A DNA stretch of 28,236 nt from positions 3,292 through 31,527 of IMG/VR virus record IMGVR_UViG_3300030085_001082; one strand, written 5' to 3'. Numbering within the stretch: the first letter of the stretch is position 1; every line of letters starts with the position of its first letter. The notes under the pieces are model-generated. The model made no database searches and was not told where the DNA came from. It was given only the letters and a program-made list of their open reading frames with translations. This document shows, in pieces, positions 1-28,236 of the stretch. A program made the position numbers and the translations under genes. Source of the stretch: a virus.

Positions 1-224
1 TCAGTTTCTAAATTAGTTCCAACTGATATGTTATCAGGTCCATAATTTCTTTGCTTTTTACAGAATGTTTCATACATTTCTTCTTGAATCTTTTTAAATT
101 CATTTGTAGTATTTGGATACATTCTTTCACAATACTCTATTGCGGTCTCATCTACATTTCTATTCTCTACTCTCTCACCTTGCCACTCTACTTTATTTTT
201 TCTATCTTTTATTGTTTGAGCCAT
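1..224 (-). CDS. Partial protein, possible nucleotide-modification-associated domain 1 (Nmad1/DUF1599-like)
   Basis: An ATG at 224 opens a frame that stays open for 74 codons to the window edge, so the C-terminus is missing. It overlaps the end of the gp62 gene by 16 bases, the tight packing seen throughout. The visible part is polar and probably helical. Around residues 45-70 it reads KIQEEMYETFCKKQRNYGP and then a D-N-I-S stretch. An aromatic, a double Lys and a YG pair after a helix resemble the Nmad1/DUF1599 family, small helical proteins linked by context to phage nucleotide modification. I assign that family from memory of the motif only. The coding call is firm; the family call is weak. 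Confidence 0.6.
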   Translation of the reverse strand, partial: MAQTIKDRKNKVEWQGERVENRNVDETAIEYCERMYPNTTNEFKKIQEEMYETFCKKQRNYGPDNISVGTNLET

Positions 225-652
225 TTCTTTATTTCTTTTTTATCTAAACCATATTTTAACAATATTTCTGTAATATCGTCTTTGCTTAATATCTCAAGAT
301 AATCTCTAACTTCTCTTTGAGATACTTGATAGTATTTTGCAAGATATTCTAAAACATTAGAATTATATTTGTCATCCTTTTTACCTTTTATGTATTTGTC
401 AAATGACCTTCTTTTTGGTAAAAAGTCAAGGTACATTTTATAAACATCTCTTGGACTGAGTTGGCCAATAGTAAACTTTTGAAGCTCGTTTACCAACTCC
501 AATAGTCCCATATTCATAGAAAGAAACCTATTAACCATAAATGGTTCAAAGGTTTTTTTATCCATAACTGAAAGACTATCCCAAGGAGTTTTACTTTCCT
601 TAAGTCCAGATAGATGTTGAAATAATGTTTTAGCCTTCTTCGTTGACGCCAT
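209..652 (-). CDS. 62: Clamp loader small subunit (T4 gp62-like)
   Basis: This 147-residue basic, helical protein lies downstream of gp44 in the clamp/clamp-loader operon. In T4, gp62 joins four gp44 subunits to load the gp45 clamp. Residues 20-60 contain a PWDSLS segment, then a PFMVNRFLSMN segment and an LLELVNELQ helix, which resemble gp62-like proteins of marine T4-like phages. A YLDFLPKRR segment and a Lys-rich C-terminus follow. The T4 protein is longer (187 residues). I chose the ATG at 652, with AAGGA about 8 bases upstream, over the TTG immediately before it. The gene overlaps the zinc ribbon gene by 23 bases. The assignment rests on position plus weak similarity; gp62 diverges fast. 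Confidence 0.7.
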   Translation of the reverse strand: MASTKKAKTLFQHLSGLKESKTPWDSLSVMDKKTFEPFMVNRFLSMNMGLLELVNELQKFTIGQLSPRDVYKMYLDFLPKRRSFDKYIKGKKDDKYNSNVLEYLAKYYQVSQREVRDYLEILSKDDITEILLKYGLDKKEIKKWLKQ

Positions 653-920
653 CAATCAATTCCTTTGGTGTAAATTTAGGATGAACAGTTCCACAATTGT
701 TACACAATACAATTGGTATTGGTAACATTGACGCTTGACCTGATGGTGATTGAACCGCAGGTACTTCTTTGTACATGGTTACTTCATCAAAAAATATCCC
801 ACCACATTCAGGACATTTCACTGTCTCTAATTTTCTTGGGTCAAGTTTTAATTGAGGTTGTTGTTGTTGTGAATTTGGTTTACCAAAGTTGACAACTTTT
901 CCTTTTCCTTTTTTTGCCAT
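630..920 (-). CDS. Small zinc ribbon protein between gp44 and gp62
   Basis: A 96-residue protein with two CxxC knuckles, CPEC at residues 36-39 and CNNC at 73-76, a spacing typical of a treble-clef or zinc ribbon fold. The N-terminus is very basic (MAKKGKGKVV) and followed by a Gln-rich linker (residues 18-23), which suggests nucleic acid or protein contact. It starts 2 bases after the gp44 stop and overlaps gp62, so it should be made together with the clamp loader. I do not know a function. It could be an accessory factor of the loader or polymerase holoenzyme, but that is inference from position only. Confidence 0.82.
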   Translation of the reverse strand: MAKKGKGKVVNFGKPNSQQQQPQLKLDPRKLETVKCPECGGIFFDEVTMYKEVPAVQSPSGQASMLPIPIVLCNNCGTVHPKFTPKELIDGVNEEG

Positions 921-922
921 AA

Positions 923-1843
923 TTACTTTCCTAATGTCATTAAAATATTTAATATCATAGCCATCACATTGATTTCTTTATCAACGACCATTGAGTCTTT
1001 ATATTGACCATCGGCTATATTCAAAATTGTGTGTCCAACTTTACCACTTGCATATGAGTCTACTTCATCATAAAGTGCTCTATACAATGGTGTAAAGTCT
1101 TTCACTTTAGAGTCTGCAATAATTTGTCTTATAGTATTGAACTTTGTTTTCATTTCACCACTATCTTGTAAAACTTTAATTACATCCTCGGTGTAGTTTG
1201 CCTGAATCGTAGATGTAGTATCTATTTTTAACTCACCTTTGACAACTTGTCTTTGTGCCGAGTTCAATACTCTACGAATATCAGGGTAACCACTATTGAC
1301 CAAAATTGCTAAGTCTTCTTTTTCAAACTTAACTGATTCCTCGTTTAATATATCAAACAATCTTTTAGCCACTTCCTTCTTTGAAGGTGGTGTTATTGCG
1401 AATGTCTGACAACGAGATTGAATTGGGTCAATAATTTTTTCTACATAGTTACAAGTTAAAATGAACCTTGTAGATTTACTAAAAGTTTCCATTAGATTAC
1501 GAAGAGCTGCTTGAGCATTTGGTGTCAAATAGTCTGCTTCATCTAATATAATAACTTTCCACTTTCTGAAACCCATTGATGATGCGAATCCACGAATCTT
1601 ATCACGGACTGCATCAACAGAGTTTTCATCAGAAGCGTTGATATACATCAAATCACAATCAATCTGATTGGTGATTATCTTTGCGAGTGTAGTCTTACCT
1701 GTTCCTGCAACTCCATAGAGTAACAAGTGTGGTACATCCTCATTCTCAATGTATATCTTTACTTTGTCTAAGATATGTTGATTACCAACATAACCATCTA
1801 ATGTATCGGGTCTATACTTTTCAACCCATAGTGAATTACTCAT
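923..1843 (-). CDS. 44: Clamp loader large subunit, AAA+ ATPase (T4 gp44-like)
   Basis: A 306-residue AAA+ ATPase of the RFC small-subunit/gp44 type, which opens the gp45 sliding clamp and loads it onto primer-template DNA. It begins with the hallmark WVEKYRP (residues 6-12). Walker A is GVAGTGKT (44-51), Walker B is VIILDEAD (97-104), and the SRC arginine-finger motif is at 143-145. The frame is open upstream to 1885, but the ATG at 1843 puts WVEKYRP at the usual distance and gives an ATGA overlap with the preceding stop, so I chose it. T4 gp44 is 319 residues. It is separated from gp45 by the DruA-like gene, unlike in T4. Confidence 0.96.
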   Translation of the reverse strand: MSNSLWVEKYRPDTLDGYVGNQHILDKVKIYIENEDVPHLLLYGVAGTGKTTLAKIITNQIDCDLMYINASDENSVDAVRDKIRGFASSMGFRKWKVIILDEADYLTPNAQAALRNLMETFSKSTRFILTCNYVEKIIDPIQSRCQTFAITPPSKKEVAKRLFDILNEESVKFEKEDLAILVNSGYPDIRRVLNSAQRQVVKGELKIDTTSTIQANYTEDVIKVLQDSGEMKTKFNTIRQIIADSKVKDFTPLYRALYDEVDSYASGKVGHTILNIADGQYKDSMVVDKEINVMAMILNILMTLGK

Positions 1844-3030
1844 CGACCTACTTCTTTTAAATATGTTTCTTTTGCTTTGTCCCAACTCATTCCAATAATA
1901 TCCATGTAATACAATGTATCTGGTTTCAATCTGTTTTCATCATGTAACTTAGTGTATCTTCTGATAGCTTTCTTTTTCCACCATCTGATTGTATAATCGT
2001 CACCTTCTTCAAACTTCTTCTTCATCTTAAGTTGACTTTCATCAATCTCATTTCTAAGAAATTCATTTCCGTTGTCATACATCATTGCGAAGTAAACACC
2101 TCTTTTGAATCCATGTTGATATTGTGTACTTTTGATTCCTAACTCTTTAAAAATCATAGACAATATTCTTTGCTTGATACCAGATACAGGTCCTTGAATA
2201 CCTTCTTTTTGAGTTGTAACCTTTTTATATTCTTCGGATTTGTTTTCTTTAATCCATTGATGCCAGATATCGTAAAATTCATTATCAGGTTTAGTAGAAA
2301 CTTTACCTGTTGATTCACCTAATGTTTTGAAGTGTGGGATTCCATTATACTGAGAATGAATTCCATAAAGAGAAGTTGTACCAACTGCGATAAGAGTTTG
2401 TCCATACTTTTCTTTCCACAAATCTCTGAATGTAGGTGAGGTTGTTAATGCTGATACAAGTTTACCACCTAAGAAATTATATCCTAAAGGTTGTGTTGCG
2501 ATGATAGATGTTCCAATCGTAGTATGATTTAACTTACCATCTTTAAACTTATTCTCTTTATCCCAACCAATGTACTTATCACGAACACCTAAAGATGTTA
2601 CATCAGAACCAAGAGATATTACACCAAGGACTTTACCACTTTTTCGGTCTTTAGCAAATGCTTTTATATTACGACCAGGATTAGCAGTAAATTCCATAGA
2701 TGAAATACACTTACGAATGTCAGTCCACTTCGCAGTGCCTGATGAATCTGTAATTAACTCAACATAAGGTTCTAATTCCTCAATTTCTTTGATTGTTAGT
2801 TCCTTATTGTAAATGTCAGTTGGAGTCCAAATCATATCAAAAGACTTTGCAAGACTTGGTTTTCTTGCCATAGACTTTGGTAAATCTGAATTCCATTCCT
2901 GCCACTTTTTGTAAAGAGTTTGTTCTTCGACAGGCATAGTAGACAAATACTCCATGTTGTCAATGAATCGTTTTCTCTCTACATCGTAGTCAAAAACAGG
3001 TTTCGCTGGTTCTGTATCCCAAAATTGCAT
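1840..3030 (-). CDS. DruA-like protein (DUF4338-like) in the clamp/clamp-loader operon
   Basis: A 396-residue protein lying between the sliding clamp and clamp loader genes, where T4 has none. Its start overlaps the gp45 stop by one base (TAATG) and its stop overlaps the gp44 start (ATGA), so it is translationally coupled to both. The middle carries a series of motifs I associate with DUF4338, the domain of DruA from Druantia anti-phage systems: LGVISLGSD (135-143), RDKYIGWD (150-157), GGKL (188-191), WKEKYG (205-210), TTSLYG (218-223) and SQYNGIP (226-232). The C-terminal 120 residues are rich in Lys, Arg and Trp and probably bind nucleic acid or protein. The biochemical function of DruA proteins is not something I can state, and a phage version could do something quite different. 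Confidence 0.78.
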   Translation of the reverse strand: MQFWDTEPAKPVFDYDVERKRFIDNMEYLSTMPVEEQTLYKKWQEWNSDLPKSMARKPSLAKSFDMIWTPTDIYNKELTIKEIEELEPYVELITDSSGTAKWTDIRKCISSMEFTANPGRNIKAFAKDRKSGKVLGVISLGSDVTSLGVRDKYIGWDKENKFKDGKLNHTTIGTSIIATQPLGYNFLGGKLVSALTTSPTFRDLWKEKYGQTLIAVGTTSLYGIHSQYNGIPHFKTLGESTGKVSTKPDNEFYDIWHQWIKENKSEEYKKVTTQKEGIQGPVSGIKQRILSMIFKELGIKSTQYQHGFKRGVYFAMMYDNGNEFLRNEIDESQLKMKKKFEEGDDYTIRWWKKKAIRRYTKLHDENRLKPDTLYYMDIIGMSWDKAKETYLKEVGR

Positions 3031-3725
3031 TACTTAATCTCTACTAAATAATAGTTAGACTTAAATCCATCATTCTCAAATGAGACATGAGCTAATCCAT
3101 TTGGTGAAATCTTCAATGAAGATGATTTTGCACCTTTGTTAGCATTAAGGATTTCTTTTAAGTATTTTGCTGAGAATGAAATTGGTTCTACATCACCATC
3201 ACATTCACACTCTACATTAATAGAAATTCTGTTAGAGTTAATCTTTGAGTAACCTAAGATTACTTCACCTTTGTCACCTTTACAACTGAATGTAAATGTA
3301 TCTGAATCAGATAATGCACCTTTTGATTTTACAAACTTGTTTACAAAATCATTGTCCATCTTGATTGTAGATGTAAACTCAGGTAATTGTTTTAAATCTG
3401 GCACAACAGGTATAACAGATAAATCAGCCAACATATAGTTTACTGAAGTTCCTTTATCTGAGAATACAAGTGATGCGTCACCTTCGTTTACATCAATGTC
3501 AGAATCTAATACAGTTAGTAATCCTTTTAATTGAGAGGTAGTGTAAACACCAAACTCACCACTTGGGAAGTCTTTGTTATCACTACTTACATTTCCTAAT
3601 AGGGTCTTATCATCAGAAATAAATTTGACAGATAATCCCTCTTCTGTTGAATCAATTTTAACTGATTCGACTTCACCACCCAAGTTGTAACGAGTAATGA
3701 AACCTTCAAACGAGCTTTTTTTCAT
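3030..3725 (-). CDS. 45: Sliding clamp (T4 gp45-like)
   Basis: A 231-residue acidic protein, close to the 228 residues of T4 gp45, a trimeric clamp that tethers gp43 to DNA and in T4 also activates late transcription. Support comes from length, beta-rich composition, the segments SFSAKYLKEIL and LKISPNGLAHVSFEN in the C-terminal half, and its position immediately before the clamp loader genes and after gp43. It starts at an ATG about 22 bases downstream of a -7 element. The leader is A-rich without a clear Shine-Dalgarno, which is common in Bacteroidota. It is the first gene of the unit gp45, DruA-like, gp44, zinc ribbon, gp62. Confidence 0.93.
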   Translation of the reverse strand: MKKSSFEGFITRYNLGGEVESVKIDSTEEGLSVKFISDDKTLLGNVSSDNKDFPSGEFGVYTTSQLKGLLTVLDSDIDVNEGDASLVFSDKGTSVNYMLADLSVIPVVPDLKQLPEFTSTIKMDNDFVNKFVKSKGALSDSDTFTFSCKGDKGEVILGYSKINSNRISINVECECDGDVEPISFSAKYLKEILNANKGAKSSSLKISPNGLAHVSFENDGFKSNYYLVEIK

Positions 3726-3747
3726 AATTTACTATTGTTTATTTTTA

Positions 3748-3779
3748 TTAATATACGAAATTTATTTTTAAAATCCAAA
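3748..3779 (-). promoter_or_regulatory. Bacteroidota-type promoter for gp45
   Basis: On the minus strand TTTG (3779-3776), 20 bases, then TATATTAA (3755-3748). It overlaps the last codons of gp43. The same TTTG-N20-TATATTAG arrangement precedes six other gene starts here. Confidence 0.75.
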
Positions 3780-6284
3780 AAATTCTGAAGCTTTATTTAG
3801 ATTTGGGTTTGGTTTCTCCCAATCCATAGCTTTATAGAAGTCATCAAGTTTATTTTCTAACTCCTTTTCCCAAATTTTATCGTAGTCAATATATTGTTCT
3901 ACAAGTTTTAAAATCTGAGGTGGGTCATTATGTCCTTTCAGACCCGTTGCCTCTAATCCAAGAGGATTCTTTTTCAAATATACCCACTTTATCTTGTCAC
4001 CATCTTTCATAGGTTCGTATTTATATGGTACTTTATAAAAAGCAAGTAATTGATTGTATGTTATTGCTGCCTTTACATGAGCAGGTGAACCTTTTTTAAA
4101 CTCACCCAATACTTGTGTTTTTGTTGTATATTTACTCATACCTTTGACTGCTGAGTTCTTTGCGATATCAATAAATGGTCTATCTTCCATTTCTTTTTTA
4201 TAGTCAAGAATCTTAGTATCAATTTCTTTTTTATCAACGGACCTTAGAATATCTAACAAAACAGTTTTCATAACTTCTTTGAAGTAAGTTGGGAATGAAC
4301 TTCTTTTAACATCCAATCCTTTTACATCTAACTTGTCACAATCAACTTCGTTATCATTGATAATCCATTGTGCGTATCTTTTCTTTGATACCCAAAATCC
4401 ACCCTTTGCAATTGTTTCTTGTTTGATATCAAATTTATGAGAATCAATATTAAACAATCGTTTTGCCATTGTATCATAAACCTTGTTGATATGAGTTTCT
4501 ACTTCTTTTGCTGCGGATAGAATCGCAGGAATCATTTCTTCATCCGAATCCTCATTGAGTTCAGGATTACGAGATTTTACTAATGGAGCGGCCTGATAAA
4601 AAACAGAATCAGTATCGGTATAAACATTGTAGTCATCTTCTTTTCCTATTACTTTTGAATAATATTGATTTGCAATCAACTCAGTTGTTTTAATTACAGT
4701 TTGACCTGTAATCGTAGTTGCCTCTGCGTTATCTACATCATAGAATCTGAATGATGGTAGTCCCAACACTCCATACAATGAGTTCAACATAATCTTTTGT
4801 ACCAATTGTCTTTTACCATAGAACTTGTATTGTTCGTCATTACCTTCTTTACCATACTTTTTCATCAAGTTTTTGTATTCAACTCTTTTGTCAAACCAAA
4901 CACTTAGTATCTCAGGTATAACTCCAACTTTATCAGTTCTATATAAAACACCATTTGCGGCAACAGAGTATTTGTTTTTCTCAATAAACTTTAGAAACTT
5001 TTCTTTAGGTAAAGGTGGAAACTCATTACCACCATCATCTATAATTGAATAAGTTTCAAGATTACCTTTCATATGTTGTTCAGCAGAATAACCTTTTAGT
5101 TTACCAATCTTGGTCTCAGGTGATATATTGATACTCATAATAATAGATGGATATAGAGAAGTTAAATCCAAATCGTAAACCCATTTGTAAAGACCAGGTT
5201 TAGGTTCTTTTACATACGCACCTGTAAATTTACCTTCACCATCAGAACCATCTTCATTTCTTGGTTTTCGTCTTGGTTTGTTGGGCGCTACCCTACCACT
5301 TCTTCTAAGGAATGTTAATATTGCTCCTTCTAACCATTTTGATGAGAATAAAAAATCTTCGTAGAACACATGACCTGTGTGACATATTGCTCTTGCCAAA
5401 TCAATGAACTGAAGTTTTTTATCCAAGTCCACTACTAATTCAACATCAACTAAGTTGTACTCAATAAACTTCTCTATATCATCCCTAAATAATTGGTCCA
5501 AGTTACCTTCATATTCAATCTTACCTCTACCCAACTCAATAGTTGCTACCGTGTCTAATCGATAGTTAGGTAATTCGGTAAAGTTGTAACACTTATAAAG
5601 TGCTAAATAATCCAAACAACTAACACCACCAATAATGTATCTACTTCTATATTTGTTATAGGATACTTTACCAATCGGTGACAACTGATTTGCGAATTGT
5701 TGACCAAACAATAGTTTGTATCTATTGTAAAGATAAGTAACATCAAAGTAGTCTATATTCCAACCTGTAACTATTGTTGGATTTATTTCTCTCCACTTTG
5801 TCATGAACGCTGATAATAGACCTTCTTCAGTATCAAATGATTCTACCTTAGCTCCTTTGATTGTTTTATCAATCTTTTCACCTTGATTGACAACATAAAC
5901 AAAATAATCATTTGTAATAGAATCGTGACCTGCGATTGAAGTGATTGCGTTACTTGCCGTTTCTATGTCAGGCAACCCACTATTCATTTCAACCTCGATA
6001 TCAAATGTCATGATTGTATGTCCTGTTGAAACTTCATCAGAGTCACCATACTCATCAATTAAGAAACGAGTCATTTCGTTTACATCTGATTCATATAATT
6101 GTAAATCATCGTCTGCTTTCCAAAAATTTAATTTCTTGAGTCTTTCACCATGAATAGATTGGTGTGCTCCGTTTCCATCCCTCACATAAGCATATCTACG
6201 ATACTTAGATGTAAAGTAACCTTTCTGGTCATCCCAACAATGGATGATAGACTTTTCTTTTTCGAAGAATACATTTTGATACAT
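3768..6284 (-). CDS. 43: Replicative DNA polymerase, family B (T4 gp43-like)
   Basis: An 838-residue family B polymerase with proofreading exonuclease; T4 gp43 is 898 residues. Exonuclease motifs are complete: Exo I D95/E97 (FDIE), Exo II N176 to D181 (GWNIDYFD), Exo III Y276/D280 (YNLVD). Polymerase motif A is DLTSLYPS (373-380), motif B has K497 and YG at 504-505, and motif C is YTDTDS (555-560). The extreme C-terminus, ASEFFGF, fits a clamp-binding tail like the one T4 gp43 uses to contact gp45. Its ATG lies only 4 bases beyond a -7 promoter element, so the transcript from that promoter would be almost leaderless; no Shine-Dalgarno is visible. It is complete and looks active. Confidence 0.98.
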   Translation of the reverse strand: MYQNVFFEKEKSIIHCWDDQKGYFTSKYRRYAYVRDGNGAHQSIHGERLKKLNFWKADDDLQLYESDVNEMTRFLIDEYGDSDEVSTGHTIMTFDIEVEMNSGLPDIETASNAITSIAGHDSITNDYFVYVVNQGEKIDKTIKGAKVESFDTEEGLLSAFMTKWREINPTIVTGWNIDYFDVTYLYNRYKLLFGQQFANQLSPIGKVSYNKYRSRYIIGGVSCLDYLALYKCYNFTELPNYRLDTVATIELGRGKIEYEGNLDQLFRDDIEKFIEYNLVDVELVVDLDKKLQFIDLARAICHTGHVFYEDFLFSSKWLEGAILTFLRRSGRVAPNKPRRKPRNEDGSDGEGKFTGAYVKEPKPGLYKWVYDLDLTSLYPSIIMSINISPETKIGKLKGYSAEQHMKGNLETYSIIDDGGNEFPPLPKEKFLKFIEKNKYSVAANGVLYRTDKVGVIPEILSVWFDKRVEYKNLMKKYGKEGNDEQYKFYGKRQLVQKIMLNSLYGVLGLPSFRFYDVDNAEATTITGQTVIKTTELIANQYYSKVIGKEDDYNVYTDTDSVFYQAAPLVKSRNPELNEDSDEEMIPAILSAAKEVETHINKVYDTMAKRLFNIDSHKFDIKQETIAKGGFWVSKKRYAQWIINDNEVDCDKLDVKGLDVKRSSFPTYFKEVMKTVLLDILRSVDKKEIDTKILDYKKEMEDRPFIDIAKNSAVKGMSKYTTKTQVLGEFKKGSPAHVKAAITYNQLLAFYKVPYKYEPMKDGDKIKWVYLKKNPLGLEATGLKGHNDPPQILKLVEQYIDYDKIWEKELENKLDDFYKAMDWEKPNPNLNKASEFFGF

Positions 6285-6288
6285 AAGT

Positions 6289-6320
6289 TAAATATACAAA
6301 AATTTTATGACATTACCAAA
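6289..6320 (-). promoter_or_regulatory. Bacteroidota-type promoter for gp43
   Basis: On the minus strand TTTG (6320-6317), 20 bases, TATATTTA (6296-6289). The -33 box lies in the last codons of the upstream Mom-like gene. The -7 box ends 4 bases before the gp43 ATG, implying a leader of roughly 0-2 bases. Confidence 0.72.
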
Positions 6321-7101
6321 AACTAACTGCGTTTTCTGGTGTATAAGTTTCATGTTTTTCTATTGGTGGTAAAAACTCCTCAGGGTCTTTTGGATATGGA
6401 CTTGTTTTGTGTTTTAACATTTTACTAAGTTTCCGTTTTTCCGATTTATTCTTACCTAAGATTTGAATGTACCTATGTTTAGGCGCCTCTTTCTTTCGCC
6501 AGAACTCTCTTACATTCTGCTTTCCTATTTCTTTTTTTAAATGTTCTACATTATGTGACCCCCACTTAGAAAATACAGTCCTTGAATGAATCCAATCGTA
6601 AGGACTATCACTAAGTGATACTGAATAGTTTGGCATTAGTTGTATATCACGACAATCTTGATATAACCAATTAGTTGCTTGATAAATGCCACCGAGGTGT
6701 AATTGTTCAGGGTCTGCGTAACTTAACAACATTTTAATTTTTGGTGCGTTTTCTTTCATCCATTTAAAAGACTGACCCATTGCGTATGATTCTATATTTG
6801 AACCATATCCATCATGGATGAACAATCTTGTCAACTCCAAACACTCATCTTTCTCTAAACCATCAATTACAGACTTAATAGCTGAACGACCTACGGGATA
6901 TCCATATACCAAGCAACCAATTAGTTTTTCACTACCAAAGAATCCATCATCACCATTGTAATATACACCGAGTGCATATCTACACATAGTCCACGCATGA
7001 GAGTAGTGATATTTTATAATCATCTGTTTTGCCACACTTTTATTGATTTCTCTAATAGAAACCTTTGATGTGTCTACATAATGTTTATTAGGTTCTTTCA
7101 A
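6313..7101 (-). CDS. Mom-like GNAT-fold protein, copy 2 (candidate DNA base modification)
   Basis: A 262-residue paralogue of the gene immediately upstream. Conserved blocks shared with it, in order, are KSVAK (21-25), HYS, YPVGR (GYPVGR here, GDPIGR in the other copy), ELTRLF, SYADP (SYSDP in the other), YQATNW and PKHRYIQIL. This order is what I associate with Mom-type proteins, GNAT-fold enzymes; phage Mu Mom converts adenine to a methylcarbamoyl-adenine that blocks restriction. The start is a TTG at 7101: an in-frame TAG lies three codons upstream, no ATG occurs before residue 27, and from the TTG the N-terminus aligns gaplessly with the other copy. It overlaps that copy by 14 bases. Substrate and product are unknown. 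Confidence 0.75.
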   Translation of the reverse strand: MKEPNKHYVDTSKVSIREINKSVAKQMIIKYHYSHAWTMCRYALGVYYNGDDGFFGSEKLIGCLVYGYPVGRSAIKSVIDGLEKDECLELTRLFIHDGYGSNIESYAMGQSFKWMKENAPKIKMLLSYADPEQLHLGGIYQATNWLYQDCRDIQLMPNYSVSLSDSPYDWIHSRTVFSKWGSHNVEHLKKEIGKQNVREFWRKKEAPKHRYIQILGKNKSEKRKLSKMLKHKTSPYPKDPEEFLPPIEKHETYTPENAVSFW

Positions 7102-7840
7102 TTGGTTCTAATTTTTTTATTTCTTCTTCAAATAACTCACTCTGTTTAGGATATGGTAATGAAGGGTATTTTAAACTCTTTAATATACGACTTTTTTTTG
7201 ACTTATCCAAAATATAAATGTATCTATGCTTTCTTGGTTCTTTTTTTATCCAAAAAGTTTTACCAATTACCTTTTGTATTTTAGTTGGATTATTAGTTCC
7301 ATAATATGGAAAAATTGTTCTACCATGTTGCCACTCACCATTTTCCTCAAACTTAAATAACCAACTATCATTTGGTCTAATTCTATTTCCTTGATATATC
7401 CAGTTTGTAGATTGATAAACAGTTCCCAGATGACCTGCTTTTGGGTCTGAGTATGATATTAATCCTTTAATATGTCTTGCGTGTTTTCTTAACCACTTAA
7501 ATGTTTGTCCAACAAACCAACTCTCAACATTACATCCATATCCATCGAATACGAATAATCTTGTGAGTTCTAACACTTCTTTTCTGTCTAATAACTCTGA
7601 TATTGATTGACCAGAGTGTCTTCCGATTGGGTCACCATATGTTGCAACACCGATTAACTTATCTGTTGATGAAAAGAAAGAGTGTGAATCATCCTCGACA
7701 TATAACCCCAAACAATAACTAACTTTAGTCCAAATACCACTATAATGGTTTTTTATGATAATGTCCTTTGCTACTGATTTTGAGATAGGTCTTACGGATA
7801 ACTTTGAAATATCTGTATACTCTTTCCCTTTAATTTTCAT
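7088..7840 (-). CDS. Mom-like GNAT-fold protein, copy 1 (candidate DNA base modification)
   Basis: A 250-residue protein with HYSGIW (32-37), LIGVATYGDPIGR (62-74), ELTRLF (91-96), SYSDP (129-133), GHLGTVYQSTNW (136-147) and KHRYIYIL (204-211). These are the landmarks of the Mom-like branch of GNAT acetyltransferase-fold proteins common in phages. Mu Mom modifies adenine in DNA; whether this protein acts on DNA, and with which donor, cannot be read here. It begins with an ATGA overlap on the small helix-turn-helix gene and is followed by a diverged second copy, so the three genes form one unit behind their own promoter. The 5-prime end is well supported by alignment with copy 2. Confidence 0.78.
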   Translation of the reverse strand: MKIKGKEYTDISKLSVRPISKSVAKDIIIKNHYSGIWTKVSYCLGLYVEDDSHSFFSSTDKLIGVATYGDPIGRHSGQSISELLDRKEVLELTRLFVFDGYGCNVESWFVGQTFKWLRKHARHIKGLISYSDPKAGHLGTVYQSTNWIYQGNRIRPNDSWLFKFEENGEWQHGRTIFPYYGTNNPTKIQKVIGKTFWIKKEPRKHRYIYILDKSKKSRILKSLKYPSLPYPKQSELFEEEIKKLEPIERT

Positions 7841-8040
7841 TGATAATCGTTAAATTCACCGAACAATAAATGTTTCCAAGTTTCACCTCTAACTATTTTT
7901 CTTATGTTAGCAGGTGACACACCATTGTTTCTTGCCAATACTCTAATGTTACGATGACCAACAGACCACAACTTACGAATAGACCTTACTTGTCTTTCCG
8001 TTAATTTATGTTGTGGATGTAATTCACCTCTTAATGCCAT
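7837..8040 (-). CDS. Small helix-turn-helix DNA-binding protein
   Basis: A 67-residue basic protein: GELHPQHKLTERQVRSIRKL followed by a helix-turn-helix reading LARNNGVSPANIRKIV and then GETWKHL. This is the same arrangement as the DNA-binding segment found beside HNH homing-type endonucleases of phages, here without a nuclease domain. It may be a stand-alone regulator or a remnant. The frame is open to a GTG at 8055, but that codon lies inside the -7 promoter element and would not be transcribed, so I chose the ATG at 8040, which has AAAAGG 7-8 bases upstream. It is the first gene of the unit with the two Mom-like genes, so control of them is possible. Confidence 0.8.
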   Translation of the reverse strand: MALRGELHPQHKLTERQVRSIRKLWSVGHRNIRVLARNNGVSPANIRKIVRGETWKHLLFGEFNDYQ

Positions 8041-8054
8041 TCTAAACCTTTTCA

Positions 8055-8086
8055 CTAATATACAAAATTTTTATTAATTTTCCAAA
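8055..8086 (-). promoter_or_regulatory. Bacteroidota-type promoter for the HTH/Mom-like unit
   Basis: On the minus strand TTTG (8086-8083), 20 bases, TATATTAG (8062-8055). It overlaps the 3-prime end of the oxygenase gene. It rules out the GTG start at 8055 for the downstream gene. Confidence 0.78.
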
Positions 8087-8631
8087 AATAAATCACCAAC
8101 TTCTAAACCAGATGGTACTTTATCCCATAAGTTGATTGCGATTGCTCTTCTTGTACCACGAGTAACTTTAGTAACTCGATGTGTATGTTCACCTGCAGGA
8201 AATATAACCAATCTATTATATTTTGGTTCTAATCTTTCAGGTTCACCATGTTGCCCATGTGGATAAATTTCAAGGTAACCACCATCGATATCATTTTCCC
8301 ATGGATAAAAAACAGTACCTATTACAGGTGTAACTATTTCTTTTGTTTGATTATACCAATACTCATCTTTATCAAAATGAAATGGTAAATCATCTCTTTC
8401 TTCGGTTGATGAATAAACACCAATCCAATATTCAAATCCCTCAACATTTACTGATGGGTATGGTGAGTTTTCACCCCAAATATATTGTATCAATCTTTTT
8501 TTAATTGTATTTGCAGGTGAGTTCCACCAACCATCCCACCACATATAACCTTTGGTATCAAAGAAGGTCGTGTCATTCTTTAGGTCATTTAATAGTTGTT
8601 GGTCTTTTATGAAATCATCTATTACAATCAT
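8074..8631 (-). CDS. 2OG-Fe(II) oxygenase family protein
   Basis: A 185-residue protein with the double-stranded beta-helix iron site: HFD at 85-87 gives the HxD pair, a distal His sits in GEHTHRV (149 or 151), and Arg161 or 162 in TRRAIAINLW is the expected 2-oxoglutarate ligand. The family uses 2-oxoglutarate and O2 to hydroxylate proteins, nucleic acids or small molecules. Such proteins are frequent in T4-like cyanophages and other marine phages, with mostly unknown substrates. It overlaps the UDP-galactopyranose mutase gene by an ATGA, which hints at a shared pathway such as modification of a glycan or virion protein, but this is inference. Confidence 0.88.
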   Translation of the reverse strand: MIVIDDFIKDQQLLNDLKNDTTFFDTKGYMWWDGWWNSPANTIKKRLIQYIWGENSPYPSVNVEGFEYWIGVYSSTEERDDLPFHFDKDEYWYNQTKEIVTPVIGTVFYPWENDIDGGYLEIYPHGQHGEPERLEPKYNRLVIFPAGEHTHRVTKVTRGTRRAIAINLWDKVPSGLEVGDLFLEN

Positions 8632-9719
8632 AAGTCTTCTACTTTCTTTAGTGCCGATGCGATTACTTGGTGCATATCGTAATACTTGTATTCTGCTAAT
8701 CTACCACCAAATATAACTTTATCTTGTGCATCAGCTAATTTTTTATACTTTTGATATATCTCGTTGTTAGTTTTATCATTTACAGGATAATATGGTTCTA
8801 CTCCCCTTTCATAAGGTTGTGGATACTCCCAACTAACATAAGTTCCTTTTTGATTTTGATTATCAAAATGTTTATGCTCTATAACTCGTGTATATGGTGT
8901 TTCTGAGTCCGTATAATTCATTAATGCACATCCTTGATGATTATCTTTTGATTTATACATCTTACTCATCCAATGTAAAGACTTGTATTCCAAATCACCA
9001 TACTTGTAGTCAAAATACAAATCAATCGGACCTGTATAAATTACTTTATCACCCAACCCATCCCAAAAATCTTTTTTATCAAAATAATCTGTATTTGTAA
9101 ATACTTCAACATCCTCTAATAATCTTTCAAATATCTGAGTGTATCCACCAATTGGTATTCCTTGATATTTGTCATTAAAATAATTGTTGTTATATGTGTA
9201 TCTTACGGGCAGTCTTTTGATAATTGACTTTGGAAGTAACTTAGCTGGCTTCATCCATTGTTTTTGAGTGTAACCTTTTATTAACTTTTCGTAAATATCT
9301 TTACCAACAAGTGCCTCTGCTTGTTCTTCTAAATTAGTAGGATTACCTTCAAATCTTTGTGACTCAATCTTTTGTTTTGCTCCTTCAGGTGTTGTCACTC
9401 CCCACATTTTATTGAATGTGTACATATTGAAAGGTAATGGATATATCTCACCTTTATAGTTTGCAACTATATTAAGTTGAAACTGATGAAAATCTACAAA
9501 CTGATTTATCCAATGCCAAACCTTTTCATTATTTGTATGAAATATGTGTGGTCCATATTTGTGTACATGAATACCTTCTATCTCTTCGGTATAACAATTA
9601 CCACCAATGTGGTCTCGTTTTTCAATAACACAAACCTTTTTACCTTTTTCTTTAAGTTCATATGCACATACTGCCCCAAAGAAACCTGAACCCACTATTA
9701 CATAATCATATTTAGCCAT
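8628..9719 (-). CDS. glf: UDP-galactopyranose mutase
   Basis: A 363-residue flavoenzyme that interconverts UDP-galactopyranose and UDP-galactofuranose. The N-terminus has the FAD-binding Rossmann motif VGSGFFG (9-15) and a following IEKRDHIGGNCY segment. Further family marks are KYGPHIFHTNN, YPLPFNMYTFNKMWG, KGYTQKQW, YTGPIDLYFDYKYG and TRVIEHKHF; conserved Arg residues in the last regions contact the UDP-sugar diphosphate. The length is normal for bacterial Glf (about 370) and nothing looks broken. It overlaps the glycosyltransferase gene by 8 bases. Glf feeds galactofuranose into surface polysaccharides in bacteria, so the phage may alter host glycans or decorate its virion. Confidence 0.96.
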   Translation of the reverse strand: MAKYDYVIVGSGFFGAVCAYELKEKGKKVCVIEKRDHIGGNCYTEEIEGIHVHKYGPHIFHTNNEKVWHWINQFVDFHQFQLNIVANYKGEIYPLPFNMYTFNKMWGVTTPEGAKQKIESQRFEGNPTNLEEQAEALVGKDIYEKLIKGYTQKQWMKPAKLLPKSIIKRLPVRYTYNNNYFNDKYQGIPIGGYTQIFERLLEDVEVFTNTDYFDKKDFWDGLGDKVIYTGPIDLYFDYKYGDLEYKSLHWMSKMYKSKDNHQGCALMNYTDSETPYTRVIEHKHFDNQNQKGTYVSWEYPQPYERGVEPYYPVNDKTNNEIYQKYKKLADAQDKVIFGGRLAEYKYYDMHQVIASALKKVEDL

Positions 9720-10842
9720 CTATTCCTTGTAATGCGATTAAGTGTAGTCTGCTTGGTTCATCACTCGTATCGGTATATGAGTGGTCTTCAATCAAAAATT
9801 GCCATTTTGGGAATGGATTTTTTCTGTTAGCATCAACTAACATTTTTGTAGCTTGAAGCATTCTGTGATAATCTTTGTTCTTTTCATGGATTTTCGCCAA
9901 TAGTGTAAAGTTTTCATTTCTATCAGGACAAAACTCATGTGCTCTATTTAACCATTCTATTGCTTTTTCAGTTTCACCTATAAGTTCATATGCATTACCA
10001 ATACCTAAACAACACCAATAAGTAAACTCATCACCGACTACATCTATTTTATTGAAAAATCTATATTCTGGATTTACAACATAGATATATTGTTCAAAGT
10101 AAAATATACATCTTCGTACAAACTCTTTTCTGTGGTCTTCACCAAATGGAAAATCACTTCTAAGAGTATCATAATAGGACTTTGCTATATAAAATAAGTG
10201 ATATTTATCTTCTAATATCTTGTTATTAGGTACTGTATCTAATTCTAAGTTTAGTGCATCTTTTAGAAACTTCATAGGGTGTAACCATGTCTGTCCATCA
10301 TTGGTTAAAATATGTCTAAACTTTTTATCTAAATTTACTCTTTGAAAAGTTTCCCCTATATTATCTCTATCTAAGTAAATTGTCTCATGTGCTTTTTCAG
10401 GATAAAATCTCCAAGGTTCTTTAGCATTCCATAACCAAGTTCTGAAATACATTATACCAGGCCCTTGACATGGTACATTCCAACTTTGTACTGATGTATC
10501 ATTAAACACCGACCAATCGAAATCATCATCGACTTGTAATTGTTCATCTGCATCAACTCTAAGAATCCAATCACATCCGTGGTCTGCCTCTAATGCGGTT
10601 CTTACACAATGGTCTCGATTTATACCATGTCCCTTCCACCAATCTAATTGATATAGGAAACCAGGTATTCCCTTCTCGTTAAAAAAGTTTTTAATTATCT
10701 CTTGAGTTCCATCGGTTGAACCATTGTCTTGAATAACCCAATAGTCAATGTATGGATATACACTTTCTAACATTCTCTCAATAACATGAGATTCATTATT
10801 AACCATTGTGTTAAAACAAAACTTTGCAGTAGTGTTTTTCAT
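9712..10842 (-). CDS. Family 2 glycosyltransferase with a C-terminal helical repeat region
   Basis: A 376-residue protein. The N-terminal GT-A domain has the nucleotide-sugar motif DNGSTDGT (39-46) and the metal-binding DADE (97-100). The second half (about residues 200-376) is helical, with a TPR-like stretch around GNAYELIGETEKAIEWLNRA and a further helix pair after it. This is the layout of SPBc2-type/TPR-containing family 2 transferases. Donor and acceptor are not readable. The 8-base overlap with glf makes UDP-galactofuranose a possible donor. It starts 16 bases after the thioredoxin-like gene, in the long unit downstream of gp41. Confidence 0.9.
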   Translation of the reverse strand: MKNTTAKFCFNTMVNNESHVIERMLESVYPYIDYWVIQDNGSTDGTQEIIKNFFNEKGIPGFLYQLDWWKGHGINRDHCVRTALEADHGCDWILRVDADEQLQVDDDFDWSVFNDTSVQSWNVPCQGPGIMYFRTWLWNAKEPWRFYPEKAHETIYLDRDNIGETFQRVNLDKKFRHILTNDGQTWLHPMKFLKDALNLELDTVPNNKILEDKYHLFYIAKSYYDTLRSDFPFGEDHRKEFVRRCIFYFEQYIYVVNPEYRFFNKIDVVGDEFTYWCCLGIGNAYELIGETEKAIEWLNRAHEFCPDRNENFTLLAKIHEKNKDYHRMLQATKMLVDANRKNPFPKWQFLIEDHSYTDTSDEPSRLHLIALQGIDG

Positions 10843-10858
10843 AACTTATTTTATTTCT

Positions 10859-11095
10859 TTATGCAGATAAATACTCATTCATAGGTTTAACACCAATGTG
10901 TCTTTTAACTTCTTGTCCACCTTCTAACAGAACTACTGTTGGTACACTTCTGATTCCATACTTCTGTGCGAAGTCGGGTTGTTCATCTACATTTACTTTT
11001 TTTACAGGAATAGTGTTACTCACTTGTTCCATTACGGGACTCAACATTTTACATGGTTGACACCATGGTGCTGAAAAATACAAATATTCTTTCAT
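10859..11095 (-). CDS. Short thioredoxin-like protein
   Basis: A 78-residue minimal thioredoxin fold with an APWCQPCK active site (Cys12, Cys15) and the cis-proline at SVPTVV (Pro52). It is shorter than E. coli thioredoxin (about 108), closer to phage T4 thioredoxin/glutaredoxin size. It follows nrdA by 14 bases, and NrdA ends in a CxxC tail that such a protein would re-reduce, so it most likely is the electron donor of the ribonucleotide reductase. The start is supported by AGG about 10 bases upstream. Confidence 0.92.
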   Translation of the reverse strand: MKEYLYFSAPWCQPCKMLSPVMEQVSNTIPVKKVNVDEQPDFAQKYGIRSVPTVVLLEGGQEVKRHIGVKPMNEYLSA

Positions 11096-11109
11096 TTTAT
11101 TTACCTACA

Positions 11110-12894
11110 TTAACCATCGCAAGATACACAATCGGGGTCTAATGCTCGTGCTGCGATGTCACCACGAAGGACAGACTCCGTTCTCATATAATATAAAGTT
11201 TTGATTCCTTGTTTCCACGCTTCCATAGTGACTTGATTAATCCACTTTGGACTTGCTTCAGATGGAAACGCCAGATTCAACGAAACCGATTGGTCAACAT
11301 ATTGTTGTCTAACACCTGCTTGTCTAATTAATTCTAATTGATTAATTTCTTTGAAGGTTTTAAATACATCTTTGACCCAAAAAACTTGGTCTTTTTCAAA
11401 TGCCTCTTGAGGAATGTCTTCTTTTTTCAAAAGTTTTCCATCTACATATCCCCAATTATCCAATTCTTTAATATCTTGAACTGAACCACCATCTTCTAAG
11501 ACTTTATCCCAAGTTCCTTTTTTGTTTATACCCACTTTTCTAAATACCTTTTCTAATTCAAGGTTTTTACGGATGAATGTTCCCTTTGCCGTTTGTTCCG
11601 TAAATACATTGGAAGGCCAAGGTTCGATTCCTGCGGATACATTACCACTTAATTTAGAATTAGAAACAGTAGGAGCAATTGCTCTTAAGTGTGTGTTTCT
11701 AAATCCACTATCTTTACACCATAATGGTTCACCATACTCGGTAGCTAAATCTCTACTTGCTCTTTCTGATTCAATCTTGATTTGAGAAAAAATCTTACGA
11801 GTTTCAAATTGAGCGGTCAGTCCTTCAAAGGATATACCTTTTCTTTGTAGGTAGGTGTGCCATCCAAGAACTCCTAACCCTAATGCTCTACCTTTTTCTG
11901 CTGAACGAACTGCGTTTTCAAAACCTCTCATGTTTTTTGCTTTCTGTAAAAACTCTGAAAGGACACCATCTAAGAAATAAGTTGATGTATAAATTAAATC
12001 TGTATCTTTCCACTCATCATACTTTGCTAAGTTGAGTGAGGATAAACAACAAACAAAACTATGTGATTCATCCGTATGTAGTACAATCTCAGAACAAATA
12101 TTTGTCATAAAGACTTTTAGTCCATTATCTTTGTACATCGCAGGATTTGCTTTGTTTACATTACCCTTAAACATTATATAAGGTTCACCTGTTGCTTTTC
12201 TCTTTTGAAGTACTTTACCCCACCTTCTTCTTGCTTCAGGTACACCATCTTCTAATTGTCTCATGAACTTATCACCAACAACAATACATTGGTGTAGGTT
12301 CATACATTGTCTGTTTACATCACCCTTCGGTTCTCTGATTTCAATCCACTCATCAAAATCATCGTGTTCAATGTTCAAGTTTACAGATGCTGCTCCTCTT
12401 CTAACTGCACCTTGGTTTGTAGCAAGGATTGTAGAATCATAAATCTTACAAAATGGTACAACACCATCTGATGTTCCGTTTTGTGTAATATTAGCACCAG
12501 CTGGTCTAATTTGATTTACACCAATACCAACACCACCACCATGTTTTGCAAGTAACATCATTTCTAAGTTCTTAGTACCAATTTCAAAGATACTATCACC
12601 TACATCGATACCAAAACAACTGATTGGTAATCCTCTATCCGTGCCAGTATTAGATAAAACAGGAGAGGCTAGATTCAACCAACCTTTCCAAATGTAATCA
12701 AAGAACTTTGAAGCAAGTTGTGGTTTGTTCAGTCTTCTTGCTACTGCCGTTGATACTCTCCAATATGCATCTTTGGGTTTTTCGCCAGGAAGTAAATAAC
12801 CATTTGATATTGTTTTTACATATATTTCGGTGTTTGCCCAAACGGGAAAATCCACACCAACTTCCCAACCTAAATTTTCTGCGTGATTCTTCAT
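11110..12894 (-). CDS. nrdA: Ribonucleotide reductase class I large subunit
   Basis: A 594-residue catalytic subunit that reduces ribonucleoside diphosphates. Visible landmarks are Cys93 in PISCFG and the N-x-C-x-E motif at 265-269 with the thiyl-radical Cys267. The second redox Cys is in VCCLSSLNL (282 or 283), the radical-transfer Tyr pair is in LYYMRTES, and the C-terminal CVSC (589-592) reductant relay is present. It is much shorter than E. coli NrdA (761) and begins almost directly with the catalytic domain. The regulatory ATP-cone is absent, so dATP inhibition through that domain should be missing. It sits between nrdB and the thioredoxin-like gene; T4 has nrdA before nrdB. Confidence 0.97.
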   Translation of the reverse strand: MKNHAENLGWEVGVDFPVWANTEIYVKTISNGYLLPGEKPKDAYWRVSTAVARRLNKPQLASKFFDYIWKGWLNLASPVLSNTGTDRGLPISCFGIDVGDSIFEIGTKNLEMMLLAKHGGGVGIGVNQIRPAGANITQNGTSDGVVPFCKIYDSTILATNQGAVRRGAASVNLNIEHDDFDEWIEIREPKGDVNRQCMNLHQCIVVGDKFMRQLEDGVPEARRRWGKVLQKRKATGEPYIMFKGNVNKANPAMYKDNGLKVFMTNICSEIVLHTDESHSFVCCLSSLNLAKYDEWKDTDLIYTSTYFLDGVLSEFLQKAKNMRGFENAVRSAEKGRALGLGVLGWHTYLQRKGISFEGLTAQFETRKIFSQIKIESERASRDLATEYGEPLWCKDSGFRNTHLRAIAPTVSNSKLSGNVSAGIEPWPSNVFTEQTAKGTFIRKNLELEKVFRKVGINKKGTWDKVLEDGGSVQDIKELDNWGYVDGKLLKKEDIPQEAFEKDQVFWVKDVFKTFKEINQLELIRQAGVRQQYVDQSVSLNLAFPSEASPKWINQVTMEAWKQGIKTLYYMRTESVLRGDIAARALDPDCVSCDG

Positions 12895-12906
12895 AACTAA
12901 TTTTTC

Positions 12907-13899
12907 TTAAAATATGTCGTCCCAATCTTCACCTTCATTTGCCTTACTATAATCAGTAGGTCTGATAGCGAAGAAGTCCGTATGTGTTTGTCCACCTGTT
13001 AAGTGGTAGAACCAATCTAAATTACCTGCTTTCTCTTCATCAAAGTCAAAGATACCATCATATCCTAACTCTTTTAATTTAGAATTTGTTCTTGATTTTA
13101 TAAATTCTTTTAGGTCATCTGCTTTTAGATTTTCCAAGTCACCCATCTCAAACATCTTATCAATGTACTTCAACTCAAGTTCAACGATTAGTTTAGCCGC
13201 TTCCTCGATTGAGTCTTTACATTGGTCTAATAATTCAGGGTATTCTTCACACATATGTCTAAATAACTGACATCCCATCTTAGAATGTAAAGATTCGTCT
13301 CTTACACTCCATTTCATTTGCTGACCTATACCTTTTAACTTGTTTCTCATTTGAAATGAGTAAAGTACTGCGAATGAGGAATATAACGCCACACCCTCTG
13401 TAAATGCTGAGAATATAGCGAGTGACTTTCCTACTTCTTTTCTTGCATCTGCATTATCTTTAAGGTCTTCCCAAGTATATCTGTTTGTTATACTAGCAAG
13501 GTTCTCAAATCTTTCTGCGGTTGCAGGTTCGTGTAAAAATGCCTCAAAGTCTTCTAATCCGAGAGACTCGTTTAAATATGAATATGCCGTTGCGTGAATG
13601 GTTTCTTGTGAACCAAACATCATTGCCATTTGTTTTATTTCGTGTTTTGGAAACCATTCTGTTACCCAACCTGTCCAATAATCTGATACTGCACATTCGG
13701 TTTGTGCGAATCCAAGTAGAATGTTACCGACTAAGTTTTTTTCTTCTGGTGTAAGATGTTCATTCCAATCTTTTATATCCCCTTGCATTGGAATCTCAGT
13801 ATGTAACCAAAATGCCTGTGCTTGTTTTAACCAACCTTCTGTGTAATACTCAGGGTATTCAAAGGGTTTAAACGGAATACGATTATCAAATAATCCCAT
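12907..13899 (-). CDS. nrdB: Ribonucleotide reductase class I small subunit
   Basis: A 330-residue ferritin-like radical subunit. The metal ligands line up as Glu68 (FAQTE), Glu99 and His102 (ETIHATAY), Glu168 (FTEGVAL), Glu202 and His205 (RDESLH). Tyr106 occupies the radical tyrosine position, 38 residues after the first ligand as in E. coli (D84/Y122). The first ligand is Glu where class Ia and Ib enzymes have Asp; Glu there is known from class Ic and Id proteins. The C-terminal tail, EGEDWDDIF, is the expected NrdA-docking peptide. It ends 12 bases before nrdA. The gap to gp41 is 59 bases and holds inverted repeats but no copy of the strong TTTG-N20 promoter. Confidence 0.96.
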   Translation of the reverse strand: MGLFDNRIPFKPFEYPEYYTEGWLKQAQAFWLHTEIPMQGDIKDWNEHLTPEEKNLVGNILLGFAQTECAVSDYWTGWVTEWFPKHEIKQMAMMFGSQETIHATAYSYLNESLGLEDFEAFLHEPATAERFENLASITNRYTWEDLKDNADARKEVGKSLAIFSAFTEGVALYSSFAVLYSFQMRNKLKGIGQQMKWSVRDESLHSKMGCQLFRHMCEEYPELLDQCKDSIEEAAKLIVELELKYIDKMFEMGDLENLKADDLKEFIKSRTNSKLKELGYDGIFDFDEEKAGNLDWFYHLTGGQTHTDFFAIRPTDYSKANEGEDWDDIF

Positions 13900-13909
13900 A
13901 GTGATTTTA

Positions 13910-13976
13910 TAGATTTTAAATTATACTTTTTGTTATATGTCGGTGATAATATATATGATTAAAAATCTATATCACC
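13910..13976. repeat. Inverted repeats between gp41 and nrdB
   Basis: Two inverted repeats are interleaved here: TAGATTTT (13910-13917) with AAAATCTA (13962-13969), and GGTGATA (13942-13948) with TATCACC (13970-13976). The stems are AT-rich, and no T-run follows in the direction of transcription, so a classical terminator is unlikely. They could be an operator or RNA hairpin ahead of nrdB, or chance in AT-rich DNA. Confidence 0.35.
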
Positions 13977-15317
13977 TGACATTTCTTTATATTTTTGCGC
14001 TAATTCTTTTCTTACTAAACTCTCCCCTTGTTTCATCTGGTTAGTGGTTCTTTTACCATCAATGGAATCGTCATTATAAATGTGAATTTGCCCTGTCGAG
14101 AAGTTTGCTTTAGATGGGAATGTCATTCCATCAGGCCCAAACCTATTTTTTATTACATGCCATCTACCCGTACCTGCGAGTTTATCTTCTATTTTTCGAG
14201 ATAAAGATACAACAAAATCTGCGGTCATCATTTTAGAAAACGAACCTGCGATTTTTGTACCTGTAATGATGTCATCTTCTGCACCACTTCTATTGATTTG
14301 TGATGCCGTATAAACAGGTACCTCGTACTCACCTGCCATACCACGAAGGTCTTCAATGATTTCTTCTAACTCTTCGTGTCTTTTTTCTTTTGTTGGTCCT
14401 CTTAATAAGTCTGCATAATCGACAATAACTACATCAGGTCTTTTACCTTGTAGAATCATTTTGTCCATATGTGCTTTTAATGAAGTTACACTAGCGGTTT
14501 TAGTAGGATAATGTTTTACCACCAAGTCACCTGATACATTCTCAACCGACTTTTTTACATCTTCCATGTTGTATTTAAGATTACCAACTGCTACACCACT
14601 TAATACTGCATCGTATCGTTGACCAACATAACCTTCGTTTAGTTCTAATGTATAATGTGCTACTATTTTACCTTTTTTCATAGCATTGACACCAATATTA
14701 ACTAATGACCAAGATTTACCGATACCAGGTGGTGCAGCGAATAAAATTAATTCACCTTTTCCAAAACCACCTTGAGTAATTTCATCAATAACTTGCCAAC
14801 CAGTAGATACTACATTTCTTACAGTATCTTCGTATCTTTCAACAATCATAGATTTGTATTCGTGTCCAATATCAGAATCTTGACCTGCTTTCATTGCGGT
14901 ATCAATATTCTTTTTGATTTGGTCATACTTACCATTTTCTAATAATGGTACTGAATCCAAGATTGCGTTTTTGATAGATTGATTCTTACAGAAATCAAGA
15001 ACTTGTTCTTTTACAAACTCCAAATCATCACTTTCTAAGTGATTCCAAGCAAACTTTAGTGTATCTACTACTGATGTTTTTAATACATCTCGCTCTATGG
15101 TATTTATTTTAACTTTGAGAACATCCAAGGTTGGCATTTTCTCAAAATCATCAAAATACTTTAGGATTGTTTTTACCAACCACTCAGATGATTCAGAATC
15201 AAAATATTCTGGCTTCATAATATCATAAATCTGCCTTGTAAAAGACCTATCTGATAATATGGAAGATATTACTTTGTTCTGAAATGAGGTGCTGAATTTA
15301 CTTCCTAATTTTTCCAT
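13959..15317 (-). CDS. 41: Replicative DNA helicase, DnaB family (T4 gp41-like)
   Basis: A 452-residue hexameric 5'-3' helicase. A DnaB-type N-terminal helical domain (about 1-150) leads into a RecA-like motor with Walker A APPGIGKS (195-202), Walker B VVIVDYADLL (296-305) and the sensor region VYTASQINRSG (335-345). T4 gp41 is 475 residues. The acidic C-terminal tail fits contact with partner proteins. It starts at an ATG 6 bases beyond a -7 promoter element, giving a very short leader. No primase (gp61) gene was found in the window. Confidence 0.95.
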   Translation of the reverse strand: MEKLGSKFSTSFQNKVISSILSDRSFTRQIYDIMKPEYFDSESSEWLVKTILKYFDDFEKMPTLDVLKVKINTIERDVLKTSVVDTLKFAWNHLESDDLEFVKEQVLDFCKNQSIKNAILDSVPLLENGKYDQIKKNIDTAMKAGQDSDIGHEYKSMIVERYEDTVRNVVSTGWQVIDEITQGGFGKGELILFAAPPGIGKSWSLVNIGVNAMKKGKIVAHYTLELNEGYVGQRYDAVLSGVAVGNLKYNMEDVKKSVENVSGDLVVKHYPTKTASVTSLKAHMDKMILQGKRPDVVIVDYADLLRGPTKEKRHEELEEIIEDLRGMAGEYEVPVYTASQINRSGAEDDIITGTKIAGSFSKMMTADFVVSLSRKIEDKLAGTGRWHVIKNRFGPDGMTFPSKANFSTGQIHIYNDDSIDGKRTTNQMKQGESLVRKELAQKYKEMSGDIDF

Positions 15318-15323
15318 ATGATA

Positions 15324-15355
15324 CTAATATACATAATTTTTTTTAAATAAACAAA
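15324..15355 (-). promoter_or_regulatory. Bacteroidota-type promoter for gp41
   Basis: On the minus strand TTTG (15355-15352), 20 bases, TATATTAG (15331-15324). It occupies the whole gap between the nucleotidyltransferase stop and the gp41 start. Confidence 0.77.
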
Positions 15356-15357
15356 CA

Positions 15358-15903
15358 TTAGTCTAATAAAATTGGTGGGTGATAGATATATCCTGCTTTC
15401 CTAGCATTTATGTGTTTTTCCATAGGAAATTTAGAATTCTTACAATATAACCCATCTGCATTTAGTTTCCATTCATCTAAGTTCAATTTGTTTCCATCTT
15501 TAACAAAGTGATTAGAAACTTGATATGCTTTTATTTCTTCTTCAGGTTTCCCCGTCTTACAATACTCATGTATTGCCCATAACTTTTCATAAAATGTTAT
15601 ATCAACATAAAGATGTAAATCAAATGAAATTCTAAGTATGTCTTCCATTACTGATTTTATCTTTGTAGGATTATACTTACCTATTAGTAATAAGTCAATA
15701 TCCCAAGACATCCAATTTTCAAGAGTTCCACCTACTACATATAATTTAAAATCACTAAGGTCAGAACATTCGTTTTTTATTCTGCTTACTAATGTTTTAA
15801 ATAATGGATGGTTAGTACCACCAATTGAGTACCAATTCGTTTCTTTAAACTTGTAGTATTCAATTGTTCCTTCAAATAATTCAGTTGTGTAATGGTTATG
15901 CAT
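15358..15903 (-). CDS. Small nucleotidyltransferase-fold protein (pol beta superfamily)
   Basis: A 181-residue protein with the minimal DNA polymerase beta-type nucleotidyltransferase signature: GG at 58-59 (LYVVGGT), then DID at 68-70 (WDIDLLLIG), and a third candidate catalytic Asp at 101 (LYVDITFYE). The order and spacing match the family pattern hG[G/S] followed 9-13 residues later by DxD. Members transfer nucleotides to proteins, RNA or small molecules, and include MNT-type toxins/antitoxins and tRNA nucleotidyltransferases; the substrate here is unknown. It overlaps the RNase H gene by 8 bases and ends the gp32-uvsX-RNase H unit, so it is likely co-expressed with DNA repair/replication proteins. 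Confidence 0.75.
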   Translation of the reverse strand: MHNHYTTELFEGTIEYYKFKETNWYSIGGTNHPLFKTLVSRIKNECSDLSDFKLYVVGGTLENWMSWDIDLLLIGKYNPTKIKSVMEDILRISFDLHLYVDITFYEKLWAIHEYCKTGKPEEEIKAYQVSNHFVKDGNKLNLDEWKLNADGLYCKNSKFPMEKHINARKAGYIYHPPILLD

Positions 15904-16933
15904 TCTTCATGTAATTATGTAATGATGTAAATGAGTTTCTTAACCAAGAATCTACATTTGCAAATGCCGTATACAATTTATCATACATAAACATTTTTTT
16001 AAACTCTACCAAATCCAACTGAGGACGATGTGTATCCATTAACTCTCTAACATTTGACTTTATGGATGATGATATATCAGGGTCAGCTAATTGCATAAGA
16101 CCATAATTCATATTAATAGTATCTAAATTATCTTTGAGTTTTTTTGCCAACTTATCTTCACACTCTGAAGAACATTTCTCAATGAATGTGTCTAAAGAAA
16201 GGTCATTTTCAGTTAAAAACTTCATTTTAGATTCTATTGTTTTTATACCAACACCATTTACGCCTTTTATGTTGTCAGATTTATCACCCATAAGAACTCT
16301 GTAAAATATCAGATTTTGTGGAGTAACCCCATAATCCTCTATCACCTCTTTTTCGGTGTACATTTTCTTTTTAGTAGGTGTAAAAACTTTAATTCTTTGA
16401 TTTACTAATTGTAAAAAGTCCTTGTCAGATGATAAAATCGTAACTTCTTTTTTAAAGTAGTGATTTGCTAAGTATGCGATGATATCATCTGCTTCAACAT
16501 AATCTATATAAGTCATTGTGATAGGTAGTATCTGTAAGTATTCAATGAGTCTCTTGAATTGATTTCTCATTGATACTTGTTGGTCTTCTAAGTCTTCATA
16601 TCCTGCAAGTCTATTCAACTTAGTTAAACCTGTTCTACCTTCCTTATATCCTTTATATACGGACTTTCTTCGGTTAGAACCACCCTTTCCATCAAAAACT
16701 ATAACGACACGAGTTGGTTTTAATCTTCTAATCGTTGCAGCAGTGGACAGGAGAAAACCTGTCACACCACCACAATGTTCACCATCATCATTCAAAGCAG
16801 GAACTGCCCCAAATACTCTAATAAACTGATTAAGACCATCAATGATAAGAACTCTATCATCGAGTGATTCGTTTTTTACTTCGTTATGTTCTTTACTTAC
16901 TTCTTTGAGTAGTTCTTTATACCTGTTATTCAT
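15896..16933 (-). CDS. rnh: RNase H / 5'-3' exonuclease, FEN family (T4 Rnh-like)
   Basis: A 345-residue structure-specific 5' nuclease that in T4 removes RNA primers and flaps. Catalytic acidic residues are visible at D32 (LIIDGLN), D81 (VIVFDGKGG), EADD (148-151 region), SSDKDF (169-173) and GDKSDN (216-221), followed by the helix-hairpin segment GVNGVGIKT. T4 Rnh is 305 residues. I chose the ATG at 16933 rather than the TTG one codon upstream. It overlaps uvsX by 8 bases. A polar N-terminal extension of about 25 residues precedes the core. Confidence 0.94.
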   Translation of the reverse strand: MNNRYKELLKEVSKEHNEVKNESLDDRVLIIDGLNQFIRVFGAVPALNDDGEHCGGVTGFLLSTAATIRRLKPTRVVIVFDGKGGSNRRKSVYKGYKEGRTGLTKLNRLAGYEDLEDQQVSMRNQFKRLIEYLQILPITMTYIDYVEADDIIAYLANHYFKKEVTILSSDKDFLQLVNQRIKVFTPTKKKMYTEKEVIEDYGVTPQNLIFYRVLMGDKSDNIKGVNGVGIKTIESKMKFLTENDLSLDTFIEKCSSECEDKLAKKLKDNLDTINMNYGLMQLADPDISSSIKSNVRELMDTHRPQLDLVEFKKMFMYDKLYTAFANVDSWLRNSFTSLHNYMKNA

Positions 16934-18059
16934 CAAAATCTGTTACTTCAACATTATCGATATTTGCCTCTTCACTTGATTGTTTGTAAGCCATAATATA
17001 TGAATTACAAATCTCATTGTAAATAGACTCTTTTAATTCGGGTCTTTCTTCTAATAAGTCTTCAAAGTTCTTTGCTTGAAACTTTAACTCCTCACCTGTT
17101 TCTTTGTCGACATAAGTGTACCATGCACCACTTTGAGTTACCAACTTATATGTTTTCATCATTTGTAACCATGAACCATAATTGTCGATACCACTATCAA
17201 AGTAGATATCATAGTCAACTGAACGAAGAGGTGGCCCCATTCTATTCTTGATAACTTGAGCACGAGTTTTGATACCAACTACTTGGTCTACTCCACCAAT
17301 TTTAGATTTAAGTTGTCCCATTGATTTTAACCTAATTCTACAAGAAGAGTGGAATGCGATTGCTTTACCACCACTTGTAGTCCAAGGGTCACCAAATGAA
17401 ACACCTAATCTTGTTCTTAATTGATTTGTGAAAATTAAAGATATTCTTTCTCTACCTATAAGATTTGTAATCTTTCTCATAGCTTTAGAAATAATAATCG
17501 CTTTCTGAGTAGCATAACCTGCTTGGTCGTAGTCTGCAGATATCTCTACTTTGGTAGATGCACCTGCGACAGAATCCACTACAATAGTTACTAGCTTTTT
17601 CTTGTCGGATGACCTTACTGATTCTATAATTGAATCAATACCTTCAAAGATATCCTCAACAGTTTCAAGTGGAACATACAACATTTTCTGAATGTCAACT
17701 CCTATCGCCTCTAAAAACTCAGTATTACAAGCGTTCTCAGTATCTATATAAACACCAAGACCACCCTTTTTCTGAGTATCTGCGATTGCGTGAGCTGCCA
17801 ATAGTGATTTACCACTTCCTTCTAAACCTGTAATTTCTGTAATACGACCTACGGGTAATCCACCATTAGGTCTGTTTGAAATTGCCAAATCTAACATCGG
17901 TGAACCTGTCGAAACCCAACCATCAAGGTCAGTCGGCGTTTGTTCACCCCCATCCAAGAAGTAAGCCACCTTATGGGCGGACTTAAACTTCTTGTTTAGG
18001 TTATCAGCTAAGATGGAAGATAGTTCATCACGAACTGATTCTTTCTTCTTCTTTGCCAT
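16926..18059 (-). CDS. uvsX: RecA/UvsX-type recombinase
   Basis: A 377-residue strand-exchange ATPase. Walker A is GLEGSGKS (78-85), followed by the LGVYIDTENA strand. Walker B is at about 155-162 (TIVVDS), and the segment IFTNQLRTRLGVSFGDP leads into TTSGGKAIAFHSS, the L2/DNA-binding region. It resembles bacterial RecA in this last part as much as T4 UvsX, but its position directly after gp32 is that of a T4-like recombination gene. The Lys-rich N-terminus and acidic C-terminus fit the family. It starts 3 bases after the gp32 stop. Confidence 0.95.
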   Translation of the reverse strand: MAKKKKESVRDELSSILADNLNKKFKSAHKVAYFLDGGEQTPTDLDGWVSTGSPMLDLAISNRPNGGLPVGRITEITGLEGSGKSLLAAHAIADTQKKGGLGVYIDTENACNTEFLEAIGVDIQKMLYVPLETVEDIFEGIDSIIESVRSSDKKKLVTIVVDSVAGASTKVEISADYDQAGYATQKAIIISKAMRKITNLIGRERISLIFTNQLRTRLGVSFGDPWTTSGGKAIAFHSSCRIRLKSMGQLKSKIGGVDQVVGIKTRAQVIKNRMGPPLRSVDYDIYFDSGIDNYGSWLQMMKTYKLVTQSGAWYTYVDKETGEELKFQAKNFEDLLEERPELKESIYNEICNSYIMAYKQSSEEANIDNVEVTDFDE

Positions 18060-18062
18060 AGA

Positions 18063-18824
18063 TTATTCGTTAAATAAGTCGTCAAACGCTTCTTTTACAT
18101 TACTCGCTGGGGAAGTTGCAGTTGTAGTTTCTTTTACTTCAACTTTAGGTTCTTCTTTCTTATCAGAAACTTCACCTGTATCCAACCATTCTTTTAACAT
18201 TCCTTCCATTTCTTCATAAGAAACTTTTTTGAACATATCACCAAGAACGATTTGGTCTTTAGCGGTTTCTAATATGTTCTTGTCCTCTGAGATAGCTGAT
18301 GTATTTGGTTTTACTCTGATGTAAGTCTCAGGATAAGTTTTACCTAATTCTGCAGCAGTTTTAAATTCTACTGTTACATCTCTACCATTTACAGGGTCAG
18401 TTAAATCACCATAGTCAGGGTCAGCGAAGAATCCAAGAAGTTCTTGGTATACATTCTTACCGAATCCCCAAAACTTAACACCTTCAGACTCCTCACCTCT
18501 TACTAAGATAGGAACATAAGTTCTCATCTTTGGAGTAAGTTTTCTTGAAAGTTGATAGTCATTTCTATCACCTGTTGCTTTCAACTTTTCTGCAAACTCT
18601 AAGATAGGGTCTGCTTCACCAAAAGAACTCGGGGAGATAATGTTTTTACCACCAAATCCAAAATGGAAATAAAGTTCGATGAACGGGTTAGAGGGATTGT
18701 GAACATAAGGAAGAATCCTTACTTGTTGTTTGCCGGGTTGTGGTTTCCACAAGTTGTCGGTCTTTGTTACTTTTGTCTGAAGAGAGTTCAGACGATTTCT
18801 GATTGCGTTTAAATCAATTGCCAT
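18063..18824 (-). CDS. 32: Single-stranded DNA-binding protein (T4 gp32-like)
   Basis: A 253-residue OB-fold ssDNA-binding protein (T4 gp32: 301). The N-terminus has a basic patch like the gp32 cooperativity motif (RNRLNSLQTK, 9-18), then the KPQPGKQQVRILPY strand typical of the family, and the acidic C-terminal tail ends EAFDDLFNE for partner binding. It contains no cysteine at all: the His/Cys zinc site of T4 gp32 is missing, and the corresponding region reads HFGFGGKNIISPSSFGE. It is preceded by a promoter with a perfect palindrome and by an AU-rich leader, and heads the unit gp32, uvsX, RNase H, nucleotidyltransferase. Confidence 0.93.
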   Translation of the reverse strand: MAIDLNAIRNRLNSLQTKVTKTDNLWKPQPGKQQVRILPYVHNPSNPFIELYFHFGFGGKNIISPSSFGEADPILEFAEKLKATGDRNDYQLSRKLTPKMRTYVPILVRGEESEGVKFWGFGKNVYQELLGFFADPDYGDLTDPVNGRDVTVEFKTAAELGKTYPETYIRVKPNTSAISEDKNILETAKDQIVLGDMFKKVSYEEMEGMLKEWLDTGEVSDKKEEPKVEVKETTTATSPASNVKEAFDDLFNE

Positions 18825-18864
18825 AATTTACCTTTTTTAATTATTAATTATTTATGTTAGTCAC
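18825..18864 (-). promoter_or_regulatory. AU-rich leader of gp32 with ribosome binding site
   Basis: The 40 bases between the -7 element and the gp32 ATG are nearly all A and U, with short AAUUAAUAAUUA-type repeats and an AAAAAAGG ribosome binding site ending about 6 bases before the ATG. T4 gp32 represses its own mRNA by binding an unstructured AU-rich leader; this stretch looks suited to the same use. That regulation is inferred, not seen. Confidence 0.45.
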
Positions 18865-18896
18865 TAATATACAACATTTGGTTGACAAATCCAAAT
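18865..18896 (-). promoter_or_regulatory. Bacteroidota-type promoter for gp32
   Basis: On the minus strand TTTG (18896-18893), 20 bases, TATATTAG (18872-18865). The 20-base spacer holds most of a perfect palindrome (18874-18900). Confidence 0.78.
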
Positions 18897-18900
18897 GTTT
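18874..18900. repeat. Perfect 9-bp inverted repeat overlapping the gp32 promoter
   Basis: AACATTTGG (18874-18882), 9 bases, CCAAATGTT (18892-18900). One arm contains the -33 TTTG box and the other abuts the -7 box, so a dimeric repressor bound here would block the promoter. Read on the plus strand it is followed by a T-rich run and could instead be a terminator in that direction, but no plus-strand gene is present. The remaining gap up to 18963 is AT-rich and shows nothing else I can name. Confidence 0.6.
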
Positions 18901-18963
18901 TTTCATTTTTTTTATTTTGCAGTTATCACTACTGGTATAAATATGTAAAAATATTTAATAACA

Positions 18964-19695
18964 CTATACATTCTGAACCGGCGTTGGTCGTTTCTTCGTC
19001 ATGAGTAGTTTTCTTGCTGATGGTGAGAATTTTGTAAAATCCGTGTATTTAGAGTTTTGAGTGTATTTTTTAAAACCCCTATTTTTTGACTGATAATTAT
19101 ACAATAATCTATTGTCGTCTTCATAAGTCAAAAATATTTTTCCGTTTGATAATTCTCTTATTCTATACTCTTTATCTTTTACAGAATCTTCCCACAACCA
19201 TGCTCTTTGTTCTGCCATAAAAAGCCAAGTGTCATTTTCAAATCTAAACTTTACACTATCAGAGTGTCTAAAAATTCTGTTCGTTACTTTTTTATCAAAG
19301 TTACTGCCTGCTATAATACATTTTGTAAATGGATAGTATTGTTTTACCATATCAAGTTGTTTTTCAACTGATGATGTGATATAAATCAAATCAATAGACT
19401 CCCATTTGTTTTTGAAGTATCTGTTAAATTCTCGTGATGGTACAAATACAACATTGTTACCGAAACCTTGAAAGTTATAACTTTTATCTACTATTACAAA
19501 TATTTTTGTAAAAACATTTGAATTCATAAGTTTTGTAGTAACTTCTGGCTCATACCCTATCTGAAGTACGGATTTGTTCTGAACATACTTATCAGGTGTA
19601 TTTTCACCACTTCCTATTTGAAAGGAATCCTTGTCTGAGTAGAATTTAGAAACGAATGTTATTAATTCGTCAAGACCTTTGTAACTTTTTTGCAT
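18964..19695 (-). CDS. Unknown protein, possible Rossmann/methyltransferase-like fold
   Basis: A 243-residue protein that I do not recognise. Residues 40-150 alternate hydrophobic strands and helices in the order of a class I methyltransferase-like sheet: SVLQIGYEPE, IFVIVDKSY, NVVFVPSREF, IDLIYITSS and CIIAGSNFD. The glycine-rich cofactor loop is poor (QIGYEPE), so it may be a degenerate or unrelated Rossmann fold. The C-terminal 90 residues are basic and aromatic. It is the last gene before the gp32 promoter, 5 bases downstream of the 129-residue unknown gene. Confidence 0.7.
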   Translation of the reverse strand: MQKSYKGLDELITFVSKFYSDKDSFQIGSGENTPDKYVQNKSVLQIGYEPEVTTKLMNSNVFTKIFVIVDKSYNFQGFGNNVVFVPSREFNRYFKNKWESIDLIYITSSVEKQLDMVKQYYPFTKCIIAGSNFDKKVTNRIFRHSDSVKFRFENDTWLFMAEQRAWLWEDSVKDKEYRIRELSNGKIFLTYEDDNRLLYNYQSKNRGFKKYTQNSKYTDFTKFSPSARKLLMTKKRPTPVQNV

Positions 19696-19700
19696 AAAAC

Positions 19701-20090
19701 TTAATTTACATTGACAATTCTAAATAAACTTGTCTTTAATATTTTGTATCCTTCACCATCGGTTAGAATCATAGAGTTTCTATAATCTTCCCAATTAATT
19801 TTGTATGTTTTATCTTCAACACCACCATTTAGGTCCACAATCAATCTGTTTAATGCGTTGATTGTGTAAATGGTGTTTGATTCTTTCTTACGATGTGCCA
19901 ATATAGTACTTCCTAAGAATTTTCTTTCATTGTTCGGTATGATATTATAACTAATCACCAGTTCTTGTGATGGTTTTAATTTTAAAATAAATATTTTTCT
20001 ACTATAAAGGATGAATGAGTCTTGAATATTTTGTAAAACTGATTCAAATTCGGCCTCATTAGTAAATGTACATAGTAATTGCGTTCTCAC
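19701..20090 (-). CDS. Conserved-looking phage protein of unknown function, GTG start
   Basis: A 129-residue protein beginning RTQLLCTFTN after a GTG start; the GTG has AAGGGAG about 5 bases upstream, and no ATG exists in this frame nearby. The core reads AHRKKESNTIYTINALNRLI, then a LNGGVEDKTYKINWEDYRNSMILT segment, which I recall from unassigned proteins of marine T4-like phages. No catalytic motif is visible. It lies between the 685-residue gene (10 bases upstream) and the 243-residue unknown gene. Confidence 0.75.
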   Translation of the reverse strand: MRTQLLCTFTNEAEFESVLQNIQDSFILYSRKIFILKLKPSQELVISYNIIPNNERKFLGSTILAHRKKESNTIYTINALNRLIVDLNGGVEDKTYKINWEDYRNSMILTDGEGYKILKTSLFRIVNVN

Positions 20091-20100
20091 CCATACTCCC

Positions 20101-22158
20101 TTACTTTATCTTCAAAGATTTTTTTACTTTTCCGAGTGGTATTTCACTAACGCCCTCAAAATTGTAACTATATCTTCCACTTGAATTTGTACCCATTCTA
20201 AATTGTGAGTATTTCAAGTCACCTGTTTTTTCAGATATCCCACTTAATCCATAACCTCTCATTGAGAAATAATTTTTAAGTTGACCTGTATATAAGTAAA
20301 ACACAACGACATCTGATAAATCTTTTGTTAGTTTTTCTTCTACATACTTCTGTGCACCTGGGTATTGCTCATATGCAGTACCACTTCCATCTTTCTTAAC
20401 TCCATACACTTTATATAGTGGTAATGTAGATTTACCATAAATCATTTCTTTCTCTAATTCAATCATTTTTGAATATAATGTTTTTGAATCAGATTCTAAA
20501 TCACCTAACATATTCTTTAAGACTATTGCTGATTGGAAGTTAGTCAATAACTTTGCCACATCATCTTGTTGTATTGGTGCTTTAATTTTTAGTTTTTTAT
20601 ACCCATCGTAATAGAACGCTGGGTTTTTTGCTGCAGCTTTTTTAAGTTCAAGAAGTTTATCGTTAGTATTCTTAGTTACAATATCTAAAAGTTTCTGATT
20701 CTTTGCTATCTCACCTAAAGAATCCCACATACTAACTTTCGCTTCACCTAAAAGTCCTTCTTTCAGATTACCTTTCATCCCTGCTCTTTGAAGTTGTTTT
20801 TCTAATGATGATACTTCTTTAGTAGGTGATTTTTGTAATGCTGAAGATATTTTCTTTCCAAAACCAGATAATAGTGTACCAACTTGAGATAGTTTTTCCA
20901 TAAACTTAGTTCCTACATTTTTTATGAAATCAATACCTCTTTTGAAGAAATCACTCAGACCTTCTGTAATTGATAAATTGTATACATCCTCTGTTGATAG
21001 TAATCCGTATTTATCTTTTAAGAATCCATATATTTTACCAAGTTGGGCCTCTTCTTTACCTTTTTTAAGAGAAACTTGTAAAAACTTTATGTTTGTACCT
21101 GTTATTTTACAAACACCCTTTGAATCGAACTCTACTGGCAATCCTTCACCTAATTTTGATATTAGTTCATTACCTGGCACACTTGATACAATACAATCTG
21201 CAGTATTATCTTTTACACCATCAACTAAGTCAGACCTTTCAGTAGCATTATAGTATCCTTTTATATTTTTGTGAATCAGATGTGCACCCTTAAATTTTAA
21301 ATCCTCTGTAAATTTAGTCATACCTGCCATTAATTGTGCAGTTAAGAAATAATCACCAAGTGGCATTGTATCTATCTTACTTAAAATATTATTAGGTTTT
21401 GCGTACTCACCACTCATACCTAATGCTTTTATAAATCTTTGTTTTACTGAGTTAATTATAGTTGGTAACTCGTCTTGTGTTTTTGCTGAGTTTAAATCTT
21501 TCAGTATACTAAATCCATTTACATATAACCCCATACAAGCTGCGGTCTCAAGTGTTTCTGTATCCCAATTAACATCATTTACGGATTTACCTTTTCTCAT
21601 TTTACCAAATAAAGATTTGAATGTATTATCTGATGCGGTTATTTTGTATACTTTGTTAGTGTCGTCACCTTTTACAAATACAGTTTTACCTGCGCTGATA
21701 TTTACCTCAACAAAATCATCAGTTTGTCCCATTTTTGTAAATGGACCTTTAGGGATTTTTTCACCCTTTGGTAATCCTTTGCCAAATAGTTCTGCAGTCT
21801 TAGTTAATGGTAAAAACTTATCACCTTCTGCATATTTAGAATCATATATTGATGCCTCAGATAGTAATTGACCTAATTTAGATATCGCCTCTTCTTTTTT
21901 CTTTTTGAGATTGTCCTTTTCAATTGCAGTCATCATTCCAAACTTATCTATGTCTTTTTCATCATCAGATTCGTCTTCGGATTCTCTTTGAAATTCTTGA
22001 ATTAGGATGTCAGCTGATTCTTCACCAACTTCATTTAATAAATGTGAATAAAAGGATTTTATGAAATCTTCGGTATAAATACCCTCAGCCATTTTGACAT
22101 CAATATCTTGCCAAACTTTCTTTAATAAGTTGTCTACTATCTGTTGGGATTTCTTCAT
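20101..22158 (-). CDS. Large unknown phage protein with a possible PD-(D/E)XK-like core
   Basis: A 685-residue protein I cannot assign. The N-terminus (1-100) is helical and charged, with an acidic run at 58-72. The central part has a helix TETLETAACMGLY (200-212), then TADCIVSS (319-326), then FLQVSLKKGKEEAQLGK (359-375). A Glu-bearing helix, a strand with Asp and a strand ending S-L-K is the order of a restriction-endonuclease-like core, with Ser in place of the usual Glu before Lys. A Gly/Lys-rich helical stretch follows (400-475, FFKRGIDFIKNVGTKFMEKL), and a mixed C-terminal domain. It could also be a virion protein. It begins 12 bases after the polymerase-like gene, without a clear Shine-Dalgarno. 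Confidence 0.72.
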   Translation of the reverse strand: MKKSQQIVDNLLKKVWQDIDVKMAEGIYTEDFIKSFYSHLLNEVGEESADILIQEFQRESEDESDDEKDIDKFGMMTAIEKDNLKKKKEEAISKLGQLLSEASIYDSKYAEGDKFLPLTKTAELFGKGLPKGEKIPKGPFTKMGQTDDFVEVNISAGKTVFVKGDDTNKVYKITASDNTFKSLFGKMRKGKSVNDVNWDTETLETAACMGLYVNGFSILKDLNSAKTQDELPTIINSVKQRFIKALGMSGEYAKPNNILSKIDTMPLGDYFLTAQLMAGMTKFTEDLKFKGAHLIHKNIKGYYNATERSDLVDGVKDNTADCIVSSVPGNELISKLGEGLPVEFDSKGVCKITGTNIKFLQVSLKKGKEEAQLGKIYGFLKDKYGLLSTEDVYNLSITEGLSDFFKRGIDFIKNVGTKFMEKLSQVGTLLSGFGKKISSALQKSPTKEVSSLEKQLQRAGMKGNLKEGLLGEAKVSMWDSLGEIAKNQKLLDIVTKNTNDKLLELKKAAAKNPAFYYDGYKKLKIKAPIQQDDVAKLLTNFQSAIVLKNMLGDLESDSKTLYSKMIELEKEMIYGKSTLPLYKVYGVKKDGSGTAYEQYPGAQKYVEEKLTKDLSDVVVFYLYTGQLKNYFSMRGYGLSGISEKTGDLKYSQFRMGTNSSGRYSYNFEGVSEIPLGKVKKSLKIK

Positions 22159-22170
22159 AACTATAAATAT

Positions 22171-23394
22171 CTAAATATTGGCCTTAACCATATTATCATA
22201 ATCTTTTCCGATTTCTAATTGTGTAGGGAATCCATCTTTTTCCATTACTCTTTTTACTTCCCTAATATAATTCTCTTCGTCTGCCGCAACATCAAATAGA
22301 ATCGAATCGTATGTATATAATATAGGTATTGACTTTTGATTCAAATCGATTTTGGACAATTTGTCTAATATAAGTATGTTTCTTTCAGTTTCAAGCGCTT
22401 GTAAAACATAATTAAATAACTTATTTTTATTGAGTGAGTCGTTTATTTCTATTTTCCGGCTCATAATTGGTGTATTTGTGAGTCGATTACGCAAGAAGTC
22501 CATCCACATTGAGTTTATATACTCAGATGTCTTTTGAAAGAACGGAATGTGATAATACTCGTCTTCTATACCACCATATAGTTGTCTAAATGTAATTGAC
22601 TTTGCTTCACTCAAATCTTTACCATACTGATTTGCCAACCATTCGTGTGCTTTGACATCTAATGGAATGTCTATGCCAATTAGTTTTGAAATAAGTCTAA
22701 TATGATATCCATCGAAATCTAATTGGCACAACTTGCCGTTTTCAAATCTTGATACAAATCTACTACGAACACCATCACCTTTTTTAAGTGCCGCATAGTT
22801 TGTTCCTTTAAATGTATTGGATGGTCTTGATGTTATTGTCAATGGATTGTAACGAGTATATTCATAACCCATATTAGTATACAACCCATTCTTTTCTACC
22901 CAACCTAAACTCTTTGGATAAAGTTGTGAGAATTTAGAAATTTTTGAGTCACCAAAAATTTTCTTCCAATCTTCGAATTGTTCATAGTGTTTCCATATAG
23001 GAATCAAATCATTTGCTTTAGGTGCCTGTCGTCTTCTGAAGATAGTGTAGATGGGTTTCTCTTCTACATCAAAGTTTTTAGCTTGCCAAAATAAAGACAT
23101 CTCTAAATCGTACATATTGGGTAAAAAGTCATAATGATATAAGAAGTCTTTCATACCTACTATGTAAACTTCCTTGAAGTTATGAAACTCTACTTTTTCG
23201 TCTATTTTAGTTGCGTCTATGTTGTGATAATTGATAAATAGGTCTAATGTACCATCTGATATGATTAATGCGGATATTCGTGTATGTATAGGGTGTTTCT
23301 CTAAACTTGTAAGTATAGGGTACACCAATATCCTTTCCCTTTGGAGTTGGGATATATGTTTCCTAAGTTGTTTGTTGCTATCTACAATTTTCAT
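22171..23394 (-). CDS. Short DNA polymerase A-family-like protein
   Basis: A 407-residue protein whose second half follows the family A polymerase order. ITSRPSNTFKGTNYAAL (187-203) stands where TGRLSS...NLQNIP usually is. LCQLDFDGYHIRL (222-234) matches motif A (DYSQIELR), with catalytic D226 and R233. EAKSITFRQLYGG (263-275) matches motif B, with K265, F269, Y273 and G274. IPILYTYDSILFDV (356-369) matches motif C, with D363 in a YDS replacing HDE. The first 110 residues have strands resembling a 3'-5' exonuclease fold without its DxE residues. There is no 5' nuclease domain. The steric-gate Glu is His231, and the motif B Arg is absent. It may be an active specialised polymerase or a degenerate one. 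It starts 6 bases beyond its own promoter. Confidence 0.75.
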   Translation of the reverse strand: MKIVDSNKQLRKHISQLQRERILVYPILTSLEKHPIHTRISALIISDGTLDLFINYHNIDATKIDEKVEFHNFKEVYIVGMKDFLYHYDFLPNMYDLEMSLFWQAKNFDVEEKPIYTIFRRRQAPKANDLIPIWKHYEQFEDWKKIFGDSKISKFSQLYPKSLGWVEKNGLYTNMGYEYTRYNPLTITSRPSNTFKGTNYAALKKGDGVRSRFVSRFENGKLCQLDFDGYHIRLISKLIGIDIPLDVKAHEWLANQYGKDLSEAKSITFRQLYGGIEDEYYHIPFFQKTSEYINSMWMDFLRNRLTNTPIMSRKIEINDSLNKNKLFNYVLQALETERNILILDKLSKIDLNQKSIPILYTYDSILFDVAADEENYIREVKRVMEKDGFPTQLEIGKDYDNMVKANI

Positions 23395-23400
23395 CCGTAA

Positions 23401-23432
23401 CTAATATACGAAATATTTATGAGTTTTCCAAA
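23401..23432 (-). promoter_or_regulatory. Bacteroidota-type promoter for the polymerase A-like gene
   Basis: On the minus strand TTTG (23432-23429), 20 bases, TATATTAG (23408-23401). It overlaps the 3-prime end of the 49-residue gene and ends 6 bases before the polymerase A-like ATG. Confidence 0.77.
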
Positions 23433-23566
23433 TTTATATGGGTTTCAATCAAGTCTATGATTTGTAATCTTGATTTATCCATATTTGTCTTGTAGCATAG
23501 ACTCCAAATGTCTGATACTAAATTCCTTAATTTTAAGTTTTCTTTTTTTAATTCTAAATTTGTCAT
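23417..23566 (-). CDS. Small protein of unknown function (49 residues)
   Basis: An ATG at 23566, one base after the stop of the preceding gene, opens a 49-codon frame with an AGGA-type site upstream (AGGATATTAATATG). The product starts MTNLELKKENLKLRNLV and is predicted helical, perhaps a short coiled coil, with one Trp and one Cys. Tight coupling and a ribosome binding site support a real gene. No function can be read. Confidence 0.6.
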   Translation of the reverse strand: MTNLELKKENLKLRNLVSDIWSLCYKTNMDKSRLQIIDLIETHINLENS

Positions 23567-23567
23567 A

Positions 23568-23891
23568 TTAATATCCTATAAATTCTAAGTCAATATCACT
23601 TACTAATCCTTTTTTAACATAGTAAGGATACTCTTCGTTCAACCAATAGTTTTGAACATTGTCTACTTCTTTGTTCACATCTAAATAAAGGTCATCGATA
23701 CTAAATCCATCACCATATTTGATACCACCACAAAGAACCATTAGTTCGTTAAGGTTATCCCAATTATCTCTGTTCTTATGAATACTAAGTAATATCTCAG
23801 CTTTCATCAATTGTGCTACCTTATCATTATGGTCATACATTTCTTTTGACCATGGTTTTGTAATTTCAATTCCGTATTTCATATTTTTCAT
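23568..23891 (-). CDS. Unknown small phage protein (107 residues)
   Basis: The product begins MKNMKYGIEITKPWSKEMYDHND and is acidic, with a second possible ATG three codons in. It starts one base after the preceding stop, so it is translationally coupled. Helices around DNLNELMVL and a Tyr-rich C-terminus (NEEYPYYVKKG) are visible but no catalytic motif. Middle gene of a three-gene unit of small proteins behind one promoter. Confidence 0.72.
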   Translation of the reverse strand: MKNMKYGIEITKPWSKEMYDHNDKVAQLMKAEILLSIHKNRDNWDNLNELMVLCGGIKYGDGFSIDDLYLDVNKEVDNVQNYWLNEEYPYYVKKGLVSDIDLEFIGY

Positions 23892-23892
23892 T

Positions 23893-24111
23893 TTATCTGT
23901 ACATTATTACTACTGACCCAAACTTGTCATCAAATACTTTTATTAAGTTTTCGTAATCACCACTCATCATTTCTTCCAATATTGGTTTAGATGGGATACC
24001 TACTTGTTTACAAAGGTTTTTAGCCATCGCTAAAATGTAATAAGCATTACCTTGAGGACCTGTCAAGTCTATTTCAATTTTTCCGTTACTTTTTGGTTTT
24101 GATTTTATCAT
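23893..24111 (-). CDS. Small conserved-looking phage protein of unknown function (72 residues)
   Basis: From the ATG at 24111 the product is 72 residues: a GKIEIDLTGPQGNAYYILAM strand-turn-helix, then an EEMMSGDYENLIKVFDDKFG segment and a VVIMYR end. I recall this DLTGPxGNA ... MMSGDYENL pattern from small unassigned proteins of many tailed phages. The frame is open to a TTG at 24144, but the promoter's -7 element covers 24131-24138, so translation from that TTG would need a different transcript; the ATG is preferred. Function unknown. Confidence 0.75.
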   Translation of the reverse strand: MIKSKPKSNGKIEIDLTGPQGNAYYILAMAKNLCKQVGIPSKPILEEMMSGDYENLIKVFDDKFGSVVIMYR

Positions 24112-24130
24112 ATCTCTTAATCTTACACTA

Positions 24131-24162
24131 CTAAAGTACGACAATTTATCGAGATATCCAAA
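24131..24162 (-). promoter_or_regulatory. Bacteroidota-type promoter for the small-gene unit
   Basis: On the minus strand TTTG (24162-24159), 20 bases, TACTTTAG (24138-24131), a closer match to the TAnnTTTG consensus than the others in its first TTT. It separates the baseplate genes from the small-gene unit and decides the ATG start at 24111. Confidence 0.7.
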
Positions 24163-24182
24163 TTTTTAATGTTAAATAATTG

Positions 24183-24761
24183 TTAAATTTTTGCTAACTC
24201 TGTAAGATTTGTAAGATATCGTTCCAATCCTAAGAATGCGTTTTGATATAGTTGGATTGTTCTTCTATTTGTGTCTATTATTCCACTTTCTTCTGAGGTG
24301 TCGTTTAGTGGACCTGATATTTTCCATTTTAACTCAAGTTTTTGATAGTATGGCGTTTCTAATTCACCAAAACCTTCTTCACTAAGTTCAAATATAGTAG
24401 TTGACCCTTTTCTTTTTGCAAAATATCTTTTTACAAAAGAATTGTCATAGTCTTCTTGGGTTGGTTGTGGAACATATGGGTCAGGAATATCAAGTATTTC
24501 TTCGTAATCTTCTACAACTTCTTTTAAAGTATTATATTGAATCGTATTAAGTTCAAATCGATTGTTTAAATTATAATATCTTATTAGTTTTTTAGATACA
24601 TCTTTTATATAGTAGGATTCTGTAAATACCTCTTTTGTGTTCAGATATCTGTGATATTGACCAATATACTCTGTTCCATCTTCAAACATCCACTCAGCAC
24701 CACTTGTGTATAGACCTTTTTGGATAGAACCTTCTGGATAATATATTCTTTTTCTTCCCAT
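24183..24761 (-). CDS. Probable virion-associated protein, unassigned
   Basis: A 192-residue protein that overlaps the hub-like gene by one base (TAATG). The N-terminal part, YPEGSIQKGLYTSGAEWMFE followed by DGTEYIGQYHRY, has the GLYT-(x)n-EYIGxYHxY pattern I associate with small structural proteins of marine T4-like phages. The rest is acidic with Pro-rich PDPYVPQPTQEDY and a helical C-terminus. Its place at the end of a baseplate gene run suggests a tail or baseplate accessory. No homologue in T4 comes to mind. Confidence 0.72.
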   Translation of the reverse strand: MGRKRIYYPEGSIQKGLYTSGAEWMFEDGTEYIGQYHRYLNTKEVFTESYYIKDVSKKLIRYYNLNNRFELNTIQYNTLKEVVEDYEEILDIPDPYVPQPTQEDYDNSFVKRYFAKRKGSTTIFELSEEGFGELETPYYQKLELKWKISGPLNDTSEESGIIDTNRRTIQLYQNAFLGLERYLTNLTELAKI

Positions 24762-26494
24762 TACGCATCAATCATCATTAAGCCACTAATTTTAGTAGTC
24801 CAATCACCTGCACTAAATTCTTGACCAATTTTTGTTACTATAAAATATGCTTTATCTCTTATTCTGGCAGGTAATCTATCAACAGTAAAACTTTGACCAT
24901 ATCTTGGTCCAACATAACCATCACAAGTTAATTCACATTCTAATCCATAACTAATAGATGGTACAAACTTTTTATTTTGTCCTTTTACATAAGCTTTTAG
25001 TGCCTGTTTCATATTTGTTATATCATCATTTGATATATTATCACCAAGCGCTTCTGCCGCTTCTTCGAGTGCACCTTCTAAATCTTCACCTTCACCAGCT
25101 GGTTTAGTTTCATAACAACCAGTAAATACCGCATTTAATTGTTCACCACCTTCACCATCCATAGCCGCCGCAGTTGCCATACTAATTAATTCAGAATCAA
25201 GATTTGAAGTTAAACTTATATCTCTAATACCATTTTGATATCCTTTAGCAACACTAATCATAGTAGGGGATGATTTTTTACTTGCAGTAGGTTTATTTAA
25301 TACTAAAAACTTACCATCAAAACATTCGTCTGGGTCATTGTATAAACAAAGTTGAATTGCACCGCCTGATAATTCTTTAACTTTATCAAAAACTTTTTTC
25401 AGAAATTTACTTGTTGATACTCTACGACCTGCATCTTCTTTTCCTGGCGGAGTTTTTAAATCAGTATATGTTTTTTGTAACCATCCTATATGAACCCATA
25501 TTTTTCCTAACCCATTATAATCTTTATCATCTAACAAAGTATAACTTGCGTTATCACCATACTTTGCAGCACCTCTCGTATGACGGAAAATCATTTCTAT
25601 TGGATTTGCTGATTTTATTTTGGAATCTAAAGATGGCATTTTTAACTCACTCATTACAAATTTTTCTTTTGGCGTTCCTTTAATACCTTTACTATTTTCA
25701 TTTATGTAAGTTATCAATTGACCAATAGTAACATATGGTTGAACATTATCATTTGAAGTAAAGTAACTGAAAAATCCTTCTCGTTCCATTTGGTGATTTA
25801 CTAATCCGATTCTTATTCCTTTTTTTGTAAAATAATCAGCTTTACCATCTTTAGGTTTATCGTCAATTTCAGCTGCTGCGGCTATAAAATTTGCAAATAT
25901 GTCAGTAGATGTTACTCGTTTTTCACTTTCTTCGTCTTCATAGTCTAATGCGGGTTTATCTCTTAGTGTAGTATAATCTGCGTTTGCCAACCCATCACCA
26001 GCACCGGCAATACTTAAAGTTACATCATAACTTAAATCTTGATTGATAGTGAAACTAAAACCTGTTATTTCACCTTTGATTATTTTTTTCTTTCCACCAA
26101 CCCAACCTAAAGTTAAATCAACTTTTTGACGAGGTGTCATAAAAGTCACATCGATATCATCAAAGTCATCTTTTCTAAATACTTTAACAGAAACATCTGC
26201 CTGAAATAACATGGCATCTTCAATATTTTGCCCACCATCATTACTTAATGATACACTTTCCAAACTAGGTGGTGGTGCTAATCTACCACTATCAGATTTT
26301 AATAACTCAGAGTGTTTTTGTGTAATTGCAGATTCAATCTTTGTTATACCACCTGCACATCCTACAAGGGATGCATCAGTTGAAAGTTGTAAACTTGCAT
26401 ATGCTCTTTTGTGGATACCTACACCTGAAATTCCTGAAGATTCCATAAAGCTTTCTGGTGGTGGTAGTGCGCTACTTCCTAATTGAAATGCCAT
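24761..26494 (-). CDS. Baseplate hub-like protein (gp27 / gpD-like)
   Basis: A 577-residue protein. Residues 98-165 read as beta strands of a hub barrel: ADVSVKVFRKDD, then TPRQKVDLTLGWVGG, KIIKGEITGFSFTIN and SYDVTLSIAGAGD. This pattern, a field of strands in which one describes a displacement operator and the next its output, is typical of phage tail hub proteins of the gp27/gpD group. The N-terminus is Ser/Gly/Pro-rich; the C-terminus (about 520-577) returns to beta strands (GQSFTVDRLPARIRDKAYF). It lies between a LysM-like wedge gene (4 bases upstream) and a small structural gene. I see no lysozyme motif, so any cell-wall-cutting domain must be elsewhere. Confidence 0.7.
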   Translation of the reverse strand: MAFQLGSSALPPPESFMESSGISGVGIHKRAYASLQLSTDASLVGCAGGITKIESAITQKHSELLKSDSGRLAPPPSLESVSLSNDGGQNIEDAMLFQADVSVKVFRKDDFDDIDVTFMTPRQKVDLTLGWVGGKKKIIKGEITGFSFTINQDLSYDVTLSIAGAGDGLANADYTTLRDKPALDYEDEESEKRVTSTDIFANFIAAAAEIDDKPKDGKADYFTKKGIRIGLVNHQMEREGFFSYFTSNDNVQPYVTIGQLITYINENSKGIKGTPKEKFVMSELKMPSLDSKIKSANPIEMIFRHTRGAAKYGDNASYTLLDDKDYNGLGKIWVHIGWLQKTYTDLKTPPGKEDAGRRVSTSKFLKKVFDKVKELSGGAIQLCLYNDPDECFDGKFLVLNKPTASKKSSPTMISVAKGYQNGIRDISLTSNLDSELISMATAAAMDGEGGEQLNAVFTGCYETKPAGEGEDLEGALEEAAEALGDNISNDDITNMKQALKAYVKGQNKKFVPSISYGLECELTCDGYVGPRYGQSFTVDRLPARIRDKAYFIVTKIGQEFSAGDWTTKISGLMMIDA

Positions 26495-26498
26495 AACT

Positions 26499-26804
26499 TT
26501 ATTCCTCTATATCATTTAACTCATTATATTCCGATATGATTTTATCTACATTTTCAGGTATTCTTAATTGGACTCCTACTTCAGGAAATAAATTACCTTT
26601 ACCAATATTGTTAGCTCTTGCAATAATCCACCACAAAGTTGGGTCTCTATAATATTCCCATGCTAAATTATCCAATCTATCACCTTGTTGAGTTATAATA
26701 TATGTATCAGTTATATCTGCATTGATGATTGGATATACAACAGTAGAGGTATATTTTCTAATACCTTCTTTTTTTAATATTTCTATGCTTTCGTATCTAT
26801 TCAT
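26499..26804 (-). CDS. 53: LysM-like baseplate wedge protein (gp53-like)
   Basis: A 101-residue protein with a LysM-type module at about 35-83: TYIITQQGDRLDNLAWEYY, then PTLWWIIARANNI and FPEVGVQLRIP. Phage tail proteins of this kind (T4 gp53, P2 gpX) sit in the baseplate. T4 gp53 is longer (196). The neighbours, tube-cap-like and hub-like genes, agree. It starts 2 bases after the preceding stop and ends 4 bases before the hub-like gene. Confidence 0.8.
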   Translation of the reverse strand: MNRYESIEILKKEGIRKYTSTVVYPIINADITDTYIITQQGDRLDNLAWEYYRDPTLWWIIARANNIGKGNLFPEVGVQLRIPENVDKIISEYNELNDIEE

Positions 26805-26806
26805 AA

Positions 26807-28236
26807 TTAAACTCTAAAATTCCCATCAAAAACAAATACATCTTGACTATCATATTCATGTAGTGCATTTCCAAGTATGGTACACCCAACTTGAATGTCT
26901 ATTCCCATAGGTAATCCAAAATCTACATCCCACGATGTCTCGTCTGAGTATGAATAAGATAGTGATGTAAGTAACATAGGGGTTTCTACATACAATTTAC
27001 CAATTGTTAGTAACAACTCACTTTCACCAGGTCCATTACCAGGTGCGCTATATCCACCATCACTATATCTTGGCATTGTATATGTTGATAATCTTTCTAA
27101 CTTAGTGTATATTGGTTGCATCTCAACTCTCGAAGTTGGATATATTTTAAAATTAAAACTGATGTCTCTTTTAAATGAATCATATACATAAACAGGTTCT
27201 GCTCTACCACTATACTTTATTTCACTATAACTTGGTGAGAAGTTTTCTGATAAACCTGATATTGTTCCTCTAAATTGTAGTCTACTATTGTCTGTACCTA
27301 ATTTAAAAATTAATGGAACTAAATCATCACCAACTTCACCAATCTTAAGTGCGTTAATCTTATCATAATGACTTGTAAAGTCTTTTAATTTACTAAAGTC
27401 AACCCCAAACTGGTCTTTTCTAAGTTGACTATTACCATCCAACATTTTACCTGGATTACCAAATCCAAATTTTTTCTCTATGTTTTCTTGGTCGTATTCT
27501 TTAGCATTAAGTTTACCACGAGTACCATCAGGTAATTCATTTCTAAAATCTTTAGTTGTTCCGTTATCTCTTCTGTTTTTAGCCAATCCTTGAAGTTTAC
27601 CATAGGTCATCATATTGTAATCTGCAATATCATTGTTAAAACCTGCCGCAGTACCCTCTTTAGATAATTTTGTTGGAGTTAGATTATCTACATCATCCCT
27701 TAATTTTTCAAAGTCTGAGGTTTCACCAATATTAGTTACACCAAAATTAGATAAACTTTCAGCAGTTCCAAAGTCTTCTGCTTTAGCATCTACAAAAGCT
27801 TTTCCGTAAGTATCTTCAAACTTTTTATCTTCTGTGGTAAACTTACCTTTAACTATAAATGGATTATATGGTTGAATCGCCTCTATATTTTTCAGATTTG
27901 AAAATCCAATAATTGTTCGTAATGCATCCCCAACTTGATTCAATGCTGAGAATCCACTTGCTTGGTTTGTATCTTGGGTCGTAATATTTAAAAATCCAAA
28001 TGAGTTAACAAATCTTGATGTATTAGTTAATCCGATTCCATATAAAGAATCTATACCACCTTTATTATCTATTTGACTTGCGAATGGTATTCCACCTGCC
28101 ACTCGGGTGTTCATAATAAGGTCACCATAGATATCACTTATTTTTGACTTATATTCATTTGGTTGTAGTTCTTTTTGATATTTTCCACCTACATCTAATC
28201 CAAGTATACCACTTCTATCGGGTTTAAGTCCTATAT
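26807..28236 (-). CDS. Baseplate / tail-tube-cap-like structural protein, 5' end beyond the window
   Basis: The frame is open from the window edge, without a stop, through an internal ATG at 28114, and the upstream 40 codons read like protein (GILGLDVGGKYQKEL, then YKSKISDIYGDLIM). The ATG at 28114 has no good ribosome binding site, so I treat the gene as truncated at its 5' end by the window. The C-terminal 130 residues have the tail pattern VYVYDSFKRDISFNFKIYP, a run of SRVEMQPIYTKLERLS, LLLTIGKLYVETPMLLTSLS and SYSDETSWDVDFGLP. It resembles tube-initiator/baseplate proteins of contractile tails (the T4 gp48/gp54 role), not more precisely assignable by eye. The first 250 residues are Asp/Asn/Lys-rich and probably loop-like. 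Confidence 0.75.
   Translation of the reverse strand, partial: IGLKPDRSGILGLDVGGKYQKELQPNEYKSKISDIYGDLIMNTRVAGGIPFASQIDNKGGIDSLYGIGLTNTSRFVNSFGFLNITTQDTNQASGFSALNQVGDALRTIIGFSNLKNIEAIQPYNPFIVKGKFTTEDKKFEDTYGKAFVDAKAEDFGTAESLSNFGVTNIGETSDFEKLRDDVDNLTPTKLSKEGTAAGFNNDIADYNMMTYGKLQGLAKNRRDNGTTKDFRNELPDGTRGKLNAKEYDQENIEKKFGFGNPGKMLDGNSQLRKDQFGVDFSKLKDFTSHYDKINALKIGEVGDDLVPLIFKLGTDNSRLQFRGTISGLSENFSPSYSEIKYSGRAEPVYVYDSFKRDISFNFKIYPTSRVEMQPIYTKLERLSTYTMPRYSDGGYSAPGNGPGESELLLTIGKLYVETPMLLTSLSYSYSDETSWDVDFGLPMGIDIQVGCTILGNALHEYDSQDVFVFDGNFRV

Follow-up and report, generated by a model that had tools for sequence, protein, structure and literature searches.

The closest described system is the Mom protein of phage Mu (PDB 8bv8; NC_000929 Mup55). 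Mu has a single copy of mom, and a small upstream gene, com, that overlaps mom and is annotated as a translational regulator. To our knowledge, Mom modification has been little studied outside Mu. That a phage can have multiple Mom genes is already published: passages of one paper (PMC7824862) describe five in the jumbo phage vB_PaeM_PA5oct, propose that multiple Mom enzymes help against several restriction systems, and describe the Mom domains of jumbo phages as typically fused to REase-fold domains. For a GNAT that is coupled to an ABC ATPase, with phage pT24 as a named example, the same passages predict that a DNA base receives an acyl modification not yet characterised (PMC7824862). The closest isolate relative of the proteins described here is the Mom-like protein (gp53) of Polaribacter phage P12002L. 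It is ~45% identical to both of them and is encoded by a single gene beside a DNA methyltransferase gene in a 48.7-kb genome.

We analyzed a stretch of 28,236 nucleotides (the window) from an uncultured T4-like phage; it comprises positions 3292-31527 of a 31.5-kb virus record. Its replication genes are of the T4 type and its main genes all lie on the minus strand. Read along that strand, the genes are those for thioredoxin, GT2 glycosyltransferase, UDP-galactopyranose mutase, 2OG-Fe(II) oxygenase, a small helix-turn-helix (HTH) protein, MomB, MomA, gp43, gp45, a DruA-domain protein, and the clamp loader (Table 1). That is, there are two adjacent Mom genes behind an HTH gene and next to the gene for a gp43-like DNA polymerase, as a sequence-only reading of this DNA had described. 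The nearest polymerase match of the gp43-like protein is PolB of Microcystis phage Mel-JY01, to which it is 48.5% identical along its entire length, and gp43 directly follows the Mom pair in the window and in its closest relatives. The stop of the HTH gene overlaps the start of MomB by 4 bases, and the stop of MomB overlaps the start of MomA by 14 bases. A TTG start is usual for MomA: of the full-length MomA loci examined, 79 of 111 have it, with some contigs entering the count twice.

This arrangement is similar to that in Mu in that a small gene lies upstream of, and overlaps, the first Mom gene; the likeness drawn here between com and the HTH gene is one of position and overlap. In contrast to Mu, there are two copies, each ~25% identical to Mu Mom, and in contrast to the fused Mom domains of jumbo phages (PMC7824862, in the passages cited above) these are stand-alone paralogues in a fixed tandem beside gp43. 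A literature search, which covered few subscription papers, found no published account of tandem Mom genes next to gp43. As far as our searches reach, what is new is the fixed tandem pair, the occurrence of MomA without MomB but never of MomB without MomA, and a swap site beside gp43.

Table 1. Positions of the features discussed. Coordinates are those of the window unless a relative (L number) is named.
Feature	Position	Strand	Basis or remark
Thioredoxin-like gene	10859..11095	minus	named from sequence; in relatives usually upstream of the HTH gene
Row of 2OG-Fe(II) oxygenase, UDP-galactopyranose mutase and GT2 glycosyltransferase	8074-10842	minus	upstream of the HTH gene
Small HTH protein gene	7837..8040	minus	phrog_517 and phrog_59 matches; position conserved in relatives
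MomB, 250-aa Mom-family GNAT protein	7088..7840	minus	ATG start; PF25680, phrog_1384, fold
MomA, 262-aa Mom-family GNAT protein	6313..7101	minus	TTG start; PF25680, phrog_1384, fold
Family B DNA polymerase (gp43-like)	3768..6284	minus	downstream border of the site; similarity to Mel-JY01 PolB
DruA-domain protein	1840-3030	minus	PF14236, 1e-18; between gp45 and gp44
Nmad1-like gene piece (borderline)	3-224	minus	beside clamp loader small subunit; shortened by the window edge and by a stretch of N in the record
Nmad1 candidate, full 136-aa gene of a close relative	L005 15615-16025		PF07659, 24.1 bits
MomC, examples	L010 12073-12687; L014 13233-13844; others		PF25680 3.2e-34 for L010
ABC-ATPase/GNAT fusion, 393 aa	L145 4219-5400; L166 4219-5400		same site as the Mom pair
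Group-1-like glycosyltransferase, 377 aa	L225 3864-4997; 13 other loci		between MomA and gp43; weak Pfam match

We found that both proteins belong to the Mom family, as the sequence-only reading had claimed. MomA and MomB matched Pfam PF25680 (Mom) with 166.3 bits (E = 9e-49) and 156.5 bits (E = 9.2e-46), respectively, both exceeding the curated cut-off of 27.1 bits, and matched phrog_1384 of PHROGs (1.9e-46 and 4.7e-54). Both also matched the sequence of PDB 8bv8, 'Methylcarbamoylase mom' (MomB, 2.6e-11; MomA, 1.8e-9). The AlphaFold models (pLDDT 89.1 for MomA and 88.9 for MomB) were closest to Mu Mom and have the GNAT-type fold. For MomA the top PDB match was 8bv8 (Z 21.3, rmsd 4.3, 181 residues aligned), and the next row had Z 11.8. 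For MomB the top match was again 8bv8 (Z 20.2, rmsd 3.9, 188 aligned), followed by a row with Z 12.3. The two proteins are identical to each other at 122 of 254 positions (48%).

The sequence-only reading stated that the two share every core motif, and this was borne out. We aligned 151 Mom proteins (73 MomA, 58 MomB, 13 MomC, 5 of a single-copy group Q, Mu Mom, and the P12002L protein; those shorter than 190 aa were excluded) and found 16 positions that are invariant in 151/151, Mu Mom included. With Mu residues numbered as in NC_000929, these are H58, Y59, G81, E108, L109, R111, D116, N121, E123, S124, S146, D149, G156, Y159, N163, and H183. S124 sits in the motif NSES; the chain in 8bv8 carries Ala at this position and the PDB title reads "inactive mutant S124A". 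The equivalent residues are S105 in MomA and S107 in MomB, and the position is Ser in 151/151. Mutagenesis of Mu Mom has reportedly indicated that the Arg, Asp and Tyr residues equivalent to R111, D149, and Y159 are important.

The MomA and MomB clades are both under strong purifying selection. The median dN/dS (Nei-Gojobori, pairs restricted to dS 0.1-1) was 0.064 for MomA (221 pairs) and 0.095 for MomB (196 pairs). Both copies are apparently intact, to judge from their sequences, and the idea that one of them is a decayed pseudo-enzyme is rejected on the basis of the purifying selection and by the invariant residues in both. The two clades also differ consistently. Eight columns of the alignment are fixed to different residues in MomA and MomB at ≥90%, including C40-R41 in MomA vs V40-S41 in MomB, and MPN in MomA vs NDS in MomB in the loop past the NW motif. 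This loop is longer in MomA and MomB than in Mu Mom. From this divergence alone we infer that MomA and MomB may differ in specificity.

The MomB-MomA pair is an old, fixed cassette. In a tree of 65 dereplicated proteins (near-identical rows were excluded from the Mom trees), MomA (100/99), MomB (99/99), and MomC (98/92) each fall on one side of a branch. Group Q, from phages that carry Mom between gp45 and gp44, joins MomA (94/72), and the P12002L protein branches outside of MomA, MomB, and Q. Because MomA and MomB form separate supported clades, their split predates the sampled phages, in agreement with the old duplication proposed in the sequence-only reading. Among 98 loci with MomB followed by MomA (some contigs are counted twice, from two scans), the gap from MomB to MomA was -17 in 58, -14 in 25, +4 in 12, and another value in 3. 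MomC (~205 aa) is a third, distant Mom that is encoded downstream of gp43 in some relatives. A PF25680 search of 19 records found two Mom genes in 10, three in 3, one in 2, and none in 4. A tandem Mom pair was absent from all 63 loci that came from genomes of bacteria and archaea, and an origin of the pair in chromosomes or in defence systems was rejected on this ground. One locus (L294), on what appears to be a phage contig within a MAG, has two Mom genes ~1.6 kb apart beside gp45/gp44.

We found that MomA occurs without MomB, and that MomB was accompanied by another Mom at every locus that could be scored. We compared loci anchored on MomB (IMG/VR, best 80 of 210 relatives), on MomA (IMG/VR, 47 loci), on the HTH gene (best 80 of 144), and on gp43 (best 80 of 263); these samples overlap in contigs. 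We counted full-length genes with room beside them, excluding Mom genes of less than ~200 aa. A Mom gene was present downstream of MomB in 78/78 MomB-anchored, 44/44 HTH-anchored, and 21/21 gp43-anchored loci; 2, 3, and 0 additional MomB loci, respectively, had no room beside the gene. In contrast, there was no Mom gene upstream of MomA in 14 of 39 MomA-anchored, 7 of 48 HTH-anchored, and 3 of 25 gp43-anchored loci. On a 47-row tree, the state of the locus (alone, paired, or with MomC) changed at least 5 times, and the starred branches force 4 changes for the label 'alone'. Based on the asymmetric counts and the changes on the tree, it appears that MomA can function by itself and that MomB is retained only together with another Mom.

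The sequence-only reading had suggested that the two proteins might form a heterodimer. An obligate heterodimer is weakened because MomA stands alone repeatedly, and as stated it is not supported: several lineages have MomA without MomB. A related explanation is that MomB is functional only in a complex with MomA, to which it contributes specificity or stability, and that MomA also functions as a homomer where MomB has been lost. The constant presence of another Mom beside MomB, in these overlapping samples, is consistent with this explanation, and the overlapping reading frames favor coupled translation. However, MomB keeps every invariant catalytic residue, which is unexpected for a pure scaffold subunit, and the MomA proteins in lineages without MomB are working enzymes if conservation implies function. 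We consider such a heteromer unlikely.

It is also conceivable that the two copies are redundant, that is, that both use one target and one donor and that a second copy simply means more enzyme. MomA and MomB do have the same fold and the same conserved residues. However, loss or homogenisation would be the expected fate of copies kept for dosage, whereas the split here is deep, the clades are fixed for different residues, and the pair has been retained long-term. This explanation appears quite improbable to us.

We also determined what lies between the HTH gene and gp43 in relatives of this phage. Among the best 80 of 144 HTH-anchored loci, the HTH gene was followed by MomB and then MomA in 43, by MomB and then a shorter Mom in 1, by MomA alone in 7, by MomB without a further recognised gene in 13, by gp43 without Mom in 12, and by nothing in view in 4. 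Four of the 12 loci without Mom (L145, L158, L160, L166) had a gene for a 393-aa ABC-ATPase/GNAT protein in the site; it was read directly in L145 and L166 and was found on all four contigs in the gp43-anchored scan. In the remaining loci without Mom, 3 bases separated the HTH gene from gp43 where this was measured. A PF25680 search of one record with an empty site (L157, 180.8 kb) found no Mom anywhere. Because the phages with an empty site (L157 and others) have no Mom, the pair is dispensable for this type of phage.

The gp43-anchored scan (best 80 of 263 relatives) involved no selection for Mom or HTH. Both borders were in view in 53 loci, which form 28 clusters at 95% gp43 identity. In the other 27 loci, 17 of which had less than 2.5 kb of upstream sequence, no HTH gene was detected within view, and these loci are outside the cluster count; three of these (L231, L236, L252) show the Mom pair. 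The site contained the Mom pair in 8 clusters, MomA alone in 3, and a methyltransferase gene with MomC and MomA in 1. It contained the ABC-ATPase/GNAT gene in 2, a methyltransferase gene only in 4, and an AGT/TAGT glycosyltransferase gene in 1. A PLP-enzyme gene and a 'ParB-like' gene were present with a methyltransferase-like gene in 2 clusters and without it in 1. Four clusters had a thymidylate-synthase-like gene, an Asn synthase or synthase-like gene, a PLP-enzyme gene, and a methyltransferase-like gene. One site was empty and one had other content. Thus, 12 of 28 clusters had Mom and 25 of 28 had at least one DNA-modification-type gene, with class labels (HMMER) that derive from relatives of single representatives. 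The site glycosyltransferase, of the TET-associated type, matched the PHROG for beta-glucosyl-HMC-alpha-glucosyltransferase (1.8e-44), and a 415-aa methyltransferase-like class was below the Pfam cut-off. The 'ParB-like' label is putative, from sequence motifs; a Pfam search of these genes gave no match.

We tallied Pfam matches in one representative per cluster. The 82 ORFs in the site included Mom (21), N6_N4_Mtase (14), Thymidylat_synt (4), GNAT (2), and TAGT (1), and the 39 ORFs downstream of gp43 included DruA (9), N6_N4_Mtase (3), MethyltransfD12 (3), Mom (2), and TAGT (2). Modification-type ORFs made up 42/82 in the site vs 7-10/39 downstream (p = 0.0006-0.01). When Mom was excluded, the values were 21/61 vs 5-8/37 (p = 0.03-0.25). 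The whole neighborhood therefore abounds in modification genes, and it is chiefly Mom that sets the site apart.

Mom and the other contents of the site were mutually exclusive, although not absolutely. The PF25680 profile, which matched 15 of the 19 records searched above, found Mom in 0 of 12 records with other site content. A PF01555 search of 21 records gave a match in 1 of 12 Mom-bearing records (G008, below the cut-off) and in 6 of the 9 others. The exception is the site with a methyltransferase gene together with MomC and MomA (L277). Two of the alternative contents are of particular note. The ABC-ATPase/GNAT protein of L145 had no Pfam model above cut-off, is not a Mom by Pfam, and is 54.5% identical to a protein of Tenacibaculum phage pT24. 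The match is by sequence, and we presume that this is the protein named in the cited passages (PMC7824862). The sites of L278, L282, L283, and L286, each with a short thymidylate-synthase homologue and the associated genes listed above, hold a candidate pyrimidine hypermodification pathway. A hydroxymethyl-pyrimidine pathway in the Mom phages was not supported: each Mom record searched had at most one PF00303 match, with a score of the full-length thymidylate-synthase type.

We lean toward the reading, from comparative sequence analysis, that MomA and MomB are two active, long-separated, DNA-adenine-modifying Mom paralogues, that MomB likely provides a second target preference or additional coverage, and that the site swaps modification systems. 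The cassette most likely momylates phage adenines with two specificities; that is, the phage probably uses two variants of one chemistry to mask its own DNA. MomA, MomB, and the upstream HTH gene would be on one shared transcript, and their expression would be timed with replication through their place beside the polymerase gene. Each Mom would bind a CoA-type donor in its GNAT fold and place the Mom group on adenine N6 in newly made phage DNA, and the modified adenines would block host restriction enzymes. MomA would suffice alone, and MomB would add a second target-sequence preference or raise coverage and would be retained only where MomA is present. At the HTH-gp43 site, a clade of T4-like phages would exchange one DNA-modification system for another. 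The pair fits the proposal, in the passages cited above, that multiple Mom enzymes help against several restriction systems (PMC7824862). The sequence-only reading had spoken of a hypermodification pathway; DNA modification is the likely role, but what the window shows is two single-step enzymes rather than a demonstrated pathway. That the Mom enzymes instead modify RNA, protein or host DNA for host takeover is the least probable explanation: protein acetylation is known from other GNATs, and the same paper, in the passages cited, discusses phage GNATs with host RNA polymerase as their substrate (PMC7824862), but the match to Mom is far above that to other GNATs (Z ~20-21 vs 12) and the alternative contents of the site are DNA-modification genes.

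A more general proposal, which we offer tentatively as possible but short of probable, is that this T4-like clade has, between the HTH gene and gp43, a dedicated exchange site that swaps chemically unrelated DNA-modification systems and keeps their action coupled to replication. The commonest occupant in near relatives would be the two-enzyme Mom system, with MomA self-sufficient and MomB an obligate companion that widens specificity.

The HTH gene was conserved upstream of the site whether Mom was present or absent, and in some relatives it directly precedes gp43 with no Mom between. Because it persists where Mom is absent, the HTH gene is a marker of the site and is not dedicated to Mom, and a Mom-specific HTH regulator, the partner implied by the sequence-only reading, is rejected as stated. 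The more likely start is the ATG at 8040 (67 aa); the alternative is a GTG at 8055 (72 aa). The protein matched phrog_517, HTH DNA binding protein (3.4e-5), and phrog_59, HNH endonuclease (3.5e-5). All of its matches were of the HTH type: Pfam HTH_28 (0.015, below cut-off), and phrog_59 and phrog_20467 over residues 13-63. Its GenBank relatives are mostly annotated as HNH endonuclease, and it resembles the HTH segment of these enzymes. It may regulate the site, or it may be the remnant of a homing endonuclease that once carried cargo there.

A fixed pair of paralogues with asymmetric loss provides natural genomes with single, double, and triple Mom genes in which to find determinants of target sequence. 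In addition, the interval from the HTH gene to gp43 is an anchor for finding unknown DNA-modification systems in uncultured phages; two such candidates here are the ABC-ATPase/GNAT fusion and the thymidylate-synthase-like/Asn-synthase/PLP-enzyme cluster.

The gene at the start of the window, which the sequence-only reading called possibly Nmad1-like, is borderline: the full gene of a close relative matched PF07659 ('Nucleotide modification associated domain 1', Nmad1 / DUF1599) with 24.1 bits (E = 4.6e-5), against a cut-off of 25 bits. This gene is also present in phages without Mom (L218-L220). The oxygenase, mutase, and GT2 row upstream of the HTH gene is variable among relatives and is likewise found in some without Mom. 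Many relatives with the pair encode the group-1-like glycosyltransferase between the MomA and gp43 genes; the window does not. The DruA-domain gene is odd inside a replication module, and is at or near the same place between gp45 and gp44 in many relatives that have the Mom pair.

Follow-up and report, generated by a model that had tools for sequence, protein, structure and literature searches.

A second, reduced family A DNA polymerase of the divPolA1 kind and its companion protein beside gp43 in a T4-like phage

Introduction

Why would a phage that carries a full T4 replisome retain a second, stripped-down Pol I? The question is raised by a stretch of viral DNA of 28,236 nucleotides (positions 3,292 to 31,527 of IMG/VR record IMGVR_UViG_3300030085_001082; hereafter the window), in which an earlier note, made from the sequence alone, had recognized a second, short family A polymerase. 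The contig is a 31.5-kb fragment, so statements about absent genes rest on its relatives.

The kind to which this polymerase belongs is not new, having been described in 2024 as divPolA1 (Yutin et al., 2024, Virol J 21:200; PMC11348598). In 14 phages (immuto and relatives, 155–190 kb), these authors found a second PolA with an intact palm, a truncated thumb and an inactive exonuclease that accompanies a regular PolA, PolB or PolC. Replication genes are conserved downstream of divPolA1, and genes around it vary less between phages than do those around the regular polymerase. We found neither the universal Glu-to-His change nor the companion protein reported below in the text of that paper, and the words “steric” and “partner” are absent from its main text.

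Results

The Window Encodes a Family A Polymerase of the divPolA1 Kind

The open reading frame at positions 22171–23394 (minus strand) is intact, with an ATG start, 407 codons and no internal stop. With a dN/dS of 0.12–0.17 against four close relatives, the gene is under purifying selection. Its product comprises an apparently inactive 3′-5′ exonuclease-like domain (residues ~1–130), a truncated thumb region (~130–175), and palm and fingers (~175–407). We modeled the protein with AlphaFold2 (pLDDT 94.1, pTM 0.91) from a 48-row alignment of the window protein and its IMG/VR viral-contig homologues only, annotated phage records being excluded. The earlier note had made its reading depend on the predicted fold, and the model does have the palm-fingers fold; a Foldseek search of the PDB placed Klenow first (E 1.9e-16), with KlenTaq, Pol theta and Pol nu among the further top matches. 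A profile of the 48 members aligned to E. coli Pol I by hhalign with a probability of 96.9 (E 2e-10), and the window protein matched phrog_2573 (“DNA polymerase,” E 2e-5). In the Pfam search that the earlier note had proposed, the window protein had no match to DNA_pol_A (PF00476) above the cut-off, although three other family members did (best 4.6e-11). The features of the PF00476 family, the fold and motifs A, B and C in order, are present, and we read the miss as a limit of sensitivity because the structure and profile evidence agree. The window protein is thus a real family A polymerase homologue, far beyond chance.

The 48-member profile had no significant hhalign match to T7 gp5 or to the regular PolA of immuto; the relation is therefore clearest to bacterial Pol I. 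A T7 RNA-polymerase-like identity was set aside, as the alignment to T7 RNAP was not significant (E 0.14) and the top structural matches listed were DNA polymerases throughout. A match to PF15114 (UPF0640; E 0.0017, below the cut-off) was attributed to chance.

Among annotated phages, tblastn detected homologues in Microcystis phage Mel-JY01, in an uncultured phage of 484 kb and in the Flavobacterium immuto phages, where the annotation reads “DNA polymerase family A.” A profile search of IMG/VR yielded at least 586 confirmed relatives. In a phylogenetic tree with 15 divPolA1 rows and several long-branched outgroups, the window protein and immuto divPolA1 belong to a single clade supported at 99/99, from which regular phage PolAs and divPolA2 are separate. 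Like the immuto protein (QQO91919), it is a short, divergent PolA that accompanies a regular polymerase, keeps the palm residues, has a seemingly inactive exonuclease and a truncated thumb, and is encoded upstream of SSB, RecA, exonuclease and DnaB genes. Thus, the window polymerase belongs to the already known divPolA1 kind. However, the two proteins are only 29% identical overall and differ in length (407 aa in the window, 441 aa in immuto), and the regular polymerase is a PolB in the window’s genome and a PolA in immuto.

Ordinary phage PolAs, such as T7 gp5, Roseobacter CRP-3 and Herelleviridae PolA, share the family A palm and fingers, but they are full-length (700–1030 aa), retain the steric-gate Glu and are separate from the window protein in the tree. 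The divPolA2 proteins of barbaviruses (Vibrio phage AUR84708) are likewise exonuclease-free, PolA-like and encoded beside a regular polymerase. They differ in keeping the gate Glu, in lacking the motif B Lys and the Tyr-Gly pattern, in an unrelated N-terminal domain, in their variable gene context and in branching outside divPolA1; the window protein does not group with AUR84708 and has the motif B Lys.

An Intact Palm With an Invariant His at the Sugar Gate

The alignment to E. coli Pol I places motif A (D226-F-D-G-Y-H231; 22702–22719, minus strand) on D705 to E710, motif B (K265, F269 and Y273-G274; 22573–22602, minus strand) on K758, F762, Y766 and G767, and motif C (Y362-D363; 22306–22311, minus strand) on H881-D882, with S364 at E883. 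The same map pairs R190 with R668, R210 with R682, L261 with R754, N328 with N845 and Q332 with Q849. Both catalytic Asp residues, D226 of motif A and D363 of motif C, which the earlier note had numbered correctly, are invariant across the 48 divPolA1 members, as are the motif B residues that it had listed (K265, F269, Y273 and G274) together with R190, R210, N328, Q332 and Y362. On these sequence grounds, divPolA1 is predicted to be catalytically competent.

The reported replacement of the steric-gate Glu by His is real and general: the position of H231 is His in 48/48 members and in the named ones, whereas Glu is retained in each of the eight ordinary PolAs and in the single divPolA2 included in the alignment. 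More weight than is due had been placed on a motif C of YDS instead of HDE. As HDS is also present in some ordinary replicative phage PolAs, only the Tyr-for-His change is specific to the family; the position of E883 holds Ser in 40 members and Ala in the other 8. The motif B Arg is missing from the window protein (L261), as had been claimed, but it survives in 2/48 members.

Other parts have been lost. The hhalign alignment jumps from Pol I residue 548 to 652 across query residues 174–175, skipping 549–651; divPolA1 thus lacks a stretch of about 100 residues to which the thumb belongs. The claim of an exonuclease domain without its catalytic acids is supported where the sequences can be aligned: an ungapped manual match at motif I (VFAFDTET/ILVYPILT), mapped by eye, places Pro26 at the position of D355 and Leu28 at that of E357, and the profile of the isolated domain gave no alignment to Pol I. 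The remaining exonuclease catalytic sites are replaced according to the published divPolA1 structure comparison (PMC11348598). Overall, the window protein resembles Klenow in fold, motif order and the equivalents of D705, D882, K758, F762, Y766, R668, R682, N845 and Q849, and differs from it in the absent motif I acids and thumb, the change of E710 to His and of HDE to YDS, the missing R754 and a 5′ nuclease encoded by a separate gene.

divPolA1 Lies Within a T4-Like Replication Module

The presence of a gp43 beside the second polymerase was confirmed, as the window encodes a family B replicative polymerase of this type (838 aa; 3768–6284; phrog_262, E 6e-192). This gene and all others with coordinates in this section lie on the minus strand. 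The same stretch encodes a gp45-like sliding clamp (3030–3725; phrog_223, E 6e-10), a gp44-like clamp loader (923–1885; phrog_168, E 1e-82) and a gp62-like clamp loader small subunit (209–655; phrog_225, E 4e-21). Closer to divPolA1 are genes for a gp32-like single-strand DNA-binding protein (18063–18824; PF08804, E 5e-13; phrog_1192), a UvsX/RecA-like recombinase (16926–18059; PF00154, E 1.5e-55; phrog_97), a 5′-3′ exonuclease (FEN) of the kind that bacterial Pol I carries as a fused domain (15896–16936; PF02739, E 8.5e-33; PF01367) and a DnaB/gp41-like replicative helicase (13959–15317; phrog_19, PF03796).

In the direction of transcription, the order is a gp25-like baseplate gene, several unknowns, divPolA1, orf685, orf129, orf243, gp32-like SSB, UvsX, 5′-3′ exonuclease, a 181-aa unknown and DnaB, followed by ribonucleotide reductase, modification-type genes, PolB, clamp, a DruA-like gene and clamp loader. 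The same-strand succession divPolA1–orf129–gp32–UvsX–FEN–DnaB recurs in immuto, Mel-JY01 and many IMG/VR loci. Among 100 related loci, many of them incomplete, tblastn found gp32 in 75, UvsX in 68, FEN in 63 and DnaB in 50. This neighborhood could reflect plain vertical inheritance of one lineage’s replication module. The gene between divPolA1 and orf129 (orf685; 20101–22158), which has no assigned function, occurs in 22 of the 100 loci. The 181-aa protein (15358–15903), whose gene separates those of the 5′ nuclease and DnaB, had no Pfam or PHROGs match and occurs in only one.

Two further features of the window were observed. A DruA-like protein (1840–3030; PF14236, E 1e-18; phrog_19197) is encoded between the clamp and clamp-loader genes, a T4-like replisome operon being an odd position for a Druantia-type protein. 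Directly downstream of PolB are two tandem Mom-like DNA modification genes (6313–7840; phrog_1384, E 1.9e-46 and 4.7e-54; PF25680 for the first), near a 2OG-Fe(II) oxygenase-like gene, a UDP-galactopyranose mutase (PF03275) and a glycosyltransferase. This grouping may be a cluster for the modification of DNA or of the surface.

The Main Polymerase Varies and a Separate Primase Is Present

The main polymerase is a PolB in 11 of the 13 divPolA1 records tested and a PolA in immuto. One 176-kb divPolA1 contig (IMGVR_UViG_3300027782_003601) matched none of the tested PolB or PolA families; its main polymerase may be a PolC or may be missing from the contig. In the 484-kb phage (LR756508.1, 259363–267278), the PolB match extends over two open frames, of 1022 and 625 aa, with several kb between them, which suggests a gene that is split or interrupted by an intron or intein.

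A first search for the DnaG zinc ribbon gave no match above the cut-off. However, a DnaG-type primase (phrog_47) was found in all seven divPolA1 records of at least 159 kb, and the annotation of the immuto genome includes a DnaG primase; shorter records had no primase match, as fragments may show, and the window’s own contig is too short. Because near-complete divPolA1 phages thus carry a separate DnaG-type primase, the earlier suggestion of a primer-making enzyme is disfavored, as is a replacement of the primase by divPolA1.

A Companion Protein Is Strictly Linked to divPolA1

Of the neighbors of divPolA1, the most constant is an uncharacterized protein of 129 aa (orf129; 19701–20090, minus strand). 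Every divPolA1 locus that extends 7.5 kb or more downstream encodes it (51/51), always on the same strand and at a distance of −24 to 7095 bases. In the reciprocal search, divPolA1 was found upstream in 70 of 80 orf129 loci and in 70/70 with enough flank, the sequence upstream being shorter than 5 kb in each of the ten others. Because some contigs occur in both searches, the tests are independent only in part. Among 50,697 phage records, the six that contain orf129 are the same six that contain a close divPolA1, and in genome bins the two occurred together in three of four matches, the fourth showing a partial divPolA1 only. The companionship of orf129 and divPolA1 is therefore obligate in both search directions.

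The AlphaFold2 model of orf129 is confident (pLDDT 92.4) but had no significant match in the PDB, and its resemblance to the Rep and ACT (ferredoxin-like) folds was too weak to be significant; its single significant match in BFVD was a phage protein without a name. Searches of Pfam and PHROGs gave no match worth naming. The protein carries the signature HRKK..NT.YT.NALN and is conserved, strictly linked to divPolA1 and of no known family. No divPolA1–orf129 fusion was found. The linkage could stem from shared descent of a single replication module, but phages that differ from one another in main polymerase family have not lost the pair. orf129 may be a working partner of divPolA1 that contacts it physically.

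Discussion

The reading we favor, tentatively and with a probability of roughly 0.45, is that divPolA1 is a reduced, Klenow-type accessory polymerase of low processivity that T4-like (immuto-like) phages keep beside the gp43 replicase. Bulk replication would be carried out by gp43 with its clamp and clamp loader, and divPolA1 would make short DNA stretches at gaps, at the junctions of Okazaki fragments or in D-loops. In gap filling, Okazaki-fragment maturation or recombination, it would act together with gp32, UvsX and the Pol I-type 5′ nuclease. It may represent the polymerase half of a split Pol I, the 5′-nuclease half being the separate neighboring FEN gene. For orf129, we envisage a subunit that might stand in for the lost thumb or might recruit divPolA1 to DNA coated with gp32 and UvsX. 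Beyond homology, we infer these functional steps throughout. T4 itself relies on gp43 and its RNase H for lagging-strand maturation; on logic alone, an accessory divPolA1 is therefore not required. In addition, a plain gap-filling role leaves the invariant His at the sugar gate unexplained, which counts against this reading.

That His is the starting point for a different proposal, in which divPolA1 has relaxed sugar selectivity and uses rNTPs or extends RNA primers, handing off to gp43 in the manner of Pol alpha. Klenow without Glu710 discriminates less against rNTPs, and the contrast between His throughout divPolA1 and Glu in the eight ordinary PolAs and the divPolA2 makes such an activity conceivable, although the Phe partner is kept: a bulky His could still gate the 2′-OH together with F269, and the dedicated DnaG-type primase of the near-complete records means that the primase is not replaced. 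We consider this proposal possible but unlikely. An extension to which we also give a minor share of probability joins divPolA1 and orf129 into an obligate two-subunit polymerase, in which orf129 would replace the thumb or load the enzyme and the His gate would give it an unusual substrate range, allowing it to accept rNTPs or the ends of RNA primers during lagging-strand or recombination synthesis. A translesion or repair polymerase like Pol theta or Pol nu, acting in recombination-dependent repair, would fit the apparent absence of proofreading acids, the truncated thumb, the nearby gp32 and UvsX genes and the presence of both enzymes among the top structural matches; it seems doubtful, as the structural match is to family A generally with Klenow first, and the operon is as rich in replication as in repair genes.

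The remaining readings are at the two extremes. If divPolA1 were the main replicase and gp43 served elsewhere, the greater conservation of its neighborhood (Yutin et al., 2024) and its constancy while the regular polymerase family varies would be accommodated. This is improbable because divPolA1 lacks a thumb and, apparently, proofreading, and gp43 with the clamp and clamp loader of the window makes up a complete T4-type holoenzyme. At the other extreme, the short length, lost thumb and seemingly dead exonuclease domain could mark a catalytically dead relic with a structural or regulatory role, but the catalytic and nucleotide-contact residues are invariant in members down to 31% identity, and we regard this as very improbable.

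At least several hundred viral contigs encode divPolA1, for which we found no tested function. The His at the steric gate and the co-inherited orf129 provide two direct handles, on sugar selectivity and on complex formation, and both bear on the question of why a phage equipped with a T4 replisome keeps such a polymerase. If divPolA1 and orf129 do form a two-subunit enzyme, this would be a new way to compensate for a missing polymerase thumb.
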